The notes under the pieces: generated by a model
Seen by the model: only the letters and a program-made list of their open reading frames with translations
Told to the model about the DNA's origin: nothing
Databases searched by the model: none
Assembly (NCBI GenBank): GCA_017303635.1
Contig: JAFLCG010000002.1
Coordinates: forward strand, 344,918-408,917
Source: Anaerolineae bacterium
GTDB lineage: Bacteria > Chloroflexota > Anaerolineae > Aggregatilineales > Phototrophicaceae
DNA length: 64,000 nt
Reading direction: 5' to 3'
Made by a program: the position numbers and the translations under genes
Shown: in pieces, positions 1 to 64,000 of the stretch
How the letters are laid out: each line of letters starts with the position of its first letter
How positions within the stretch are numbered: the first letter of the stretch is position 1

Positions 1-867
1 CTGCACCCGCGCCCGCCCTTTGACTTCCGGCATACCCTCGGTTTCCTGAAGGACTTCCGCCCGGCCATTGGCGACCAGCAGATTGAAGACGATACGCTCA
101 CCAAAGCCTTCATCATTGACGGTCACATCGTCCTCACCCAACTGCGCTCCACGGGCAGCATCGGCTCGCCTGCCTTGAGCGCCCACCTGACCAGCGCCGC
201 GCCGATTGACCTGGACGCAGTACAAAACCCGCTGACGAACTGGTTGAGCCTGAATGACGATCTCGAACCGTTCTACACCATCGGGCGGGATGATCCGGCC
301 TTCGCGCCGATCATTGACAGCCTCTATGGCTATCATCAGGCCCGCTTTCCCTCGGCCTTTGAAAATGCCGTCTGGGCCATGCTCAGCCAGCGCAATCTGA
401 TGAGCGTAGCACGGACCATGAAAGATGGGCTGACTGCCCGCTATGGTCAATCCATCACTGTGGACGGCACGACCTATTACGCCTTCCCGGAGGCGGTTGA
501 TCTGGCGCTGCCCCCGCCGGATGAACTGAACGAGGTTGTGGGCAACCGTTGGAAATCCGAGACGGTCAGCGGGGTCGCCCGCGCTTTTGCCCAGGTTGAT
601 GAACGCTGGCTGGCAGAAAGCCCCTATGAGGTTGCCAACCAGTGGCTCCGCGCCGTCAAAGGGATCGGTCCCTGGTCAGCCAGCTTCATTCTGCTGCGGG
701 GCCTGGGGCGCATGGAGCGGCTGCCGGTCGCGGAGAAGTGGCTGCTCAAGGCAGCCCGTCAATGCTACGGACTGCCCACCCTGACCGAGGAAGATCTGCA
801 AAAACTGGCGCGGCCCTATGGCGACTACGCTGGATACTGGGCGCATTACCTGCGCGTCGGCATTTGA
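1..867 (+). CDS. DNA-3-methyladenine glycosylase II (AlkA-like), 5' partial
   Basis: Base-excision repair enzyme that would remove alkylated purines from DNA. The frame is open from base 1, so the true start lies outside the window; a TTG at 175 is only an internal candidate. Codons 1-60 resemble the AlkA N-terminal domain (PFDFRHTLGFLKDF). The HhH-GPD fold follows, with the hairpin motif KGIGPWSA at about codons 220-227. In the family the catalytic Asp follows this hairpin (Asp238 in E. coli). Here the aligned stretch reads LPVAEKWLLKA, with Glu at codon 245 where Asp is expected, so activity is uncertain. It is convergent with the acetyltransferase gene. The family call is firm, the specificity is not. 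Confidence 0.85.
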   Translation: MHPRPPFDFRHTLGFLKDFRPAIGDQQIEDDTLTKAFIIDGHIVLTQLRSTGSIGSPALSAHLTSAAPIDLDAVQNPLTNWLSLNDDLEPFYTIGRDDPAFAPIIDSLYGYHQARFPSAFENAVWAMLSQRNLMSVARTMKDGLTARYGQSITVDGTTYYAFPEAVDLALPPPDELNEVVGNRWKSETVSGVARAFAQVDERWLAESPYEVANQWLRAVKGIGPWSASFILLRGLGRMERLPVAEKWLLKAARQCYGLPTLTEEDLQKLARPYGDYAGYWAHYLRVGI

Positions 868-950
868 TGAGCATCCGTGTTGGATAGCGTTTGCCCCCAC
901 CCTAAATCCGCCTCCGGTGTCCCGGCAGAGGGACTTGAAGAAAGGCTCTT

Positions 951-991
951 TTTCCCTTCTCCCGGTGGAAGAAGGGGTAGGGGATGAGGGC
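951..991 (-). repeat. Dispersed CCTCATCCCC hairpin repeat, copy 1 (short)
   Basis: On the minus strand this reads CCCTCATCCCCTACCCCTTC and continues to an inverted arm; CCCTTCT at 954-960 pairs with AGAAGGG at 970-976. The same leader and hairpin arrangement recurs in two longer copies at 37575-37683 and 38088-38199. It lies between the convergent glycosylase and acetyltransferase genes and may also terminate transcription. Confidence 0.55.
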
Positions 992-1001
992 TACCCGAAA
1001 C

Positions 1002-1799
1002 TCAGGTTGATGAGCGGGCCGCCGGGGTGTACATACACGGCCACGAATGGGTGATGGTCTGAAAACCAAGGCGTTCCAGAATAGGACGGCTCATTGCGCT
1101 GGCATCCACGTTCAGGAACGTGATACCCCGGTCACGAGCCTCCTGGGCGCGGGCAGCGACCACCGCCCGATAGAGTCCCCGCCCACGATACTCCGCCACC
1201 GTGGAGCCGCCCCATAGTCCGGCAAAGGCGCTCCCCGGCGCGAACCGCACCCAACCGCAGCAGGCCGGTTGCCCATCCACATAGGCTGCGTAGATGCTCA
1301 GTAAATCCGGAGCCGCCCGCAGTTCAGCGCTCAGGTGCTGGACATGCGCGCTCTCGTCCTCGCCCCAGACCGCACTCTCGATAGTCACCAGCGCTTCCAG
1401 ATCATCCGGGTCGGTCAACCGCCGCACGTCCACGCCACCCAGGTCATACAGCGCCGGGGGTGCCTCCGCCAGTGGCAGGACGACAATCGCTTCTTCGTCC
1501 TCGATGCTGAAACCGTGAGCCACCAGGCGCGCCTGGAGATCGCTCGGCTGGTCATGAGCATACAGCTTCCACTCAAAACGTTGCCCCAACGCCGTAAAAA
1601 AAGCGATCTCATTGCGAATAACGTCATCGGCATTGTCGGCGTTCAAGTGGGAATAGGTGATGAAGTTCACCCCATTGGCTTCATCCCGGTGCCGGATGAT
1701 ATGCGGTGTGGCTTCCCGCAGCAGAAGTGGATAGGTCAGGCGGCGGCGCTGATCTTCGTCGAATGTCGCCAGTAGTGCAGCTTTATTCCACGTAGTCAT
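1002..1799 (-). CDS. GNAT-family N-acetyltransferase
   Basis: 265-residue acetyltransferase; it would move an acetyl group from acetyl-CoA to an amine of unknown identity. The acetyl-CoA loop is visible as YRGRGLYRAVV at about residues 205-215, followed by FLNVDAS and the C-terminal LERLGF strand typical of GNAT proteins. The first half (1-120) is less typical and could be a second, diverged GNAT-like domain. The ATG at 1799 gives a normal-length protein. It is convergent with the glycosylase gene and sits 3' of the SPFH gene on the same strand, separated by a strong terminator, so it is probably transcribed alone. The substrate cannot be told from sequence. Confidence 0.8.
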   Translation of the reverse strand: MTTWNKAALLATFDEDQRRRLTYPLLLREATPHIIRHRDEANGVNFITYSHLNADNADDVIRNEIAFFTALGQRFEWKLYAHDQPSDLQARLVAHGFSIEDEEAIVVLPLAEAPPALYDLGGVDVRRLTDPDDLEALVTIESAVWGEDESAHVQHLSAELRAAPDLLSIYAAYVDGQPACCGWVRFAPGSAFAGLWGGSTVAEYRGRGLYRAVVAARAQEARDRGITFLNVDASAMSRPILERLGFQTITHSWPCMYTPAARSST

Positions 1800-1865
1800 A
1801 ATTGGATGTCCCCTTCGGTAGTCTGTGGCTGCTACCCTGACCTGACTCTACTACGGAACCGGAAA

Positions 1866-1903
1866 TAAAAACCGCCCCGGTTCAAGCTGAACCGGGGCGG
1901 TTG
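1866..1903 (-). terminator. Rho-independent terminator of the SPFH gene
   Basis: AACCGCCCCGGTTCA and TGAACCGGGGCGGTT (1870-1902) form a long GC-rich stem with a very small loop. On the minus strand it is followed by TTTTTATTTCC, so it ends transcription coming from the SPFH gene. Confidence 0.85.
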
Positions 1904-1921
1904 CGGATTTATGACCTGTTG

Positions 1922-2962
1922 TTACGGGGTCGTCGGTGCGGATTCGGGCGCGCTGAAGTTCGGGTTCGCCTGCGCCAGTTGGTTGAAGTCGAACAGGAAC
2001 GGGCTGTTCGAGGGCACCAGCATCACCTGAACGTTATCGCTCAGATTCTGCACGTACTGATACTGGATCAGCGAGGGATTGGCGGCAATCTGCTCGCTCA
2101 CCAACCGCAGCCCTTCCGCTTCGGCCTGTGCCTGGAGGATGGTCGCCTGAGCGCGGCCTTCAGCAGCGGCAATCGCGGCGTTGGCTTCACCCTGGGCACG
2201 GGTTTGAGCGGTCTGGGCTTCTGTCCGGGCACGTTCCAGGTTCTGCTCAGCGATCACTTTCTGCTCAATCGCTTCGGTGAAGGAGTCCGAGAAGTCAATA
2301 TCCCGTACCAGCAGATCAGTCAGATTCAGGCTTTGCGCTTCAAAAGCCGCCCGCAGGTCAGTGGTGATGTCGTCACCCAGTTGGGCGCGGGCTTCACCGT
2401 AGATCTGCTCCGCCGAGAAGTTCGCCACGACTTCGCGGACAACCGACCGGACAGTCGGGCGGACGAAGCCCAGAATGTAGTTCTGGCCCCAGCTTCGGTA
2501 CAGATCATTGGCCCGTTCACCGTTGACGTTGAAGATCACGGTCACATCCAACTGAACCGTTTGACCGTCATTGGTACGGGCTTCAATAGCATCATCTTCG
2601 TTGCTGCGTGCCCCTTCACCCGCACGGCCAGACATGGTGTATTCCTGCTGGGTGATCGGGTAATCGGTTGCCACCTGCTGGACCACCGGGACGATGACAT
2701 GCGTGCCACCGCGCCGCGGTTCTTCCACTGTACCGGTCAGCGTGTTGATGACCACCGCCACACGGGTCGGTTCCACGATGACAATACCCTGGGCGAGCAC
2801 GCTGAACAGTAGGCCCATGATCAGACCGACGATTGCCAGCGTAACGCCGCCACCAGCCTTACGACCCTGTGAGGACGCGACAATTGCCAGGGCGATCCCG
2901 GCGATGAACAATACAAACCCCAAAATTGCGACCGTTCCAAGAATGGAACTAATACCACCCAC
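1922..2962 (-). CDS. SPFH/prohibitin-family membrane protein
   Basis: 346 residues. Two hydrophobic segments (about 8-30 and 39-62) precede an SPFH/Band-7 domain (about 65-250; ...GIVIVEPTRVAVVINTLTG). An Ala/Glu/Gln-rich coiled coil follows (about 240-300), then a Pro/Ser-rich tail. This is the prohibitin layout: membrane-anchored oligomers that organise membrane domains or protect proteases. The start is GTG at 2962, supported by AAGGAG about 7 bases upstream (TAAGGAGTAAACAATCGTG). A terminator follows the gene directly and no partner protease gene is adjacent, so it appears monocistronic. The function in this organism is unknown. Confidence 0.85.
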   Translation of the reverse strand: MGGISSILGTVAILGFVLFIAGIALAIVASSQGRKAGGGVTLAIVGLIMGLLFSVLAQGIVIVEPTRVAVVINTLTGTVEEPRRGGTHVIVPVVQQVATDYPITQQEYTMSGRAGEGARSNEDDAIEARTNDGQTVQLDVTVIFNVNGERANDLYRSWGQNYILGFVRPTVRSVVREVVANFSAEQIYGEARAQLGDDITTDLRAAFEAQSLNLTDLLVRDIDFSDSFTEAIEQKVIAEQNLERARTEAQTAQTRAQGEANAAIAAAEGRAQATILQAQAEAEGLRLVSEQIAANPSLIQYQYVQNLSDNVQVMLVPSNSPFLFDFNQLAQANPNFSAPESAPTTP

Positions 2963-3087
2963 GATTGTTTACTCCTTACAATACGGCCTGACGTGAACCT
3001 GATTTCAGGTTAGATTTCTGGCTACAATACACTACGCGGATTATAGCATCCGGTTGCAGTCCGTTGGGCCTCGCTCACATAGACCCC

Positions 3088-4563
3088 TCATAATTGGGGG
3101 GTAGGCAGCGGCGTGACGATGCAGGCACAGGCCTCTTCGAGCGCGGGCGGACTGGCGAGCACCAGGAGCCGGTCACCCGCTTCGATGACGGTACCCCCGC
3201 GCGGCACGATGAAACCGTTCCCGCGGGCGATCAGCACCACCAGTGCCTCCTCTGGCAAGTCCAGGTCAACAATCTGCTGACCCACCCCGGCACCACCCGG
3301 CGGCACGATGATTTCGGAGAGGTCATTGCGCATATCCCCGGAATCGACGAATTGGATCGGATATTCCGGTCGCGGTGTGTTGGGTTCGTACAGGCGCAGC
3401 CAGCGGGCCAGCGGCGCAATCGTCACCCCTTGCAGCAGCACCGAGATCAGCACCACAAAGAAGACGATATTGAAGATGCGCCCCGCCTCGGAAGTTCCCG
3501 CCAGCAGCGGGAAAGTGGCCAGAATGATGGGGGACGCGCCGCGCAAGCCCACCCAGGCCAGCAGCAGACGCTCACGCCAGTTGTAGCGCATCCACCCCAG
3601 TGACAGGAACACCGCCACCGGTCGGGCGATGAACGCCAGCGCGAACGCCACCAGCAGTCCTTCACCGGCGACCCCAGGCAGTTGCGACGGGAACACCAGC
3701 AAGCCCAAAACCAGGAACATGCCGATCTGCATCAACCAGGCCAGGCCGTCATGGAACTGAATCAGGCTGCGGCGGTGGATGAAGCTCTGGTTGCCCAGCA
3801 CCAGCCCGGCGATATACACCGCCAGGAAGCCGCTGCCGCCCAGCGCCGCCGTCGACCCGTACGTGAGCAGCACCACGGCGATCGTCAACACTGGGTACAA
3901 CCCGTCATAGCCCAGCCGCAGCCCATTGATGAGTTTTGCTGCCAGCCAGCCCAGCGCCACCCCGAAGGCCGCCCCCAGCACAATCTGCCGCGTGAACAGC
4001 AGCGCCAAATCCAGCGCGGTCGTCGCCGGATTGCCGATCAACTGGATCAGGCCGAGCGTCAGCAGCACCGCCATCGGGTCGTTACTGCCGGACTCGAATT
4101 CGATCAGCGGCTTCAGATTGCCTTTTAGACCCATACTGCGCGCCCGCAGCAGACCGAACACGGCTGGCGCATCCGTCGAAGCCACAATAGCACCCAGCAG
4201 CATCCCTTCCAGCAGGGTGAAACCCAGGAAGTTGTCCGCGATCAGCCCGACCACCACCGCCGTGATGAAAATGCCGAGCGTCGAGAGCGAAATCCCCGGC
4301 AGCAGCACCGGGCGGATGCTCTGCCAGTGTGTATCCAACCCGCCGGAAAAGAGGATGAATGCCAGCGCCACCACCCCCAGCGTTTGCGAGAGTTGGGCAT
4401 CATCGAAGTAGATCTGCCCCGGCCCGTCCGAGCCAGCCAGCATCCCGATCAGCAGGAACAGGAGCAGGGCAGGGACCGAAAGCCGTAGGGAAATCTGGCT
4501 GGAGACAATACTCAATCCCAGCAGCAGCGCGGTGATGAGCATCAGGTGTTCAATGGGGATCAT
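3088..4563 (-). CDS. K+(Na+)/H+ antiporter, CPA1 family with TrkA-C domain
   Basis: 491 residues. About 12 membrane helices (residues 1-390) form the cation/proton exchanger; GSNDPMAVLLTLG, in the middle of the membrane domain, carries the conserved Asp region of CPA1 transporters. A cytoplasmic TrkA-C/RCK-C domain follows (about 410-490; LPEEALVVLIARGNGFIVPR), which in NhaP2/CvrA-type exchangers gates transport by ligand binding. The start at 4563 is chosen because AGGAGG lies 7 bases before this ATG and the hydrophobic N-terminus begins at once (MIPIEHLMLITALLLG). An upstream in-frame start would add about 53 polar residues with no ribosome site. Exchanges K+ or Na+ for protons; the ion is not determined. 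Confidence 0.85.
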   Translation of the reverse strand: MIPIEHLMLITALLLGLSIVSSQISLRLSVPALLLFLLIGMLAGSDGPGQIYFDDAQLSQTLGVVALAFILFSGGLDTHWQSIRPVLLPGISLSTLGIFITAVVVGLIADNFLGFTLLEGMLLGAIVASTDAPAVFGLLRARSMGLKGNLKPLIEFESGSNDPMAVLLTLGLIQLIGNPATTALDLALLFTRQIVLGAAFGVALGWLAAKLINGLRLGYDGLYPVLTIAVVLLTYGSTAALGGSGFLAVYIAGLVLGNQSFIHRRSLIQFHDGLAWLMQIGMFLVLGLLVFPSQLPGVAGEGLLVAFALAFIARPVAVFLSLGWMRYNWRERLLLAWVGLRGASPIILATFPLLAGTSEAGRIFNIVFFVVLISVLLQGVTIAPLARWLRLYEPNTPRPEYPIQFVDSGDMRNDLSEIIVPPGGAGVGQQIVDLDLPEEALVVLIARGNGFIVPRGGTVIEAGDRLLVLASPPALEEACACIVTPLPTPQL

Positions 4564-4652
4564 CGCCTGCCTCCTAAACCTCAAGACGGAATAGAGACCG
4601 CAGTATAACCGCCAATGCTGATAAGCAGATAAGACCGCGCCTAAATCCTCTA

Positions 4653-4682
4653 TGGAAGCAAGCTGGCTCCTACGCCTATAAT
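4653..4682 (+). promoter_or_regulatory. Candidate promoter for the SDR gene
   Basis: A perfect -10 box TATAAT at 4677-4682, with a weak -35 (TGGAAG, 4653-4658) 18 bases upstream, in the divergent gap before the epimerase gene. The expected leader is about 60 bases. Confidence 0.4.
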
Positions 4683-4750
4683 GCGGAAAGGGCGCGGGAG
4701 CAGCACACTCCCGGCCAGACACCGTTCAACCGTGCGGAGCATCTGCATTT

Positions 4751-5794
4751 ATGACAACGTATCTCATCACCGGGGGCGCGGGCTTCCTGGGCATCAACCT
4801 GGCGCGGCACCTGCTCAAGCACGGGCACCGTGTCGTCTCACTCGATTTTGCCGATTTTGATTATCCCGAACGGGGCCAGATCACCGAGGTCAAAGGGGAC
4901 ATCCGCGACCGCGCTACGGTCGACCGGGCCATGCAGGGCGTGGAGATCGTCATCCACACAGCGGCAGCCCTGCCGCTGTACAGCGAGGCGGACATCTTCT
5001 CCACCGATATTGATGGCAGCCGCAATGTGATCGAATCGGCCCATGCGCATGGGGTGCAGCGCTTCATCCACATTTCGTCCACTGCCGTCTACGGGATTCC
5101 CGATCATCATCCGTTGACCGAAACCGATAAACTGGATGGCGTTGGCCCCTATGGCAAGGCCAAAATCCAGGCCGAGGAAGTCTGCTTCGCCTACCGGACG
5201 AAGGGGATGTGTGTCCCGGTCATCCGACCGAAATCCTTCATCGGGCCGGAACGCCTGGGCATCTTCGCCATCCTCTACGACTGGGCTAAAGACCGCAAGA
5301 ACTTCCCGATTCCGGGCAAGGGGGACAACCTCTATCAGTACCTGGACGTGGAAGACCTGTGTGATGCTATCTACCTGTGCGCCACCTTGCCTGCCGAGAC
5401 GGTCAACGACACCTTCAACATCGGCGCCAAGGAATTCGGCACGGTGAAGAGCGACTTCCAGGCGCTGCTGGATTATGCCGGATTCGGTAAAAAGGTCGTC
5501 TCTATTCCGATTGGCCCGGCGCTGTTTGCGCTCAAGCTGCTCAACCAGTTGGGCTTGTCGCCGGTCTATACCTGGGCTTATGGCACCGTGACCAAAGAGT
5601 CCTTTGTGTCGATTGAGAAGGCGGAGCGGGTGCTGGGCTTTAAGCCGAAGTATTCCAACAAGCAGGCGTTGATCCGCAATTACGAGTGGTATCTGGCGAA
5701 CCTGAGCAAGTTCCAGGGGCAGAGCGGTGTCAGCCACCGGGTTCCGTGGAGCCAGGGCATCTGGAGTATTGCCAAGCCATTCTTCGGTTGGTAG
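4751..5794 (+). CDS. NAD(P)-dependent epimerase/dehydratase (extended SDR)
   Basis: 347-residue extended short-chain dehydrogenase. The Rossmann motif TGGAGFLG (residues 8-15) binds NAD(P); the active-site pair is Tyr and Lys in YGKAK, preceded by the catalytic Ser/Thr in ISSTAVYG. The family acts on nucleotide sugars or on sterol/hopanoid-like 3-beta-hydroxy substrates. The RPKSFIGPERLGIF segment and the C-terminal tail fit the sugar epimerase / 3-beta-HSD-like branch, but no neighbouring pathway genes settle the substrate. It has its own promoter and is followed by a palindromic repeat and a hairpin, so it is probably monocistronic. Confidence 0.8.
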   Translation: MTTYLITGGAGFLGINLARHLLKHGHRVVSLDFADFDYPERGQITEVKGDIRDRATVDRAMQGVEIVIHTAAALPLYSEADIFSTDIDGSRNVIESAHAHGVQRFIHISSTAVYGIPDHHPLTETDKLDGVGPYGKAKIQAEEVCFAYRTKGMCVPVIRPKSFIGPERLGIFAILYDWAKDRKNFPIPGKGDNLYQYLDVEDLCDAIYLCATLPAETVNDTFNIGAKEFGTVKSDFQALLDYAGFGKKVVSIPIGPALFALKLLNQLGLSPVYTWAYGTVTKESFVSIEKAERVLGFKPKYSNKQALIRNYEWYLANLSKFQGQSGVSHRVPWSQGIWSIAKPFFGW

Positions 5795-5829
5795 ACCGGG
5801 TGGGGCTGGAGCAGTATTACGGCAATATA

Positions 5830-5875
5830 ACCTGTTTTGCAGGTGCGGAACAGGTAATGATTACGTAATATTACA
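5830..5875. repeat. 46-bp palindrome-rich intergenic repeat, copy 1
   Basis: Matches 60265-60310 at 42 of 46 positions in the same orientation. It contains nested inverted repeats: ACCTG...CAGGT, ACCTGTT...AACAGGT, then overlapping perfect palindromes ATTACGTAAT and GTAATATTAC. Lies between convergent genes, directly before a GC-rich hairpin. Both copies are intergenic. Confidence 0.85.
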
Positions 5876-5902
5876 GAGGGGCGACCCGGCGGGTCGCCCC
5901 TC
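5876..5902. terminator. Hairpin between convergent genes
   Basis: GAGGGGCGACCC and GGGTCGCCCCTC form a perfect 12-bp stem around a 3-base loop. No U-tract follows on either strand, so it is a strong hairpin placed where a bidirectional terminator is needed, but not a textbook one. Confidence 0.6.
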
Positions 5903-5903
5903 A

Positions 5904-7523
5904 CTATGTCGATTGAGAACCAGTAGTTGGCTTCGCAAAGGGTGAACCGACCACGCGGTTGACCAGATAGATGCCGCTCACCAGCGCGATGATCCCCACC
6001 CCGATCCCCAAAGCGATGAATAACCAGCGATTGTCTTCCACCGGGATCGGGCTGATCTCAAACTGGATGCGATCACCAACCGGCAGCCGCAGTTGACCGC
6101 TGTAACGGGTCGATAGCCCCGCCTCGCCGTCCACCGGGTTGATCTGGGCGCTCTCGATCTGGAGCGTGGTGGGATGGATGACGACCTGAACCTGGGCATC
6201 GAGCGCATACTCCAGCGGTTGGTCTACCATCACCGAGTCGCTGGTCGGGAGCAGATACGCAATCTGCATCGTATGGGTGTTCCCCGGCAGAACCGGCACC
6301 GTATCCACAAACATCAGGGGCGATTCGCTGAAGATATAGCGTTCACTGTCCCCCGGCGGTTGCAGTCCAACCGCCCCCAGCGGCAGGGGCAGCCGTGCTG
6401 ACGTAAAGACATTCTCCGCGACCGCTTCGCTGGTCGAATAGGCCCGGTCGGAGTCGTTGCGGAACGTGACCGATTGGACAACTTCAACACCGCTTTCCAC
6501 CGGCGTGAGTTGATAAACCATCTCGGTGATGGTCAATTGTGTAGGATCATCCATCAGGTCGTAGATGGTTAACGGAATCGGCTCATCCAGGTTTTCGGCG
6601 CGGGCAAAATCGCTGAAGAACAGCCGTTCCTGATGAACCACCCCCACCAGATAGGTATAGGTAGAATCCAGCGGCACCGCTTCAAACCGGGCGCTGCCAG
6701 CAGCATCGGTTACAGCCTGCAATTCCTGAACCTCGAAGCGCTCATTCACCGCGAACAACGTCAGGGGCAGCCCCGCCAGCAGCATCTCAGGCCGGGTGTT
6801 GTTGTTGACCTGGATCTGGATCGGCCCATAAGCCGCCAAAATCCCTTCCGACGGCGTAGTGAAGGATTGAGTCCGCAGGTAAGCCACCACCGGCCATAAA
6901 GCGTCACCTTCCACTTTCCCTTCAAACCAGGGGCTGATGGTATCCAGCAAAGCCTGGTCGGAGAGCGGCAGCAGGGTTTTCAGCGTAGGGGGCTGGCAGC
7001 TTGCACAGTGTTCCGTCCACAGGCTTTCGCCCTGCCGGATCTCATCGCTCGAATAGCGCAGGCTGAAGATGTGCGCCACCACATTCCAGCGTTCCTGGAC
7101 GGACAGCACCCCTTCCCAGGGGGGCATCAGCTTTTCCAGCCGCCCCCGGCTGATCACCTCAAACCAGCCTTCGGGAGATCGATCCCGGATCAGGCTGGCC
7201 TCGGTGAAGGCGACCATCTGCGGGACACTTCCGGAAAGCACCAGTTCGCCATTCGCCGCCCCCCCGGTTCCATGACAACTGATGCACTGTTGGGCAAAGG
7301 TGGCCGCGCCGACCGTCGCATCCGGCAGGCGGCTGAGTTGGGCTGTCGGGGCCGGGGTGAACGGTGGCGGCACTGTGGCGATAATGCGTGGCTCACCCGC
7401 CAGATCGGTACAGGCAGCCAGCAGCATTCCAATGAGTAAAAGGGGTAGTAGGGAGCCTGTCCGGCAGACCGCCGGGCCAAGTGCCCGGCGGTAGCTGCGG
7501 CGATCAGGTTGGTTTAACAGCAC
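5904..7523 (-). CDS. c-type cytochrome lipoprotein, third gene of the nrf cluster
   Basis: 539 residues. The signal peptide ends in a lipobox LLAAC (lipidated Cys about 38), so the protein should be anchored on the outer face of the membrane. A cytochrome c domain carries CISCH (80-84) and a Met-ligand candidate (LMPPWEG, about 132-138). A second cytochrome-like half has CASCQ (173-177) in place of CxxCH, so it should not bind heme covalently in the usual way. Residues 230-500 are beta-rich and unassigned; a C-terminal membrane helix (about 500-525) leaves a short tail. The GTG start lies 6 bases after the nrfA stop, so it is cotranscribed. It may carry electrons to or from NrfHA (inference). 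Confidence 0.75.
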   Translation of the reverse strand: MLLNQPDRRSYRRALGPAVCRTGSLLPLLLIGMLLAACTDLAGEPRIIATVPPPFTPAPTAQLSRLPDATVGAATFAQQCISCHGTGGAANGELVLSGSVPQMVAFTEASLIRDRSPEGWFEVISRGRLEKLMPPWEGVLSVQERWNVVAHIFSLRYSSDEIRQGESLWTEHCASCQPPTLKTLLPLSDQALLDTISPWFEGKVEGDALWPVVAYLRTQSFTTPSEGILAAYGPIQIQVNNNTRPEMLLAGLPLTLFAVNERFEVQELQAVTDAAGSARFEAVPLDSTYTYLVGVVHQERLFFSDFARAENLDEPIPLTIYDLMDDPTQLTITEMVYQLTPVESGVEVVQSVTFRNDSDRAYSTSEAVAENVFTSARLPLPLGAVGLQPPGDSERYIFSESPLMFVDTVPVLPGNTHTMQIAYLLPTSDSVMVDQPLEYALDAQVQVVIHPTTLQIESAQINPVDGEAGLSTRYSGQLRLPVGDRIQFEISPIPVEDNRWLFIALGIGVGIIALVSGIYLVNRVVGSPFAKPTTGSQST

Positions 7524-7529
7524 TGTTGG

Positions 7530-8858
7530 CTACGTCCCATCAGCACTCGAAGCGGTGGTGACCGTCGTCCCTTGCAGGCTGTTCAGCACCTGGGTGGCGG
7601 AGAACTGGGCCTGGCGGGCATAGTCGATGGCATTCGCCAGCACCCGCGCCGCTTCCTGCGGGCTGTGGAACCCGGTACTATTTTCCGACGAAATGAAGTC
7701 CCAGCGCAGGCTGGCAGCCCGTTGGAACTGGCGGGCTTCCACCAACTGTTCATCGGTGGCCCCAGCCTCCATCGCGGCCACGATGGCGTCAATGGCGGCG
7801 ATCAGCGCTTCTTCTGTATCGCGCAGCAGGCCTGCGGTAGTCGTCTGGATGGTCAATACCCGCGCCCGCAAATCCTCTTCAGGAATATTGTGGCAGGTCT
7901 GGCAGGCATTGTTCAGGTTGACCAGCGGACTGCGAACCCAGTGGTCAGAAATCTTGATGCCGCCTTCCCGCATGAAGGGCATATGGCAATCGGCGCAGGA
8001 CACCCCGGATCGGGCGTGAATGCCCGTGGTGGAAAGTTCATATTCCGGGTGCTGGATCTTAATCATGTCCGCGCCGGTTTCCGCATGGACCCAATCCCGG
8101 AAGCCATACGTATCGTAGTGGGCTTCGATGTCATCAGCAGTATAACCCTGGCTCCAGGGGAAGGTCACCACTTTGTCCTCACCCAGGAAGTAATATTCCA
8201 CATGGCACTGGGCGCAGACATACGTCCGCATTTCCTGGCGGGTCGCCTGGGAGACATCAATCCCACGGGCCGCCAGTCCGGTCACCAGCGCCGGACGGGT
8301 GATGCGGAGATCCATCGTGGTCGGGTCATGGCAGTCCGAGCAGGAAGAACCAAAGTGCAGATTACCCGCCTGTTCATTGTATGGAGTTCGGTTGAAGTTC
8401 TCCCAACCCATCTCCGCAATCAGCAGCGGGGTTTCCGCGGCGTGGCAGTTGATACACGCCCCCGGTTGGTTGACCAACTGGACACGCTGCGTATTGGCCT
8501 GGTCGATCTGCGCGTAGTAGTGGCCCCGTTCTTCGTTGTGATCTTTACTAAAGGCATACCCCGCCCAGATGCGAACCATAGCTGGGTAGGCTTCCAGTTT
8601 GCTGTAGACTTCTGACCCGCCGTAAGCGGTTCTGCCGTAGTCCGTCTGCGTCATCATAAAGCGGTCATAATGGATGGGGAAGTTCTGCCCCCAGACGGCT
8701 GGATCAATCTCGTTCTCGGCAATGTCCACCACGCGCAGAGGATATTCATCCGCTTCTCGCTGCCGCTCGTTGATATTCATCAGGAGTGTGGTGACGCCAA
8801 ACGTCACCGCAATGGCAGCGATCAGAACCAGACCATACAGCACGGCGTATTTTTTCAT
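7530..8858 (-). CDS. nrfA: Cytochrome c nitrite reductase catalytic subunit, pentaheme
   Basis: 442 residues. Reduces nitrite to ammonium with six electrons outside the cytoplasmic membrane. An uncleaved or signal-type N-terminal helix (4-27) is followed by five heme motifs in NrfA order: CINCH (about 134), CSDCH, CAQCH, CADCH and CQTCH. The NrfA signature K-x-Q-H occurs as KIQH (about 265-268) between hemes 3 and 4. The first, active-site heme has CxxCH where classical NrfA has CxxCK; CxxCH variants are known and usually active. The start ATG at 8858 has a GGGGGAAAGG region upstream. It follows nrfH by 28 bases and precedes the cytochrome lipoprotein by 6. Confidence 0.93.
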   Translation of the reverse strand: MKKYAVLYGLVLIAAIAVTFGVTTLLMNINERQREADEYPLRVVDIAENEIDPAVWGQNFPIHYDRFMMTQTDYGRTAYGGSEVYSKLEAYPAMVRIWAGYAFSKDHNEERGHYYAQIDQANTQRVQLVNQPGACINCHAAETPLLIAEMGWENFNRTPYNEQAGNLHFGSSCSDCHDPTTMDLRITRPALVTGLAARGIDVSQATRQEMRTYVCAQCHVEYYFLGEDKVVTFPWSQGYTADDIEAHYDTYGFRDWVHAETGADMIKIQHPEYELSTTGIHARSGVSCADCHMPFMREGGIKISDHWVRSPLVNLNNACQTCHNIPEEDLRARVLTIQTTTAGLLRDTEEALIAAIDAIVAAMEAGATDEQLVEARQFQRAASLRWDFISSENSTGFHSPQEAARVLANAIDYARQAQFSATQVLNSLQGTTVTTASSADGT

Positions 8859-8886
8859 AGTTGCAAACCTTTCCCCCTAAGCAGGT

Positions 8887-9369
8887 CTAATTGCGGGTAT
8901 CATGACCCACATCGTTATGGCAGGTCACACAGGCCAGCGTCTCATCCTGATGATTGGTGCTGATGAATTCCACCATTGGCTCATGACAATGGACACAGCT
9001 CGCCTGGACAACATCGGCATTCATCTGGGTGATGCGGATGGGTTCGTGGAAGTTGCCGGTGGTGAAAGCCACACTGTGGTTGAAGCCATTGATACCCTTG
9101 ACCACGTATTTCTCCACCAGGGTCGTGTGTGGCGTATGGCAGCTATTACAGGTCGCCACCCGGGCGTGGCTCGAACGCTGCCAGGCTTCAAATTGATCGC
9201 GCATGATATGGCAGTTCATACAAGCTTGTGGATCATCGGAGAGATACGATGTCCCTTTGGCATAATTGAACGTGAATAACCCCAGCCCGATTGGAACCCC
9301 CACCACGGCGACCAGGAACGCAACCTGCCAACGCGTATTGGAACGGAATTGAGCTAGGAATGATTTCAC
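8887..9369 (-). CDS. nrfH: Cytochrome c nitrite reductase small subunit (NapC/NirT-type quinol dehydrogenase)
   Basis: 160 residues. One N-terminal membrane helix (about 15-38) anchors four c-type hemes: CMNCH, CNSCH, CVHCH and CVTCH. NrfH takes electrons from menaquinol and hands them to NrfA. DPQACMNCHIM gives the Met two residues after the first heme motif that NrfH-type proteins use at the quinol-oxidising heme. Two GTG codons compete for the start, 9375 and 9369. GGGAGG overlaps the first and is 5 bases before the second, so I chose 9369. It is the first gene of an nrfH-nrfA-lipoprotein operon, with an AT-rich leader upstream. Confidence 0.92.
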   Translation of the reverse strand: MKSFLAQFRSNTRWQVAFLVAVVGVPIGLGLFTFNYAKGTSYLSDDPQACMNCHIMRDQFEAWQRSSHARVATCNSCHTPHTTLVEKYVVKGINGFNHSVAFTTGNFHEPIRITQMNADVVQASCVHCHEPMVEFISTNHQDETLACVTCHNDVGHDTRN

Positions 9370-9977
9370 ACGCACCTCCCCCGATGGCTGGGTTCAATCC
9401 ATCCATGTCTATATCAATGGTGTCAGATCCAAATGGCTCATCAAAAACTTTATAGATTCTTATCAATGGCTAAATTTAACCAGACTTTTGTGGATGAGCA
9501 ATGAAAATACTCTCGATATTTTGGACAAATGTCACAAATTTCGCATGATCTTTGACTTGAAGGAGTTGCAACCAGCACCCGACACGGTTTGGCACAGCCG
9601 GTCTTGCGGGCTCCCTACAACCAATACCGCTGGGAGCATCCTGGAATTTTCATGATTCAAGATGGGGCTTGCGACCCGGAAAATCGGAACAAAACCGGAA
9701 CATATGTTCCGGTTTTGCTTTCCATCCGTGTTACTATCTCACCAAGCGTGAAAGGAGGGGGTAATGAATTCCCTGCACGGGCTGGCGACACGCTGGACTC
9801 CCCTGCCTTCGGCATCCAGCGCCCCGGCTCGCACATAGGCTCACTTTCTCCACAAACGAGGGGTGCGGCTCTGACGACGAACAGCATTGCACTTGTGGCG
9901 GCGAAATCCGTCCGCCAAAGCCGCCATAGCCGCCAATGGGAACCATGTCTGTAGCGGGCTGAACGCGGTCCATCCGA
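9370..9977. other. Gene-free 600-bp stretch upstream of nrfH and 3' of the DeoR gene
   Basis: AT-rich at 9400-9560, as a regulated leader for nrfH would be. On the minus strand CCATTGATA occurs twice, 49 bases apart (9412-9420 and 9459-9467). TTGAT is also the FNR half-site, but I see no full FNR palindrome. A perfect 28-bp palindrome lies at 9690-9717. The open frames at 9589-9954 look non-coding: biased, low-complexity and without a ribosome site. Confidence 0.6.
9690..9717. terminator. Perfect 28-bp palindrome, probable bidirectional terminator
   Basis: The arm CAAAACCGGAACAT is followed at once by its exact reverse complement. The A-run before and T-run after the CCGGAAC core make it terminator-like on both strands. 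It separates the DeoR gene's 3' side from the nrf leader. Confidence 0.6.
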
Positions 9978-10772
9978 TTAGATCCCCGCCACCCGCAGTT
10001 CAACCCCGGCATCGGCGCAGTAATCCCGGTATTCCGCCGGTGGCATCTGATCCGTGATCCACTTCTGCACCTGCGCCAGTGGAGCCAGCCGCGCAAAACG
10101 CACCTGCCCGATGCGGGAGGAATCCGCCACCAGCCAGGTCTCCCGCGCCTGATCCATCATCACCGCCAGTATGTCCGTGTTCTTCTGGCTGCCCACCGTC
10201 AGGCCCTCCCGCAGGGTGATCCCGCTCACCCCGATGATCGCCACATCGTAAACCTGTTCGCGCAGGGTCTGGATGGCCTGGGGGCCGCTGAGGGTGAAGT
10301 AGCCCCCATGCACGATACCGCCCGTACAAATCACCTGCAAGTGCGCCTGGTTGGCTAACTCAATGGCGATATTCAGGGCATTGGTCATCACCCGCGCCGG
10401 TCGCCCCAGATGCTTGAGCGACCGTGCCACCTGGGTGGTGGTGCTGCCCGCCCCCAGGACAATTGACTGTCCCCCACCCAGCAGGGAAGCGGTCAATTCC
10501 CCAATCTGGCGTTTACCGGTGCGGTTCTCGCGGACGCTCTGGCTCAGGCTGCCGTGACGGGTCAGGACTTCGGCTTCATCCGCGTGGAGGATGACCGCGC
10601 CGCCCCGCTGCCGGGTGAGTAATCGCCGGTTTTCCAGGTCGATCAGGTCGCGCCGGATCGTCCACTCGGAAACCGCCAGTGCCTCGGCCAATCCACGCAC
10701 CGAAGCCTGACCCTGCTGGGCCAGCAGGCGCAGGATGGTTTCCTGTCGTTGGAGGGGGTGCGTATCGGACAT
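9978..10772 (-). CDS. DeoR/GlpR-family transcriptional regulator
   Basis: 264 residues. The N-terminal winged helix (about 8-60; LAVSEWTIRRDLIDLE) is the DeoR DNA-binding motif. A DeoRC sensor domain follows (about 80-250) with the sugar-phosphate-isomerase-like signature LGAGSTTTQVARSL and MTNALNIAIEL. Family members repress carbohydrate genes and are released by phosphorylated sugars. The start was placed at ATG 10772 (MSDTHPLQRQ), since the upstream TTG at 10790 only adds six residues; neither has a clear ribosome site. It is divergent from the methyltransferase gene; no sugar operon adjoins, so its target is unknown. Confidence 0.85.
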   Translation of the reverse strand: MSDTHPLQRQETILRLLAQQGQASVRGLAEALAVSEWTIRRDLIDLENRRLLTRQRGGAVILHADEAEVLTRHGSLSQSVRENRTGKRQIGELTASLLGGGQSIVLGAGSTTTQVARSLKHLGRPARVMTNALNIAIELANQAHLQVICTGGIVHGGYFTLSGPQAIQTLREQVYDVAIIGVSGITLREGLTVGSQKNTDILAVMMDQARETWLVADSSRIGQVRFARLAPLAQVQKWITDQMPPAEYRDYCADAGVELRVAGI

Positions 10773-10807
10773 GAGCAGGGGTATCCACAAGCGCCGTGAT
10801 GCCGCCC

Positions 10808-10858
10808 ATTATAGTCAATCAGCCGTCCATTGCACTTCAACTGTCCCCACGTTATGCT
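10808..10858. promoter_or_regulatory. Divergent promoter region between DeoR and methyltransferase genes
   Basis: Plus strand: TTGCAC (10830-10835), 17 bases, TATGCT (10853-10858), pointing at the methyltransferase. Minus strand: a perfect TATAAT at 10808-10813 for the DeoR gene with a poor -35. Overlapping arrangement suits autoregulation by DeoR (inference). Confidence 0.45.
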
Positions 10859-10895
10859 CAGTCAACATCTACCCCTATTCTGCGACTGATACCCT

Positions 10896-11666
10896 ATGAG
10901 CTTCTACAAAACCATCGCCCGCTACTATGACGCCGAACATCAGGACAAGACCGATGACCTGGTGATGTATACCGAACTGGCCGACCAGTACGGTGGCCCC
11001 ATCTTCGAGTTTGGCTGTGGCACCGGGCGCGTGCTACTGCATCTGGCCCAGGCCGGGCATGAGGTTCACGGCATCGACTTTGAACCCGCCATGCTGGAAC
11101 GCGCCCACCGCAAACTGGAGGGCATGCCGCACCTGCGTTCCCAGGTCAAACTCATCGAAGGCGACATCCTCAAGACCGAGATCAAAGAACAGTACGCCCT
11201 CACGCTCGTCACCTATAACGGCTTGCTGCATTTCCATGAACTGGAACAGCAGATGACGCTCCTCAAACGCCTGCGGAGCATCACCCAACCGGAGGGCCGC
11301 CTGGTGCTGGATTTACCCAACCCGGCGGACTCCTTCGGCGCGCAGGAAACCGATGCGCTACTGCTCGACCGCACCTTCCTCGATCCCGAAAGTGGGCATC
11401 TGGTCATGCAGTATTCGACCAGCCAGCTTGACCGGACCACCCAGAAGCTGCACGTCACCTGGATTTATGATGAAGTCGAGGCGGATGGCACCGTCAAACG
11501 CACCTTCGCGCCAGTGGTCTGGCGCTACTACTTTTTCGCCGAACTGCGGCTCCTGCTAAACGCCTGCGGCTTCACGGTTGATGAGGTCTATGGCAGTACC
11601 GAATTTGATCCTTTTGAGGACGGCTGCGAGCGCATGATTGTGCTGGCAAAACCCATCCCCCGGTAG
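10896..11666 (+). CDS. Class I SAM-dependent methyltransferase
   Basis: 256 residues with a seven-strand methyltransferase fold. SAM motif I is FEFGCGTGRVLLHLA (about 35-49), followed by the acidic residue in VHGIDFEPAML (motif II) and a motif-IV-like TYNGLLHFHE. This is the Methyltransf_25 / UbiE-like group, which acts on small molecules, but the acceptor cannot be told. ATG at 10896 is the first in frame. A candidate promoter lies 40 bases upstream, and the RRM gene follows with its own promoter, so it looks monocistronic. Confidence 0.8.
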   Translation: MSFYKTIARYYDAEHQDKTDDLVMYTELADQYGGPIFEFGCGTGRVLLHLAQAGHEVHGIDFEPAMLERAHRKLEGMPHLRSQVKLIEGDILKTEIKEQYALTLVTYNGLLHFHELEQQMTLLKRLRSITQPEGRLVLDLPNPADSFGAQETDALLLDRTFLDPESGHLVMQYSTSQLDRTTQKLHVTWIYDEVEADGTVKRTFAPVVWRYYFFAELRLLLNACGFTVDEVYGSTEFDPFEDGCERMIVLAKPIPR

Positions 11667-11691
11667 GAGAAGGCTAAGGGAAGGCTAGTGC

Positions 11692-11720
11692 TTTACAAAA
11701 AATGAAATCTATGCCATGAT
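11692..11720 (+). promoter_or_regulatory. Candidate promoter of the RRM gene
   Basis: TTTACA (11692-11697), 17 bases, CATGAT (11715-11720). It would give a leader of about 125 bases before the GTG start at 11850; long leaders are common for cold-regulated RNA-binding proteins (inference). Confidence 0.4.
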
Positions 11721-11849
11721 ACCTGCGATAGAGTTAGATGGGTTCGTCAGCAGGATTGCAGCTCCGCCCGGTTTGCCTGGCCCCTTGCAGTTTGCCACGT
11801 CCGCTAACCCTCTCGCAGTGTCAGCCTTTAGCCTGTCAGGAGTACGTCC

Positions 11850-12173
11850 GTGAACAAGAAGTTGTACGTCGGCAATCTGCCTTATTCCACCACCGATTCC
11901 GAGCTGCGCGCCCTGTTCGAGTCCGCCGGCGAAGTCGCCGATGTGACCATCATCATCGACAAGGAAACGGGCCGTTCTCGCGGTTTCGGTTTCGTGGAGA
12001 TGGCGAATGACGAAGGTGCACAGGAAGCCATCCGCAAGTATAACGGGTTCCAGATGGGCAGCCGCCCGCTGACCGTTAACGAAGCCCGCCCGCGTGAAGA
12101 ACGCCCGCGCTTCGACCGGGGTGATCGTGGTGACCGTGGCGGTCGTGGTGACCGCGGCGGGGACCGCTGGTAA
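11850..12173 (+). CDS. RRM-domain RNA-binding protein
   Basis: 107 residues. A single RNA-recognition motif spans residues 2-80, with RNP2 LYVGNL and RNP1 RGFGFVEM, each with its aromatic RNA-stacking residues. The tail (80-107) is an Arg/Gly/Asp-rich repeat (RGDRGG type) like those of cyanobacterial Rbp proteins. It probably binds single-stranded RNA as a chaperone, perhaps in the cold. The start is GTG at 11850, with AGGAG 7 bases upstream. A strong terminator follows the stop codon, so the gene is monocistronic. Confidence 0.92.
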   Translation: MNKKLYVGNLPYSTTDSELRALFESAGEVADVTIIIDKETGRSRGFGFVEMANDEGAQEAIRKYNGFQMGSRPLTVNEARPREERPRFDRGDRGDRGGRGDRGGDRW

Positions 12174-12204
12174 GCCCGTCCTAACCAAATCACTTGCTAA
12201 TGCA

Positions 12205-12232
12205 AACGCCCCGGAAATCCGGGGCGTTTTTG
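12205..12232 (+). terminator. Rho-independent terminator after the RRM gene
   Basis: AACGCCCCGGA and TCCGGGGCGTT form an 11-bp stem around a very short loop, followed by TTTTTGTTTC on the plus strand. The complementary A-run on the left also lets it act on the opposing gene that ends at 12246. Confidence 0.88.
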
Positions 12233-12245
12233 TTTCAATGTGGGA

Positions 12246-12887
12246 TCAGACCGGTTTGTGTTTGCCCGTATCGGACACCTTCACCACGGGTACCGAACCC
12301 GTCGTGGTCATCAGGCGGGCGGTCGCCGGTTGCCGGTTGCGTAGGGCCAGCAACCAGATCAGCAATCCCAGCACGATCATGCCGGCGACGACGGCCAGGG
12401 CAGCCAGCGCGGAGATGATAATCCGCACCAGTTGTGCCTGGTCAAGTTCTACCCCGGCGATATTGGTCGAGGCAGCGGGCACCGCCGTCGGCACCGCGAC
12501 TAACCGTGCGCCAAAATCCAGCACGGGCGGCACACCACTCTCGGACACATTGGTCGTGATGGAGTCCTGTGTGGTCGCGGTATAGTCGGCGCTGGTTACG
12601 CTCACCGTATACTGCCCCGCTGGCAGGAACTGGAAGCAAACCACGCCGCTGGCAGCCAAGGGCGAGTCATCGAGCAGCGCACTGGCAATCACGATACCTT
12701 CACTGTTTTGCAGCGTGGCGCTCAGGCCGCGTGTCAGCAGCGGTTCACCGCCATCACGCACCCCGCTGCCGTTGCGATCTTCAAACCCGCGTACACAGAT
12801 TTGCCCACCGCTTTGCTGCTGTGCCAGGCTCAGGCCTGCGGTGCTCATCACCACCAGCAAGATCAGGCTTCGAAGCAGTATTCGCAT
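12246..12887 (-). CDS. Exported single-pass protein with SdrD_B-like domain
   Basis: 213 residues. Signal peptide 1-22 (ends SLAQ). An extracellular domain (about 30-135) starts CVRGFEDRNGSGVRDGGE, the calcium-binding-type opening of SdrD_B/Cna-B-like beta-sandwiches, and ends VLDFGARL. An Ala/Pro linker, a membrane helix (about 158-182) and a short basic cytoplasmic tail follow. The adjacent upstream gene (12917-14572) carries a closely similar domain (CVLMFDDVNTNRLRDNGEA) plus LysM, so the two are likely paralogous parts of one surface structure and probably cotranscribed, with a 29-base gap. The molecular role is unknown. Confidence 0.7.
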   Translation of the reverse strand: MRILLRSLILLVVMSTAGLSLAQQQSGGQICVRGFEDRNGSGVRDGGEPLLTRGLSATLQNSEGIVIASALLDDSPLAASGVVCFQFLPAGQYTVSVTSADYTATTQDSITTNVSESGVPPVLDFGARLVAVPTAVPAASTNIAGVELDQAQLVRIIISALAALAVVAGMIVLGLLIWLLALRNRQPATARLMTTTGSVPVVKVSDTGKHKPV

Positions 12888-12916
12888 AAGTCACCTTACC
12901 CTGTGTGTGGACGAAC

Positions 12917-14572
12917 TTATCTACGCCGCAGGAAGAGTGCCAGACCAATTCCACCGAGCAAGGCCAAACCGGCCAGCCCGAACAGCACCAGGCCGCTCAT
13001 GCTCAGCACCTGTTCCAACGGGCTTTGCGGATTGGTCTGAGGGGCAGTCTCGGCGGTCAGCGGTGCGCCTCCATCAGCAGGCGGCGGTACGACTGGTTGG
13101 ACGCCCTGGGCAGCCCCAAAATCGAGTGTGATGGCTGGCCCGGCATTGGCCTGTACCCGGCGCTGATCCGGTGAAGTCAATCCGAAGCCTGCCGGTGCAG
13201 CGGCCAGCGCGACATAGGCACCGGGCTGGAGATCCGCAAAACAGTGCGGCTCGCTGGTGCCATCCGTCTGATGCGATGCAACCGTTTCACCATCCCGCGC
13301 TAACGCGATGGTGCCGCCCGGTAAGAGCGCCTCACCGTTATCGCGCAGGCGGTTGGTATTCACGTCGTCGAACATCAGCACACAGACTTGCGCCAGCGTC
13401 GAAGCCGGATCAACGCTGCCGGCCTGCGCAACCACGACCGGCGCAGTGGGCTGTGGGCCAGCTTCGGTCGGCGGAGGCGGTGGTTGAGTCGGTTCTGCTG
13501 GAGCGGTGGTCGGTTCCGGCGGGGCAACCGTCGGTTCAACAGGCGCGGAAGTAGGCTCTGGCTGATTGGCCGTCGGTTCGGCTGAATCGGAGGTGGGGGC
13601 AGCCGCGTCTGTGGTCGGTTGAGCAGCGGTCGGCGCAGCCGATGAAGTCGCTGCACGGATGAGCAGTTTTTGCCCCAGGCTGATCAGACGCGGATCGGTG
13701 ATGCTGGGATTGAGTTCCAACAATTGAACGCGGGTCAGCCCATAAGCGAAGGCGATGCTGTCAATGGTATCGCCCGCGATGACGGTGTGGACAATCGAGC
13801 CATCTTCCTGGGCACCCTGCGGCACGACAAACGCGACCACGGGCGGCAAGGTCGGCACAGGTGTCGGGGGTGGTTGACCAGGTGTACCGCCGGGGTTATT
13901 GCCCGTGGTGCCGGTCAGCACTGCATTATCCCAGTAGGTGCGATTGAGATCTGACTTGCTGCCATCCGACCGATACAGGAACACGGTCACGCTGGTGCCG
14001 GTGGCTGTCGCCGTGACAGTCTGCTGAGTCCAGGGTTCCTGCCCACCCGCCCGATGTGGACGGACAAAGGCTGACCAGACAATCGCCGGGTTATTAGGGT
14101 CGGTGCCGCCCGTCGGATCAATCCCGATGCGGGTTTGCGCGCCGGATTCGACGGCTGAATCGCAACTGATCCCGCCGCCCAGGTTACACGTCCACAACAT
14201 GGAATAGGCCGAGGCGGTCACGCTGGTGTTCGGCTGGATGTTGCCGACCTGCTGATAAAGCGCCGTGGTGCAGCGGATGAACGCGCATTCCATAAACTGG
14301 GAACGCTGCCCCTGTTGATTGACAGGGCCAGGGCCGGGATGGGCTTGCAGCACGACTTCCCCCGGCACATTAATGTCCGGGCCACCCTGCGGTGCAATCC
14401 ACAGGTTCCAGCCCTCGGCGATGTACTGCGGCTTTTCACCACCCCGCAGGGTGCGGAAGGGTTCTTCCAGACCACCGTTGGCAAGCAAATTGCTGGACTG
14501 TGCCTGGGCAACCGAGATGCCCGCCAGCGCCAGGACCAGCAAGAGAAAACGTATCCAGATGCGATTCTGCAT
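12917..14572 (-). CDS. Exported LysM + SdrD_B-like surface protein
   Basis: 551 residues. Signal peptide 1-25 (ends ISVAQA). A carbohydrate-binding-like region lies at about 25-225 (LLANGGLEEPFRTL, typical of jelly-roll CBM modules). A LysM peptidoglycan-binding domain follows (about 250-305; HTVIAGDTIDSIAFAYGL), then a Pro/Thr/Ala-rich linker of about 90 residues and an SdrD_B-like domain (about 395-490). A C-terminal membrane helix with a triple-Arg stop (LFLRRR) ends the protein. ATG 14572 is preferred because GGAG lies 6 bases upstream and it starts the signal peptide; in-frame starts upstream to 14623 lack one. Likely wall-attached; ligand unknown. Confidence 0.8.
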   Translation of the reverse strand: MQNRIWIRFLLLVLALAGISVAQAQSSNLLANGGLEEPFRTLRGGEKPQYIAEGWNLWIAPQGGPDINVPGEVVLQAHPGPGPVNQQGQRSQFMECAFIRCTTALYQQVGNIQPNTSVTASAYSMLWTCNLGGGISCDSAVESGAQTRIGIDPTGGTDPNNPAIVWSAFVRPHRAGGQEPWTQQTVTATATGTSVTVFLYRSDGSKSDLNRTYWDNAVLTGTTGNNPGGTPGQPPPTPVPTLPPVVAFVVPQGAQEDGSIVHTVIAGDTIDSIAFAYGLTRVQLLELNPSITDPRLISLGQKLLIRAATSSAAPTAAQPTTDAAAPTSDSAEPTANQPEPTSAPVEPTVAPPEPTTAPAEPTQPPPPPTEAGPQPTAPVVVAQAGSVDPASTLAQVCVLMFDDVNTNRLRDNGEALLPGGTIALARDGETVASHQTDGTSEPHCFADLQPGAYVALAAAPAGFGLTSPDQRRVQANAGPAITLDFGAAQGVQPVVPPPADGGAPLTAETAPQTNPQSPLEQVLSMSGLVLFGLAGLALLGGIGLALFLRRR

Positions 14573-15197
14573 GTCTTGCTCCGTCATCGGGCAGTCCCCG
14601 ACGGTTAGCCTTCGCGGGCGCATTATAGCATGGGGGGGAATCGAGTCAACGCTCCCGGAGGGTGAGCGTCGGGAAGAAGCGGCAGTTCACAGCCAGAGTG
14701 GGAACACAGCAACAGGCCCAGAAAACGGGTCCAACCCAGGCAGCAGGTTGAGTCAGGTGGCTCTGCTCGGTAGAGCGTGCGGAAAACCTGGCGGGCTATC
14801 ACCAAAATTCGGGTCATGGTCAAGCGCATCCTGCGCGCGTACAGTTATCCGCCCGATCTACAGGACACGACTACTAGATTGGTGCTGGAGCCAGCCGAAC
14901 TGATCACCACCGAGTGGATGCTGAAAGCGCCTTGACGTGTCCCGACTGTAGTCACGGTTCGGATGCTCAATATCAACTGGCTGACAGAAGATAGCCCAAA
15001 AGTTGGGGTATTTTCACACTCACGGCTACGCTACTTTGGTGTTGGTCAATCAGTTCTTATGAGCAAACTCCGCTCGCTTAACCCTGCAAACTTATTGAGA
15101 GTATTGAACGAAGTCGTCCAGACAAACCAGTTTCCTGGTTCCAAACGCTGGTTGAATGTAGGAAATTGAATGAATTGTTCAATTTAGAGAAGCTATC
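14573..15197. other. Gene-poor stretch with a type I restriction gene relic
   Basis: Apart from the HsdR remnant at 14789-14935 I see no gene. From 14940 the DNA turns AT-rich toward the carbonic anhydrase gene. A small inverted repeat (ATTGAA at 15165-15170 with TTCAAT at 15178-15183) lies just before its start codon. The 68-codon open frame at 14963 has no recognisable content. Confidence 0.5.
14789..14935 (+). pseudogene. hsdR: 3' remnant of type I restriction endonuclease subunit R
   Basis: The frame ending at the TGA 14933-14935 encodes KIRVMVKRILRAYSYPPDLQ and then DTTTRLVLEPAELITTEW. This matches the C-terminal end of HsdR proteins (DUF3387), whose last residues read close to LRVMVKRILRKYGYPPD followed by a VLEQAE helix. 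Only about 45 codons remain, and an in-frame TAG at 14771 closes the reading frame upstream. No HsdM or HsdS genes are nearby. It records loss of a restriction system here. Confidence 0.7.
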
Positions 15198-15782
15198 ATG
15201 AACCACGACGAAGCCCTCGAACGGCTGCTGATCGGTAACCGCCGCTACGCTGCTATGCGTCAAATGTACCCGCGCCAGACCACATACCACCGCCAGACGC
15301 TCATCGATGGTCAGCATCCCTTTGCTGCCATCCTGAGTTGTTCGGACTCGCGGGTGCCTTCCGAACTCATCTTCGACCAGGGACTTGGCGACTTATTCAT
15401 CGTCCGTACTGCCGGGCACGCCGTCAACGATCTCGTCATCGCCAGCCTGGAATACGCTGTTTATGCGTTGAAAGTACCGCTCATCATAGTCATGGGCCAT
15501 GCCCAATGCGGTGCTGTCACCTCCGTCATGCGTGCCGAGGCTGACCACCTGCCAGGTCATCTTCCACATTTGGCTGCTTTACTGCGCCCGGCTATGTCCG
15601 CCGTTGATCCAGCTTCAGAAGATGCTATCGACCAGGCTATTCAAGCCAACTCGCGCACAACCGTCGGTTATCTCGCCTCCAGCAGCCTGATCCTTAATGC
15701 TGCCCTGCAAACAGACAGCCTCAGGATTGCCGCAGCGCATTATGATCTGGCGACTGGGCGAGTCGATCTGCTCAACATCTGA
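15198..15782 (+). CDS. Beta-class carbonic anhydrase
   Basis: 194 residues. Interconverts CO2 and bicarbonate with a zinc ion. The zinc ligands are visible: Cys48 in SCSDSR, then His101 and Cys104 in GHAQCGAV; Asp50 and Arg52 form the usual catalytic dyad. The length is normal for the class. It lies 24 bases before the PEP carboxylase gene on the same strand. PEPC uses bicarbonate, so the pair probably works as one unit that hydrates CO2 and fixes it into oxaloacetate. A short inverted repeat lies about 15 bases before the ATG and could bind a regulator or mask the ribosome site (inference). Confidence 0.92.
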   Translation: MNHDEALERLLIGNRRYAAMRQMYPRQTTYHRQTLIDGQHPFAAILSCSDSRVPSELIFDQGLGDLFIVRTAGHAVNDLVIASLEYAVYALKVPLIIVMGHAQCGAVTSVMRAEADHLPGHLPHLAALLRPAMSAVDPASEDAIDQAIQANSRTTVGYLASSSLILNAALQTDSLRIAAAHYDLATGRVDLLNI

Positions 15783-15806
15783 TTTCCAAAGTAGGGAGGC
15801 CCATCC

Positions 15807-18527
15807 ATGCTCCTCACCAGTTCCAAGACCAGTGACTTCAACAAAGTCGATGACGACATCCAGTTCCTGATCCAGTGCTTTCGTGAAGTCTTGACCGAAA
15901 CTGGCGATTCCACCCTCGCCGCCGCCTTACCCTGGGGCGAGCAGCCCCCCTCACTGACGGAGGAAATCGCCCCCCTGCGACTGACACAGGCCTACTCGAT
16001 TGCTTTCCAACTGCTCAACATTGTCGAAGAAAATGCCGTCGTTCAGTATCGCCGCTATCTGGAAAAAGAGGATGCCGTCAACCGCATTTCTGGCCTGTGG
16101 AGCCAGAACCTCTCCCTGCTCAAGCAGCACGGCCTCTCTGACCAGCAGATCGCCGAAGAACTCGCCCACACATGGGTCGAACCCGTGTTGACTGCCCATC
16201 CCACCGAGGCGAAACGCTACACAGTCCTCGAACAGCACCGCGAGCTTTATCTCCTCATGGTGCAGCTCGAAAATCAAATGTGGACACCGCAGGAGAAGCG
16301 TGCCATCCGCGACTCGATCAAGGCCGCGCTCGAACGCTTATGGCGCACCGGCGAGATTTACCTGAATAAGCCGGATGTCGCCTCAGAAGTCCGTAATGTG
16401 ACCTACTACCTGCGCCACGTCTTCCCGACTGTCCTGGAGACACTCGATCAGCGTCTTGTCCAGGCATGGGTCGAAGCTGGCTGTGACCCCGCGCTGCTTT
16501 CCGGCATCGCTCATTGGCCCCAGCTTCGCTTTGGGACATGGGTCGGTGGAGACCGCGATGGACACCCACTCGTCACTGCAGAGACCACCGAGCGCACGCT
16601 GCTCGAATTGCGAACCCATGCGCTGGCGCTGCTGCAGGAACAGCTCACCGTCCTTGGTCAAAAGCTGAGTCTCTCACGCTTTTCCCACGACATTCCCGAA
16701 GTGCTCAATGAACAGATTGCACATCTGGCGGAAAAGCTTGGCCCCAACGGACAGGCTGCTCTTGAACGCAACCCTGAAGAACCCTGGCGGCAGGCCGTTA
16801 ACCTGATGCTCATGCGCCTACCAGGGGTGGAAGCCACCGCTGGTAGCTACGCCCAACCTGCAGAACTCCTCCATGATCTGTATCAACTGTATGACAGCCT
16901 GTTAGCTGTGGATGCCCGTCGCCTGGCAGATGCTGATGTACTGCCCGTCATCCGCATTGTCCAGACATTCGGTTTCCACCTGGCCGCTCTCGACATCCGC
17001 CAGAACAGCCGCTTTCACGACCTGGCAGTTGCCCAGCTTCTTGCTGCGGGCGGCCTTTCAGACTCCAACTTCCCGGATTGGGACGAGGCCAAACGGCGCG
17101 CCTTCCTGCTGGCTGAGTTACGCACACCACGTCCCTTTGTCCTGCCGGATACACCGCTCGGCCCGGAGGCCAGTGCGGTTCTGGCCTGTTACCGTGTCGT
17201 GGCTAAGCGCCTCAAGTCCGACGGTAATCTCGGCCTGGGGGCGCTCATCGTCAGCATGACACGTGACCTCTCCGATCTACTCGCTGTCTACCTGCTCGCC
17301 CGCGAAGCCGGGCTGCTCATCAGCACTCCGGAAGGTCTTGTCTGCCCCTTACCAGTCGTGCCATTGTTCGAAACGATTGACGACCTCGAACGCAGCCCCG
17401 ATATCCTCCGTGCATTCCTGGCTGATCCTGTCACCCAGCGGAGCTTAGCCTACCATCAGTCACACACGGGTGCTGCCGAGCCGGTACAACAGGTCATGAT
17501 CGGCTACAGCGATAGCAACAAAGATGGAGGTATTGTCGCCAGCCTGTGGCACCTGTATCGCGCCCAGCGCACGCTCGCTCAGGTTGGCATTGAAGAAGGT
17601 GTGCGTATCCGTTTCTTTCACGGGCGTGGCGGTTCTATCAGCCGCGGCGCTGGGCCAACGCATCGCTTCATCCGGGCGCTGCCTCCCAGCGCGCTACGTG
17701 GGGACCTGCGCCTGACCGAGCAAGGCGAGGTCATCGCGCGTAAGTATGCAAACCAGCAGACTGCCGTCCACAACTTGGAGTTATTGCTCTCCGGCGCACT
17801 CAGCGCTTCGGCTCTGGATCGCGCCCATGCCGTGCAGCCAAACGCACTCGAACCACTCCTCGACCGACTGGCTGCTTCTAGTCAGGAAGCATATCGCAAG
17901 CTGCTCAACCAGGAAGGCTTCCTCAGCTTCTATCGACAGGCGACACCGATTGATGTAATCGAGTCCAGCCGCATCGGTTCACGCCCAGCACGCCGCACCG
18001 GTCAACACACCCTGGCCGATTTACGTGCGATCCCCTGGGTCTTTAGTTGGAGCCAGTCACGCTTCGCGCTCTCTGGCTGGTATGGCCTCGGCACTGCCCT
18101 CCGTAGCCTCCGGGCCGAAGACCCCGCCGCTTTCGATGCGCTCCGTCAGAATGCCTTCGAATGGCCGATCTTTCACAACATCATCAGCACTGCCGCCACC
18201 GCGGTGATGCTCTCCCACCGGGATGTCATGACCGCTTATGCCGATCTGGTGCAGGATGCAACCCTGCGTGATCGCCTCATGACCCTGATCTGGGAAGAGT
18301 TGGCACATACCACTGGGATGCTGGAGACCATTTACGGTGGTTCGCTATTCGATATGCGCCCCAATGTTGCTCAGGTCATCCTGATGCGTCAGTCTCCGCT
18401 GCTCCGTTTGCACGAGCAACAGATCACTCTTTTACGGGATTGGCGACGTACGGGCGACCCAGCCATGCTTCCATCGCTGCTGATCACAGTCAACGCCATC
18501 GCGAACGGGCTGGGGGCGACAGGCTGA
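15807..18527 (+). CDS. ppc: Phosphoenolpyruvate carboxylase
   Basis: 906 residues, full bacterial length. Carboxylates PEP with bicarbonate to oxaloacetate and phosphate, feeding the TCA cycle. Catalytic His131 lies in VLTAHPTEAKR. Other conserved blocks are GGDRDGHP, the active-site GYSDSNKDGG, the glycine-rich FHGRGGSISRGAGP and the WSQSRFALSGWYGLG region. GGDRDGHP has His where most enzymes have Asn (GGDRDGNP). The C-terminus ends ...GLGATG where the family usually ends in NTG, so the terminal TG pair is kept. AGGGAGG lies before the ATG. Second gene of a carbonic anhydrase-PEPC operon; cytoplasmic, usually a tetramer. Confidence 0.96.
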   Translation: MLLTSSKTSDFNKVDDDIQFLIQCFREVLTETGDSTLAAALPWGEQPPSLTEEIAPLRLTQAYSIAFQLLNIVEENAVVQYRRYLEKEDAVNRISGLWSQNLSLLKQHGLSDQQIAEELAHTWVEPVLTAHPTEAKRYTVLEQHRELYLLMVQLENQMWTPQEKRAIRDSIKAALERLWRTGEIYLNKPDVASEVRNVTYYLRHVFPTVLETLDQRLVQAWVEAGCDPALLSGIAHWPQLRFGTWVGGDRDGHPLVTAETTERTLLELRTHALALLQEQLTVLGQKLSLSRFSHDIPEVLNEQIAHLAEKLGPNGQAALERNPEEPWRQAVNLMLMRLPGVEATAGSYAQPAELLHDLYQLYDSLLAVDARRLADADVLPVIRIVQTFGFHLAALDIRQNSRFHDLAVAQLLAAGGLSDSNFPDWDEAKRRAFLLAELRTPRPFVLPDTPLGPEASAVLACYRVVAKRLKSDGNLGLGALIVSMTRDLSDLLAVYLLAREAGLLISTPEGLVCPLPVVPLFETIDDLERSPDILRAFLADPVTQRSLAYHQSHTGAAEPVQQVMIGYSDSNKDGGIVASLWHLYRAQRTLAQVGIEEGVRIRFFHGRGGSISRGAGPTHRFIRALPPSALRGDLRLTEQGEVIARKYANQQTAVHNLELLLSGALSASALDRAHAVQPNALEPLLDRLAASSQEAYRKLLNQEGFLSFYRQATPIDVIESSRIGSRPARRTGQHTLADLRAIPWVFSWSQSRFALSGWYGLGTALRSLRAEDPAAFDALRQNAFEWPIFHNIISTAATAVMLSHRDVMTAYADLVQDATLRDRLMTLIWEELAHTTGMLETIYGGSLFDMRPNVAQVILMRQSPLLRLHEQQITLLRDWRRTGDPAMLPSLLITVNAIANGLGATG

Positions 18528-18551
18528 AAGCTGGACACAAATAGCATACCC

Positions 18552-18632
18552 AGGACTTACGCAACAGGCCGATTTTGAAGGGATGAGGCGTGCCTCGCCC
18601 GCCCGAAATCTACCCTCGAGTGCCTAAGTCCT
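18552..18632. mobile_element. 81-bp MITE-like element with 12-bp inverted ends
   Basis: The left end AGGACTTACGCA (18552-18563) and the right end TGCCTAAGTCCT (18621-18632) are inverted copies matching 11 of 12. AGGACTTACGCA-type ends are frequent on IS elements and small non-autonomous elements in Cyanobacteria and Chloroflexota (recalled knowledge). The interior holds a GAGGCGTGCCTCG hairpin and no gene. I see no clear target-site duplication. Confidence 0.5.
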
Positions 18633-18650
18633 ATTACGCTGTGGGGTTGT

Positions 18651-19241
18651 TCAAGCTGGCGGTTCGGTGCGGTAGATGGCGCGAAAGAGCTGCCGGGCCA
18701 TTTCCTCCGGGTCAGCCGCGTTCGGGTCCGCCAGCCACCACTGGAAGAGGCGCATCAGCCCACCTGCCATAAAATTCGCCAGAAAATCCGGCGGCAGGTC
18801 AATCCCTGCCGAATACCGCCCGGCCCGCAGATTCTCCTCATGGATGTGCATCAGGTAATCCTGATAGCGGGCGGTCAGCACCGCGCTGCCCTGTGGGCCA
18901 AAGAACTGCATGAAGCCATCACGATATTGGTGAGCATAGGCGAACATGCGTACCCAGGAGCGATATTCCTTGAGCGGATAAGGAACATCGGCCAGTTCGG
19001 ACTCCGTCTTCCGGCGTTCGCTCTCCGCCAGCGCGTAGATCACATCCCAGACGGCATCATCTTTATCGCCGTAATGCACATAGAACGTGCCATAGCCAAT
19101 GTCGGCTCGTTCGGTGATGGCACGCACGCTGAGATCGGCATACCCGATTTCCTGAAGCAGCGCCAGCGTGGCCTGTTGAATGCCCTCACGAGTGTGCTGA
19201 CGGCGGCGTTCCTGCCGATTGAGGATGGTGCCAACGCTCAT
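18651..19241 (-). CDS. TetR/AcrR-family transcriptional regulator
   Basis: 196 residues. The N-terminal helix-turn-helix (about 15-62; SVRAITERADIGYGTFYVHYGDK) is the TetR DNA-binding fold, and the rest is a helical ligand domain of the TetR_C type. Its start codon overlaps the stop of the upstream TetR gene by four bases (ATGA at 19241-19238), so translation is coupled. No transporter or enzyme gene adjoins on this strand; the pair may control distant genes or itself. An inverted-repeat element follows downstream. The ligand is unknown. Confidence 0.85.
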   Translation of the reverse strand: MSVGTILNRQERRRQHTREGIQQATLALLQEIGYADLSVRAITERADIGYGTFYVHYGDKDDAVWDVIYALAESERRKTESELADVPYPLKEYRSWVRMFAYAHQYRDGFMQFFGPQGSAVLTARYQDYLMHIHEENLRAGRYSAGIDLPPDFLANFMAGGLMRLFQWWLADPNAADPEEMARQLFRAIYRTEPPA

Positions 19242-19822
19242 GGATGCAGCTTTTGCACCAGATCATAAAGACCTGCCATCACGCGATCATGACTGTACCC
19301 GCGCACTTGACGCAGGAAATAGACGGTATGCACATCACACATGACATACAACGTATCCGCGATATAGTCACTATCGCCAGGCAGGTTCAGTTGTTTGACC
19401 AGCGCGTGAATGGTCTGCCGCCACCACCAGTGAGCCGGGTGTTGGAGGCTGCCGCTGACGCCGGTTGCCGAACACAGGAAAGCGCTGTTCCGTTCCACAA
19501 ACAGCACCACTTCATTGAGGAACCACAACAGGTTATCGAGGGCGTCGGGAGACTGGCGCATCCGCTCCAGCGTGCGATCCTGCACCGCCCGTTGATCGTC
19601 ATCCAGCAGGGCCTGGCACAGATCGTTCTTGTCCTTAAAGTGACGGTAGAGCGTGCCCTTACCCAGAGCCGCCGCTTCCGCAATATGGCTCATGGTGACG
19701 GCTTCGACCCCATTCTGATCGAAAAGCTGCCGCGCCGTATCTAACAAATGGGCCCGGTTTTTGATGGCATCGGCACGTGGACGGTGTGCTTCCTGCACCA
19801 GGATCAGTTCATCAAACATCAT
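19238..19822 (-). CDS. TetR/AcrR-family transcriptional regulator
   Basis: 194 residues. TetR HTH at about 20-68 (MSHIAEAAALGKGTLYRHFKDK), followed by a helical domain (about 85-194) rich in aromatic residues (HWWWRQ), suggesting a hydrophobic ligand. It belongs to the same family as the next gene but is clearly different in the ligand domain, so the pair is not a recent duplication. The upstream gap (19823-19977) separates it from the divergent DUF2461 gene. Confidence 0.85.
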   Translation of the reverse strand: MMFDELILVQEAHRPRADAIKNRAHLLDTARQLFDQNGVEAVTMSHIAEAAALGKGTLYRHFKDKNDLCQALLDDDQRAVQDRTLERMRQSPDALDNLLWFLNEVVLFVERNSAFLCSATGVSGSLQHPAHWWWRQTIHALVKQLNLPGDSDYIADTLYVMCDVHTVYFLRQVRGYSHDRVMAGLYDLVQKLHP

Positions 19823-19977
19823 GCTTCCAACCCGTGAGTATGGCTTCCATTAAAGTATTGTAACCCACATTTCGGAGCACATCGGATAGAAAAGTCTTAC
19901 AGACGGAAATGGGCAGGCGTCATAGAATCATGTTAGAATATCTGTTCGTTCCAGCCTGCTACCGGGAGCCATCGACC

Positions 19978-20649
19978 ATGCCTGCTGATCTCCAATTGGC
20001 GCTTTCGTTTCTGGAAGATTTACGCTTTAACAACCGCCGAGACTGGTTTGAGGCCAACCGCAAACGGTACGAGGCCGCCCGCGCTGCCACCGAGTCATTT
20101 GTGACGACTATTCTGAGCCAGTTCAAGACGGTGGAGGATGTGGGCAGCACCAGCGCCAAAGAGTGTTTCTTCCGCATCAACCGGGATGTGCGCTTTTCCA
20201 AAGATAAAGCACCTTATAAGACGAATTTTGGCATTGTCCTAGGCAAGGGTGGGCGCAAGGCAACCGGACGCTCTTACTACCTGAATCTGGAACCCGGTGG
20301 CACCTTTATCGCCGCGGGTATTTACGATCCATCCCCTGAACAACTGAAACATATTCGTGCCATCATCGCCGAAGACCCGGCTAAACTCCGCAAAATTGTC
20401 AACGCCAAAGACTTCCAGCACTACTTCGGCACGCTGAAAGGCGATACCCTCAAGACGGCTCCGAAGGGATACGCTGCCGATCACCCGGCCATCGACCTGC
20501 TCAAGTACAAACAATTCCTGGCGATGCATGACGTGACCGATGCGGGGGTGTTGGCGGATGATTTCGCGGCGCATGTTGTGGCGGTCTGCAAGGCGCTCAA
20601 GCCGTTGGAGTCGTACTTCGAGACGATCAGGCCGAACCACGAAGCGTAA
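19978..20649 (+). CDS. DUF2461-family protein
   Basis: 223 residues covering the whole DUF2461 domain (TIGR02453). Family landmarks are FLEDLRFNNRRDWFEANR near the N-terminus and FRINRDVRFSKDKAPYKTNFG in the middle, then YYLNLEPGGTFIAAGIY. The family is common in bacteria and fungi, and its biochemical role is not established. I start it at ATG 19978 (MPADLQ) with GGGAG 9 bases upstream; an in-frame upstream start at 19909 adds 23 unrelated residues. A Uma2 relic follows immediately and in frame after the stop. Confidence 0.85.
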   Translation: MPADLQLALSFLEDLRFNNRRDWFEANRKRYEAARAATESFVTTILSQFKTVEDVGSTSAKECFFRINRDVRFSKDKAPYKTNFGIVLGKGGRKATGRSYYLNLEPGGTFIAAGIYDPSPEQLKHIRAIIAEDPAKLRKIVNAKDFQHYFGTLKGDTLKTAPKGYAADHPAIDLLKYKQFLAMHDVTDAGVLADDFAAHVVAVCKALKPLESYFETIRPNHEA

Positions 20650-20862
20650 CCTGGAGAGGTCAGCAACACCCGGCAAATCGATGTGACGCTGACGCTAGAA
20701 GCCAACCGGGAATCGATCACCGAAGGCCCCACCCTGACTACACCGGATGTCATCATCGAGATAAAATCGCCGGATGACACCTATGCCCTCGATGGCTGCG
20801 ATGTACTCTCAGGCTTCAATATCTCAATCGAGAAGTTGTTCCCCCGCAAGCGCGGTGGCTAA
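20650..20862 (+). pseudogene. Uma2-family (DUF820) nuclease remnant
   Basis: In the frame after the DUF2461 stop, the translation has TTPDVIIEIKSPDDTY and, 6 residues later, DVLSGFNISIEKLFPRKRGG then a stop. Uma2 proteins carry PDLVVEIxSPSD in the middle and end in a DxLxGFxLxLxxLF tail. Here the roughly 50 residues normally between them are missing, and no start codon remains. It is an internally deleted remnant of a PD-(D/E)XK-type protein. Uma2 genes are numerous and rapidly gained and lost in Chloroflexota and Cyanobacteria. Confidence 0.7.
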
Positions 20863-20895
20863 CGCTTCCCCCAACCTGTACGCCTGCCCCTGATC

Positions 20896-20904
20896 TGCTA
20901 TACT
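20896..20904 (+). promoter_or_regulatory. Extended -10 promoter candidate for rimO
   Basis: TGCTATACT, an extended -10 element, about 39 bases before the rimO ATG. The -35 region is poor, as is usual when the -10 is extended. Confidence 0.4.
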
Positions 20905-20942
20905 GCCGCCCATTCAAGACACACTGGAATGATAGGATCAGT

Positions 20943-22382
20943 ATGGCCCCGCGCACAGACAAGTATTATCTTCTCAGCCTCGGCTGCTCCAAGAACACGG
21001 TCGACAGCGAAAGCATCGCCCAGGTACTGCATCAGAATGGAATGCGCGGGGTCGAAACGCCCAAGAACGCCGAGGTGCTGATCGTCAACACCTGCGGTTT
21101 CATTGACAGCGCCAAGCAGGAGTCGATCAATGCCCTGCGCGAACTGGTCGATGGCAAGCGCGGCAAGCAGATGGTGATCGCCGCCGGATGCCTCTCGCAG
21201 CGCTACGGTTCGACCTTGGTGCAGGAAGTGCCGGGGTTGGATGGCGTCATCGGCACCCGCCGTTGGATGGATATTTTTGACCTCGTCACGCGCCTGCGCG
21301 ACCGTAAACATCCGGAACCCCTCTATCACCTGCCGACCGATGCCAAAACCGTGGGGTTGGATGAACGCGGAGTGCTGCGGACGAGCGTGCAGGGGGCCAG
21401 CGCCTATATCAAGATTGCCGATGGCTGCCGCCGTCCCTGCGCCTTCTGCGCCATTCCCAAGATCAAAGGCACCGCCGTCAGCCGTCCCATCGAGTCGATT
21501 GTGCGGGAAGCCGTCCATCTGCAGGAACAGGGCGTCAAGGAAATCCTGCTGATCGCCCAGGACAGCACCGACTACGGCTACGACCTCGGCCTGAAGGATG
21601 GACTGGCGCATCTGCTGGATGCCATCGTCGCGGCTGCGCCCGGAATCCCCTGGATCCGCATCATGTATGCCTATCCGGGTTACGTCACGCCGCGCCTGAT
21701 GGAGACCATGGCGAAGCACAAGCAAATCCTGCCGTATCTCGATATGCCGCTGCAGCATGGTCATCGCGATACACTCCTGCGGATGAAGCGCCCAGCCAAG
21801 ATCGAATGGGTCTATGAGACGGTAGGCAAACTGCGGGATATGATCCCCCAGCTTTGCGTCCGCACGACGTTCATCGTCGGTTATCCAGGTGAAACCGATG
21901 CCGAGTTTGAAGGACTGATGCAGTTCGTGCGCGATTTGCAGTTCGACCGCGTCGGTGCCTTCAAGTACTCCTACGAAATCGGTACCCCCAGCGCGACGTT
22001 AGCCGATCAGGTGGCTGATGAGGTCAAGCAGGAACGCTATGAACGCCTGATGGAACTTCAGCAGGGCATCAGCCTGGCAAAGAATCAGAGCTTTGTCGGC
22101 AAAACGCTGGATGTGCTGGTCGAAGGTCACGGCGTAGGTGAAGATGAAGACGGTAATGAACTTGATGAAGCCATCAGCCTGGGTCGCAGCTTCCGCGATG
22201 CGCCGGAAATCGACGGTTATGTGCTGGTGGAAGGCGAGCTACCGGTCGGTGAAATTGTCCCCGTGCGTGTAACTGGCACCACCGCCTACGATTTGATCGC
22301 CACCGTGGATACGGCCGCGCCCCTGGTCATCCAGCCGGGTAAAGTCTACGGCGAAGGTATGATCGACCTGAGTACCCTCTAG
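20943..22382 (+). CDS. rimO: Ribosomal protein S12 methylthiotransferase RimO
   Basis: 479 residues. Adds a methylthio group to a conserved Asp of ribosomal protein S12 using two Fe-S clusters. The N-terminal UPF0004 domain has its three cluster cysteines in LGCSKNTVDSE, NTCGFI and AAGCLSQRY. The radical SAM motif is CRRPCAFC (CxxxCxxC). A TRAM domain ends the protein (about 405-478). LGCSKNTVDSE and the DGCRRPCAFC form separate RimO from MiaB. The insertion in the TRAM region (GEDEDGNELDEAIS) is somewhat long and acidic. Followed by a strong terminator. Confidence 0.95.
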   Translation: MAPRTDKYYLLSLGCSKNTVDSESIAQVLHQNGMRGVETPKNAEVLIVNTCGFIDSAKQESINALRELVDGKRGKQMVIAAGCLSQRYGSTLVQEVPGLDGVIGTRRWMDIFDLVTRLRDRKHPEPLYHLPTDAKTVGLDERGVLRTSVQGASAYIKIADGCRRPCAFCAIPKIKGTAVSRPIESIVREAVHLQEQGVKEILLIAQDSTDYGYDLGLKDGLAHLLDAIVAAAPGIPWIRIMYAYPGYVTPRLMETMAKHKQILPYLDMPLQHGHRDTLLRMKRPAKIEWVYETVGKLRDMIPQLCVRTTFIVGYPGETDAEFEGLMQFVRDLQFDRVGAFKYSYEIGTPSATLADQVADEVKQERYERLMELQQGISLAKNQSFVGKTLDVLVEGHGVGEDEDGNELDEAISLGRSFRDAPEIDGYVLVEGELPVGEIVPVRVTGTTAYDLIATVDTAAPLVIQPGKVYGEGMIDLSTL

Positions 22383-22393
22383 GCTTTCTCAAC

Positions 22394-22433
22394 AAAAACG
22401 CCCATTCTGGTACAAGCAGAATGGGCGTTTTTG
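22394..22433 (+). terminator. Rho-independent terminator after rimO
   Basis: AAAAACGCCCATTCTG pairs perfectly with CAGAATGGGCGTTTTT across a 7-base loop, ending in a T-run. Confidence 0.92.
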
Positions 22434-22601
22434 ATGCACTGATCTATCAGCCCCCAACGACGATAAAAATCACTGCTTGCCCCCGCATTTTGTCATCCTG
22501 AAATTCTGGTTACGTTGAGTACTATGTACTTATATCACCCAGGTTTATTTCACGTTCGTAATATCGCTGTTGAGCACTACATTAGTGAGAAGGAACACTT
22601 T

Positions 22602-23597
22602 ATGAAACGCAGTCTGGTCGTCGGTTTGGTCGTTGTCGGGCTACTCTCTACTTTCAGCGGTCTGGTGTTATACGCTCAGGATACGGGGCGTGAACAAGTC
22701 GTCAATGGCTTGTTCGCCACACTACCAGACGTCCCACCCATTCCTGAAGACAATCCGATGACGCCGGAAAAGATCGAACTCGGCAAGATGCTGTTCTTTG
22801 AACCGCGCCTTTCCGCCAGCGGCATCATTTCCTGCCACACCTGCCATAACCTCAGCCTGGGTGGTACCGATCGCTTACCCTCGTCGCTGGGCCACGACTT
22901 CCAGACTGGCGGGCGTAATGCGCCCACCGTCCTAAATGCCGCCTTCTTCAATCTCCAGTTCTGGGATGGACGCGCAACGGGTCTGGAAGAACAGGCGCAG
23001 GGCCCCATCCAGGCCGGTGTTGAAATGGCCATGCCTGCGGATCTGGCCGTCGAACGGATCGCCTCAATCGAAGGTTATCTACCATTCTTCCAGGCTGCTT
23101 TCCCTGATGAGGAAAATCCGATCACCTTCCTAAATATCGCCAAAGCCATTGCGACCTTCGAGCGCACCCTCATCACACCGGATGATGCCCTTGACCGCTA
23201 CCTACGTGGTGATGAGAGCGCCCTCTCTGCGGATGCCAAACGCGGCATGGAAATCGTCGTCCAGGTTGGCTGCGTCGCCTGTCACAATGGACCAATGCTC
23301 TCCACCGGCACCCTGATGCCTTTCAATCACGGCACCGACCTGGGTCTGGCGACGGTGACCGGTGAAGCCGCCGATGAACGGCTGTTCCGAGTCTCTACCT
23401 GGCGCAATGTATCCCTGACGGCCCCTTACTTCCATGATGGCAGCGCCGCTACCCTGGAAGATGCAGTGCGAACAATGGCGGTAGTACAGTTAAACCGCAC
23501 GCTGACTGATGAGGAGGTCTTCTATATCTTGGCCTTCCTAGAGTCACTGGTTGGGGATGCACCGGAAATCACTATTCCAGAACTCCCGGTCAACTAG
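22602..23597 (+). CDS. Di-heme cytochrome c peroxidase (CCP/MauG family)
   Basis: 331 residues. A signal peptide (1-25) exports the protein. Two c-type heme sites are present: CHTCH (after LSASGIIS) and CVACH (after VVQVG). The first half has the CCP signature GKMLFFEPRLS and the second FRVSTWRNVSLTAPYFHDG, so it is a normal bacterial di-heme peroxidase that reduces hydrogen peroxide with electrons from small cytochromes or related donors. ATG 22602 is chosen because AAGGA precedes it and the signal peptide begins here; an upstream in-frame ATG adds 29 residues. A terminator follows. Together with nrfHA it adds to the exported c-type cytochromes. Confidence 0.92.
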   Translation: MKRSLVVGLVVVGLLSTFSGLVLYAQDTGREQVVNGLFATLPDVPPIPEDNPMTPEKIELGKMLFFEPRLSASGIISCHTCHNLSLGGTDRLPSSLGHDFQTGGRNAPTVLNAAFFNLQFWDGRATGLEEQAQGPIQAGVEMAMPADLAVERIASIEGYLPFFQAAFPDEENPITFLNIAKAIATFERTLITPDDALDRYLRGDESALSADAKRGMEIVVQVGCVACHNGPMLSTGTLMPFNHGTDLGLATVTGEAADERLFRVSTWRNVSLTAPYFHDGSAATLEDAVRTMAVVQLNRTLTDEEVFYILAFLESLVGDAPEITIPELPVN

Positions 23598-23620
23598 TTC
23601 CAACTTCCAATTCAGATCAT

Positions 23621-23656
23621 ACCCAGCCCGGTCAATTGACCGGGCTGGGTGTATTT
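23621..23656 (+). terminator. Perfect 30-bp palindromic terminator
   Basis: ACCCAGCCCGGTCAA is followed directly by its exact reverse complement (to 23650), then GTATTT. It ends the peroxidase transcript. Confidence 0.75.
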
Positions 23657-23797
23657 ATGACAGGAGGCAAATGATCTTCATGGACATAGTGTTCTATTTT
23701 CCGGTAGGATATAAGCGGGATTATTTCATTACAGTTATACCTACGGAAGTGCGTTCTGCACCGCATATACACCCAAATATCATTACTATGGGACCGA

Positions 23798-25477
23798 TTG
23801 ACCGAGCCCAATGGCTACGTCCGTGATCCTGACGCACGGCGTGAAGCGCGCTTTGTCGTCGCCTTGATCCTTGCGGGTGCCTGCGTCATGGCGACTCTCG
23901 CCCTGTTATCAGTCATCCATCCGCTGCTCCGCCCACAGCTCCCCCTGAATCTGATCAGTAGTCTCATCCTCTTTTGCCTCTATGCCTCCACTCGGTATTT
24001 CAATCCAGTCCGGCTTGTCCCGTTTGTTTCGATCAGCGGTTTAGTAGCGATTCTGGTCGTTGCGGTTTACTACCAGGGGGAAGCCGGCGCTTCGGTTCTG
24101 TATTTTCTGATCGCCATTACTTTCTTTAGTTCACTTTCCCTGAAGCCTGCACAAGTTGTGCTGCTCATCCTGTTGCAACTGGCGGCCACGTTAATGGCAC
24201 CCGTGTATATTGCGGGCGTAGCTTTTGATAACGTCTTGAGGCCATTTACCTTCCTTTTGACGATGAACCTGCTCTATCTGCTGGTCGTGCAATATCGACG
24301 GCGATTGGAAAAGGAACGTCGTGCAGAGTTGGCCGCCAGCGAGCAGCGCTACAAGCTCATTTCCAATATGATGTCGGACTACGCCTTCAGCACGCGCATC
24401 AATCCAGATGGACAGTGGGAACGCGAGTGGATGACCGACTCGTTCAAGCGCTTCACCGGCTACGATGATGCAGGGGCCTTCCTCACCGGACCGAACCTCT
24501 TTCACCCGGATGACCAGGACAGACTCAATATGGATGTCGAACGAGTCCTGAAAGGGGAGCGCTTTACATCTGATTACCGGATCGTCACGGCCAGCGGTGA
24601 AGTGCGCTGGATGCAGATTGAGCGCATTCCAGAGCAAGACCCCACCAGTCAGCGCGTCATCCGCTACTACGGGATCGCCCACGACATTACTGAGCGCCGC
24701 CTTGCAGAAGATACACGGCTCAAACAGGCCCTGGAACAAGAACGCATGGGGTTGGTCAGGCGCTTTATTGAAGGGGTTTCCCATGACTTCCGCACCACCA
24801 TTTCCCAGATCGAAACCAGTCGCTATCTGATTGATCGTCTCCTGCCGAGCGATCTCTCCAACCGGGCTGACATCGAAGAAAAAATGAGGCGCATTCAACA
24901 GGCCATCACCCATATGACCAGCCAACTGGAAAGCTTTGAGACCATTGGTTCACTGGCCTATATGACCTTCTACCCGCTGGATGTGAACCAACTCATCAAG
25001 GATATTCACACCACCCAGGAACATCATGCGACACGCCGAGGCCTGAAACTCTCGCTCGCCATGGACTTGGATTTGCCCCTGATTGATGGCAATCCGAAAG
25101 AACTGTCCCGCGCCCTTCTGCATCTGGTCAATAATGCGCTGACCCATACGCCAAAAGGTGGGACGATCAGGCTGCGTTCGCGCCGAGGCAAGGGCGTCGT
25201 CGCCATTGATGTACAGGATACCGGCAAGGGCATCCCTGCGGATCAAATCAAATATATCTTTGACTTCTTTTACCGGGTCGATTCCGCCCGTTCGATTGAA
25301 CTGGGGGGGGTCGGGCTCGGCCTGAGCATCGTCCGTATGATCGTGGAAGCCCACCGGGGTCGTATCGAAGTCCAGAGTGCGGTTGGGGAGGGCACCACCT
25401 TCACGCTGGTGTTCCCACAGCGTCCACCCTCAACCGTCAGACGGTTAAACTCCCAGGCTGCATCCAACCAGCCTTAA
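23798..25477 (+). CDS. Membrane PAS-domain sensor histidine kinase
   Basis: 559 residues. About six membrane helices (residues 18-165) form a 5TM/7TM-like sensor, followed by a PAS/PAC domain (about 185-305; ends RYYGIAHDITERR). HisKA carries phospho-acceptor His329 in SHDFRTT, and HATPase_c (about 430-545) has N-box LVNNALTHT and G-boxes DTGKGIP and GVGLGLSIV. The start codon appears to be TTG 23798; no ribosome site is obvious, so the N-terminus is uncertain. The STAS-like gene lies 74 bases downstream and a response regulator follows at 26154, likely its partner. Confidence 0.9.
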   Translation: MTEPNGYVRDPDARREARFVVALILAGACVMATLALLSVIHPLLRPQLPLNLISSLILFCLYASTRYFNPVRLVPFVSISGLVAILVVAVYYQGEAGASVLYFLIAITFFSSLSLKPAQVVLLILLQLAATLMAPVYIAGVAFDNVLRPFTFLLTMNLLYLLVVQYRRRLEKERRAELAASEQRYKLISNMMSDYAFSTRINPDGQWEREWMTDSFKRFTGYDDAGAFLTGPNLFHPDDQDRLNMDVERVLKGERFTSDYRIVTASGEVRWMQIERIPEQDPTSQRVIRYYGIAHDITERRLAEDTRLKQALEQERMGLVRRFIEGVSHDFRTTISQIETSRYLIDRLLPSDLSNRADIEEKMRRIQQAITHMTSQLESFETIGSLAYMTFYPLDVNQLIKDIHTTQEHHATRRGLKLSLAMDLDLPLIDGNPKELSRALLHLVNNALTHTPKGGTIRLRSRRGKGVVAIDVQDTGKGIPADQIKYIFDFFYRVDSARSIELGGVGLGLSIVRMIVEAHRGRIEVQSAVGEGTTFTLVFPQRPPSTVRRLNSQAASNQP

Positions 25478-25551
25478 GGGACAGCGCCTACAAACATCAT
25501 TACAATAAACATTAAATCAGAATCCATCAGCGATGTCATGAGGAGGGCAGG

Positions 25552-25983
25552 ATGTCCTATGAATTAAGTTGGGAAATTGAAGGCCGGGTGGCCATCAATA
25601 CCCTGTATGGGGAAGTAACAGCTGCGGATGTCCATGATCTGCGCCATGCTGCCCGGGATCTTTCCAAAGAGTCAAGCTGGCCCATCCATACGCTGGTTGA
25701 TCTGAGCGGCATCACCAAGTATCAGACCAATATCGCCCTGATGAAAACCGCCATCGACTTCAAGTCCGAGCCGACCACAATCGGTTGGACTCTGATTTAC
25801 GGGGCACAGAACCCGCTCGTTCGTTTTATGGCTTCTCTACTCACGCAGATGTCAACCGGCCTGATGCACTTCCGTTTCTTTGACACCAAAGAGGCCGCGC
25901 TGGAGTGGTTGATTGACGAGGATATCACTCTGCGTCGGCACTACCGGCACGCTGCTGAAGCTGAAGAAGCGGCAACTTTCTAA
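25552..25983 (+). CDS. STAS/SpoIIAA-like small protein, family member A
   Basis: 143 residues. Alternating strand/helix pattern with a central VDLSG turn and the end motif FRFFDTKEAALEWL. The same layout (strand, helix, VD-x-(S/T)G, helix, strand, helix, RFF..EA..WL) occurs in three other proteins here, at 48231, 52919 and 53631. SpoIIAA-like/STAS proteins switch anti-sigma factors or kinases through protein contacts. Member A lies between a histidine kinase and a response regulator, which suggests it belongs to that pathway (inference). GAGGAGGGCAGG upstream gives a good ribosome site. No catalytic motif is visible. Confidence 0.65.
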   Translation: MSYELSWEIEGRVAINTLYGEVTAADVHDLRHAARDLSKESSWPIHTLVDLSGITKYQTNIALMKTAIDFKSEPTTIGWTLIYGAQNPLVRFMASLLTQMSTGLMHFRFFDTKEAALEWLIDEDITLRRHYRHAAEAEEAATF

Positions 25984-26153
25984 CCATCATCATCGATAGG
26001 TCAGGTGCTACCCCACCTGACCTAAAGCCTCGATACGTATAAAACACCTCTATACTGACAAACAGGAACAGGATGTCATGAACTGGCGTGCGCCCGGTTT
26101 CGATTGTATGATGGCTGTAACAAAACAGTACTCCCCGGAGCAAGGATGAGGCC

Positions 26154-27080
26154 ATGAGTAAAGAACGCATCCTCGTTGTGGAAGACGATGCCGATATTGC
26201 CAATATGCTGAAGATCTACTTCAGTGGTCAACATTATGAAGTGCAGATCGCCCCACGCGGTAATGACGCGCTGGTGATGACGCGCAAACAACTGCCTCAC
26301 CTGATTATTCTGGACATCATGCTGCCGGATATGAATGGGTACGATGTCTGCCGCGAACTCCGTATGACTACCCGTACCAGCCATATCCCCATCATCTTCC
26401 TGACTCAGAAAGATGACCGCAGTGACAAGATGTTCGGCCTGGAACTGGGTGCAGATGACTACATCACCAAGCCCTTCGATATTGAAGAGCTTAAACTCCG
26501 TGTGAAGAATGCTATCAACGCCTCAATGCGGACGATGAACCTAAACCCCGTTTCTGGCCTGCCCACAGGCCGTCTGATCGAGGACCATCTGCGCGAGTTG
26601 ATGCGAACCGACCAGACCTGGGCGTACATTGACCTGAAGATCAATCACTTCGATGCCTTTAATGAAGTCTACGGTTTCCTCAGCGGCGATGAAGTGCTCC
26701 GCTTCATGGCGCTGCTGTTGGGCGATGTGGTCGATCAGATGGGTACGGGTAATGATTATGTCGGCCATCCCGGGCGCGACAACTTCATGTTAGTCACGCA
26801 CTCGCCGGATTATCGCCAGCTTACGGACCGGTTGGTCGAACGCTTCAATGACGAAGTGCGCCAGCACTACTCCTTCATCGACCGGGAGCGCGGCTATATT
26901 CTGGCCCCGGCCAGCGCCGGGGAGCGCCAGGAACCACTGATGACTCTGGCCGCAGGCGCCGTATCCAACTCCACCTATCGCTTCTCGGATATACGGGAAA
27001 TCACTGAGCTGGCGGCTGAAGATCGGCGGCGCGGACTGACTGGGGAAGAACCCCCTCCGCCCATTCTGACGTCGTGGTAA
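26154..27080 (+). CDS. Response regulator with REC and degenerate GGDEF domain
   Basis: 308 residues. REC domain 1-125 with acidic pair Asp11/Asp12, phospho-acceptor Asp54 (ILDIMLPD) and Lys in ITKPFD. The output half (130-290) looks like a GGDEF diguanylate-cyclase fold: it opens NPVSGLPTGRLIED, where active enzymes have D-x-L-T-x-L-P-N-R, and the catalytic position reads HPGRDNFML instead of GGDEF. It should therefore not make cyclic di-GMP; it may bind a nucleotide or act by protein contact. Spacing from the STAS-like gene is 170 bases. Likely partner of the PAS kinase upstream or of the giant kinase downstream. Confidence 0.85.
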   Translation: MSKERILVVEDDADIANMLKIYFSGQHYEVQIAPRGNDALVMTRKQLPHLIILDIMLPDMNGYDVCRELRMTTRTSHIPIIFLTQKDDRSDKMFGLELGADDYITKPFDIEELKLRVKNAINASMRTMNLNPVSGLPTGRLIEDHLRELMRTDQTWAYIDLKINHFDAFNEVYGFLSGDEVLRFMALLLGDVVDQMGTGNDYVGHPGRDNFMLVTHSPDYRQLTDRLVERFNDEVRQHYSFIDRERGYILAPASAGERQEPLMTLAAGAVSNSTYRFSDIREITELAAEDRRRGLTGEEPPPPILTSW

Positions 27081-27113
27081 GGGATATTCATCCGGCATCA
27101 GTTCAGCCAGCAG

Positions 27114-27133
27114 GGACGAGGTGCGCCTCGTCC
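27114..27133. terminator. Hairpin between response regulator and giant kinase genes
   Basis: GGACGAGG and CCTCGTCC form a perfect 8-bp stem with a TGCG loop 34 bases after the stop codon. No T-run follows, so it may only weaken read-through. The GAGGYGYGCCTCG core also occurs inside the MITE-like element at 18552. Confidence 0.45.
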
Positions 27134-27219
27134 GCTTTCGTTCAGGGGCATAGTTGATTTAAACCATAAGCCGCTTTGTATGGGCATCCGGTCAGTATGA
27201 ATCCGAGGTAGCGTAAGGC

Positions 27220-30200
27220 ATGAATCTGGGTGTATTCCTGCTCATTGGCGGCATCGTCATCATCGCCGGGCTGTATCTTTGGGCGCGGCAGCGCCAGAGC
27301 CTGGGGTATATTCCTCCTGTCGATGCACCAACTTCATTCAGCACATCCCCGGATGATGGCGATAATGCCATCATTGTCGCCCGTCAGCACGGGCAAATCG
27401 TCCATATCAACCCGCGCGCAATGGAGTGGCTGGGTCTGGATGGCGCTGACCTGAATTTGGAACAAGTCGCCAGTCACGTCAAACCTGCGGATAGCTTCCT
27501 CGATTTGTTCGCCCGGCAGGGTCAGGCTTCTTTCCAGATTGGCAGTCGCTGGGTGGAGGGAGCTTCTCACCTCATTCCCGGCAGTGTCGAACAGCGCATG
27601 GTCATCGTCATGCGGGAACTGGGTGGGGCTGGCAGCGCCACAGCCACAGCATCCGCATCCCTCGACCTTCGTCGTGTGATGCAGATCACGGATGAAATTG
27701 GCGAAACGGTCAACGCCAGCATGAGCAGCCAGCAGGCCCTCCAGGCGCTCCTGACCATCATCCGGAAGGCAATCCCCGCCAGCGCCGGTGAAATCTCGAT
27801 CTGGCATGAAGAGACACGCACCCTCACCCCGGACTCGTGGGTGGGTGAAGGCTCATACCTGGTTTCGCTGGCAGAGCGCGGCGGAGTCTATCAATACGGG
27901 GAAGGGATCAGCGGCTGGATTGCCCGACACCGGCGTCCCGTACTCGTCAGTGATGTCAGCGACCCTACAGCCATCCAACCGAAGTTCAGCAGCCAGTTCC
28001 ATAGTTTTGTGGGTGTGCCGCTCGAATTGGGCGAGCGACTGCTCGGCACCCTGGAGTTAGCCGATACCGAGGCAGGGCGCTTTCAACAGACTGACCTGGC
28101 CTTGCTCCAGGCCATCAGCAAACAGGTCGCTATCGCGATCTTTAATGCAGATCTGTACAGCCAGCAGGCACAGCGCATCAGTGACATGGCGAACCTGCAA
28201 AACGTCCAGTTGGACGAAGAAAACGCACATGATCCCCGCGCGGTCTTCGCCGTCCTTAGTCAACGGTTAGCCACGCTCAGTCATGCCCGTATCGCTGGCA
28301 TCCTGCTCTACGATGAAGCACGCCGCGCCCTGGTGCCACAAGCGCCGTTTCACGGCCTGCCGGAGCAGCTCATCCCGCGTCTAGCATTCAGCTTGACGGA
28401 CGGCAGCGATCCCCTTGATATTTGGGAAAACCGCCCCTACTGGCATACCAATGAAGTGCCGGAGGTCGAATGGCTCAATCAGGCGGGTCTGGCGGGTACG
28501 CTGGCTTCGGCAGGGATTCGCAGTTTGGCTCTCCTGCCCTTGGAAGTGGGCTCGCGGCGGATTGGCATGGCTTTCATCGCCAACCGTCAGCCCGGCGGCT
28601 TCAATAATCAGGATATTAAGGACATGCGCTTGCTGGTCGCTCAGGCGGCCATCGTCGTCCAGAATATCCGCCTGTTCCAGCGAGAAGCGCGGCAGGATGC
28701 CGAACTAGCCGGTTTACAGGAAATTACCCAGGCGATTGGCTCGCTGCGGCAGACCGAAGGGGAATTCTATTCGGATATCAACGGCCGTATTGCCCGGCTG
28801 ATGGATGTGCAGGTGTGCGGCATCCTGCTCTATGACGAGGCCAGCAGCCGCCTGCGTCCTCAGATTCCCTTCTTTGGGGTGGCGGATACCGACCTGAACG
28901 GCTACGGTATCGACCTGCTGCCCGATTCGCCCATGACCGCACTCTGGGATGAAGGGGAAACCTGGTTCGCCAACCGTGTCGAAGAAAACGCCATTGTTCA
29001 TGCCTCTAATCTGGCGGAGGTTGCCGCCCGACTGGGCTTCAAGCAGATGATGCTGGCCCCGCTGGCCGTCGGTGGACGAAAACTAGGCGTGGTACAAGTC
29101 TCTAACCGGCTGACTGGTGAGGACTTCACGGACAAAGACGGTCAGCTCCTCCAGATTTTTGCGACCCAGGCGGCTGCCATCATCGAAAATGCCCGCCTGG
29201 TGCAGGATGTCCAGCGCAGCGCAGATCAATCCAACCGCTTGCGAAATATCGCTGAACTCTCCGGCAAGATCCTGACGACTGAAGATTCATTCGCCCTGAT
29301 CCTGAATGAAATTTCAACCTTGCTGGATAGCCCAATCGTCTTCATCAACCAGTTGGAAACGCAAACCGGCGCGCTGGTAACCTATCCCCGCTATGTTTTT
29401 GGGGCGGCATTGGCTGAACCCATCCGGCAGGACATTTTCAGTCCCGGTTTTGAGTACAGCGTGGTCTTTTCCCAGAATTCCTTTTTTAGCAACAGCGTGC
29501 TGAAAGATCAGCGCGTGCTGGAAAGTTATCTGGATATTGCCCGGCAGATGGGCATCAATCGCGCCGTCATCGTCCCCTTGATCGTCGGTGATCGCAGCCT
29601 GGGCGAGTTGGGCGTTGCTAATCGTCCCGATGATCCCTATACCGAAGCCGATGTCGAATTGATGGAAGCGGTCGCTGCCCAGATCGGCGCGACCATCGAG
29701 CGTCTGCAATTGTACGAAGCCTCTGGCGCTAACCTCTCCCGCCGCGTGCAGGAGCTCGACGCCATATCGGCAGTCACCAACGAACTGACCCGCACGCTCG
29801 ATCTCGATTCGGTGCTGGAACGCATCCGTGAACACAGCATCCGGGCTACTCGCGCTGATGGCGGCACCGTCATCCTGCTGAAATCGCTGAGCGCCCTGGA
29901 AGATCCCCACCAACCCGAAGCACGTCAGCGGTATGGCCTCGAAGATCAGGGGCTGAACATGGCGGATATCGAGCGCAGCGCTTTCTTCGCTGGCTCGGAA
30001 ACGGTCACCGTCTTTAATTACGCCACCAGCAATCTGAAACCTTTGCCCCCCCAGGCCGAATCTGCCCTGGCAGTTGCCTTTTTCTACGAAGATCAGATCG
30101 TCGGTGTGCTGCATCTGTATCATCATGAGCCGAACCACTTTGATGATCGTGCCGCCTCCTTCCTGTTGACAATGGCGGCCAAGGCCTCGCTCGGCTACGG

Positions 30201-33200
30201 CAACTATGTGCGCTATCAGGAACAGTTGGAGAGCAATTCGCGCCTGCGCCGCCGTGCCGAACAGATCAAACAGATCTTCGAGATGGGGCAGATGATCCAG
30301 ACCAATACCAGTCTGGAAGACATGTTGGAAGGCACGCTCTATAACATTCAGATCGGCACGGGCTATGATCTGGGTGTGGCGCTGGTGCTGGATGAAACTA
30401 CCAATACCTTCAGCCGCCTTGCCCAGATGGGGATGCCGCTGGAAGCCTTTGAACGCAGCCGCTACAACACCATCAGCCTGCAGGACCTGTTGACCCTCAT
30501 GCGGCGGGATTACGCCATGAGCGAGTCCTTCTTCTTCCCGGCAGAGTCGCGTGCAGACTGGGCAACGGTGGATATTAAAGCGCTGGAAGTCGGTTCGGCG
30601 GGCATCCGTCCCATGCCGGAACCCACCAGTCCAGCAGATTGGCATCAGGGCGATCTGCTGCTGGTGCCGCTCAACGGCGCAGGCGGCAACTTAATCGGCC
30701 TGCTCACGCTCGAACAGCCCCAGGATCACCGCCGTCCGGATAACGCCGCCATCGAACTGCTGGAGATTTTTGCGCATCAGGCAGCGGGTTCATTGGAGAA
30801 CCTGCGCCTGTATCAACAGACGCAGCAGAATGCCGAACAGGAAGCCCGTCTGAATGAAATGGTGGAAACCATTTCCGGTACGCTGGTCGCCAGCGAGATC
30901 ATTGATGGATTGGTGCAGACCGTTGTTAAAGTGCTGCCCATCTCCCGGCTGACCGTCGCGCTGGAAGATTCTGAACGGCAGGGGATGGAGATCACCCGCC
31001 TGCGGATCCTGACCGATGGCACCATCGTCACCAATCAGGAGCATCAGAGTTATCCTGAAGGCACCGCGCTGTATCAGGCTTTCCGCAGCGGGCAGCATGT
31101 CCTCTACACTGCCGACTCACCCGAGATTGAAGATCTCTCCGATCTGCGTTCGCTGTACTTCCAGTACGGCGAACGGGCCTCGCTGCTCATTCCGCTGTTC
31201 TCCGCCGAAGGCCCGCTCGGTGCGCTGCACATGGGCAGCGACCATGACAGCGCCGCCCTCTTTGAAGAAAATCGCTCGCTGCTTGTGCGTATGGCGAAGT
31301 TGGCTGCCGTCGCAATTGATAATGCCCGCCTGTTCAATCAGGCGATGAACCTCCAGACCTTCAACCAGTCGGTAGTCCAGTCCATCCAGCAAGGGATTGT
31401 GGTACTGGATAACTCCGGGCGTATCCTGTCGATCAACGACTTCATGCGCCAGCGGTATGGCTGGGTCACGCGGGATGCGCTGCGGCAAGATCTGTTCGTC
31501 TATAGCCCGGAATTGGATTTCCTCAAAACCGATCTGCAATCTGTCCTGGAGCAAGGCGAGCCGGTCGAGCGTATCCGCCAAATCACATCCGATGGGAATG
31601 GGGCCTCTCTCGTCCGCAACTTCTATTCTTACCCGCTCAAGACTGCGGAAACCATTCGTGGTGCGGTCATCCTGGTCGAAGATAATACCGAACGCTACGA
31701 GTTGGAGCAGGACGTTGAGCGCCGCGCGAACCAATTGGCAGCGCTGACCGAGATCTCCAGCCGCATCACCGCGACGCTGGATCGTGCGGACGTGGTCAAG
31801 CTGGCACTGGAAGAGATGGCTAAGCTCGTCACGTTCGACTCGCTGACATTGTGGACACGGGTCGATCAGGATTTGTATCTGGAAGGTGCACGGGTTGGTG
31901 GAGCGACCATCGACCTCCAGCCGCATGACCGCAAACGCCTGCGGCTTTCCGGCCATCCCCGAATGCGCGAAGTGGTCGATACAGGCCGCGTCTTCCGCAT
32001 CAATAATCTGCTCGGTACCGACTCGCTGCCTTTTGAAACCAACGCCAAAAGCTGGATGGGTGTCCCCTTGCTGGATCGTGGCGCTGTCGTCGGCGTGATC
32101 GCGCTGGCAAAAGATAGTCCACGCTTCTTCGATAACCAGTCCGAAGTTGCGGCGTCGAACTTCGGCAATCAGGTCGCTATTGCGCTCGCCAATGCCAGCC
32201 TGTTTGAAGAAGCCCAGTACCGCACCGAGCGCCTCAGCCTGATCAACCGTGTGTCGGTGGCGCTGGCGCAATCGCTGGACAGCGAAAATATTCTGGAAAT
32301 TGGTCTCAAGGAGATCGGTCAAAGCCTGGATATGCACCACGCCCAGGCCTGGATCTTTGACCGGGATGCCAACGTGGCCCGCGCCATCGTCACCCTGCCA
32401 CGCGGCGACGCCCCGCCGGATGAAGTCATCCCGCTGCGGGATAGCAGCCTCTTTATGCGGTTACGAGCCAGCAGCCAGCCAATCATCGTTGAAGATGTCA
32501 CCCGGCTGGAACAGGATGATCCAGTCTCCGGTGCGCTGACCGGGCGTGAACTCCACGCCTTTGCCCTCATTCCGATGATCGTCGGTGGGCAAGTCATCGG
32601 TGCCTTTGAGCTGATGGATGATAATCTCTCGCGGCAGTTCCGACCGGAACAGATCGAACTGGCGCTCATCATCGCCAATCAGGCCGCGATTGCCGTCCAG
32701 AACACCAATCTGTTCGAACAAACCCTCATCCGCAGCCGTGAACTGGAAACCCTGCTGGAAGCCGCCCAGGCCACTGCCCTCACCCGTGACCTGCCGGAAG
32801 CCTTCAGCCGGGTGACGGACCTGATCCTCAACGCCCTGGAGATGGATACCTGTTCCGTCATGCTGTGGGATAACGTCGAGGATGTGCTGGAGGTCGCGCT
32901 GGATGTGAGCCGCTATGGGGCCACCAACGGAACAGCAGCCACTCAGCGCCTATCGCTGCAACAGTATCCGCTGCGACGACGTTCGATGGACGAGCGCGAA
33001 ATCGTCGTGGTCCGGGTCGAAAATCCCCTCTCGGATGCCACTGAAGTCGCCGGGATGCGCGAACGGGGCGAAGCGCTGCGGCTGCTGCTGCCACTCGTTA
33101 CCCGCGACCAACCGATCGGCATGATCGTCAGCGCGCTCAAGCGCCCGAATCCGGCTTTTGGTCACCGGGAAGTCCGCTTGGCACAGGCGCTCGGTGCCCA

Positions 33201-35442
33201 GGCAGCCATCGCCATTCAGAATGCCCGCCTCTCGACCCAGACTGCCGCCCTGGTCGAACAGAGCTTCTACATCAACAACCTGGCCCAGTCGATCTCGTCA
33301 GCCCTCTCAATTGATGACATCGTCGAGATCGTCCGCGAGCAGGTGCCGCGCCTGATTGACGCCGCCGAAATGTACCTGGGACTCTATGATCCCAAGTCGC
33401 ACAACATCTTCTTCCCGATGGCGACCCGTGGCGAGACTGAGTTCCATCTGCCACAGCGCAGCCTGGGCAATGATGAAGCGTCGTTTATCATCAAGAAGCG
33501 TCGTTCGCTCTCGCTGGGCAGCGGCAACGTCGACGCCGATGACCTGCGCTCCAACCTGGGCATCGTCAGCGCGGAAAACAACGCCCGCAGTTACCTGGGC
33601 GTACCGATTGTGGCAGGCGATCAGGTCATGGGTGTGCTGGCAGTACGTGACCTGCAAAACCCCCGGCGCTTCGGCATCAATGACGAGCGCCTGCTGATGA
33701 CCGTCGGCACGCAGTTAGGCGTCGCTATCCAGAATGCCCGCCTGTTCGAGCAGGTGCGCGGCTTCGCGGCTGAACTCAACCTGCGCGTTGAAGAACGCAC
33801 CACCGAACTCCAGACCGAGCGTGACCGGTTGGATACGCTCTACCAGATCACCTCCGAACTCACCCGGTCACTGGACATGGAGCGTGTGCTCAACCGCGCC
33901 CTGGGCATGATCGTCAGCGCCGTCAGCGCGGATGATGGCGTGATCATGCTGCTGGATCCCATGTCGGATAGCCTGCTGACGCGGGCCGCCCTGCATCCTG
34001 TCGGCGTCGGTCAGGTACACCCCGCCCAGAGTATCGCCAATTACATGCTGATGACCGATACCGGTGATCCGCTGCTGCTGGCCGATCATTTGGAAACCCA
34101 GCCCTACTGGGATAACACAATACCAGGAGCGGATGCCTTCCACAGTGCGCTGGCAGTCCTGCTGGAGAGCGGTGATGATCCGCAGGGTGTGCTGGTGCTG
34201 CTCAGTTCTCGCACGCGCCTCTTCACTGATCCCCAGGTCAAGCTGGTCAATGCCGCTGCCAATCAGGTCGCGGCCGCTATCAACAATGCCGACCTCTACC
34301 AACTCATCCGTGAACAGGCGGAAAGCCTCGGCAAGCTGCTCCGTACCGAGCAGGAAGAAGCCGAAAAGAACTCAGCCATCGTCGAAGGCATTGCCGATGG
34401 CATCATGCTGGCGGATGCCGATGGAGTCATCATTCAGTTCAACAGTGCCGCCGAGCGCATGCTGGAACTGGATCGGGATGAAGTGGTCGGGCAGGCCCTC
34501 TTCAAACTGACGGGTATCTTTGGCGCTTCGGCCTCACGCTGGGCGGATGCTGTCGCCCGCTGGTCGGCCCAACCGGAAGCCCAACCTGCCGGGTTCTTCC
34601 TGGAAGAAAAGCTCGATCTGGGGCGGCGCATCGTCAATGTCCATCTCTCGCCAGTCAGCATCGGGGAGCAGTTCCTCGGCACTGTCTCGGTATTCCGCGA
34701 TGTGACTAAGGAAGTCGAAGTCGACCGCATCAAGAGCGAATTTGTCTCCAACGTTTCGCACGAACTCCGCACGCCGATGACCAGTATCAAGGGCTATGCC
34801 GATCTGCTGCTGATGGGCGTGGCGGGTCAACTGCCGGATGCACAAAAGGGCTTCCTGGAGAAGATCAAGTCGAATGCGGATCGCCTCAGCCACTTAGTCG
34901 ATGATCTGCTCAATATCTCCAAAATCGACTCTGGTGAGCAGATGTCGCTGGAAATGCTCGACCTGCGGGAAGTCATCAACAGCATTATCCAGCAGCATGA
35001 GCAGATCGCGGATCACGCTAAGAAGAACATGCGGGTGCGGATCGATGTGGAACCCGGCCTGCCCCTCATCCCGGCAGACCCGCATCACCTGAAGCAGATC
35101 CTCGATAACATCATCGATAATGCCTACAACTACAGCTATGCCGATGGTCTGATCTCGATTGAAGCCAAGGTCGAACGGCCTGCCGGTGACCGCGTCATCA
35201 TCTCGGTCAAGGATACCGGCATCGGCATTCCAGAGAACTTCAAAGAGCGCATCTGGGGCCGCTTTGAACGCTACGATGAAAACGCACTGGTGATGGATGT
35301 CGCCGGGACGGGTTTGGGTCTATCAATTGTTAAAGAACTGGTTCGACTGCATAATGGAGAAGTATGGTTTGAGTCGGAATTCGGGCATGGTTCGACCTTC
35401 TACATCGCCCTCCCGATCAACCAGCCACAGCAAGCCATGTAG
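27220..35442 (+). CDS. Giant sensor histidine kinase with twelve GAF domains
   Basis: 2740 residues. N-terminal membrane helix (2-22), a PAS-like domain (about 45-130), then twelve GAF-like sensor domains, each ending in the same kind of helix (variants of QVAIAIxNARLF) at about residues 310, 487, 660, 826, 995, 1191, 1365, 1655, 1825, 1998, 2168 and 2351. A PAS lies between GAF7 and GAF8 (about 1391-1491) and another after GAF12 (about 2386-2500). HisKA has His2514 in SNVSHELRTPM; HATPase_c follows at 2620-2735 (DNIIDNAYNYS, DTGIGIP, GTGLGLSIV). GAF domains bind cyclic nucleotides, bilins or heme; ligands here are unknown. First gene of an operon ending in thiamine pyrophosphokinase. Confidence 0.92.
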   Translation: MNLGVFLLIGGIVIIAGLYLWARQRQSLGYIPPVDAPTSFSTSPDDGDNAIIVARQHGQIVHINPRAMEWLGLDGADLNLEQVASHVKPADSFLDLFARQGQASFQIGSRWVEGASHLIPGSVEQRMVIVMRELGGAGSATATASASLDLRRVMQITDEIGETVNASMSSQQALQALLTIIRKAIPASAGEISIWHEETRTLTPDSWVGEGSYLVSLAERGGVYQYGEGISGWIARHRRPVLVSDVSDPTAIQPKFSSQFHSFVGVPLELGERLLGTLELADTEAGRFQQTDLALLQAISKQVAIAIFNADLYSQQAQRISDMANLQNVQLDEENAHDPRAVFAVLSQRLATLSHARIAGILLYDEARRALVPQAPFHGLPEQLIPRLAFSLTDGSDPLDIWENRPYWHTNEVPEVEWLNQAGLAGTLASAGIRSLALLPLEVGSRRIGMAFIANRQPGGFNNQDIKDMRLLVAQAAIVVQNIRLFQREARQDAELAGLQEITQAIGSLRQTEGEFYSDINGRIARLMDVQVCGILLYDEASSRLRPQIPFFGVADTDLNGYGIDLLPDSPMTALWDEGETWFANRVEENAIVHASNLAEVAARLGFKQMMLAPLAVGGRKLGVVQVSNRLTGEDFTDKDGQLLQIFATQAAAIIENARLVQDVQRSADQSNRLRNIAELSGKILTTEDSFALILNEISTLLDSPIVFINQLETQTGALVTYPRYVFGAALAEPIRQDIFSPGFEYSVVFSQNSFFSNSVLKDQRVLESYLDIARQMGINRAVIVPLIVGDRSLGELGVANRPDDPYTEADVELMEAVAAQIGATIERLQLYEASGANLSRRVQELDAISAVTNELTRTLDLDSVLERIREHSIRATRADGGTVILLKSLSALEDPHQPEARQRYGLEDQGLNMADIERSAFFAGSETVTVFNYATSNLKPLPPQAESALAVAFFYEDQIVGVLHLYHHEPNHFDDRAASFLLTMAAKASLGYGNYVRYQEQLESNSRLRRRAEQIKQIFEMGQMIQTNTSLEDMLEGTLYNIQIGTGYDLGVALVLDETTNTFSRLAQMGMPLEAFERSRYNTISLQDLLTLMRRDYAMSESFFFPAESRADWATVDIKALEVGSAGIRPMPEPTSPADWHQGDLLLVPLNGAGGNLIGLLTLEQPQDHRRPDNAAIELLEIFAHQAAGSLENLRLYQQTQQNAEQEARLNEMVETISGTLVASEIIDGLVQTVVKVLPISRLTVALEDSERQGMEITRLRILTDGTIVTNQEHQSYPEGTALYQAFRSGQHVLYTADSPEIEDLSDLRSLYFQYGERASLLIPLFSAEGPLGALHMGSDHDSAALFEENRSLLVRMAKLAAVAIDNARLFNQAMNLQTFNQSVVQSIQQGIVVLDNSGRILSINDFMRQRYGWVTRDALRQDLFVYSPELDFLKTDLQSVLEQGEPVERIRQITSDGNGASLVRNFYSYPLKTAETIRGAVILVEDNTERYELEQDVERRANQLAALTEISSRITATLDRADVVKLALEEMAKLVTFDSLTLWTRVDQDLYLEGARVGGATIDLQPHDRKRLRLSGHPRMREVVDTGRVFRINNLLGTDSLPFETNAKSWMGVPLLDRGAVVGVIALAKDSPRFFDNQSEVAASNFGNQVAIALANASLFEEAQYRTERLSLINRVSVALAQSLDSENILEIGLKEIGQSLDMHHAQAWIFDRDANVARAIVTLPRGDAPPDEVIPLRDSSLFMRLRASSQPIIVEDVTRLEQDDPVSGALTGRELHAFALIPMIVGGQVIGAFELMDDNLSRQFRPEQIELALIIANQAAIAVQNTNLFEQTLIRSRELETLLEAAQATALTRDLPEAFSRVTDLILNALEMDTCSVMLWDNVEDVLEVALDVSRYGATNGTAATQRLSLQQYPLRRRSMDEREIVVVRVENPLSDATEVAGMRERGEALRLLLPLVTRDQPIGMIVSALKRPNPAFGHREVRLAQALGAQAAIAIQNARLSTQTAALVEQSFYINNLAQSISSALSIDDIVEIVREQVPRLIDAAEMYLGLYDPKSHNIFFPMATRGETEFHLPQRSLGNDEASFIIKKRRSLSLGSGNVDADDLRSNLGIVSAENNARSYLGVPIVAGDQVMGVLAVRDLQNPRRFGINDERLLMTVGTQLGVAIQNARLFEQVRGFAAELNLRVEERTTELQTERDRLDTLYQITSELTRSLDMERVLNRALGMIVSAVSADDGVIMLLDPMSDSLLTRAALHPVGVGQVHPAQSIANYMLMTDTGDPLLLADHLETQPYWDNTIPGADAFHSALAVLLESGDDPQGVLVLLSSRTRLFTDPQVKLVNAAANQVAAAINNADLYQLIREQAESLGKLLRTEQEEAEKNSAIVEGIADGIMLADADGVIIQFNSAAERMLELDRDEVVGQALFKLTGIFGASASRWADAVARWSAQPEAQPAGFFLEEKLDLGRRIVNVHLSPVSIGEQFLGTVSVFRDVTKEVEVDRIKSEFVSNVSHELRTPMTSIKGYADLLLMGVAGQLPDAQKGFLEKIKSNADRLSHLVDDLLNISKIDSGEQMSLEMLDLREVINSIIQQHEQIADHAKKNMRVRIDVEPGLPLIPADPHHLKQILDNIIDNAYNYSYADGLISIEAKVERPAGDRVIISVKDTGIGIPENFKERIWGRFERYDENALVMDVAGTGLGLSIVKELVRLHNGEVWFESEFGHGSTFYIALPINQPQQAM

Positions 35443-35476
35443 AGGCATTTACCGGTAACCAACAGGCGAGATTTTC

Positions 35477-35854
35477 ATGGCGAACATACTGGTAGCTGAA
35501 GACGAAAAAGACATCCGCGAACTCATCAACTTCACGCTGATGTTCGCAGGGCATACGGTGACCACGGCGGCCAACGGGGCCGAGGCAGTCGAACTGGCCC
35601 CCAAAGTCATGCCGGATCTCATCATGATGGATGTGCGCATGCCGAAGATGACCGGCTATGAAGCCTGCCGGGAAATGAAGCAGAATGACACCATCAAGCA
35701 TATTCCCGTGGTTTTCCTGTCGGCGAAAGGCCAGGATGAAGAAATTCAGACGGGTATTTCGGCGGGGGCAGTCGCCTATATTCTGAAGCCCTTCGCGCCG
35801 GAAGACCTGACCAAACAACTCGCGGCTATCCTCGAAAAACACGGAATCAAGTAG
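35477..35854 (+). CDS. CheY-like single-domain response regulator
   Basis: 125 residues, a receiver domain only. Acidic pocket Glu8/Asp9, phospho-acceptor Asp52 (IMMDVRMPK), the switch Ser in VFLSAKG and the conserved Lys in LKPFAPE. It sits 34 bases after the giant kinase gene and is the obvious phosphorylation target. With no output domain, it must pass the signal by protein contact; the hydrolase-fold protein encoded 4 bases downstream is a candidate partner (inference). Confidence 0.92.
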   Translation: MANILVAEDEKDIRELINFTLMFAGHTVTTAANGAEAVELAPKVMPDLIMMDVRMPKMTGYEACREMKQNDTIKHIPVVFLSAKGQDEEIQTGISAGAVAYILKPFAPEDLTKQLAAILEKHGIK

Positions 35855-35858
35855 GTTC

Positions 35859-36872
35859 ATGAGCGCCATCACCCTCAGCGGTGACCTGATCCATTACGAA
35901 GTCCACGGGCGCGGTCGTCCGGTGATTCTGCTGCATAGCTGGGTGGGCTCCTGGCGCTACTGGGTGCCGACCATGCAGCAGTTGGCCGTCAAGTACCGTG
36001 TCTACGTGCCGGACTTGCTCGGCTTTGGGGATTCCGCCCACAACCCCAACCACTACACCATCGACCATCAGGTGCAGGTGCTGGTGGACTTCATGGAGCA
36101 GATGGGTTTCCAAAAAGCTGGTTTTGTCGGGCATGGGCTGGGGGCGCTGGTCACCACGGCCTTCGCCCGCGCCTACCCGGATAAAGCACCGCGCATCATG
36201 CTGGTGAGCGCCCCCTTGTTTGACCCCGGTGGCCTGGAGCGCCGCGTCCCGGCAGCCCGCCGTCCGGTTGAAATCAGTCAGGCGATGGCGACCAACTTTG
36301 AGGGCACCATCATGAGTTCCTCGGTGCGGGCTGCCATGCTGGAGCTTCAGCGCAGCCGCCAGGGGGATGAAACCATTAGCAGCGCCGCCGCGCTGGCCGC
36401 GCTCGATGACAGCCTGAGCAAAGCGCCCAAACACAACCCCTTCACCGAACGCGATGGCCTGCTGAGTCTGACGCCGGAAGCCATGCTCAACCGCTGCTTC
36501 CGCCGCACCGACCCGATCTATGAAAAGCTGGCGCTGGATCTGCCGCGTACCGATATGGCCTCGATCCGCACCAGCGTGAGCGATTTTGACTCCGGTCGCT
36601 TCCTGGATACCATCCGCCTGCTGCCGATGCCCAAGATCATCGTCCACGGGGAAGATGATCCCCTGCTGCCGGTGCCAACCGAAAGTGTGCTCAACTACCT
36701 CTCGGTGGAAACCGAGCAGATCGCGCCGCCGGTCACCATCATCGCGCCGGATGTGCGCCACTTCCCCATGCTGGAGTATGAACGCTTCTCCCGGTTGGTG
36801 AATGATTTCCTCGAAGTCCCTGACCTCAGCACGCTGGAAGTGAAGGAACGTTGGAAGCGCCGCACCCGCTAA
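35859..36872 (+). CDS. Alpha/beta-hydrolase-fold protein lacking the nucleophile
   Basis: 337 residues. Oxyanion-type start VILLHSWVGSWRYW (22-35) and the strand-5 nucleophile elbow FVGHGLGALV. The elbow normally reads G-x-S-x-G, but here it is G-H-G-L-G with Gly93 in the nucleophile position. The acid (HGEDDPLLP) and the His (DVRHFPMLEY) of the triad remain. It should not work as an ordinary serine hydrolase and may be a binding protein, as alpha/beta-fold signalling partners can be (RsbQ, the companion of RsbP, has this fold but keeps Ser). It starts 4 bases after the CheY stop, in the kinase operon. Possibly a non-ester chemistry remains. Confidence 0.8.
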   Translation: MSAITLSGDLIHYEVHGRGRPVILLHSWVGSWRYWVPTMQQLAVKYRVYVPDLLGFGDSAHNPNHYTIDHQVQVLVDFMEQMGFQKAGFVGHGLGALVTTAFARAYPDKAPRIMLVSAPLFDPGGLERRVPAARRPVEISQAMATNFEGTIMSSSVRAAMLELQRSRQGDETISSAAALAALDDSLSKAPKHNPFTERDGLLSLTPEAMLNRCFRRTDPIYEKLALDLPRTDMASIRTSVSDFDSGRFLDTIRLLPMPKIIVHGEDDPLLPVPTESVLNYLSVETEQIAPPVTIIAPDVRHFPMLEYERFSRLVNDFLEVPDLSTLEVKERWKRRTR

Positions 36873-37519
36873 AAGCGCTCATTTTCGCCAATGGAGATCC
36901 CAACGACGGCCCGCTGGTTCGGCAGGTTCTGGCGTCGGCGGATGCTGCCTGGATCATTGCAGCCGATGGTGGTGCCCGTCAGGCGGCATTCTTTGGCTTC
37001 CAACCACAGCTCGTCATCGGTGACCTGGACTCGCTGACCGCTGCCGAAGTTGCCGCACTGGAAGCGGAAGGTGTCGCTATCCACCGCGCCCCTCCGGAAA
37101 AAGACGAAACCGATCTGGAGCTGGCGCTGCTCCACGCCGCCGCTCAGGGCGTGCGCTGGATTCGCATCATCAGCGGCATTGGCGACCGCATTGACCAGTC
37201 GCTCGGCAACCTCTATCTGATGGCGCTCCCTGTCCTGGCAGGGATGGATGTACGGCTGGTGGCCCGCAATCAACAGACCTGGTTGATGCGCCCCGGCCTT
37301 AATCCGGTGGATGGCGCGCCAGGGGATACCCTCTCGCTGCTGCCGGTGGGCGGGGACGCGGTCGGGATCCGCACCGACGGCCTGCATTACCCCCTGCGGG
37401 ATGAAACCCTGCGCTTTGGCCCCGCTCGCGGCATGAGCAATGTGCTGACCAGCCCTCAGGCCCAAGTCACCCTCGCCTCCGGCCTGCTGCTGGCGATCCA
37501 CACGCTGGGCCGGGCCTGA
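36851..37519 (+). CDS. thiN: Thiamine pyrophosphokinase
   Basis: 222 residues. Transfers pyrophosphate from ATP to thiamine to give thiamine diphosphate. The TPK signature is clear: IIAADGGARQA (36-46), QLVIGDLDSLT and EKDETDLELALLHA, with acidic residues for magnesium. A beta-rich C-terminal domain (about 140-220) binds thiamine (HYPLRDETL, GMSNVL). The start is TTG 36851, overlapping the hydrolase gene by 22 bases with AAGGA close before it, so translation is coupled to the signalling operon. I see no TPP riboswitch, expected only if it had its own promoter. Confidence 0.88.
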   Translation: MEAPHPLKALIFANGDPNDGPLVRQVLASADAAWIIAADGGARQAAFFGFQPQLVIGDLDSLTAAEVAALEAEGVAIHRAPPEKDETDLELALLHAAAQGVRWIRIISGIGDRIDQSLGNLYLMALPVLAGMDVRLVARNQQTWLMRPGLNPVDGAPGDTLSLLPVGGDAVGIRTDGLHYPLRDETLRFGPARGMSNVLTSPQAQVTLASGLLLAIHTLGRA

Positions 37520-37574
37520 GGGAAGCTTTGAGTCTGGTGGCGAATACAGGAACCCCGACAAAGGTAAGTTTTTT

Positions 37575-37683
37575 CGCAGGGCAACCGCAAAGACGAAGGC
37601 CTCACCCCCACCCCCCTCTCCGATTCGGCGGCGCGTAACGTGTTGGTTAGGGCAAGGTGGTACTGCGCCGCCTGGAGAGGGGG
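37575..37683 (+). repeat. Dispersed CCTCATCCCC hairpin repeat, copy 2
   Basis: Leader GCAAAGACGAAGGCCTCACC, then arms CCCCCTCTCC (37612-37621) and GGAGAGGGGG (37674-37683), with inner arms GGCGGCGC and GCGCCGCC. It shares the leader and arm design with copy 3, 400 bases away, although the arms differ by compensated base changes. Confidence 0.7.
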
Positions 37684-38087
37684 CTTTCAGAGAGTCGAAA
37701 ATGACATTGGACTATGTGACAAAAGTTTGTCATTACAGGCGATGGTTCCGCCAACATTGACTGTGGGAAGCCGGGAGCGCGGCGCTGATTGGCGACATGC
37801 AAGCCAAGCTTTTTGGCGGGAAGATGGGAGGCAAGCACCATCTTGCGGCGGTGTCGGCGGGAACACGGGACGGTACCGCCGCCCGCCATGGGTACCATCG
37901 CCATGGCGGATAGCGGGGAGTTTGCCGCCATATTGACGTTCACAGGGGACAGTTCACAGTCACCGTGAAATACAGCGTGATCGCTTGGGATGTGGTGATG
38001 GGTGTTCATGTGCTCAGTTTAGCACACATGCGCGTGTCCAAATGGAACATTTGTTTCGATTTTTGGTTTCACGTTAGGGATAATTTC

Positions 38088-38199
38088 TTGTAGGGCTACT
38101 GCAAAGACAGAACCTCATCCCCCCAACCCCTTCTCCTTCCGCGACGCTCCGTGTGGGGAAAGGTAGATGGCCGTTGGGGTCGCATCGCTGGAGAAGGGG
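38088..38199 (+). repeat. Dispersed CCTCATCCCC hairpin repeat, copy 3
   Basis: Leader GCAAAGACAGAACCTCATCC, arms CCCCTTCTCC (38127-38136) and GGAGAAGGGG (38190-38199), inner GCGAC/GTCGC pair. Compared with copy 2 the T to C change in the left arm is matched by A to G in the right arm, so the pairing is conserved. Confidence 0.7.
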
Positions 38200-38267
38200 A
38201 GCAGGAAATTCGACCCACCGCAGGCGAGGGACGAGGATTCAGGGATCAAAGTCCAGCAATCAGAGCT

Positions 38268-38290
38268 ATCCTTCGCTGCGCTCAGGATGA
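38268..38290 (-). repeat. CATCCTGAGCGCAGCGAAGG dispersed repeat
   Basis: On the minus strand TCATCCTGAGCGCAGCGAAG continues to GAT, with ATCCT/AGGAT arms. This short sequence type is very widespread in genomes of several phyla (recalled knowledge). Its TGA supplies the stop codon of the FGE-domain gene. Confidence 0.65.
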
Positions 38291-39625
38291 GCGGGCGCAA
38301 CGAAATCCGTAATTCTCGTTCTCGGCAGTGGGGCTGTTCGTGGTGCTGGGGACCGTACGCAGGTTATACGATGGAGAGTAGAACGCACCGCCCCGCAGCA
38401 CGCGAAGATCAGTTCTATTTGCCAAGTTTTCGCGTCCATCAGTTGCACGGTACGGATAGGATTGGGCTAGGCTACTGACCCATTCCCAGACATTGCCACT
38501 CAAATCCAATGCCCCCACCCAGGATGCGCCCGCCGGGTAGCTGCCGACTGGAGCCGTCGCCGCGTAGCCGTCATCATTTTCCTGATTGACGTAATCATAG
38601 CCCGAAGCCCAGCGTGCAGCACCACAATTGCTGTCACAATGGTTGGCACGGGAGCCATCAAAGGTATTCCCCCATGGGAAAAGTAGTTCATCCGGGCCAC
38701 GGGCGGCGTACTCCCATTCGGCTTCGGTCGGTAGTCGGGCATCCCGCCATGTACAGTAGTTCTGCGCCTGCACCCAGTTTACGTTATTGATGGGCTGATC
38801 GGGTTGGGTCGAATAGTTTGAGTCGGGCGTCACCTCGCAGTCACCGGCAGTCACGCACTGCTGATACATCGCCCGCGTCACTTCGGTCTGGTCGAGCCAA
38901 AAACTCGCCAGAGTCTGGGTATTGCCGCCTACCGGGATGCGTTCAGCCTCGAACTGATCGCGCTCACAGGTGGCGTTGTTATCAACCGTCTGCTGGCACA
39001 TAGCAAAACCCTGGTCAATCTGCGCCTGAGTGCTGCCCATGTCAAAGCTACCCGCTGGCACAAGCACCATCGTCACACCATCGAAGTCTTGCGTGATGGG
39101 TGTCCAGGCGGCATTCCCGGCGCGGTAGTCATAGCCCGTCTCCGCCGCGTATGTGGCTTGCAGTGGACTCAATGTCGGCGTGCGCGTCGGCATCGCCGTC
39201 AAGGTCGCAGCCTCAGCAGTTTGTTGGGCAGCCCGCGTGCCGGTAGCGATGGCATCCACCGTCGCGTTGATAGTGGTCAGGGTTTGACCGGCTTCAAACG
39301 TCTGGGTCAAGCCGACGATTTGCACCGGATCGAACGCGGTAGGCTCAATGCCGGGTGTCTGGCTAGGGATAACGGCAACCGCCGTCGTGGGGGTAGGGTT
39401 CAGTGAAGACGGCAGGTTGTTCAACAGCGTCAGCACCACCCCCAGCAGTGCTATCACCGCCAGCAGTGCGCCCCCGATCTGCCAGTTACGGCTGGGGGTC
39501 GCTGGGGACGGCTTTGGCTCCGGCAACCTGACTTCTACAGGCGTAGGTTCCACCTCCAGCCCCAGCGCCCGTTTGATCTGGCGGATTAAACGCGCTGTAT
39601 CGGCCTCAACCTGCCCTGGCATCAC
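38282..39625 (-). CDS. FGE-sulfatase-domain membrane protein, 3' part of a frameshifted TIR-FGE gene
   Basis: 447 residues. The first 30 (VEADTARLIRQIKRALG) are the segment that normally joins a TIR domain to what follows. A membrane helix lies at about 48-70, then a Thr/Ala-rich linker and a formylglycine-generating-enzyme-like domain (about 190-447; DGVTMVLVPAGSFDMGS, DQTEVTRAMYQQC, RLPTEAEWEYAARG, GNVWEWVSS, LRVLRGGAFYS, GFRCARS). Such domains often bind sugars or act as non-catalytic sensors in Chloroflexota fusions. The upstream TIR gene ends 10 bases before, and the frame can be restored by one base. The start (GTG 39625) is therefore probably not a true start. The stop codon lies in a dispersed repeat. 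Confidence 0.75.
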   Translation of the reverse strand: MMPGQVEADTARLIRQIKRALGLEVEPTPVEVRLPEPKPSPATPSRNWQIGGALLAVIALLGVVLTLLNNLPSSLNPTPTTAVAVIPSQTPGIEPTAFDPVQIVGLTQTFEAGQTLTTINATVDAIATGTRAAQQTAEAATLTAMPTRTPTLSPLQATYAAETGYDYRAGNAAWTPITQDFDGVTMVLVPAGSFDMGSTQAQIDQGFAMCQQTVDNNATCERDQFEAERIPVGGNTQTLASFWLDQTEVTRAMYQQCVTAGDCEVTPDSNYSTQPDQPINNVNWVQAQNYCTWRDARLPTEAEWEYAARGPDELLFPWGNTFDGSRANHCDSNCGAARWASGYDYVNQENDDGYAATAPVGSYPAGASWVGALDLSGNVWEWVSSLAQSYPYRATDGRENLANRTDLRVLRGGAFYSPSYNLRTVPSTTNSPTAENENYGFRCARSS

Positions 39626-39635
39626 AAATTCACCA

Positions 39636-40010
39636 TTATAGGAAGGGCAGTTGGCTCAGGCTGCGCGGCAGTTCATCCGCTGTGGGCATGGTTGCACCGT
39701 TGACCAGGACCGGAATCACAATTTTGTCATGGCGCAGCGCCATCTCGGCCTCAATGCGGACGAGATCATCGAGCTTATCCAACCGCCGACTACCATCCTT
39801 GCCCGTGATCGTGACCCATTGGGTGCCGATCACGATCAGGACAACCTGTGCCGCCAGCAGTTCGCGCTCGACAGTGGCGCGGAAGTCCTTGCCAACCAGA
39901 ATGCCTTCAACATCCATAAAAACGATGAAATGCGGCTTTAGAGCCGCCAGCAGTTGTAGCGCAGTTTCACGGCTGTCATCGCGGCGATAGCTGATGAAGA
40001 TGCGGGCCAT
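39636..40010 (-). CDS. TIR-domain protein, 5' part of a frameshifted TIR-FGE gene
   Basis: 124 residues, nearly all TIR fold: box 1 ARIFISYRRDDS, VFMDVEGI, VLIVIGTQW and VRIEAEMALR, where a Glu sits near the position of the catalytic Glu of NAD-cleaving TIR domains. It stops at SLSQLPFL, where related fusion proteins read on toward DFEADTARLIRQI. The next frame contains just that continuation (YNGEFVMPGQVEADTARLI), so the gene is interrupted by a one-base change at about 39626-39640. TIR domains act in NAD+ hydrolysis or as adaptors; a TIR fused to an FGE-like domain suggests sensing. Own minus-strand promoter. Confidence 0.8.
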   Translation of the reverse strand: MARIFISYRRDDSRETALQLLAALKPHFIVFMDVEGILVGKDFRATVERELLAAQVVLIVIGTQWVTITGKDGSRRLDKLDDLVRIEAEMALRHDKIVIPVLVNGATMPTADELPRSLSQLPFL

Positions 40011-40058
40011 GTGGCGGTGATAATCCTGTCAAACAAGCAATTAGCCGGATGTGTACCG

Positions 40059-40087
40059 ATTATGACAGGCTTGGTCAGGGCGGGCAA
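40059..40087 (-). promoter_or_regulatory. Candidate promoter of the TIR gene
   Basis: On the minus strand TTGCCC (40087-40082), 17 bases, CATAAT (40064-40059). It would give a leader of about 45 bases before the TIR start at 40010. Confidence 0.45.
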
Positions 40088-40235
40088 GCAGGCCGGGCTG
40101 CCACATGAACCTTCCACCCGGTCCGATCAAGGTGCTGGCACATTGCCGCGGAAAATGATTACAATCAACGCGGTTAACTTTATGCGCTATGTACCAGTCT
40201 GCAACGACTGGCAGGCCTTCCACGTAATTGAGCTT

Positions 40236-40586
40236 ATGACCTGTAGCAAATTCATCCTGAGCATCCTGGTGCCGCCGCTGGCCGTCCTCGACCGTGGCTG
40301 TGGCGTCGCGCTGATCGTCTTCGTCCTCTGGGTGTTCGGTTTTGGAATAACTGGAATCGGCGCGGCGCTGCTGATCAATCTCCTGGCGGGCCCCCCGCGC
40401 TCACGCTACGTCTCCATCCCCGTCGCTGACACGTTCGACGAAAAACCCAAACGCGACTTTGCGGAAGAAAAACGGAAGCGTGCCATCATCCGCCTGAGCG
40501 ATGGCGAAGAAGCGCAAGTGATCGGTGATGATGGCGCTTTCCCCGGCGAAGATGATGACGATGCCGGAAAGCGTAAGCGGGGCTAA
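40236..40586 (+). CDS. Pmp3/YqaE-like small membrane protein with charged tail
   Basis: 116 residues. The first 50 match the Pmp3/YqaE family: MTCSKFILSILVPPLAVLDR followed by a second hydrophobic helix (about 26-48). Pmp3 proteins influence membrane potential and cation leak. Normal members end soon after the second helix; this one continues with about 60 highly charged residues (EEKRKRAII..., then GEDDDDAGKRKRG). The start at 40236 was chosen because the family starts right here; upstream in-frame codons add unrelated sequence. Downstream, the HAMP kinase gene starts 76 bases later on the same strand. Confidence 0.65.
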   Translation: MTCSKFILSILVPPLAVLDRGCGVALIVFVLWVFGFGITGIGAALLINLLAGPPRSRYVSIPVADTFDEKPKRDFAEEKRKRAIIRLSDGEEAQVIGDDGAFPGEDDDDAGKRKRG

Positions 40587-40662
40587 CTGGGGCGTAAGCT
40601 CGACGTAATCCCCATAGAATACACTTCCAATCACAATCGGATACATGCCCTGGAGTTTCGAG

Positions 40663-41931
40663 ATGAACACACCCCGCCTGTGGTGGCTGGATGACCTGCG
40701 GCGCATGGTCGTGATGTTAGCCATCGTCTGGGCCCTGGCCTGGGGCGTGCTGGCGCTGATGGTGCCGCTGATGCTCGGCAGCCCAGATGATGCTGACCGG
40801 CAGCAGTTGCTCATGTACATCGGTGGCTTCGGCAGCGCGACCGTGCTGCTGGCCTACGCAGCGTATCGACTGGGGCTGATCTACCGACTGCGGCGGCTGC
40901 GATATATTCTCTTATTTACGACCGCCCTGACCATCCTGCTGTTTTTTGCCAATGTGTTCAGCACCGCCCGCTTGATGTTCATCAGCGAACATGACTATGG
41001 TGTGACCGTCATCCTGCTGATCTTCGCAGCAGGGACGGCGCTGGGCTTCGGTGGTTTCATCGCCAATGCCCTGACCGAGCGCATCAGTCAGGTCGCGGAG
41101 GGCGCGCGCAAGCTCAGTCAGGGTGACCTAACCGTGCAGGTGCCCGTCAAAGGTAACGATGAACTGGCAGAACTCGCGACTACGTTTAACAGCATGGTCA
41201 GCCGCCTGGCGGCAGCCGACTCTGAACGCCGCGCACTGGAGCAAACCCGGCGGGATTTGATCGCCTGGGTGAGCCATGATCTGCGGACTCCCCTTTCAGC
41301 TTTGCGGTTGCTGATGTCCGCCTTAAATGACGATGTGGTGGAAGATGCAGCGACGCGCCAACGCTATGCCCGTACCGCCCTGCGCGAAATCGACAACCTG
41401 AGCCAGCTCATCAATGATTTGTTTGAATTGGCTCAAATGGATGCCGGACGCATTGAACTCCTCAAAGAAGCCACGCCGCTCAGCGATCTCCTCTCCGATA
41501 CGCTCAGCAGTTTGATGCCAGTTGCCGCGGAAGCCGGCGTTCAACTGTCGGGTGAAGTCCAACCAGGGATCGGACTGGTCAAACTGGACCCACAAAAAAT
41601 CGGCCGGGTACTGACTAATCTGATCAGCAATAGCGTGCGGCATACACCTGCAGGCGGGATGGTCAAAGTGGAAGCGCGGCGCTCGGCTAACGGGATCGAG
41701 ATACTCGTACGGGATAATGGCGAGGGAATCCCAGCGGCGGATTTACCCCATATCTTTGACCGCTTCTACCGGGGTGAACCTGCACGGATGCGGGATAAAG
41801 ACGGCCAGCGGGGCGCGGGTCTGGGGCTAGCGATTGTACGCGGGTTGGTCGAAGCCCATGGCGGGCAGATCAAAGTAGAAAGCCAACCCGGTCAGGGCAG
41901 CACCTTTTCGATAGTCGTGCCGGGCACATAG
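40663..41931 (+). CDS. HAMP-domain sensor histidine kinase
   Basis: 422 residues. About four membrane helices (13-35, 50-70, 80-100, 112-135), a HAMP domain (about 140-190), HisKA with His205 in SHDLRTPLSALR, and HATPase_c (about 300-420; NLISNSVRHT, DNGEGIP, GAGLGLAIV). ATG 40663 is preferred, as GGAG lies about 8 bases upstream; an upstream in-frame ATG at 40645 adds six residues. No response-regulator gene is adjacent, so its partner lies elsewhere. It ends at a perfect palindromic terminator. The multi-helix sensor part has no large extracytoplasmic loop. Confidence 0.88.
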   Translation: MNTPRLWWLDDLRRMVVMLAIVWALAWGVLALMVPLMLGSPDDADRQQLLMYIGGFGSATVLLAYAAYRLGLIYRLRRLRYILLFTTALTILLFFANVFSTARLMFISEHDYGVTVILLIFAAGTALGFGGFIANALTERISQVAEGARKLSQGDLTVQVPVKGNDELAELATTFNSMVSRLAAADSERRALEQTRRDLIAWVSHDLRTPLSALRLLMSALNDDVVEDAATRQRYARTALREIDNLSQLINDLFELAQMDAGRIELLKEATPLSDLLSDTLSSLMPVAAEAGVQLSGEVQPGIGLVKLDPQKIGRVLTNLISNSVRHTPAGGMVKVEARRSANGIEILVRDNGEGIPAADLPHIFDRFYRGEPARMRDKDGQRGAGLGLAIVRGLVEAHGGQIKVESQPGQGSTFSIVVPGT

Positions 41932-41955
41932 GTATAGGAAGCAGCTTGTGAAACG

Positions 41956-41993
41956 CAGACGGGCAGATGTGCATATGCACATCTGCCCGTCTG
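41956..41993. terminator. Perfect 38-bp palindromic bidirectional terminator
   Basis: The 19-base arm CAGACGGGCAGATGTGCAT is followed at once by its exact reverse complement. It lies between the convergent kinase and PA14/SH3 genes, 25 bases after one stop and 18 after the other. There is no long T-run. Confidence 0.7.
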
Positions 41994-42011
41994 TATTGAA
42001 TGCAATCGGTT

Positions 42012-43172
42012 TTAGCGAATGGGTACGTTATCCAGGTTACCATAGGTGCCAACAAACGGGGCGTAGATCCAGCCAATCTGCCCTTCATAGCGCACCTGAA
42101 GCCAGTGATGCCGCCCTTCCTGCACCGTGCGGTTATAGAGCGGCAGTTCTGCGCCCCAGGGAACTTGCGCCAGTAAAGGTGAACGTTGGCTGGGCCGCCG
42201 CCGCAGGTTCATGACCGAGCGCGGCACGGCGATCACACCAGTTTCCGGCGGATTATCCAACTGCTCAAAGACGGTACTCTGAAGGGGTAAGGCGTTAGGG
42301 TCACCCTGGATTTGCAAATAGCGCCCGGAAACCCAGCCGGTCTTGCTGGTGGTGGAGGGAACAGTTGAACCGGGGACCGCCGTAGCCGCTGATGTACCCG
42401 TATTGGTGGTGATCAAATACCAGGTGAACGGCCCGCCCTCATCCGTATTACGGGCGCTGGCGGTGAAGCTCTGACCAGGCAGCAGGACGCCAATGAGCGA
42501 GCCACCCAGGTATGGGCCAGTGCGGATAGCGAGGCCTCGCACGCTGCCGCTGAGACTGAATGTCAGCGGGATAGAAGTCGGTGGGGGTGGCGTAGGCGTA
42601 AAAAAGACATTGGTGCCGGGGGTGCCAGCGCCTTGCAGGAACCACTGGAATTGCAGAGTCGCCCGGTTGACATCATCCGGGTTGGCGCTGGTACTCTCAA
42701 AATACTCGACCACGAACAGCGCCGGGCCAGCATTCAGCGTCAACTGGAACTGATCCGTCGTCTCTACACGAGGAGTAAATCGCTCCAGCACATTTGAACC
42801 GTTGATGATGACACGCACACCGTCATCCGAAGTCACGGCGAAGTTATAGAGTCCGCCAGTCAGCACCTGGGTCGAGGTGAAGCGGGCGGAGAAGCCGTTG
42901 CTGCACTGCACACTGTTCTTCTGTGCGCCGGGGCAGCCGGTGATTGGCACGGCCACACTATTAATGATCGGCGCGCCTTCTTCCCAGCGGAAGTTCAGGC
43001 CGGACGGAATAGAAACGGTTTGCTGCTGCGAACCCGTCAGGGACGGATCATTAAAAAACACACCCGTCCAGTTAGTGCCGAAGTCGGCGTTGACCTTTGG
43101 TGTCGGCAGCATCAACCCGGCTAATGCCAAGGCCACGACCAGACTCATGAGTAATATGCGCGACCACTTCAT
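42012..43172 (-). CDS. Exported PA14-like and SH3-domain protein
   Basis: 386 residues. Signal peptide 1-33 (ends KVNA). A PA14/GLEYA-like domain (about 34-200; FNDPSLTG, TSDDGVRVIINGSNVLE, FVVEYFES) is a carbohydrate- or surface-binding beta-barrel. A short Thr/Pro linker is followed by two bacterial SH3 domains (about 215-300 and 320-380; LAIRTGPYLGGSLIGVL and MNLRRRPSQRSPLLAQV), which usually bind peptidoglycan. ATG 43172 is preferred, with GGTGGGAG upstream; a GTG at 43187 adds five residues. Convergent with the HAMP kinase. Probably cell-wall associated. Confidence 0.8.
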   Translation of the reverse strand: MKWSRILLMSLVVALALAGLMLPTPKVNADFGTNWTGVFFNDPSLTGSQQQTVSIPSGLNFRWEEGAPIINSVAVPITGCPGAQKNSVQCSNGFSARFTSTQVLTGGLYNFAVTSDDGVRVIINGSNVLERFTPRVETTDQFQLTLNAGPALFVVEYFESTSANPDDVNRATLQFQWFLQGAGTPGTNVFFTPTPPPPTSIPLTFSLSGSVRGLAIRTGPYLGGSLIGVLLPGQSFTASARNTDEGGPFTWYLITTNTGTSAATAVPGSTVPSTTSKTGWVSGRYLQIQGDPNALPLQSTVFEQLDNPPETGVIAVPRSVMNLRRRPSQRSPLLAQVPWGAELPLYNRTVQEGRHHWLQVRYEGQIGWIYAPFVGTYGNLDNVPIR

Positions 43173-43271
43173 GCTCAATGCTCCCACCTCAGTACCGCCA
43201 TGAATGCCTCGATTATATGCCGGAAGCCTGAAATCGGGTACCGGACTTCCGGATTGGTGGTTGAAGCGGTA

Positions 43272-44819
43272 TCAACTGGAACGGTTATCCAGCTTCAATT
43301 CCCGCATGTGGTAGTAGTCCGCGACGGCAGAAGCAAATTCCCCTTGCAGAGTATCCGTACCGACCACTGCCAAACCAGCATACCAAGTCATATCGACAAT
43401 CAGCGGGCGGACTTGTCCGCGATCTTGCCCGGCAGCGACCGCTTGCTTAAGTGCATCATCACGCGCATCCCATTCAGCAGCAAAGACACGCAGGTTACCG
43501 TATTCGGACATGGTGCGGATAGTGCTGAGGATGGGACTGGCGACTAACAGCAAGGCGAACAGGGCCATTACGAAACCAGGAAGCGGGGGGGCGGTCGGTG
43601 AACGGCGTAGATTAAACCCAATGGCGATGCCTATACTGACCCCTACCAGCGTGAGCATATACTGGGGGATAATCCATGCTCGTGCAGCTGGCATCCGCCC
43701 CATCCCATAGGCTGCCGCTGCCAGATAAGCAGCCACAAGAATAACACCTGCCGCTATCGAAATCCCCATCACTAGCAGTACTTGCCGAAACGGTATCGCT
43801 TGCGTCAGGCGTGGCCCCGCGACACGTACAACCCACGCGCTCAAGAGAATGACTAGAAGCATGGCACCAGCAGAATAGGTTGAGAGCGAAATAGCGAAAA
43901 AGGCCGCTGAATTCTGCAGGGTCAACAAGAGGACATTCACCAGATTGACGGATTCAAAGCTGGATTGACGCACTCCAGTGCCGGGTGCCGTCAAGGCCAT
44001 GAGGAGCGCGAGTAGGCCACCTAGCAGTCCAGAACCTAACAGAAATAAAGACCGGCGACGGTAGGACTTCGCCAGGGCTTTCACCACACCTAACATCGCC
44101 AATAGATACAGCGGGATTTGCATGACTGTGAGTGACTCAGTAAATCCACCCACAAGAAATCCTAAGCCAAAAGTCAGCACCACTCCTAGACCGGGAATCC
44201 ACTTTTCCTTTTCGATCAGGACGATGAGGAGAACCGCTTGTGCTGTCAGTGCAACCAGGCCAGAGGTATAGGTGGCGTTACCGGAAGTCCAGTAGAGAGA
44301 CTGATAGACATTGGGGATGCCTCCCAGGGTCGCCCCCACAATGCCACAACCTGTTATCGTAGCGATCACACCGGGTCGTTGAAAGCCAAGCCGCCGCAGC
44401 AGACGATAGGCACCAACGACTAACAGACCAAGCCAGAGCAGCAGAGTCAGCAGCGGTAACCATGCAGTCGCAGTAGGGCCACCCAGCGAGACAAGACTCT
44501 GTAAACCGCTGGAGATGACCACCCCTGACCAATTCTGATACCAGTATTCCATAGACCCGATGACGCCATGTTCGCGCGCAATGACCGCAAACTGGTAGTC
44601 ATCGGCCATCGGGCGTGTGTTCAAACTATTGATGGCATGGGCCAACAAGGGTAATGCCAAGACGAAAATCAATATGGCCTCAATCATTCGGGAAGTGGCA
44701 CATAAATGATTGATTTTTTGGCGCGCACGGCTAATCAGACCACCCGTTGTGGTCGTGGCTGCTGACAGTAGTAGTATTTTCATATAGGGATTTACACCTG
44801 GTACATTGAAGTTTGTCAT
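43272..44819 (-). CDS. DUF6056-like multi-pass membrane protein
   Basis: 515 residues with about 11-12 membrane helices. An acidic motif RPMADDYQFA follows the first helix, and YWYQNWSGVVISS is next, the layout of GT-C glycosyltransferase-like proteins and of the DUF6056 family in particular. Such proteins may move sugars from lipid carriers onto surface glycans; activity is not shown here. The start at 44819 (MTNFNVPGVN) is uncertain; an internal Met at residue 13 is as good. The gene is less GC-rich than most of the window. It is divergent from a GT2 glycosyltransferase, so a role in cell-envelope glycan building is reasonable. Confidence 0.65.
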   Translation of the reverse strand: MTNFNVPGVNPYMKILLLSAATTTTGGLISRARQKINHLCATSRMIEAILIFVLALPLLAHAINSLNTRPMADDYQFAVIAREHGVIGSMEYWYQNWSGVVISSGLQSLVSLGGPTATAWLPLLTLLLWLGLLVVGAYRLLRRLGFQRPGVIATITGCGIVGATLGGIPNVYQSLYWTSGNATYTSGLVALTAQAVLLIVLIEKEKWIPGLGVVLTFGLGFLVGGFTESLTVMQIPLYLLAMLGVVKALAKSYRRRSLFLLGSGLLGGLLALLMALTAPGTGVRQSSFESVNLVNVLLLTLQNSAAFFAISLSTYSAGAMLLVILLSAWVVRVAGPRLTQAIPFRQVLLVMGISIAAGVILVAAYLAAAAYGMGRMPAARAWIIPQYMLTLVGVSIGIAIGFNLRRSPTAPPLPGFVMALFALLLVASPILSTIRTMSEYGNLRVFAAEWDARDDALKQAVAAGQDRGQVRPLIVDMTWYAGLAVVGTDTLQGEFASAVADYYHMRELKLDNRSS

Positions 44820-44986
44820 GGTTATTTTGACACACTAATACCAACCCTTACCCTTGAGGTCTTCCCTGAAGAACACACATTCATGAATAATGCGTCAAGA
44901 CCTACAACTGAGTTTCCCTGTTAGGTAGACGTTAGGCTTGAATGTCAAATTGGGAGCGATCAGACCATTGGAAGGGAAGTACGTGC

Positions 44987-46258
44987 ATGGGGCGCAATAT
45001 ACTTTCGGTTGTTATCCCGGCCTATAACGAAGAAGACGGCGTGGCCGAGTGCATTGAACGTGTGCTTTCGGTAGAACCGGAACTCCGTAAAGTGGGGTTA
45101 GACGGCCTGGAACTCATCGTAGTCGACGATGGGTCGAAGGATAAGACGGCTGAAATCATCAAGGGTTATGTGGATCGTGGCGTCGTCCTGATCCAGCATA
45201 AAGTCAACCGAAATTATGGTGGAGCGCTCAAGACCGGCTTCCATCATGCCAGCGGTGATTTTCTGGCGTTTATGGATGCCGACGGCACCTACCCGCCGGA
45301 ATATTATCCGAAGATGTTCCAGGCACTGATGGAGCAGAAAGCCGATATGGTAGTCGGTTCCCGCATGGCCGGGATCGAAAGCCAGATGCCCCTCACCCGG
45401 CGCATCGGTAACACCCTATTCGCCGGTTTGATCTCGCTCATTGGCAACACTCGTATCACCGATAGCGCCAGCGGTCAGCGCATCGTCCGCCGGGAGGCGC
45501 TGGAACGCCTGTACCCGCTGCCGGATGGCCTGAACTTTACGCCAGTCATGTCCACGCGTGCCTTGCACGAAGACATCAAAATGATCGAAGTGCCGATCAA
45601 GTATGAAGAACGGGAAGGCGAAAGCAAGCTGAGCGTCGTCCGGGACGGTCTGCGCTTCCTCTTCACCATTCTGGGAACGGCAGCCGCTTATAACCCGGTG
45701 CGCTTGCTGGCAGGTCTGTCGCTGGTAGCGATCATTCTGGCGGTGCTGGCGATCATCCCCTGGGTGATGGCTTACACCGGCGGCGTCCAAGACCGTGTTG
45801 ATTACGCCCCCTGGATTTTCCTGGCGATGACCTTCGTCGTCGGCGCGGTCAACCTGTTCAGCATCGGCATTGCGTTCAACTATGTCGTCAGCCTGTTTTA
45901 CCGTCGTCCAATCCGCCAGGGTGTGTTTGGCCGACCGATCTTTAACAGCCCGCTGGAATTTAAGTTCGGTCGGGTGGGAGCCAGTCTCCTAGTCGTGAGC
46001 GCCATTCTGTTCCTGGTATCGCTGTTCATCGAGCCGCGGCCAGCCTGGATGCCGTTGGTCTTGAGCGCCATGTTTGCCATCACGGGCGTTCAGATGGGCA
46101 CCACCTGGATGCTCATCAAGACTCTGAACACACTGGCTCAGCGTGACCTCAAATTGGAGCACGATCTGGGCACCAGCGGCGCGCTTGAGTCGAATGCGAT
46201 TGTCTTCCGTCGGGATGCCCGTCGCACCAGCAATGAGATTAATAAGGCGTTGGTCTAA
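44987..46258 (+). CDS. GT2-family glycosyltransferase with C-terminal membrane helices
   Basis: 423 residues. GT-A catalytic domain 1-240: VVIPAYNEEDGVAECI, LIVVDDGSKDKT (nucleotide-sugar and metal binding) and FLAFMDADGTYPPE (the D-x-D). It resembles polyprenyl-phosphate mannosyl/glucosyl transferases. The remainder has about four membrane helices (245-270, 285-310, 340-365, 370-395), as in DPM/GtrB-like enzymes that load sugar on lipid carriers. ATG 44987 is preferred, with GGAAGGGAAG upstream; an in-frame start at 44942 adds 15 residues. The radical SAM gene follows after 80 bases, probably in one transcript. Confidence 0.85.
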   Translation: MGRNILSVVIPAYNEEDGVAECIERVLSVEPELRKVGLDGLELIVVDDGSKDKTAEIIKGYVDRGVVLIQHKVNRNYGGALKTGFHHASGDFLAFMDADGTYPPEYYPKMFQALMEQKADMVVGSRMAGIESQMPLTRRIGNTLFAGLISLIGNTRITDSASGQRIVRREALERLYPLPDGLNFTPVMSTRALHEDIKMIEVPIKYEEREGESKLSVVRDGLRFLFTILGTAAAYNPVRLLAGLSLVAIILAVLAIIPWVMAYTGGVQDRVDYAPWIFLAMTFVVGAVNLFSIGIAFNYVVSLFYRRPIRQGVFGRPIFNSPLEFKFGRVGASLLVVSAILFLVSLFIEPRPAWMPLVLSAMFAITGVQMGTTWMLIKTLNTLAQRDLKLEHDLGTSGALESNAIVFRRDARRTSNEINKALV

Positions 46259-46338
46259 TCCTGGATTAGCCGCGTATCACCCAATCATCACACTCTTTTG
46301 GTCACACACCTTCTGTTGGAATTGAGGAGCATCAGATT

Positions 46339-48090
46339 ATGACGGACGCAAAGGGTAACAGCCCTCAGATTGATTATGACAAACTTCGTAAGGTATACCC
46401 GGTTTCACCGGAGCCTTATATCGGTGGCGAAAACAGCGGCAAAAAAGACCTGCCGGATGAAGTTCGCGCCAACCTCGGCAGCCGCCGGGTGCCAAAACTG
46501 AGCAACGTCCGCTTCCCGGATGCCGATCCGATTGTGGCGAAGTTCACCGAAGAATATATGCAACACCAGGTCGATATTCTGTTCGTCAATCCGCCTTCGC
46601 CGGATGGTGGCATCTGGATCCGCAGCCAGCACCGCGTGGGTCGCCGTAGCCGCGAAAACATGATCTGGGGCCAGGTCTCGCTGGCACAGATGGCCGCAGT
46701 GATGTACCCGGATTATAAGGTGGCAATCATCGATGCCATCGCCGAGCGCATGACCTGGGCGGAATTCGAGCAGAAGCTCAATGAACTCAAGCCGCGCTTC
46801 TACGTCACCCAGATGACCGCACCGACCCTGACCAATGACAACTACGGTTGCTTCCTGGCGAAGTCAGTCGGGGCCATCACCATGGCTTTTGGTACGCACG
46901 TTACCCCGCTGGCAGTCGAAACCATGCGTCCGTATGCCTCGCTGGATATGTGCCTGCGCGGTGAACCGGAAGTCACCTTGCGCGAAGTCGTCGATACCAT
47001 CACGGGACGTACCGAATTCAGCGATGCGACCCTCAAGCTGTACAAGAGCTGTGATGAGGAATGGGAACCGAAGGTTGCCGAGCGCATCCCTAACACCGAC
47101 TATTATGACCTGAGCCATGTAAAGGGGCTGGTCTGGCGGCGCGGTGGCGAAATTGTCCGCAACCCGGACCGTAACTTCATCCCGAATCTGGATGATCTGC
47201 CGCTGCCGATGCATCATCTGCTGCCGCTGCACAAGTACCGCTCCGGCGCTATCAAGGGGACGTACCAGTTCATCGTCACCAGCCGGGGCTGCACTGCCGG
47301 TTGCATCTACTGCATCAAGCACGTCAGCTACCAGGCGGGTCTGCGCCTCCGCAGCCCGGAAAACATCGTCGCAGAAATTGAGATGCTGGTGAGCCTGGGT
47401 GTTAAGAACATCCATATGTATGCTGACCTGTTCACCGCCAACCGCGATCAGGTCATCGGCCTGTGCAAGCTGATTGTCGAGAAGAAGCTGGATATCACCT
47501 TCACCTGCAACAGCCGCGTGGACTACGTGGATGAAGAAATGGTGGGCTGGATGGCAAAAGCGGGTTGCACCGTCATCAGCTGGGGTATCGAGAGCGCCAA
47601 CGAAGAAGTGCTTAAGAAGGCGCGCAAGGGTACGACCGCTGACCGTGCTCGTCAGTCACTGAAGTGGACTCGCGCTGCGGGCATCCGCAACCTGGGTTAC
47701 TTCATCATCGGTCTTCCCGGCGAAACCCGCGAGAGCATTCAGGAAACCATCGACTTCAGCAAGGAACTGCCGCTCGATCTGGCGATCTTCCACATCGCCG
47801 CGCCCTATCCCGGCACGCCGTTCTTCTTCATGGTCATGGAGCAAAACTGGTTCAAGCCTGGTACCAAGTGGGAACAGGTGGACATGGATCGCTCGACTGT
47901 GCTGCAATACGGCAACCTGAGTGCGGAAGACCTGGAGCAGGAAGCCAAGCGCGCCATGCGTGAGTGGATGTTCCGCCCCGGCCCCGTCTGGACGTTCGCC
48001 AAGTCGCTGACCAACTGGAGCGCCTTCACCAGCGCGCTGAATGTCGGCTTCCAGCAACTCCGCTGGACTCTGACCAGTGCATCGGATTAG
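46339..48090 (+). CDS. B12-binding-domain radical SAM protein
   Basis: 583 residues. Residues 75-200 look like a cobalamin-binding (B12) domain (VDILFVNPPSPDGGIW), without the DxHxxG base-off motif, as in the HpnJ/BchE branch. The radical SAM core has CTAGCIYC (CxxxCxxC) at about 320, then HMYADLFTAN and GYFIIGLPGET. Family members methylate or rearrange lipids, tetrapyrroles and other substrates. GAGGAG before the ATG and an 80-base gap from the GT2 gene suggest joint expression, so a lipid-linked or hopanoid-like substrate is possible but not shown. Terminator downstream. Confidence 0.82.
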   Translation: MTDAKGNSPQIDYDKLRKVYPVSPEPYIGGENSGKKDLPDEVRANLGSRRVPKLSNVRFPDADPIVAKFTEEYMQHQVDILFVNPPSPDGGIWIRSQHRVGRRSRENMIWGQVSLAQMAAVMYPDYKVAIIDAIAERMTWAEFEQKLNELKPRFYVTQMTAPTLTNDNYGCFLAKSVGAITMAFGTHVTPLAVETMRPYASLDMCLRGEPEVTLREVVDTITGRTEFSDATLKLYKSCDEEWEPKVAERIPNTDYYDLSHVKGLVWRRGGEIVRNPDRNFIPNLDDLPLPMHHLLPLHKYRSGAIKGTYQFIVTSRGCTAGCIYCIKHVSYQAGLRLRSPENIVAEIEMLVSLGVKNIHMYADLFTANRDQVIGLCKLIVEKKLDITFTCNSRVDYVDEEMVGWMAKAGCTVISWGIESANEEVLKKARKGTTADRARQSLKWTRAAGIRNLGYFIIGLPGETRESIQETIDFSKELPLDLAIFHIAAPYPGTPFFFMVMEQNWFKPGTKWEQVDMDRSTVLQYGNLSAEDLEQEAKRAMREWMFRPGPVWTFAKSLTNWSAFTSALNVGFQQLRWTLTSASD

Positions 48091-48117
48091 TCCATAACTC
48101 ATCACACGTATAGAACA

Positions 48118-48142
48118 AGAGGCGGGCGCAAGCTCGCCTTTT
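48118..48142 (+). terminator. Rho-independent terminator after the radical SAM gene
   Basis: GGCGGGC (48121-48127) pairs with GCTCGCC (48132-48138) with one G-U pair and a GNRA-type GCAA loop; TTTTG follows. Confidence 0.8.
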
Positions 48143-48162
48143 GTGATTCAGGTAGGGTAGTA

Positions 48163-48190
48163 TTGAAGCCCTTTTGACCAATGTTATAAT
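48163..48190 (+). promoter_or_regulatory. Promoter of STAS-like member B
   Basis: TTGAAG (48163-48168), 16 bases, perfect TATAAT (48185-48190). The ATG at 48231 is about 40 bases downstream. It lies between the terminator of the previous gene and member B. Confidence 0.6.
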
Positions 48191-48230
48191 CCATACTTCA
48201 TTACATGAAAGGGTATGGAGATCAACCTGC

Positions 48231-48644
48231 ATGTCAGGCGTACCAGAAGGAACCCACTGCTCTTACACGCACCTGGAAAATGGCATTCACCAGTTCATTT
48301 TCCGCGACTCCAGCCGGGAAGCCCTCGATGAATTTTTCCATCAACTGGAACAGGTTTTTGCGGAAACAGCCGGTGCCAAACTCAATCGTTATGTGGTGGA
48401 TATTACCGGCGGTGACCGCGAAGTCTCCATTGTCAGTATGACTACCCGGTTCCGCCGTCTGGAGACTCAATTCCCTAACCGACCACCTGGACGGACCGCC
48501 TTACTCATCAAGAGCGGATCGCTACTATCGGTCATTGATGGCATCATTCGGGCGCTGGCCCCCCGCCGGGATGAAACCCGCTTTTTCGGGGTCGATAAGC
48601 GTGACGAGGCTATTCAGTGGCTACTGCGTGAAGGAAACAAATAA
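48231..48644 (+). CDS. STAS/SpoIIAA-like small protein, family member B
   Basis: 137 residues. Same strand/helix plan as member A: central VDITGGD and end motif TRFFGVDKRDEAIQWL (A has FRFFDTKEAALEWL). ATG 48231 is preferred (MSGVPEGTH), with GGAG 10 bases upstream and a promoter TTGAAG-16-TATAAT ending at 48190; an in-frame TTG at 48174 lies upstream of the -10. The protein has no visible catalytic site; a scaffold or anti-anti-sigma role is possible (inference). Monocistronic, between a terminator and a convergent membrane gene. Confidence 0.6.
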   Translation: MSGVPEGTHCSYTHLENGIHQFIFRDSSREALDEFFHQLEQVFAETAGAKLNRYVVDITGGDREVSIVSMTTRFRRLETQFPNRPPGRTALLIKSGSLLSVIDGIIRALAPRRDETRFFGVDKRDEAIQWLLREGNK

Positions 48645-48665
48645 GTCCTAGGGCAACCGAGCCAG

Positions 48666-49034
48666 TTAGATAGTGACCAAAAGATAGACTGCACCGCACA
48701 GCGCCGCCCCGCCAATCAGGAACCATGAAAACGGATTATTCATCTCGTTCCGGGGATGCCGGCGCACCAGCCAATGAACACCCGCATGGATCACAGCAAA
48801 GAGGCTGAACCCGGTCTGAAAGGTGGGTGACGAGGCTGCCCAGATGATCCAGGCGAACAACGGTACATGCAGCACCGTAAACAGTCGGAAAGCAGTCACT
48901 TCGTCCAGCGGCGCACCGAGGAAGAGTAGCCGCCACTCGCGCCGCTGGATGGCGTCCAGTTCGTGGGTCGCCATAAACCCCATGCTCACATAAAAAAAGA
49001 GAAGCGCGAAGTCGCTTGATAGTATCCCTGTCAT
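48666..49034 (-). CDS. DUF6713-family membrane protein
   Basis: 122 residues with four membrane helices. THELDAIQRREWRLL after helix 1 and FRLFTVLHVPLFAWI are the features I recall for DUF6713, an uncharacterised family. Last gene of a minus-strand series of membrane protein genes (52784 to 48666). Its function is unknown. Confidence 0.65.
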   Translation of the reverse strand: MTGILSSDFALLFFYVSMGFMATHELDAIQRREWRLLFLGAPLDEVTAFRLFTVLHVPLFAWIIWAASSPTFQTGFSLFAVIHAGVHWLVRRHPRNEMNNPFSWFLIGGAALCGAVYLLVTI

Positions 49035-49129
49035 GGATCAATCTCCTGTATCGAGCATGGAAACCAATAAGCAATTGGATCGGGATACCATTGTGTGTAA
49101 TGGCATCCCACCCATCCGCCTGAGTACGA

Positions 49130-49531
49130 TTAATCCACGGTGATTTGGGTTTTGGACATGATCCAGGCAATGACCAGGCCAACACCACCACCCCATAAAA
49201 TAACTGCTGCGCCCAGCATCACGTGTGTCGGGGTATCGCCATAAAGCTGTGGGAACCAGGTGATGGCGATCCCATCCAGCATGATAGCGACCTGAGTCAT
49301 CATCACCATCGGGGCAAAAACCGCCTTATCCGGGAGCTTGCCGATCCGCTGTGCAATCCACAGAAATACTCGTCCCAATGGGATCGTTGCGATGAACACC
49401 AGGATCAGAAGTGGATTACCCGGGGTAAAGACGGCTTCCCCCAGAAGGCGCACAATCATTGCACCGGAAAACCAGAAGACCACACCGAGAACGACATAGA
49501 GCCAGATAGATTGTTGAGTACGGGTAGACAT
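49130..49531 (-). CDS. DUF5367-like membrane protein
   Basis: 133 residues, four membrane helices. LGEAVFTPGNPLLILVF and the second-half pattern MLDGIAITWFPQLYG resemble DUF5367, uncharacterised small membrane proteins. No charged active-site motif is visible. It sits between two other small membrane-protein genes on the same strand, probably cotranscribed. Confidence 0.6.
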   Translation of the reverse strand: MSTRTQQSIWLYVVLGVVFWFSGAMIVRLLGEAVFTPGNPLLILVFIATIPLGRVFLWIAQRIGKLPDKAVFAPMVMMTQVAIMLDGIAITWFPQLYGDTPTHVMLGAAVILWGGGVGLVIAWIMSKTQITVD

Positions 49532-49591
49532 AGTTCATTCCTTGTTTGAGAGCGATGAAAAAGAGATATGAATAGACGATAGACGATTGGA

Positions 49592-50002
49592 TTAGTGCCG
49601 TACCTGCAGCGACCGCCACTGCCAGATCGCCAGCGCAGCCACATCGATGCCCACCAGTACAACCAACCCACGACCACCATCGGTCAGTGGGACGACATTG
49701 GTGAGCAGCAGCAGGATGCTGCCCGTCACCCAGAGCGCATTCATGCTGATGACCGCCCATGTTAAGGCGCGTGGTACCAGGCGGCTCCTCGACCAGCCGA
49801 GCAGGAACAGCCCCCAGAGAAGTGTCGCAATGCTGATGACGATCAGTGGCAGGCTAGTGGACAGTCCCATGAACATGCTGATGGGTTCACTGAACAGCGT
49901 GGCAATCCCGCCAACCGCCGTGCAAAAGAGTCCGTCCGCGAAGATGGGGCGTGTAGGTGCGGGTGCTTGTGAAGGGGTGGGAAATGTGCTGGTTGTCATC
50001 AT
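49592..50002 (-). CDS. Small multi-pass membrane protein, unrecognised
   Basis: 136 residues with about four membrane helices after a Pro/Thr-rich 20-residue start (TTSTFPTPSQAPAPTRP). ATG 50002 is supported by AGGAGG 6 bases upstream. I do not recognise a family. Same strand as the DUF5367, DUF6713 and 432-residue sensor-like genes, spaced by 60-70 bases. Confidence 0.6.
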   Translation of the reverse strand: MMTTSTFPTPSQAPAPTRPIFADGLFCTAVGGIATLFSEPISMFMGLSTSLPLIVISIATLLWGLFLLGWSRSRLVPRALTWAVISMNALWVTGSILLLLTNVVPLTDGGRGLVVLVGIDVAALAIWQWRSLQVRH

Positions 50003-50071
50003 CGGGAACCTCCTGAACATCGAAGCGATGTCCCCAGATTAGGCGGTTTCCCACTGCCAGCACCAGCTATT

Positions 50072-51370
50072 TCACTGCCAAAAACTGCCAGTTTCCCGTA
50101 AATCCTGCGCGATCAGCCGGGCTGCTGCGTTTTGCCAGTTGTAGAGGGTCCGTTCCGGCACTTGCGTTCGCAGCCATTCGAGTACGGTGCGGGCCACTGG
50201 ATCGAGGCCGTCATGGTCAGCGCGGGCGTAAGGTCGCAGCCCGATGACATATGGGTAGTAGAGCGCGTTGTAGTAACGCCACTCCTCGGTCGTGCCGAAG
50301 GCACCATTGCCCCGTGGTCGCAGTTGGTCGACTCGTTCCCGCAGCAGGCTCTGGAGTTCAGCCGCCCGTGACAGCGTGTTGATGGACTCGCCACGCTCGC
50401 TCAGACGGCTCTCGATGACGGGCAGGCGGGTTAGAGGGCTGGCGGCCAGCCGAGTCAAATCGCCCAGATGGCTCAAGGTACGCCGGGTTAATCGGTCGAA
50501 GTCCTCCGGCGGCATCGACCGTAAATCGAGCGCCTCATCCCGGCGGTTGACCGCTTCGGCAATGGCTTTGAGGTCAGCCTGGGCCTGCTCAACTTCTGGC
50601 GAGGGCGCCAGTGTCAGTCGGTCAAGCAGAACAGATAGCGACCGACCAAAAACCACAATGAGGATAGCCATACTGGTCAGGCTGAAAAGCAGCAGTCGCT
50701 GAAGCGACGTCGGCGACGTGCCGATCAACAGCAGGGCATGGGCGATCACCAGCGCGCTCAGGAGCACCGCCGCCAGCAGAGACCGTCTGAAATCCGGCGC
50801 GAACGATTCGCCGGCTTCCAGACTATCCAGCCAACCAATGCAGATCCCCAGGATCAGGAGATCCACACCGAGGCCAAGCAGCACCCAATCCGCCGGCAAA
50901 ATCGATAACGGCAGGAATAACAGACCAATACTGATTCCCAAGAGAATCCCGGCGGTCAGCAAACCAGCCCAGGCTCGTCCAGTACGCCCCTGCCTCCGCG
51001 CTCGCCACAGTGCGATCCAGGCTGCGATCATCAACAGGGTGAACCCGGCAAAGGGAATCCAGCCGGGCAGGAGCAGCATCAGCGCAGAACCAAGCCCCAG
51101 GGCAGTGACCACAACCGTTGAGTTCAGGCGGGAGGGCCATGCCGAATCTTCCGGCAGCAGGTGTATGACCACTGCCAACCACAGAATCGGCGGCCAGATG
51201 CTGAGAGCATCGCGCAGCAGAGCAGACTCCAGACTGTGCAGCAGAAGGGTCAGCGCATAGGCGATGAGCCCCAATCCGGTGTATCGCAGCCGGGGTTGGT
51301 GTGGCTCACGCGCGAGGAGGTACAGCCCCAACCAGAGCGTGAAGGCATAAAGGAGCAGGTGGAGAGTCAT
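50072..51370 (-). CDS. Multi-pass membrane protein with C-terminal cytoplasmic helical domain
   Basis: 432 residues. About eight membrane helices (residues 1-250) are followed by a cytoplasmic part: coiled helices (about 265-345) and an end domain with EWRYYNALYYPYVIGLRPY and VPERTLYNWQNAAARLIAQD. I have seen this end motif in uncharacterised Chloroflexota proteins but know no function. Membrane sensor followed by an output-like helical domain is the layout expected of a one-component sensor or regulator. It lies 22 bases after the CRTAC1-like gene and upstream of three small membrane-protein genes, so it may control or assemble with them (inference). Confidence 0.65.
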   Translation of the reverse strand: MTLHLLLYAFTLWLGLYLLAREPHQPRLRYTGLGLIAYALTLLLHSLESALLRDALSIWPPILWLAVVIHLLPEDSAWPSRLNSTVVVTALGLGSALMLLLPGWIPFAGFTLLMIAAWIALWRARRQGRTGRAWAGLLTAGILLGISIGLLFLPLSILPADWVLLGLGVDLLILGICIGWLDSLEAGESFAPDFRRSLLAAVLLSALVIAHALLLIGTSPTSLQRLLLFSLTSMAILIVVFGRSLSVLLDRLTLAPSPEVEQAQADLKAIAEAVNRRDEALDLRSMPPEDFDRLTRRTLSHLGDLTRLAASPLTRLPVIESRLSERGESINTLSRAAELQSLLRERVDQLRPRGNGAFGTTEEWRYYNALYYPYVIGLRPYARADHDGLDPVARTVLEWLRTQVPERTLYNWQNAAARLIAQDLRETGSFWQ

Positions 51371-51392
51371 ACGGCGTCAAACGCTGCTTGGC

Positions 51393-52784
51393 TCATTCGG
51401 GATACGGCACGCGCAGCAGTTGATCGACTGCTGGAGTTGCTAACTGCAGCTTGGTGCCATCCGGCCAGATGACCTCAACGTACTCGGTGCTGGTCAGTTC
51501 GCCCAGCCCGAAATGAGCGACCGGCTCCATCTGACACAGATAACCGCTGCCTGCGTCAATGGCCCGCTGCTGAGTCCGTTCCCCGGCCCGCAAACGCACG
51601 ATGGCCCCCCGTGCCGGTGCGCCAAAAGCGGTCAGCGGCAGCACCCGCAGCCAGTGATGACTGTTCGGCTCGGCCTTATAGAGCGTCATCGGCTGGGCAT
51701 TCGCCTCGCCATGAGTCAGCATCAGTTCCAACCAGCCGTCTTCGTCAAAATCCCCGACTACCGCGCCGGTTCCATAACCACCTGGTTCCAGCGCATCGCC
51801 CGGACTGACAGCCTGCCAGCTACCATTCACCTGACTGAACAGGCGATTGGCTTGCCCCATATTGTGGAAGAAGATTTCCTCGTAGCCATCATTGTCAAAA
51901 TCAGCAGCGATCACTGTCCGCACGCGGGAGGGTTCCGCCATGAGCAGCGGGGTGATCTCCAGCCAACGCCCCTTGGGGTGATTGCGATAGAGCCGATGAA
52001 ACCCTTCCCAATTTCCGATGACCAGGTCAAAGCGACCGCCACCATCCAGAACCGCCATGCCACGTGCATGTTGGAAGGGGTCATCCAGCCCGATCAGTTG
52101 ACCGATCTCATCAAAAGTACCGTCACCCCGGTTGCGGAACAAGTAATTGGGACCGTTCTCGTTACCCGCATAAATATCCATAAAGTTGGAGATCAGCGGC
52201 GCAGCCAGCAGGGAGCGCCCACCGGCGGTATAGGCAACCCCGGCATCCTGCGCCACATCCACCAGGTGTCCATCATCGTCCAGTTCGTAGAAACGGGTGG
52301 GGCCACCATAATTGGCGATGTAAAAGCTATAGCGCCCCGTACCGAGCCGATCAACCACGGCGACTGAACGCCCGGCGACCATGTTCGCCACCAGGAGGTT
52401 GGACTTCTGGGCGAATAGATCAATGAAGCGGCGGCCATTGTGAGCAAAAAGACGGTCGCCAAAGCGTTTCCGCCCACCGAAAGTATCGGCATTGAGAATA
52501 TAGATTTCTTCGCGCCCATCGGCATCCAGATCACCGGTAGCGACGCCAATCGACATCCGCTCAAAATCAGCCAGTTCAGGCGGAGTGATGTCGTGCAGAC
52601 CATCCCCCATCCATTTAAGAACCGTGTTCGGAAAACCGTAACCCGTGACGATGATCTCAAAATGACCATCGCCATCAATATCAGTGACAGCAGCCCCATA
52701 ATTGAGTTGAACACGATTGCCGATAATCGTCTCAGTGCGGTTGATGAACATTGCAGCTAGATTGCCCTGGTGAAAATGTCGCAT
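51393..52784 (-). CDS. CRTAC1-like FG-GAP/VCBS repeat protein with ASPIC/UnbV end
   Basis: 463 residues. Repeated DxDxDG calcium-loop motifs (DIDGDGHFE, DLDADGREE, DFDNDGYEE, DFDEDGWLE) form a seven-bladed integrin-alpha-like propeller. The C-terminus (about 375-463; GAIVRLRAGERTQQRAI, SGYLCQMEPVAHFGLGE) is the ASPIC/UnbV domain found with FG-GAP in CRTAC1 proteins. Unusually, there is no signal peptide: the protein begins MRHFHQGNLAAMFINRTE, so it may be cytoplasmic or exported by another route. An internal Met at 52751 is a possible alternative start. First gene of a minus-strand series; function unknown. Confidence 0.85.
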   Translation of the reverse strand: MRHFHQGNLAAMFINRTETIIGNRVQLNYGAAVTDIDGDGHFEIIVTGYGFPNTVLKWMGDGLHDITPPELADFERMSIGVATGDLDADGREEIYILNADTFGGRKRFGDRLFAHNGRRFIDLFAQKSNLLVANMVAGRSVAVVDRLGTGRYSFYIANYGGPTRFYELDDDGHLVDVAQDAGVAYTAGGRSLLAAPLISNFMDIYAGNENGPNYLFRNRGDGTFDEIGQLIGLDDPFQHARGMAVLDGGGRFDLVIGNWEGFHRLYRNHPKGRWLEITPLLMAEPSRVRTVIAADFDNDGYEEIFFHNMGQANRLFSQVNGSWQAVSPGDALEPGGYGTGAVVGDFDEDGWLELMLTHGEANAQPMTLYKAEPNSHHWLRVLPLTAFGAPARGAIVRLRAGERTQQRAIDAGSGYLCQMEPVAHFGLGELTSTEYVEVIWPDGTKLQLATPAVDQLLRVPYPE

Positions 52785-52918
52785 CCATTGTACCCGATGT
52801 TACATTGGTAACGAGGGAGTAGATGAGATGCTGCCTGTGTCCTGAAATGAAAAGCGCATGTACCAAAGACATGCGCTTCCCAGAGGGGCCTTCTGAGTTG
52901 TCTGTGTAATTCAGTCCG

Positions 52919-53314
52919 TTAGGCTTCACGCTTAATGGGGTTAGATTTCACGATGTTTTGCACGTCTTCATAGCTCGCCGCAAAATGGATTGACCTATCT
53001 CCATTTTTCTCCGGGTAGATCTTGCGGTAAGTCGCGATAAAGGCGCGGGCAAAGGCATTGACTCCGACCATGATGAGAGCACCGCTGTTCGGATGGAGCC
53101 TTTTGCTGATATTGCTTAACGCACCCATAAAACCATTCGGGATCATTCGGCTCCCCTGGACATCCATCACTAAAGCGACCGAATGCGTCACTTCATCGAG
53201 CAGTACATTCCCTTTCTGAAGAGCTTGATAAAAGTCATTCAGATCCCACTTTCCTTCGTATATGAAGGACAAAACGGTTTTATCGTCGTTGTTCCACATA
53301 ACATTGATGGGCAT
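52919..53314 (-). CDS. STAS/SpoIIAA-like small protein, family member C
   Basis: 131 residues. Opens INVMWNNDDKTVLSFIYEG, central VMDVQGSR, then MVGVNAFARAFIATYRKIYP and a C-terminal helix. It is nearest to member D (MPAQVTWVDENHT..., VDMTGAR, FVKADAFLKALLHVHEQVYP), which lies 317 bases away on the opposite strand: the two are a divergent pair. Start at ATG 53314 by analogy with D; a GTG at 53341 adds nine residues. No signal peptide or membrane helix. Confidence 0.6.
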   Translation of the reverse strand: MPINVMWNNDDKTVLSFIYEGKWDLNDFYQALQKGNVLLDEVTHSVALVMDVQGSRMIPNGFMGALSNISKRLHPNSGALIMVGVNAFARAFIATYRKIYPEKNGDRSIHFAASYEDVQNIVKSNPIKREA

Positions 53315-53630
53315 GAGGTTGAGGATTCCGCAATTCTGCACTGATCTGAATAAGAGTAGGGTGGCAAATCAGCGGGCTTATCACCTTATCCTTAGCATAA
53401 GACGCTTTATAGTATGATAACTTGAAGGGTTGTGAATTATGCGTAAAAAGCAGTCAGTAACTCACATTAGAACCTTGACCCGTTTAGCCCGCATCCGATG
53501 AATCACGGTATTGTGGACGCTAGATCAGTTGCAGACACCAAAATCTATCGATCAGTTTTGTTATGTGCATTGAAGTGCGGTGAACGGGCACTACAATCAC
53601 ATAGAGAGAGAAGCAATAAGGAGGTGATAG
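53315..53630. other. Divergent control region between STAS-like members C and D
   Basis: AT-rich. On the minus strand TTCACA and TATAAA occur 19 bases apart (about 53408-53438), a weak promoter for member C. Plus-strand TTGACC (53475-53480) is the only -35-like box toward member D and lacks a good -10. I see no gene. Confidence 0.4.
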
Positions 53631-54041
53631 ATGCCAGCTCAAGTCACTTGGGTAGACGAGAATCATACCATCCTGTGCTATCAGTACCGTAACCCATGGG
53701 TATGGGAGGATGCTTATGCTGCCATCCAGCAAGCCCGGCAGATGATGGCAGATGGCACCAACACAGTTGACTGCATTGTCGATATGACCGGGGCACGTAT
53801 CCCGGCAGGCAACGCCATCATCCAGATTCGTAAGTTGGGGGAGTTGGGTCAGAACATGACCAACTACTCTGGCCTGACCGTCTTCGTCAAGGCCGATGCC
53901 TTCCTCAAAGCACTTCTACATGTCCACGAACAGGTTTACCCGGATCAGGCCAATAACCTCAATTGGCCGCATGTCAACACAATGGCTGAAGCAGTCGCCT
54001 TCATTGAGAATCAGAGGAAAACCGTCGCCAAAGAACCGTGA
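53631..54041 (+). CDS. STAS/SpoIIAA-like small protein, family member D
   Basis: 136 residues, same architecture as members A-C, with central VDMTGAR and FVKADAFLKALLHVHEQVYP. The ATG has a textbook ribosome site: AAGGAGGTGAT ends 2 bases before the start, so expression may be high. It is divergent from member C and ends 3 bases before the convergent CofE gene. Like the others it has no catalytic motif or membrane segment; protein-protein signalling is an inference. Confidence 0.62.
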   Translation: MPAQVTWVDENHTILCYQYRNPWVWEDAYAAIQQARQMMADGTNTVDCIVDMTGARIPAGNAIIQIRKLGELGQNMTNYSGLTVFVKADAFLKALLHVHEQVYPDQANNLNWPHVNTMAEAVAFIENQRKTVAKEP

Positions 54042-54044
54042 CCA

Positions 54045-54833
54045 TCACGATCGCAACAGCCCTTCGGTCAGCGATTGCACGTAGATGCACTCTTTCCAGT
54101 CAATCGAGACATCTGCTGCCGTGATGACTGTATCGCTGAGTTCCACGCCACTGCCGCGCACGATGGCGAATGGGACGGCCTCATCCCGTTCGCCCATCAC
54201 CATCTGCGCGCAGACGCACAGTTGGTCCGCAATCCCGCGCCGTGTCACCTGCATCGGATTACCGAACAGGTCGGTCTTGCCACGCTCATCCTGCACAGGG
54301 GCAAACCCGGCCGTCGCCAGCGCCACGCCGGTCGTGCCGATCCGCCCCGGCATCAGCCAGCTATCGGTCAGGATGACACCCACATCAACACCCAGCACTT
54401 CCCGAATGGCGCTGCGGATTGCCCTCGCCGAGGCATACGGATCATCCGGGAAAAGGACTGCAAAACCTGATGGAATATTCGAGCGGTCAATCCCGGCATT
54501 GGGAGAGATGATGCCGTCTTTATGCGTCAGCAGGAAACCCGGAATACCGCCAAAAATATAATCGGCTTCCTTGACCACCAGTTCAGCCATGGTTGGGTTC
54601 ATCTGGTAGCGGGCAGCCAGCATAGACGCCTGTTCGCTGACTTCGACCTCACTCAGCGTGATGATCCGCCCTTCGCTGATGGCGGTGTACTTGCTGGAAA
54701 CCGCCAGCACATCACCATCCAGCAGATGTTCACCGGCAGCGAGCAGGGAAGTTGTCAGGGTTTGCAATAGATTAAATTTCCCGGTCTGGACCGGGGCCTG
54801 GATTGGGATAACAGTCAGCGTGCGGGAAGCCAT
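54045..54833 (-). CDS. cofE: Coenzyme F420:L-glutamate ligase
   Basis: 262 residues. Adds glutamate residues to F420-0 using GTP. Recognisable segments: GDVLAVSSKYTAISEGRI (about 40-57), DGIISPNAGIDRSN (metal/nucleotide binding), LFPDDPYASARAIRSAI and LTDSWLMPGRIGTTGVALA. F420 is a hydride-carrying deazaflavin common in Actinobacteria, archaea and Chloroflexota; the other F420 genes are not in this window. It is convergent with STAS-like member D with only 3 bases between them. The N-terminal nitroreductase-like half of actinobacterial FbiB is absent. Confidence 0.85.
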   Translation of the reverse strand: MASRTLTVIPIQAPVQTGKFNLLQTLTTSLLAAGEHLLDGDVLAVSSKYTAISEGRIITLSEVEVSEQASMLAARYQMNPTMAELVVKEADYIFGGIPGFLLTHKDGIISPNAGIDRSNIPSGFAVLFPDDPYASARAIRSAIREVLGVDVGVILTDSWLMPGRIGTTGVALATAGFAPVQDERGKTDLFGNPMQVTRRGIADQLCVCAQMVMGERDEAVPFAIVRGSGVELSDTVITAADVSIDWKECIYVQSLTEGLLRS

Positions 54834-54964
54834 CGTGAAAATTCACCAGTTTTACGAGAGAGCCTGTACGGAATGTAGCTGACGCCATGATAGCGGGGGA
54901 GGGGCGATATGCAATGCTGGGTCATTTTTAACCAGGATTAAACTATTCTTTGATTGGCAGCATG

Positions 54965-54994
54965 TTCACAAATTACTCATGCAAAATCTATATT
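54965..54994 (+). promoter_or_regulatory. Candidate promoter of the ferredoxin gene
   Basis: TTCACA (54965-54970), 18 bases, TATATT (54989-54994), both 5 of 6 to consensus, in an AT-rich patch about 98 bases before the ferredoxin ATG. Confidence 0.45.
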
Positions 54995-55092
54995 CCAAAT
55001 CCAACAAAAGTTCCAGACGCCCCGGTTAAAAAGCGTTACAGTCAGCTTAAATCACGCAACGGGCATTCACCCGTCTTGAGGAGTTTTCAAAC

Positions 55093-55440
55093 ATGACCCA
55101 CATTATCACCAGCCTGTGTCTGCGCGACGGTGCCTGTATGGAAGTTTGCCCGGTGGAGTGCATTGTCCCCGGTCAGCCAGAAGCCGAATGGCCGTGGTAC
55201 TTCATTGACCCGGATACCTGCATCGACTGCGGTGCCTGCGTTCCGGAATGCCCGTTTGAAGCCATTTTCATTGAAGAAGAAGTCCCCGCTGCTTTCAGCA
55301 CCAATGAAGGTCAGCAGACTTATCCCTTTGCGACCAAGCAGAAAGTCACCCACAAAGCCGGTGATGTGGTCGACCTGACCGAAGACATTCAGTACAACTA
55401 TCGCTTCTTCGCCGAAGGCCCCGGCTACGACGCTATCTAG
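55093..55440 (+). CDS. Two-cluster ferredoxin
   Basis: 115 residues. The first cysteine set, C-L-R-D-G-A-C-M-E-V-C-P plus VECI, resembles 7Fe/dicluster ferredoxins in which Asp replaces a Cys (3Fe-4S or D-ligated cluster). The second set, CIDCGACVPECP, is a classical 4Fe-4S motif. A 60-residue tail without cysteines follows, as is typical of the long ferredoxins of this phylum. It is an electron carrier for cytoplasmic redox enzymes. GAGGAG lies about 10 bases before the ATG, and a terminator follows, so it is monocistronic and probably well expressed. Confidence 0.9.
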   Translation: MTHIITSLCLRDGACMEVCPVECIVPGQPEAEWPWYFIDPDTCIDCGACVPECPFEAIFIEEEVPAAFSTNEGQQTYPFATKQKVTHKAGDVVDLTEDIQYNYRFFAEGPGYDAI

Positions 55441-55470
55441 TCGTTTTCATCAATCAGCCATCGACCGTCT

Positions 55471-55498
55471 GGGCGCACCTCAACCGTGCGCCCTTTTG
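55471..55498 (+). terminator. Rho-independent terminator after the ferredoxin gene
   Basis: GGGCGCAC (55471-55478) pairs with GTGCGCCC (55486-55493) across a 7-base loop, then TTTTG. Confidence 0.85.
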
Positions 55499-55514
55499 AT
55501 TCGGGTCACAGACT

Positions 55515-55542
55515 TTGCATCCCCCCCCTCCCCGCGTACAAT
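55515..55542 (+). promoter_or_regulatory. Promoter of the giant kinase-like gene
   Basis: TTGCAT (55515-55520), 16 bases, TACAAT (55537-55542), about 80 bases before the ATG at 55623. Confidence 0.5.
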
Positions 55543-55622
55543 GGAATGAAACGATTATTTGGGTAATATCAACGATTTATCCCAACCCTTTTTTCGTGTT
55601 CATCAGGACTTGAGGGCAGCCC

Positions 55623-58600
55623 ATGGCGGACAGCCTGTTCGACAATCGCTACCGATACGACTACATCTATCCGCGCGGGCGCAGCGGTGAGACTCTCCGC
55701 GCGGTGGATACGCAGGACAATGACCGCCCGGTGGTCGTTAAGCGACCAGCCCCCAATGATGCCCCCCCGATTCGCGCTGGTCAGGAAGTCAGCATTCTGA
55801 ATGAACGCAAGGCGCTGACACGGTTGGCAGGCCATGCAGTGCTGACGGCGCTGGTCGGCGGCGGGCAGTTCATGGCAGGTGGCACCCCCCACCAGTACAT
55901 CGTGGTCGAGCGAGCAGGCGGGGTGTTGGTGGCGGATCTGGTGCGGGAACTGGCGCAGCGTGGCGAACGGCTCCCCGATCTGGAACTGCTGGTCATCGTC
56001 GATACCCTGCTCGACCTACTGGCTGCCGCTCATGCCAAGGATATTGTCTATAACGATGTCGATACCAAGCATCTCTTTTGGGATCGAGAAACCCACAAGC
56101 TCAAGCTGATCGACTGGGGTAACGCCGTCTTCCTCGAAGGCGATGAAGCCACCCCGCAGGGGATCAGCCGTCAGACCGATATTTTCCAGGTAGGTGAATT
56201 GCTCTATGCACTGGTGACGGGTGGTGGTCGGGCAGAGATCCCGCGGGATGCGGGTGAAGACTTCCTGCTCAACTTTGGTCGGGATGCTGAACGGCTCTCG
56301 CCGCGCTGGATGCAGGTCATCAGCAAAGCCGCCCACCCGGTCACCAAATTCCGCTATCGCTCGCTGGGCGAACTTCGCAAAGCCCTGGCCGAACTGCGCG
56401 ATCCGCTGGAACGTGAACGCAACACCATTCTGGGTCGGGTCAACGAACGGTTGCGCCACAACCGCAGCAAGGAAGAACTCAACGGTCTGCTGGAAGTATT
56501 GGCCCCTGCCCTCGCGGCGGACCCCGGTTTCCCTCCGGTCAAAGCCACCCAGCAGGAGATTTATGGTCGCCTGCGCGATCTGGAAGTTGCGGCGGATCTG
56601 GATGCGGCCCGCATCTATATGGAAAGCGGGAGCTGGTCACGGGCCGTCGGCCTGCTGGAAGAACTGCGGGGCCGCGCGCGGGATACCACCCAGGCCCTTA
56701 TCGACCTGCTGCTGGAAACCGCCCGCCTGATGCTCGACCTGAAGATCACCCCGGCGGCCCAGACGATTCTGGATGCGGTGACGCTGGTCTTTGAACGGCA
56801 GAACGCCCATGCCGCCAACATCCTGATCACCCAACCCGCATCGGATGAAAACGTCCAGGCCGCGCAGTGGTTGATGGCGGCGCTGGTGGATGCCTGGTCG
56901 CCAGAGTTTGTCCTGCTGCGTCCTAACCTATTCCAACTGGATCGGGCTTTGACCCAATTAGCGGCGGGTGGTGTCGTGGTCACCGAACCGCGTGCAGTCC
57001 TGGCTGAAGTCCAATCGATGATTGACCGCCTTTCCGATCCCAATATCACCAACCTGACTGAACTGCGCGATGGCTACCGCATGGTCGTTGATGGACTGAC
57101 GGCCCTCGGCGCGGTGCTGGAAACCGTCAACAGTCGGCATAATTTTCCTGAAAGTCGCCTGCCAGTCAGTGCTCAGGAGCGTGCGCTCAACGCCGCCATG
57201 GCCCTGGCCGATAACATGCACGTCATCGGACGGCAGGCGACCAGCAGCCCGCGCGATGCCCTCAATGCGCTGGATAGCAGCCGCGCCATCGACCCGGTCA
57301 ACCCCACCTGGGATGGCTTGGGACGCCTGCTGGACGGACTCTATGAACTCCTGGGTTCCTACCAGACCTATCTGCCTGCTGCCGACGGCAGCGATCTGGC
57401 GGATTGGTTCACCAGCGCCCGGCGCGATCTGGAACCGTTCCATGAACGTCTGTTTGATGACATGCTCAATGGGATGATCGCCGGGTTGGAAATGGCGGGA
57501 GCGCGTTGGTCCAGCTTTGCCGAAGCCACCCTTATCGGCAACCGTTTCGGAGCGATCACCGCGCTGGCCGAAGCGACCGATGCCGTCGGTACAATTAGCC
57601 CGACGCTGGCCGGTTGGCTCAATCAGATTCGGACGATTGTGACCAACGCCAGCTATGTGGAACGCCACGCTCTCTACGGTGGACTGGGGCGGGCATTGGC
57701 GGATGGCTGGGAAGCCTTTGATCGCGGACGCCTGGCGGATGCCGAGCGTCTGGGTCAGCAGGCGCAGGAAATCGCCCGCACCGAATCCCAGCGGTTGGCG
57801 GCTGGCCGCTTACGCCATCTGGCCGAGATCACCCGCAACTGGCTGGAACGCAATACCATCCTGAATGCCAAAGGCACACAAGCCGCCCTGGTCGGCGTGG
57901 AACGCCTGTATACGCCGGAAGAAAACGGCACACTCCAGAACTTCACAGCCCAGATGCCGGGGCGGGATACCTACCTCAAAGCCATGAATAAGGGCTTGGT
58001 GGATCTGTTTGCCCGCGAAAACAGCGCTGCCCCGCGCATCCTGTTCACCAATTATGTGCTGCTGGGTGCACTGGAAATCCACGAAGGGCGGTTGGGCGAT
58101 GCCGAATTCTGGCGCGAGGCAGCCATCCGTACGCTGGGCGACCACGCCACTCGGCATACCCTCACCCGTGCCCTGAGCGAATTTGCTGACCGCAAGCGGG
58201 ATCTGACCGCTGCCTCCGCCCTGCTCAACAGCCTGAACAGCGCCTCTGCCCTAACCACCCTGGATTCGAGCCGCCGCAAGCTGGATGACAATCCGCAGGC
58301 GCGCTTATTGACGGGGGTGGCCCTCAGCCTGCGTGAGATCGAAAACGCAGTACGCGACTGGCAGGATGGGGACTTCCGCCCGGCAGGATTGAAGCTGGAA
58401 AACGCCATCAAGGGCGTCGATGAAACCGAGCAAACTGCCGGGATCACCCTGACCAATTTCCGGGCCTGGCTGATGGAACTGCAAAGCGGCGCGGCGGAAT
58501 TACACACGGCCCTGCGGTCCCTGCAAAGTGTGATCGAAAGCCGACCGGAAGCCCCGATTGATTCCCTCCTGAGCAATCATCGCAAGCTGGTCGATACCAC

Positions 58601-60098
58601 CAACCGGCTCATCGGGGAGAAGTATGCGGCCACCCTGCGCGGCTGGCGGGATACCTATGAGCATTTCCTGGCGGTTTATACCGATACCAGCATTCGCCGC
58701 AGCGAGAAGATCAATCGCTTCAACCAGTTGCTGCGAGCCATGTTCATCGACCGGCACCCGGCGTATCCGCTGTACCGTCATTGGTATGACCTGACGGATG
58801 CCTCGCCGGAGTTCCCTGCACCGCCTACCGATCAACCGGTTCCGCAGATCACCGAAGTGGTGAGTGAGGAAGAATTCCGGGGTACCCGAGAAAGCCGGGA
58901 AGCCCGCGCTGCCGAGAGCATCGCCCGGGCCAAACCGATCACCCCGGCTCAAGAACCGGACGCCGACTCAGAACTCGAGTCGATCCCGGCCAAGTACCGG
59001 GAGGGACGTGGTGCGCGTCCGCGGATTGGCCTGCCGCCGCGGTTGGTGATCAGTAGCATTATCCTGCTGGCGCTGCTGGGGGGTGGAGCCATCATCCTGA
59101 GCATCCTGCAAGGCAATCAAACGCCGACGATTGCGCTGACCATCAGCCCTACTCCTTCACCTGGCACTGAAGTGGCCGGTAATCCAACCACCGATGCGGT
59201 GAGTGTGGGCTTGGCGTCCGGCAGCCCGGTTGCGGCTGGGGCGACTTTGCCAGCTGGGACCGAACCTGTGGGGCTGCCGTCGGATGCAACATTGGTTACG
59301 CCGACCTTCCTGCCCAGTGCGACCCCGACTCGTACTCCACCGGCCATCACCAATACGCCAGCACCGACAGCGACCTTCACCGAGACCGCCACACCGCCCC
59401 CAACGCTGACCCTGACTCCGTCGCCTACCTATACCCCATCCAATACCTTCACACCGACGCCAACACCGACCGCGACTCTGCCGCCTCAGGGCCTGCAGGG
59501 GGAGCAGAACCTGTTGACGCTGTTTGAACGGCTGGCAGTCTATCCGTGGCGGGCGGATGAATTCGATAAAGTGCAGGCGCTGGAAGCAACCTACTGGCGC
59601 TTAGGAGCCAGTGCGGACGATCCGAGCGAAGGCGACCGGGTGCTGATTACCCTGCCTGCTGACCTGCTGGAAACCTTCTATGGCAACAATGCGGCTAGCC
59701 GTATCCGCCGTTTAGAACTGGAATTCACCTTCACCTATGATCCGGCACTGGTGGCCGATGGTGGAGCCTTCCTGGGGGCACTGTTCCAGTCGGTCGATGA
59801 CCCGACCAACAGTGTGGGTGCACAACTGAGCATCAGCCAGCCGGGGATTCTGAGCATCGGGCAGGTGCAGGGCGACGAAGTCGATACCATCAGCCAGCGT
59901 GGCGAAGGCTCCTTGGTCTTCCGGCTGCGGCTGGAACGGGATATTGCCAGTGGCAATGTGGTCGTCTTGCTCAATGGCGAGCAGGTCGGGCGGGCGATGC
60001 CTTTTACCCGGGGTGATGCGCCTATTCTGCCGGTGATTTATGCGCGGCGTCCGAATGTGGTGGTGAGCATTACGGCCTGGTCGATTACGCTGCGGTGA
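55623..60098 (+). CDS. Giant transmembrane Ser/Thr-kinase-like protein
   Basis: 1491 residues. Kinase-like domain 5-265: Lys40 (VVVKRP), Glu in the C-helix, catalytic-loop Asp145 in HAKDIVYNDVDTKHLFWD (HRD becomes YND, and the metal-binding Asn is not at its usual place), then DWG (164-166) for DFG. It may be an atypical or impaired kinase. Residues 270-1080 are all helical, TPR-like, with many Ala/Leu repeats. A membrane helix at about 1140-1163 is followed by a Thr/Pro-rich spacer (1170-1300; many TPTPT) and an outside beta-sandwich domain (1310-1491; LNGEQVGRAMPF). Layout resembles PknB-type receptors but inside-out in size. Own promoter; no partner gene adjacent. Confidence 0.8.
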   Translation: MADSLFDNRYRYDYIYPRGRSGETLRAVDTQDNDRPVVVKRPAPNDAPPIRAGQEVSILNERKALTRLAGHAVLTALVGGGQFMAGGTPHQYIVVERAGGVLVADLVRELAQRGERLPDLELLVIVDTLLDLLAAAHAKDIVYNDVDTKHLFWDRETHKLKLIDWGNAVFLEGDEATPQGISRQTDIFQVGELLYALVTGGGRAEIPRDAGEDFLLNFGRDAERLSPRWMQVISKAAHPVTKFRYRSLGELRKALAELRDPLERERNTILGRVNERLRHNRSKEELNGLLEVLAPALAADPGFPPVKATQQEIYGRLRDLEVAADLDAARIYMESGSWSRAVGLLEELRGRARDTTQALIDLLLETARLMLDLKITPAAQTILDAVTLVFERQNAHAANILITQPASDENVQAAQWLMAALVDAWSPEFVLLRPNLFQLDRALTQLAAGGVVVTEPRAVLAEVQSMIDRLSDPNITNLTELRDGYRMVVDGLTALGAVLETVNSRHNFPESRLPVSAQERALNAAMALADNMHVIGRQATSSPRDALNALDSSRAIDPVNPTWDGLGRLLDGLYELLGSYQTYLPAADGSDLADWFTSARRDLEPFHERLFDDMLNGMIAGLEMAGARWSSFAEATLIGNRFGAITALAEATDAVGTISPTLAGWLNQIRTIVTNASYVERHALYGGLGRALADGWEAFDRGRLADAERLGQQAQEIARTESQRLAAGRLRHLAEITRNWLERNTILNAKGTQAALVGVERLYTPEENGTLQNFTAQMPGRDTYLKAMNKGLVDLFARENSAAPRILFTNYVLLGALEIHEGRLGDAEFWREAAIRTLGDHATRHTLTRALSEFADRKRDLTAASALLNSLNSASALTTLDSSRRKLDDNPQARLLTGVALSLREIENAVRDWQDGDFRPAGLKLENAIKGVDETEQTAGITLTNFRAWLMELQSGAAELHTALRSLQSVIESRPEAPIDSLLSNHRKLVDTTNRLIGEKYAATLRGWRDTYEHFLAVYTDTSIRRSEKINRFNQLLRAMFIDRHPAYPLYRHWYDLTDASPEFPAPPTDQPVPQITEVVSEEEFRGTRESREARAAESIARAKPITPAQEPDADSELESIPAKYREGRGARPRIGLPPRLVISSIILLALLGGGAIILSILQGNQTPTIALTISPTPSPGTEVAGNPTTDAVSVGLASGSPVAAGATLPAGTEPVGLPSDATLVTPTFLPSATPTRTPPAITNTPAPTATFTETATPPPTLTLTPSPTYTPSNTFTPTPTPTATLPPQGLQGEQNLLTLFERLAVYPWRADEFDKVQALEATYWRLGASADDPSEGDRVLITLPADLLETFYGNNAASRIRRLELEFTFTYDPALVADGGAFLGALFQSVDDPTNSVGAQLSISQPGILSIGQVQGDEVDTISQRGEGSLVFRLRLERDIASGNVVVLLNGEQVGRAMPFTRGDAPILPVIYARRPNVVVSITAWSITLR

Positions 60099-60264
60099 GG
60101 GAGAAAAGTGATTAGTGGGTAGTGATTGGCGATTAGGGAAGAAGTGCAGAGTGCAGAAGTGAAGCGGTAGGACGGCATGCTGTCCGGCTGGCGGCTGGCA
60201 GCCTGTTTGTGACCGGCTTGTCCAGTCAGAGCAGGCGATTGATGACAATATAAAGCTGAAGATT

Positions 60265-60310
60265 ACCTGTTATGCAGGTGAAGAACAGGTAATAATTACG
60301 TAATATTACA
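60265..60310. repeat. 46-bp palindrome-rich intergenic repeat, copy 2
   Basis: Second copy of the element at 5830-5875, same orientation, 42 of 46 identical. The nested palindromes are kept, including ATTACGTAAT and GTAATATTAC. It lies 50 bases before the next gene's promoter. Confidence 0.85.
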
Positions 60311-60354
60311 TTTTGATTGGCGAGGGTTTTGGGCCGCATGGCCTCATCAGGCTG

Positions 60355-60363
60355 TGCTATAAT
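60355..60363 (+). promoter_or_regulatory. Extended -10 promoter of the small gene at 60414
   Basis: TGCTATAAT is a perfect extended -10 element (TGn + TATAAT), 50 bases before the ATG at 60414. There is no good -35, as expected for this promoter class. Confidence 0.55.
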
Positions 60364-60413
60364 GGGGGCGAAGTTATCTTCATCGTAATGGTCATATGAA
60401 TGGAGGTGTTGTC

Positions 60414-60635
60414 ATGAACAGCACGCGCCTTCAGATGCTTTTCCAGACCATCGACGAACTCGCCACCGAAGACCTCGAAGCCACCTATCTCTATATTCTG
60501 GAACGCCGGGTTCAACTCACCCATGTAGCGCTGGTCGGGCGCAGCACTGAACCGCTGGTGAAGCGCAATCCGTTTTCCACCACGCCCAGCCCGGATGTCG
60601 ATTACTACGATACCTCGTGGGAAGGCGACTCCTGA
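60414..60635 (+). CDS. Small hypothetical protein (73 aa)
   Basis: 73 residues. MNSTRLQMLFQTIDELATED and LEATYLYILERR form a helix typical of small proteins that start with a helix-turn like antitoxins, but no toxin gene adjoins. ATG 60414 has GGAGGTG 7 bases upstream; an upstream in-frame ATG at 60396 lacks a ribosome site. The last 31 bases overlap the 3' end of the convergent WYL regulator gene, so transcripts of the two would be antisense there. The family is not known to me. Confidence 0.6.
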   Translation: MNSTRLQMLFQTIDELATEDLEATYLYILERRVQLTHVALVGRSTEPLVKRNPFSTTPSPDVDYYDTSWEGDS

Positions 60636-61588
60636 GTCGCCTCCGCCCAACTCACCACTTCAGCCGCAATCGCCTTCATCACATCACGCATTTCCGGCGG
60701 GTGAATGATGGTGAACGGGCAACCCAGGTTGATGATGAACCGGGAAATCCAGCGGAGGCCATCGCTCCAGCAGCGCAGCCGTGTGTGAGTCGCATCCAGC
60801 GCATCTAGTAGCCCAACGGTCGGCGCGATCCGCTGCTGCGCCTCCGCCAGCGACAAATCCAGATGCACTTCGACCGCGTGGCTCCCCGGCAGGCTGGCGA
60901 TGGACTCGCGCAGGAAGTCCAGCGCGTTAAAATCCGCCGGAGTCTCGAAGGTGGTATCGAGCAGCCGCGCCTGCATCACCCGATCCAGCCGAAAGCTGCG
61001 GATGTCCTCCCGCAGGTGGCAGTAGCCGACCGCGTACCAGTTACCGCCGTAATGGGTCAGCCCGTAGACATCGATCACCCGCTCGGTGGGGTCCAGCCGC
61101 CCGCTGCTGTGATACATAATCCACAACTGCCGCTGCTGATAGGCCGCCAGGCTGAAGCGATCCAACACCGCCTGCGCCGGGGACTCGTAGCGGGGAATAT
61201 CCAGCGTGAGCACATGATGCAGCGCCGCCACGCGCTCCCGCAGTTCATCCGGCAGCACGCGGGTGAGCTTGGCGCTGGCGCTTTCGACGCCGGTAGCGCC
61301 GGTCATGCCCAACTGCCGCGCTGCCAGCAGCCCCAGCGTCACGGCCATGATCTCGTCAGTGGTGAAGATGATGGGCGGTGGACGGTAGCCGGGGCGCAGA
61401 TAGTACGCGCCATAGCGACCGGGGTCGCTCTCAACCGGGATGCCCATATCCCGCAGCAGCGTGATATAACGCCGCACGCTGCGGACATCTACTTCCAGCC
61501 GGGTCGCCAGTTCCCGCCCGGTGACGCTGCCCGCCGATTGCAGGATTTCCAACACCGTCAGCAGACGGGTAGTCGGTGAATACATCAT
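60605..61588 (-). CDS. HTH/WYL-domain transcriptional regulator
   Basis: 327 residues. HTH_11/DeoR-like winged helix at the start (MMYSPTTRLLTVLEILQ, LEVDVRSVRRYITLLRDMGI), then a WYL domain (about 135-225; LWIMYHSSGRLDPTERVID, GGNWYAVGYCHLREDIRSFR) and a C-terminal WCX extension (to 327). WYL proteins bind nucleic acids or small nucleotides and often control DNA-damage or phage-defence genes. No defence gene is next to it here. The 3' end overlaps the small gene at 60414-60635 on the other strand. Start ATG 61588. Confidence 0.88.
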   Translation of the reverse strand: MMYSPTTRLLTVLEILQSAGSVTGRELATRLEVDVRSVRRYITLLRDMGIPVESDPGRYGAYYLRPGYRPPPIIFTTDEIMAVTLGLLAARQLGMTGATGVESASAKLTRVLPDELRERVAALHHVLTLDIPRYESPAQAVLDRFSLAAYQQRQLWIMYHSSGRLDPTERVIDVYGLTHYGGNWYAVGYCHLREDIRSFRLDRVMQARLLDTTFETPADFNALDFLRESIASLPGSHAVEVHLDLSLAEAQQRIAPTVGLLDALDATHTRLRCWSDGLRWISRFIINLGCPFTIIHPPEMRDVMKAIAAEVVSWAEATQESPSHEVS

Positions 61589-61637
61589 CCCCTCCGAACA
61601 TCGGTTCGGCGGAGATTATAGCGCCTCCCACGCAGGA

Positions 61638-63206
61638 CTACGGCAGCTCAATCACGAAGCTATCGACCACGCTCCATGCCCCGCAGGTAGTCGGGCCAGT
61701 ACAACTCCGCACCCGCCAGAAGTATTGCCCAGCGATGAGGGTGACTTCTGCTTCCTGCTGCGGTGCATCGACCGTAGTCTGAAATTCCAGCGGCGGCGTA
61801 AAGGCAGCGGTACGGTTGACCTGAAGTTCATAGCGGATGGCGTTGGATGTACCTGCCCATGTCAGTACCGGATTCTGAACAGTATAGAAGTTACGCTGTG
61901 GGATGATCGGTGAGGCGGGCGGCAGCCCGGTGACGTATACGTCGGCAAAGCCATTCGTATCTTCCGGAATAAGGCCATTGACAGGTGTTATGAATACAAA
62001 GGCATCGCCGTTTGCCGATATGGCTGACCAGCCGCTATGCGATGAGCCATCGCCAATCCATTCACCCTGCGCCGTTAGTACAATTCGCCGGAAGCGTTTT
62101 GTGGCTAGTTCGTAAGCAAGGATTGTGCCTGTGGGCCGAGTGTCGTCTGGCAGCAGGTTGGTCGCACCGGTGTCCAGGCTCACGAATCGGGCATTCGCAG
62201 ATATTCCTGCAAACATGTCAATAAAGTTACCCATTTCCCCATTCTCATTGATGGAGATGGTAATGGTGGTCTGGTTTTGGTGGTCTCGAAGGCGGTATTG
62301 ACCATCGAATAGAAAAATAATGTAACGACCATCACCGGAGACTTTAGGGAATTGAGCTGGAATACCTGGATCGCCCAGACCTTGCCCTACTGATGCCAAT
62401 GTCATCTCGCCAGTCTGCATATCAACACGATATATATCACCATCCGGGTTGATGTCTCTAGGGAGTAAATTCGTTGCCTGGGAATCGAATACAATTACCC
62501 GCCCATCGGCGGAGATGTCCGGGAAAGAGGAATTATTGTTACCCACTTGCCCCAATGCATTCACTGAAATCAGTCGGTGCTGACCAGTCTGACGGTTGTA
62601 CACATAAATCTGACCGCTGGGCGGGTTGCCGGAAACCGGGATCAGAGATTGTAGATTGGTCGCTGTTGATTCATGTACGATCAGGTTGCCGTCTGCAGAT
62701 ACCTGTGCCACAAGTGACCGCCCATTGGCTTCAACACTCCCCGGTCCGACGCTGATCTGTTGAAGGTCTCCAGTCAGCATGTCCCGGACAAAAATGTCTT
62801 CCAGTCCATTGGTATCATTCGGAACCAGGTTACTGGCGGTTGAATTAAAAACTACGATTCGCCCGTCCCATGACAAGGCTATCCGTTCTCCAGTGCCTGT
62901 CGATTGTTCACCGGTAGCACTTTCGGACACACGGATAGTTTCGCAGGTGTCCAGATTGTGGATAAAAGCATCCCAGGCATTGTTGGTATCGTTTGGAACC
63001 AGATTACTGGCAGCAGAGATAAAGGCGACCACCCGCCCGTTGCCTGAAATTATAGGGGCAAAAGAATTGTTATTTGCCTCTTCCCCGCTCGAACTGACCG
63101 ACACTCGTCTAAGAAAAGCGTTTGGATCACAGGCCGCGCGAACCGGCTGAAATGGAATCGGGGCGAGAAACATCAAGATGACCAGCAGCAAGAGAGAACG
63201 GTACAT
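61638..63206 (-). CDS. Exported PD40/TolB-like beta-propeller protein
   Basis: 522 residues. Signal peptide 1-24 (ends PVRA). Seven or so WD40/PD40-type blades, recognised by repeated ASNLVPNDTN-type loops and ISGNGRVVAF / LSWDGRIVVF / ISADGRVIVF strands. The last about 110 residues are a fibronectin-like domain (YEVQVNRTAAF-like, YFWRVRSCTG). It is probably periplasmic or surface-located and may bind polysaccharide or protein; no function is known. Codon pattern and blades suggest a common environmental-bacterial family. Between WYL regulator and tautomerase genes, no operon partners. Confidence 0.8.
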   Translation of the reverse strand: MYRSLLLLVILMFLAPIPFQPVRAACDPNAFLRRVSVSSSGEEANNNSFAPIISGNGRVVAFISAASNLVPNDTNNAWDAFIHNLDTCETIRVSESATGEQSTGTGERIALSWDGRIVVFNSTASNLVPNDTNGLEDIFVRDMLTGDLQQISVGPGSVEANGRSLVAQVSADGNLIVHESTATNLQSLIPVSGNPPSGQIYVYNRQTGQHRLISVNALGQVGNNNSSFPDISADGRVIVFDSQATNLLPRDINPDGDIYRVDMQTGEMTLASVGQGLGDPGIPAQFPKVSGDGRYIIFLFDGQYRLRDHQNQTTITISINENGEMGNFIDMFAGISANARFVSLDTGATNLLPDDTRPTGTILAYELATKRFRRIVLTAQGEWIGDGSSHSGWSAISANGDAFVFITPVNGLIPEDTNGFADVYVTGLPPASPIIPQRNFYTVQNPVLTWAGTSNAIRYELQVNRTAAFTPPLEFQTTVDAPQQEAEVTLIAGQYFWRVRSCTGPTTCGAWSVVDSFVIELP

Positions 63207-63414
63207 GGCTTTACCTCAGCATTGTTTATCAGACTATAATATACCTCCCTGTAATCAATCTGGCGCTTTCCCACCGCTTAGCATCCGTTCTATCGGTCTA
63301 ATCCTCTAAGCGCGCCTCTCCCTAACCAGCGGCATAGCTCGATGCTGTTTCACGGGGACAGGATAGGCCATAATGAACGCGCAGGTTTTAGCCGCTTCAG
63401 TCTGGAGACTCGCT

Positions 63415-63630
63415 ATGCCCTATATCAACGTTCGCATCACGGCTGGTGCATCCCAGGAGCAGAAAGACCTCATCATCAAGGGGATTACCCAGGTGATGGT
63501 CGATGTGCTCCACAAGAATCCGGAGAACACCCACATTGTGATCGACGAAATTCCGCCGGAGAACTGGGGAATCAACGGGGTCAATACCGTGGTCTACCGC
63601 GAGCAAAAGCGGCAGGCCAATAAGAAGTAG
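63415..63630 (+). CDS. 4-oxalocrotonate tautomerase-family enzyme
   Basis: 71 residues. After Met removal the catalytic Pro1 starts PYINVRITAGASQEQK; this is the compact 4-OT/DmpI-type subunit (hexameric). Tautomerases act in aromatic degradation but many have other or unknown substrates. ATG 63415 is chosen, with GGAG 7 bases upstream; a longer in-frame start at 63373 would bury the Pro. No aromatic pathway genes lie in the window. Convergent with the ABC-ATPase end; a hairpin separates them. Confidence 0.85.
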   Translation: MPYINVRITAGASQEQKDLIIKGITQVMVDVLHKNPENTHIVIDEIPPENWGINGVNTVVYREQKRQANKK

Positions 63631-63648
63631 GCAGTTGGGGATGGGTTG

Positions 63649-63672
63649 GGGCGACCCCGCGAGGCCGCCCCG
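63649..63672. terminator. Hairpin between convergent tautomerase and ABC genes
   Basis: GGGGCGACC and GGCCGCCCC form a GC-rich stem with one mismatch around a 6-base loop, in the gap between two convergent genes. No T-run. Confidence 0.5.
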
Positions 63673-63677
63673 CTCGA

Positions 63678-64000
63678 TCAGGTTACTTTGAGCAAGTGCA
63701 GCGCGGATTCGACCACAGTCATCCCGGCCACTGCCCCTTCCCGGAAGGCGCGGCCCGCCCGCGGGTCGGTATCGGCGACCGTCCAGACGCGGTCATCAAA
63801 GCGCACGGTGTACTCCACTTCGGAGCCTAGGTACATAGCGCTTTCGATTTTGACCTGCTTCAAGGCCGGGTCATTCGTCAGGTGGATGGCTTCCGGACGC
63901 ATCATCACGGTGACACGCTCACCCGGGCTGAAGCGGACCTGCTGCAAGGCAATGCGGAAGGGTTGCTCAAAGAGCTTGACGACGGCGTGTCCATCTTCAA
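63678..64000 (-). CDS. ABC transporter ATP-binding protein, C-terminal TOBE part (5' partial)
   Basis: The minus-strand frame is open to the window edge, giving the last 107 or so codons. It contains SPGERVTVMMRPEAIHLTN and a TOBE-type end (YLGSEVEYTVRFDDRVWTV, GRAFREGAVAGMTV) as in PotA/FbpC/UgpC-type ATPases for spermidine, iron or sugar uptake. The nucleotide-binding half lies outside the window, so the substrate is unknown. The TOBE domain senses substrate or regulates import. Confidence 0.8.
   Translation of the reverse strand, partial: EDGHAVVKLFEQPFRIALQQVRFSPGERVTVMMRPEAIHLTNDPALKQVKIESAMYLGSEVEYTVRFDDRVWTVADTDPRAGRAFREGAVAGMTVVESALHLLKVT

Follow-up and report, generated by a model that had tools for sequence, protein, structure and literature searches.

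How a single kinase polypeptide could combine a dozen sensor domains, and with which proteins it would work, is the question raised by a giant gene of an Anaerolineae bacterium (Chloroflexota; GenBank assembly GCA_017303635.1), analysed here within a stretch of 64,000 nucleotides of contig JAFLCG010000002.1 (the window). Members of the Chloroflexota occur widely, and the filamentous ones are of importance in mats and in sludge; to our knowledge, the signalling genes of the phylum have hardly been studied. The original prediction, made from the DNA alone, was of a 2740-residue histidine kinase with twelve GAF domains, two inner PAS domains and one HisKA-HATPase unit behind an N-terminal PAS-like domain, and this architecture was borne out. 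The gene (27220..35442, + strand) starts with ATG and encodes 2740 amino acids with no internal stop. Pfam recognizes twelve GAF_2 stretches (E 5.8e-125), twelve GAF matches, two PAS domains, HisKA (residues 2505–2572) and HATPase_c (2620–2734), and a GAF profile made from the kinase and its relatives again returns twelve GAFs rather than far fewer. The main interest of the locus is the conserved operon to which the kinase belongs, in which two of its partners look like degenerate enzymes; the prediction missed both degeneracies.

All parts of the kinase lie on the + strand and are given with residue numbers and window coordinates. A transmembrane helix is predicted at residues 2–27 (27223..27300; sequence and AlphaFold2 model), and the N-terminus is hydrophobic in most intact kinase orthologues. 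The AlphaFold2 model of residues 1–489, which used 39 sequences (pLDDT 88), places this helix ahead of a PAS-type fold at 49–133 (27364..27618), followed by GAF1 and GAF2; the N-terminal PAS-like domain is thus recovered as a fold, though it has no Pfam match. The top rows of a VIA-align comparison of this model (Z about 20) are GAF structures matching from residue 147 onward, and rows spanning 47–317 are PAS-GAF bidomains. GAF1 (150–316; 27667..28167), identified by Pfam, our own profile, conservation, the AlphaFold2 model and fold matches, is the most conserved of the twelve and is joined to GAF2 (340–489; 28237..28686) by a modelled helix at 290–331. The domains from GAF2 to GAF11 were delimited by our own profile and conservation: GAF3 (510–664; 28747..29211), GAF4 (685–835; 29272..29724), GAF5 (857–1002; 29788..30225), GAF6 (1025–1201; 30292..30822) and GAF7, the least conserved (1225–1375; 30892..31344), lie ahead of a highly conserved middle PAS domain (about 1376–1520; 31345..31779; a Pfam stretch whose position is estimated from sequence), which is followed by GAF8 (1530–1665; 31807..32214), GAF9 (1690–1835; 32287..32724), GAF10 (1860–2008; 32797..33243) and GAF11 (2030–2179; 33307..33756). 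GAF12 (2205–2363; 33832..34308), which Pfam also identifies, precedes the C-terminal PAS domain (2384–2499; 34369..34716; Pfam). The HisKA domain (34732..34935) carries the predicted phospho-acceptor His2514 within SHELRTP, and the HATPase_c domain (35077..35421) carries the N, G1 and G2 boxes; the H-box, N, G1 and G2 motifs, by which a sensor histidine kinase is recognized, lie at 2513, 2629, 2665 and 2696, and the H-box and G2 motifs are kept in all complete orthologues.

What the GAFs might bind is less readily read from the protein. The kinase has only two cysteines, 533 and 1878, the latter in GAF10 and invariant in 18 aligned family members; there is none in the N-terminal PAS domain, GAF1 or GAF2, and a PASDIP-like motif is absent from the whole kinase. 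A loose NKFDE-like pattern occurs in GAF2 and GAF3 only, and many GAFs whose ligand is not known share this motif. On these grounds the sequence offers no support for chromophore binding and little for cyclic-nucleotide binding by the GAFs, and no ligand pocket of the kinds that had been envisaged was assigned. Structures of PAS-GAF-PHY type headed a Foldseek search with the N-terminal region; bilin or light sensing of the phytochrome or cyanobacteriochrome type was rejected, since the N-terminal PAS and GAF domains lack both the cysteine and a PASDIP-like motif.

An array of this kind could arise from misassembled repeats or recent tandem duplication, and both were ruled out. The closest pair of GAFs inside the kinase shares about 33% identity, DNA repeats are short and mostly of 60–80% identity, the whole genome holds one full-length copy, and independent relatives encode a kinase of the same length and architecture. 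One member of the family (L065) has a reciprocal-best partner for every GAF of the window kinase, at the same position from 1 to 12; a second (L067) lacks only GAF9, and a third (L085) lacks GAF7 and GAF9. Such collinear, reciprocal-best pairing indicates that each GAF carries its own conserved identity within the family. Outside the family GAF number varies from 7 to 17, so not every GAF can be essential: orthologues at the level of the order have additional GAFs in the stretch that runs from GAF6 to mid-array, and one (L069) has four GAF9-like domains ahead of GAF8 and 17 GAFs in total. Twelve GAFs are therefore a large complement but not an exceptional one, and no record.

Orthologues of 1.7–3.7 thousand residues are spread widely through the phylum. 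The N-terminal half of the kinase used as query finds matches in 16 of 16 relatives in the genus, in 7 of 8 genera elsewhere in the family and, beyond the family, in 16 of 16 sampled members of the order, part of these matches being fragments on short contigs; at class level, 21 of 150 sampled genomes match the kinase at E 1e-60, and in a further class of Chloroflexota the operon was located through its response regulator gene. The expectation that kinases of this size are rare holds in general, but within Chloroflexota this one is a conserved gene. The genome of the window also encodes other multi-GAF reading frames, one with 10 GAFs in 1827 residues and one with at least 8 GAFs in 2249 residues (L229 and L230, on C12 and C38).

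A response regulator with a degenerate GGDEF domain, the giant kinase, a CheY-like receiver and an alpha/beta-hydrolase are encoded in this order on one strand, and 52 loci, from genus to class, show the same order and strand (response regulator aligned in 50, CheY in 51, hydrolase in 48). The lone CheY and the hydrolase-fold protein had been noted downstream; that the kinase heads the operon is doubtful, as the conserved response regulator gene (26154..27080, + strand) precedes it, lies upstream of the kinase in 50 of the 52 loci and is probably the first gene of the operon. Farther upstream, between the gene for a PAS histidine kinase and that for the response regulator, the window encodes a weakly SpoIIAA-like protein (25552–25983; Pfam E 1.4e-4, below the cut-off), which is not conserved as a neighbour in relatives. 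The single-domain CheY-like receiver (35477..35854, + strand; 125 residues, Asp52; Pfam) aligns in 51 of 52 relatives with the motif DVRMP or DLRMP. In the second class, a separate CheY gene is absent from most members and the hydrolase gene overlaps the kinase gene; in four members of the window's class (L086, L091, L094 and L096), two receiver domains are fused to the C-terminus of the kinase, after HATPase.

A less biased measure of linkage came from scanning genome contigs with the hydrolase alone and taking the best 80 matches. The kinase lies directly upstream in 74 of these, and 1, cut off by the end of its contig, has only CheY there; in the other 5 neither is adjacent, yet all 5 genomes encode the giant kinase elsewhere, and co-expression of hydrolase and kinase is thus not obligatory. 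Named among the records of the scan are Chloroflexaceae, Oscillochloris, Candidatus Chloroploca, Anaerolinea and Aggregatilineales, and all of the best 80 belong to Chloroflexota apart from one contig with the label Bacteroidetes (L134). That contig carries the operon, nests inside the closest group of the window in the hydrolase tree and is probably a mis-binned or mislabelled contig of a metagenome-assembled genome. Downstream, a thiamine diphosphokinase gene (36851..37519, + strand; TIGR01378) overlaps the hydrolase gene; it is a neighbour at 25 loci, frequent but not universal, which shows that a gene can accompany the operon without being a signalling partner. A description of the operon was not found in the open-access literature searched, and it is apparently undescribed so far.

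The probable first gene of the operon encodes a 308-residue response regulator in which Pfam and alignment identify a receiver with Asp54 (Response_reg) and a degenerate GGDEF domain. In the window protein the signature reads GRDNF instead of GG[DE]EF, neither GGDEF nor GGEEF occurs among 31 aligned response regulators, and those with GGDDF have lost the Asp of the first strand. In GGDEF enzymes such as PleD, these acids bind the catalytic metal. A functional diguanylate cyclase was rejected on motif, as GG[DE][ED]F and both metal-binding acids are not intact together, and so was a canonical c-di-GMP I-site (RxxD) in the window protein, where the alignment, inspected by eye, keeps the Asp but has Thr at the position of the Arg. 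In a sequence-profile comparison with the PDB, structures of PleD match best; the operon protein differs from PleD-type regulators in having one receiver, not two, and a GGDEF signature that is either G-x-D-N-F or wholly lost. Judged from these motifs, cyclase activity is not expected.

The second degenerate partner is the alpha/beta-hydrolase-fold protein (35859..36872, + strand; Pfam, alignments, a structure model and fold matches), in which GHGLG stands in place of GxSxG. Its model is confident (pLDDT 88) and matches esterases with Z about 28, the nearest folds being esterases, haloperoxidases and lactonases. The window protein has Gly93 at the nucleophile site, with Asp267 and His301 present. 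Across the best 80 loci this site is Gly in 62 (including the relatives of the window), Ser in 11 and Asp in 7, and other class members have Ala and Thr too (Thr in L094 and L098). Both Asp267 and His301 are found in each of the 48 aligned hydrolases; in a wider set Asn replaces the Asp in two (L090 and L119), and His301 is kept throughout the aligned sets. The hydrolase tree contains several switches of the Gly state, of which at least 6 are forced by supported branches. Loss of Ser does not strictly track linkage to the kinase, an idea that was rejected because six linked hydrolases keep Ser just as the five unlinked ones do, because the genomes of those five encode the kinase elsewhere, and because the tree shows these several switches. 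The Ser-bearing hydrolases of L154, L164, L173, L175, L187 and L199 have long inserts, rich in Pro and Ala, where the core strands give way to the cap region. The C-terminal tail of the hydrolase, where model confidence is low, is basic and has a nearly invariant W-x-R-R.

Whether this protein belongs to the signalling pathway at all can be asked, since the kinase might be large and multi-sensory but otherwise ordinary, and its neighbours unrelated genes that vertical descent has kept beside it, the hydrolase having a metabolic role of its own. Many multi-GAF kinases are present in Chloroflexota genomes (the genome of the window has the 10-GAF reading frame and others), and thiamine diphosphokinase likewise travels with the locus. 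Nevertheless, kinase and hydrolase occur together in all of the best 80 hydrolase matches bar the single CheY-only contig end, and the operon hydrolase is degenerate at the nucleophile, whereas all nine paralogues from the same genome that align across the site have Ser; we therefore consider this explanation quite improbable. Ordinary multi-sensor PAS/GAF histidine kinases do share with the giant kinase their domain types, kinase motifs and a cytoplasmic sensor array ahead of a single HisKA, but the giant kinase is set apart by its size, by up to 12 distinct GAFs conserved in collinear order and by a fixed operon with a pseudoGGDEF response regulator, CheY and hydrolase.

Given the features established at the level of sequence (domain content, intact kinase motifs, a conserved operon, a degenerate GGDEF domain and a replaced nucleophile), the reading we favour is that the window contains one copy of a signalling operon that is ancient in Chloroflexota, has been inherited vertically and would encode a membrane-anchored phosphorelay hub with protein–protein outputs and a hydrolase-fold co-sensor; to this reading, origin and mechanism together, we assign a probability of about 0.5. 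The single N-terminal helix would anchor the kinase and leave the sensor array in the cytoplasm, where the twelve GAFs and three PAS domains, with helices as connectors, would make up a long rod, presumably a dimer, along which conformational changes reach HisKA. As every complete copy has intact kinase motifs, the natural reading is that His2514 is autophosphorylated and feeds the two receivers of the operon, the lone CheY at Asp52 and the response regulator at Asp54. Neither receiver has an intact effector enzyme, and output is thus probably by contact between proteins. The idea that many signals are integrated into one output is plausible, with GAFs that are individually conserved and collinear in the family and an H-box and G2 that are kept in all complete copies, but no ligand pocket was assigned. 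The hydrolase-fold protein would serve as a dedicated co-sensor: it would bind a small molecule and signal this to the kinase or to one of the receivers, perhaps by way of its W-x-R-R tail. In its boldest form, with the nucleophile-less hydrolase as a dedicated small-molecule receptor for the GAF-array kinase and two receivers acting by contact alone throughout the phylum, the proposal is a tentative one.

The co-sensor role is weighed chiefly against the possibility that the hydrolase is still an enzyme. Asp267 and His301 could activate water or abstract a proton without a covalent nucleophile, and the protein would then make or destroy a signal read by a GAF or PAS domain; such nucleophile-free chemistry is the main alternative, given the conservation of the Asp–His pair, and this near-invariant pair suits a residual enzymatic role equally well as binding. 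In several of the hydrolases the nucleophile site is occupied by Ser or Asp, which also counts against a purely sensory role, and the nearest folds include esterases and lactonases. RsbQ, an alpha/beta-hydrolase, is likewise proposed to provide the PAS domain of RsbP with a signal. It forms with PAS a bipartite sensor that is coupled to phosphatases, histidine kinases or cyclases, and its catalytic triad is required for signalling in B. subtilis (PMC3183031). Against an enzyme, Gly, the commonest state, cannot be a nucleophile, and a site that is also Asp, Ser, Thr or Ala, with at least 6 forced changes of the Gly state, would be unusual for a conserved reaction; an enzymatic role is possible, though we doubt it. 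Like RsbQ–RsbP, the operon pairs an alpha/beta-hydrolase gene with one for a signalling protein that bears PAS (in RsbQ modules this is in some cases a histidine kinase), and PAS is the most N-terminal sensor. Here the two genes share an operon with the CheY gene between them, and are adjacent in the second class. The differences are that RsbQ needs an intact Ser-Asp-His, whereas hydrolases of the window type usually have Gly for Ser, and that the kinase is many times larger, is dominated by GAFs and has two receivers and another gene order. By analogy, the hydrolase may work like RsbQ, yet it is not classed as RsbQ because it fails the test of the Ser-Asp-His triad.

The favoured reading must also be set beside a wider cluster found in some relatives. 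At several Anaerolineae loci, genes for a DUF4388 protein, a small Ras-like GTPase, a Ser-type hydrolase, a V4R protein, a hexapeptide protein and an acyl-ACP-reductase-like protein precede the response regulator and kinase (L088–L093 and L097, where V4R and others vary by locus), and the hexapeptide gene adjoins the response regulator in the second class too. PATAN proteins have been described near MglA-family GTPases (PMC4316618), a neighbourhood that, by analogy, hints at polarity or surface functions. The module could accordingly be the regulatory arm of a Ras-like GTPase and cell-surface system, in which CheY and the response regulator steer the DUF4388, GTPase and V4R genes in, for example, polarity or surface motility. 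This is unlikely, for the GTPase link is missing at many loci, and the wider-cluster genes are absent beside the operon of the window. Its genome has hexapeptide and reductase-like genes side by side on another contig (G000:C36:40632-41987; L223 and L224), apart from the kinase operon and with no GTPase gene seen beside them, so the wider cluster is only a lead. The Ras-like GTPase that some relatives encode close to a histidine kinase or receivers recalls conservons (CvnA-D) and MglA/RomR polarity modules, but no GTPase was seen in the window and no roadblock (CvnB/MglB) gene is among the named conserved neighbours; of the conservon partners roadblock, DUF742 and GTPase, none was identified in the window operon, and GTPase occurs in some relatives only.

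That the operon is conserved from the order of the window as far as a second class points to a core function, apparently undescribed. The locus offers testable cases of one kinase that joins a dozen distinct GAFs and of a hydrolase fold that seems to have become a signalling partner; if true, the receptor reading would parallel the recruitment of hydrolase folds as plant hormone receptors.

Follow-up and report, generated by a model that had tools for sequence, protein, structure and literature searches.

The gene at positions 35859-36872 of the window (the whole stretch of 64,000 nucleotides from an Anaerolineae bacterium that was analysed) encodes a protein of the α/β-hydrolase fold in which the nucleophile is replaced by glycine. 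Judging from sequence, this protein is most likely a ligand-sensing or coupling subunit of a kinase that works without nucleophilic catalysis, and not a classical hydrolase. We give an even chance to the more specific explanation that it uses no nucleophile and serves as the dedicated partner of the giant PAS-GAF-PAS kinase encoded just upstream, sensing by occupancy. The features concerned are the following.

26154-27080, plus strand: response regulator of 308 aa with REC and GGDEF-like domains (Pfam PF00072, PF00990), the upstream gene of the module.
27220-35442, plus strand: giant histidine kinase of 2740 aa (Pfam; N-terminal PAS-like fold from sequence and model; orthology across classes).
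27358-27624, plus strand: N-terminal PAS-fold domain of the kinase, residues 47-135 (AlphaFold pLDDT 82.5; structural matches).
34732-35421, plus strand: HisKA and HATPase_c of the kinase (PF00512, PF02518).
35477-35854, plus strand: lone receiver of 125 aa whose phosphorylation site is intact, Asp52, Ser82 and Lys104 (PF00072).
35859-36872, plus strand: nucleophile-less hydrolase-fold protein of 337 aa (Pfam PF00561, PF12697; AlphaFold model; fold matches to hydrolases).
36129-36143, plus strand: elbow GHGLG, with Gly93 in place of the nucleophile Ser (sequence; ortholog states).
36657-36659, plus strand: Asp267 at the catalytic-acid position, in HGEDDP (kept in 127 of the 130 aligned rows, which include the sister family).
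36759-36761, plus strand: His301 at the catalytic-histidine position, in RHFPML (kept in 130 of 130 aligned rows).
36843-36869, plus strand: basic motif KERWKRRTR at the C-terminal end (Trp332 and Arg334 never vary at this extremity in the orthologs aligned at order level).
36851-37519, plus strand: thiN, thiamine diphosphokinase, with a TTG start (TIGR01378, 158.6 bits against a cut-off of 76.4; adjacency in relatives).

The 337-aa product matches Abhydrolase_1 in Pfam with an E-value of 6.5e-21, its predicted structure (AlphaFold model) has a mean pLDDT of 88, and hydrolase structures match the predicted fold with Z of about 27 over 230-250 residues; the confidence of the model is low around residues 131-190, which correspond to the lid region. 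The Pfam scan gave no match to the NDRG or cholinesterase-like families. The conserved acid and His are both present within the predicted hydrolase fold, and the GxSxG nucleophile elbow is absent, the sequence at this place being VGHGLGA with the codon of Gly93 (ggg) at 36135-36137. The original prediction held that the elbow Ser had become Gly with Asp and His kept, and that the gene lay 4 bases past a lone receiver with its end overlapping thiN. Gly93, Asp267 and His301 bear out the first part and the ORF coordinates the second: 4 nt separate the gene from the receiver stop codon, and its last 22 nt are shared with thiN.

The nucleophile position was followed through the orthologs at two distances. 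A near search of 61 genomes of the genus, the family and the order gave matches in all of them and an ortholog in most, and every same-genus ortholog with the elbow sequence covered reads GHGLG. In the 53 aligned orthologs of this search, the nucleophile column holds 38 Gly, 8 Ser, 4 Asp and 3 Ala, the elbow His is present in 53 of 53, Asp267 and His301 are each present in 52 of 52 scorable rows, and the oxyanion-loop His26 is kept almost without exception in the aligned orthologs. The wider search extended to Anaerolineales and to Chloroflexia, with Roseiflexus, Oscillochloris and Herpetosiphonaceae among them, and the tree was built on 130 rows, namely 120 orthologs from Anaerolineae and Chloroflexia and 10 members of a sister family bearing Ser. 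Among these 120 orthologs the position is Gly in 88, Ser in 15, Asp in 9, Ala in 6, and Asn and Thr in one each, counts that rest on ORF calls at loci which are not independent samples and of which only identical protein sequences were merged. Parsimony places Gly at the ortholog root, with 14 changes at the nucleophile position, four of them to Ser, none at His92, Gly95 and His301 and two at Asp267; the ancestral state and these change counts are approximate because the tree came from a quick search, has many weakly supported forks and does not leave the sister family on one side of a single branch. This reconstruction supports a loss of the nucleophile by descent, with Gly as the probable ancestral state; in about four sublineages Ser would have returned to an otherwise complete triad, so that catalysis may matter there. 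Conservation of the elbow in relatives, proposed earlier as a check, is seen in the Gly rows of both classes; the orthologs with a GxSxG elbow speak against the original prediction, and the probable ancestry of Gly speaks for it.

Since Gly occupies the elbow in the same-genus orthologs and in most orthologs across two classes, it reflects neither chance nor recent decay, and sequencing error was ruled out on the same grounds. Epoxide-hydrolase-like Asp chemistry was also ruled out for the window protein, which has no Asp at its elbow; the Asp nucleophile typical of epoxide hydrolases and haloalkane dehalogenases has a counterpart in the nine Asp-bearing orthologs of the 120, and three of these rows (L165, L169 and L176, our L numbers designating loci) carry Asn at the catalytic-acid position (D267N), which makes such chemistry doubtful there. 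It could still be argued that this is an ordinary active hydrolase family with scattered active-site decay, whose Gly forms are degenerate copies, since Ser, Asp, Ala, Asn and Thr forms all occur and at least four Gly-to-Ser changes are reconstructed. We hold this to be very improbable: Gly is dominant in both classes besides being the likely ancestor, outside this site the sequences remain highly conserved, and the sister family of the same genomes, taken as a control, keeps Ser in every case checked (elbow GHSMGG in 20 of 20). Two of the Ser-elbow orthologs (L045:4887-6605 and L093:6001-7575) have a very long Pro/Ala/Thr-rich low-complexity stretch at the lid region.

Because the nucleophile position varies while His and nearly always Asp stay, the nucleophile appears to be dispensable for the role that the gene has retained. 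The residues that stay might serve another enzyme chemistry, in which His and Asp together provide a general base for water or substrate and no covalent nucleophile is needed, as proposed for cofactor-free oxygenases and lyases of the α/β-hydrolase fold. The near-complete retention of this pair beside a variable nucleophile, in a fold that is fully enzyme-like, agrees with this chemistry, but the three orthologs with Asn at the acid position, the regulatory gene context and the inactivity of AidH S102G, which has the same change in a related fold (PMC3532132), make it improbable. We also think it rather unlikely that the protein is a structural adaptor, a hydrolase fold that would only dock or organise the giant kinase or the receiver, for example by means of its conserved N-terminal segment and its basic tail at the C-terminus, the old pocket holding no ligand. 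Such a role would suit the termini, which are among the best-kept parts of the protein (M1, A3, W332 and R334 are invariant in the aligned order-level orthologs), as well as a lid region that is modelled with low confidence in the window protein and carries the long inserts in L045 and L093; however, a pure scaffold would not need His301, Asp267 and His26, which are almost always kept. Ligand sensing or coupling without covalent catalysis is favoured over these readings since the nucleophile seems dispensable, the pocket His and (with three exceptions) Asp do not, and the gene context is regulatory.

The kinase starts with a hydrophobic helix, followed by PAS, about 10-11 GAF, PAS, HisKA and HATPase domains (Pfam and model), and thus possesses both HisKA and HATPase_c as expected of a histidine kinase; the structural matches of its residues 47-135 are nearly all PAS domains, the best with Z of about 11. 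Of the 85 matches that the end of the Roseiflexus kinase has in the window genome, the window kinase ranks first (202 vs. 171 bits), and with the end of the window kinase as query most Chloroflexia kinases score 202-229 bits vs. at most 147 for its own paralogs (the kinase of L112, a short locus, scores 140). Because of this first rank and of cross-class scores above those of the paralogs, the kinase beside the hydrolase is to be regarded as orthologous across both classes, and not as any kinase that happens to lie there. Kinase and receiver are both present at 99 of the 105 Anaerolineae ortholog loci with at least 1 kb of upstream sequence, and a REC-GGDEF-like gene precedes the kinase in L066, L072, L122, L210 and L211 as it does in the window. 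Four Ser-bearing Anaerolineae loci (L031, L032, L047 and L094) have neither an adjacent kinase nor a receiver, and two Ala-bearing ones (L119 and L121) lack the kinase and have upstream only a more distant regulator, which in L119 is of the REC-GGDEF type. The kinase adjoins the hydrolase or is one gene off in 18 of 18 Chloroflexia rows, and in 17 of them there is no receiver between the two and the kinase gene runs up to or into the start of the hydrolase gene, as in L107 where the start codon of the hydrolase overlaps the kinase stop as ATGA.

The giant GAF kinase is therefore the most constant partner, and the receiver as sole partner was ruled out by its absence from these 17 rows. The receiver has all the attributes of a CheY-like protein (acidic pair, phospho-Asp, Ser/Thr and Lys), none of 100 distinct homologs departs from its Asp52 or Lys104, and it is, as far as gene order tells, a second, Anaerolineae-wide partner of the hydrolase. 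No fusion of the hydrolase gene with that of the receiver or the kinase was noticed in passing among the loci read. The idea of a hydrolase-fold signalling partner, as first put forward, thus keeps its tie to two-component genes in both classes, with the main partner shifted from the receiver to the more constant kinase; the proposed four-gene order holds for kinase, receiver and hydrolase at the 99 Anaerolineae loci and is looser at thiN, which comes next in part of the Anaerolineae loci and in none of the Chloroflexia.

As to thiN, it is the next gene downstream in 56 of 108 Anaerolineae loci and overlaps or lies at most 60 nt away in 38, adjacency counts that are lower bounds because some loci end early. 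In the same-genus loci L066 and L211 it has a GTG start at the equivalent overlapping position, and in L210 the gene after it encodes a thiamine-type ABC substrate-binding protein (L210:17598-18653, TIGR01254). This adjacency and the L210 neighbour would be expected of a thiamine module, in which the hydrolase-fold protein would recognise or process a thiamine-related metabolite and be functionally coupled to thiN. Against such a module, which we regard as extremely improbable, stand the Chloroflexia, which pair the hydrolase with the kinase no less closely and have no thiN adjacent, and several families of the order of the window, where thiN is on other contigs. Since it is present in about half of the Anaerolineae loci and heads a thiamine ABC-transporter set in some Anaerolineales, TPP synthesis looks like a co-transcribed neighbour and the thiamine link like a secondary one; of the thiamine coupling suggested earlier, the overlap in the window stands, with thiN as a looser neighbour than kinase and receiver. 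By sequence reading, thiamine-type ABC transporter genes come after thiN in L099:7690-11460 and L122:7624-11555. In L211:18771-19253 the gene after thiN encodes a DUF402 protein, and similar ORFs are read in L066, L072 and L085.

The closest known arrangement is the RsbQ-PAS module, represented by RsbQ-RsbP of B. subtilis and by relatives whose outputs include histidine kinase and diguanylate cyclase (PMC3183031). RsbQ, in a class with a mean identity of 48%, contacts the N-terminal PAS of RsbP, which meets the hydrolase via its F-alpha helix; the RsbQ gene lies directly upstream of that of the PAS protein, usually a short PAS-coiled-coil-output protein, and signalling requires an intact Ser-Asp-His triad (PMC3183031). 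The authors left undecided whether the signal is catalysis or occupancy (Model 1 vs. Model 2), the latter needing no catalysis, and the main text makes no mention of Chloroflexi (PMC3183031). The window kinase is similar in having a predicted N-terminal PAS fold, after a hydrophobic helix. It differs from the usual short partner in its predicted membrane tether and about ten GAF domains, and the hydrolase differs from RsbQ in having Gly93 (Ser being found in just 15 of the 120 orthologs) and in lying downstream of the kinase gene, in the window as in relatives. Because RsbQ needs its triad and sits upstream, we describe the window system as a variant of RsbQ-PAS and do not claim membership. 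RsbQ structures were not among the matches listed for the window hydrolase by phmmer, hmmsearch, Foldseek and VIA-align, though the two may be related all the same.

Eukaryotes have non-catalytic hydrolase folds without a working triad, such as NDRG, neuroligin and neurotactin, but these belong to other Pfam families, which the window protein does not match. The plant receptors D14 and KAI2 also use the hydrolase fold for perception; unlike the window protein they retain the Ser triad, they signal through an F-box protein, and the relation is at superfamily level only, the KAI2-like structure 6azb being among the fold matches. Signalling is separable from hydrolysis in these receptors, since D14 D218A signals without hydrolysing, and sensing does not necessarily survive the loss of Ser, since S97A and H247A lose the ligand-induced response (PMC6331613). 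Another of the fold matches is the S102G form of AidH (4g8b), which has the same Ser-to-Gly change at the elbow, keeps its His and its fold and binds the substrate intact (PMC3532132), but is a laboratory mutant of an acyl-homoserine lactonase with no signalling role. Literature searches (open-licence papers) found no published description of the present cluster.

In the mechanism that we propose, a pocket whose walls still include His301, Asp267 and the oxyanion-hole loop would bind a small ligand without cleaving it. Once occupied, the protein would touch the kinase differently, perhaps at the N-terminal PAS or at one of the GAF/PAS domains, and the altered contact would shift kinase autophosphorylation. 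From there the signal would go on to the adjacent receiver in Anaerolineae, and in Chloroflexia the receiver would have to lie elsewhere. Such a hydrolase, sensing by occupancy and not by catalysis, would exemplify in nature the Model 2 proposed for the RsbQ-PAS module. Complex formation, ligand binding and the direction of signalling are steps that we infer. The variable nucleophile beside a fixed His, the kinase linkage in two classes and the RsbQ, AidH and D14 precedents argue for the explanation as a whole; the return of Ser in about four sublineages, the four Ser loci without an adjacent kinase and the lost ligand response of D14 S97A and H247A count against it, and operon membership is no proof of contact, which leaves the balance about level. 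More tentatively, we may be dealing with an ancient device of two Chloroflexota classes, in which a nucleophile-less hydrolase fold binds an uncleaved metabolite and directly gates the giant PAS-GAF kinase, and which would be related to the sister hydrolase with an intact active site, often found in the same cluster. Whether hydrolase-fold receptors such as RsbQ, D14 and KAI2 signal by binding or by cleavage is a matter of debate, and a natural family that mostly lost the nucleophile and has kept its pocket residues and its kinase partner would lend itself well to testing whether sensing can do without catalysis. For a phylum that has been little studied, it is moreover a first clue to the function of a conserved signalling cluster of several genes.

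Finally, two loci of about 20 kb (L210:1798-17595 and L211:1028-18757) share one gene order around the module: a DUF4388 protein, a Ras-like GTPase, the sister hydrolase with Ser, a hexapeptide protein and a reductase, then the REC-GGDEF regulator followed by the giant kinase, the receiver, the hydrolase and thiN. The reductase resembles PigE and acyl-ACP reductase with scores below the curated cut-offs, and L210 additionally carries a V4R protein. Part of the L211 genes were named by their likeness to L210; its ORF list has a minus-strand ORF over the receiver and the hydrolase, both of which were established from L014/L064 on the same contig. The sister hydrolase of the window genome sits on another contig. 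Upstream of the signalling genes, the window encodes a protein with a di-haem cytochrome c peroxidase (MauG-type) domain at 22515-23597 on the plus strand. On the minus strand at 38282-40010, an ORF with an FGE-sulfatase domain and one with a TIR domain lie head to tail about 10 nt apart, possibly as one frameshift-split gene or as a two-gene unit.
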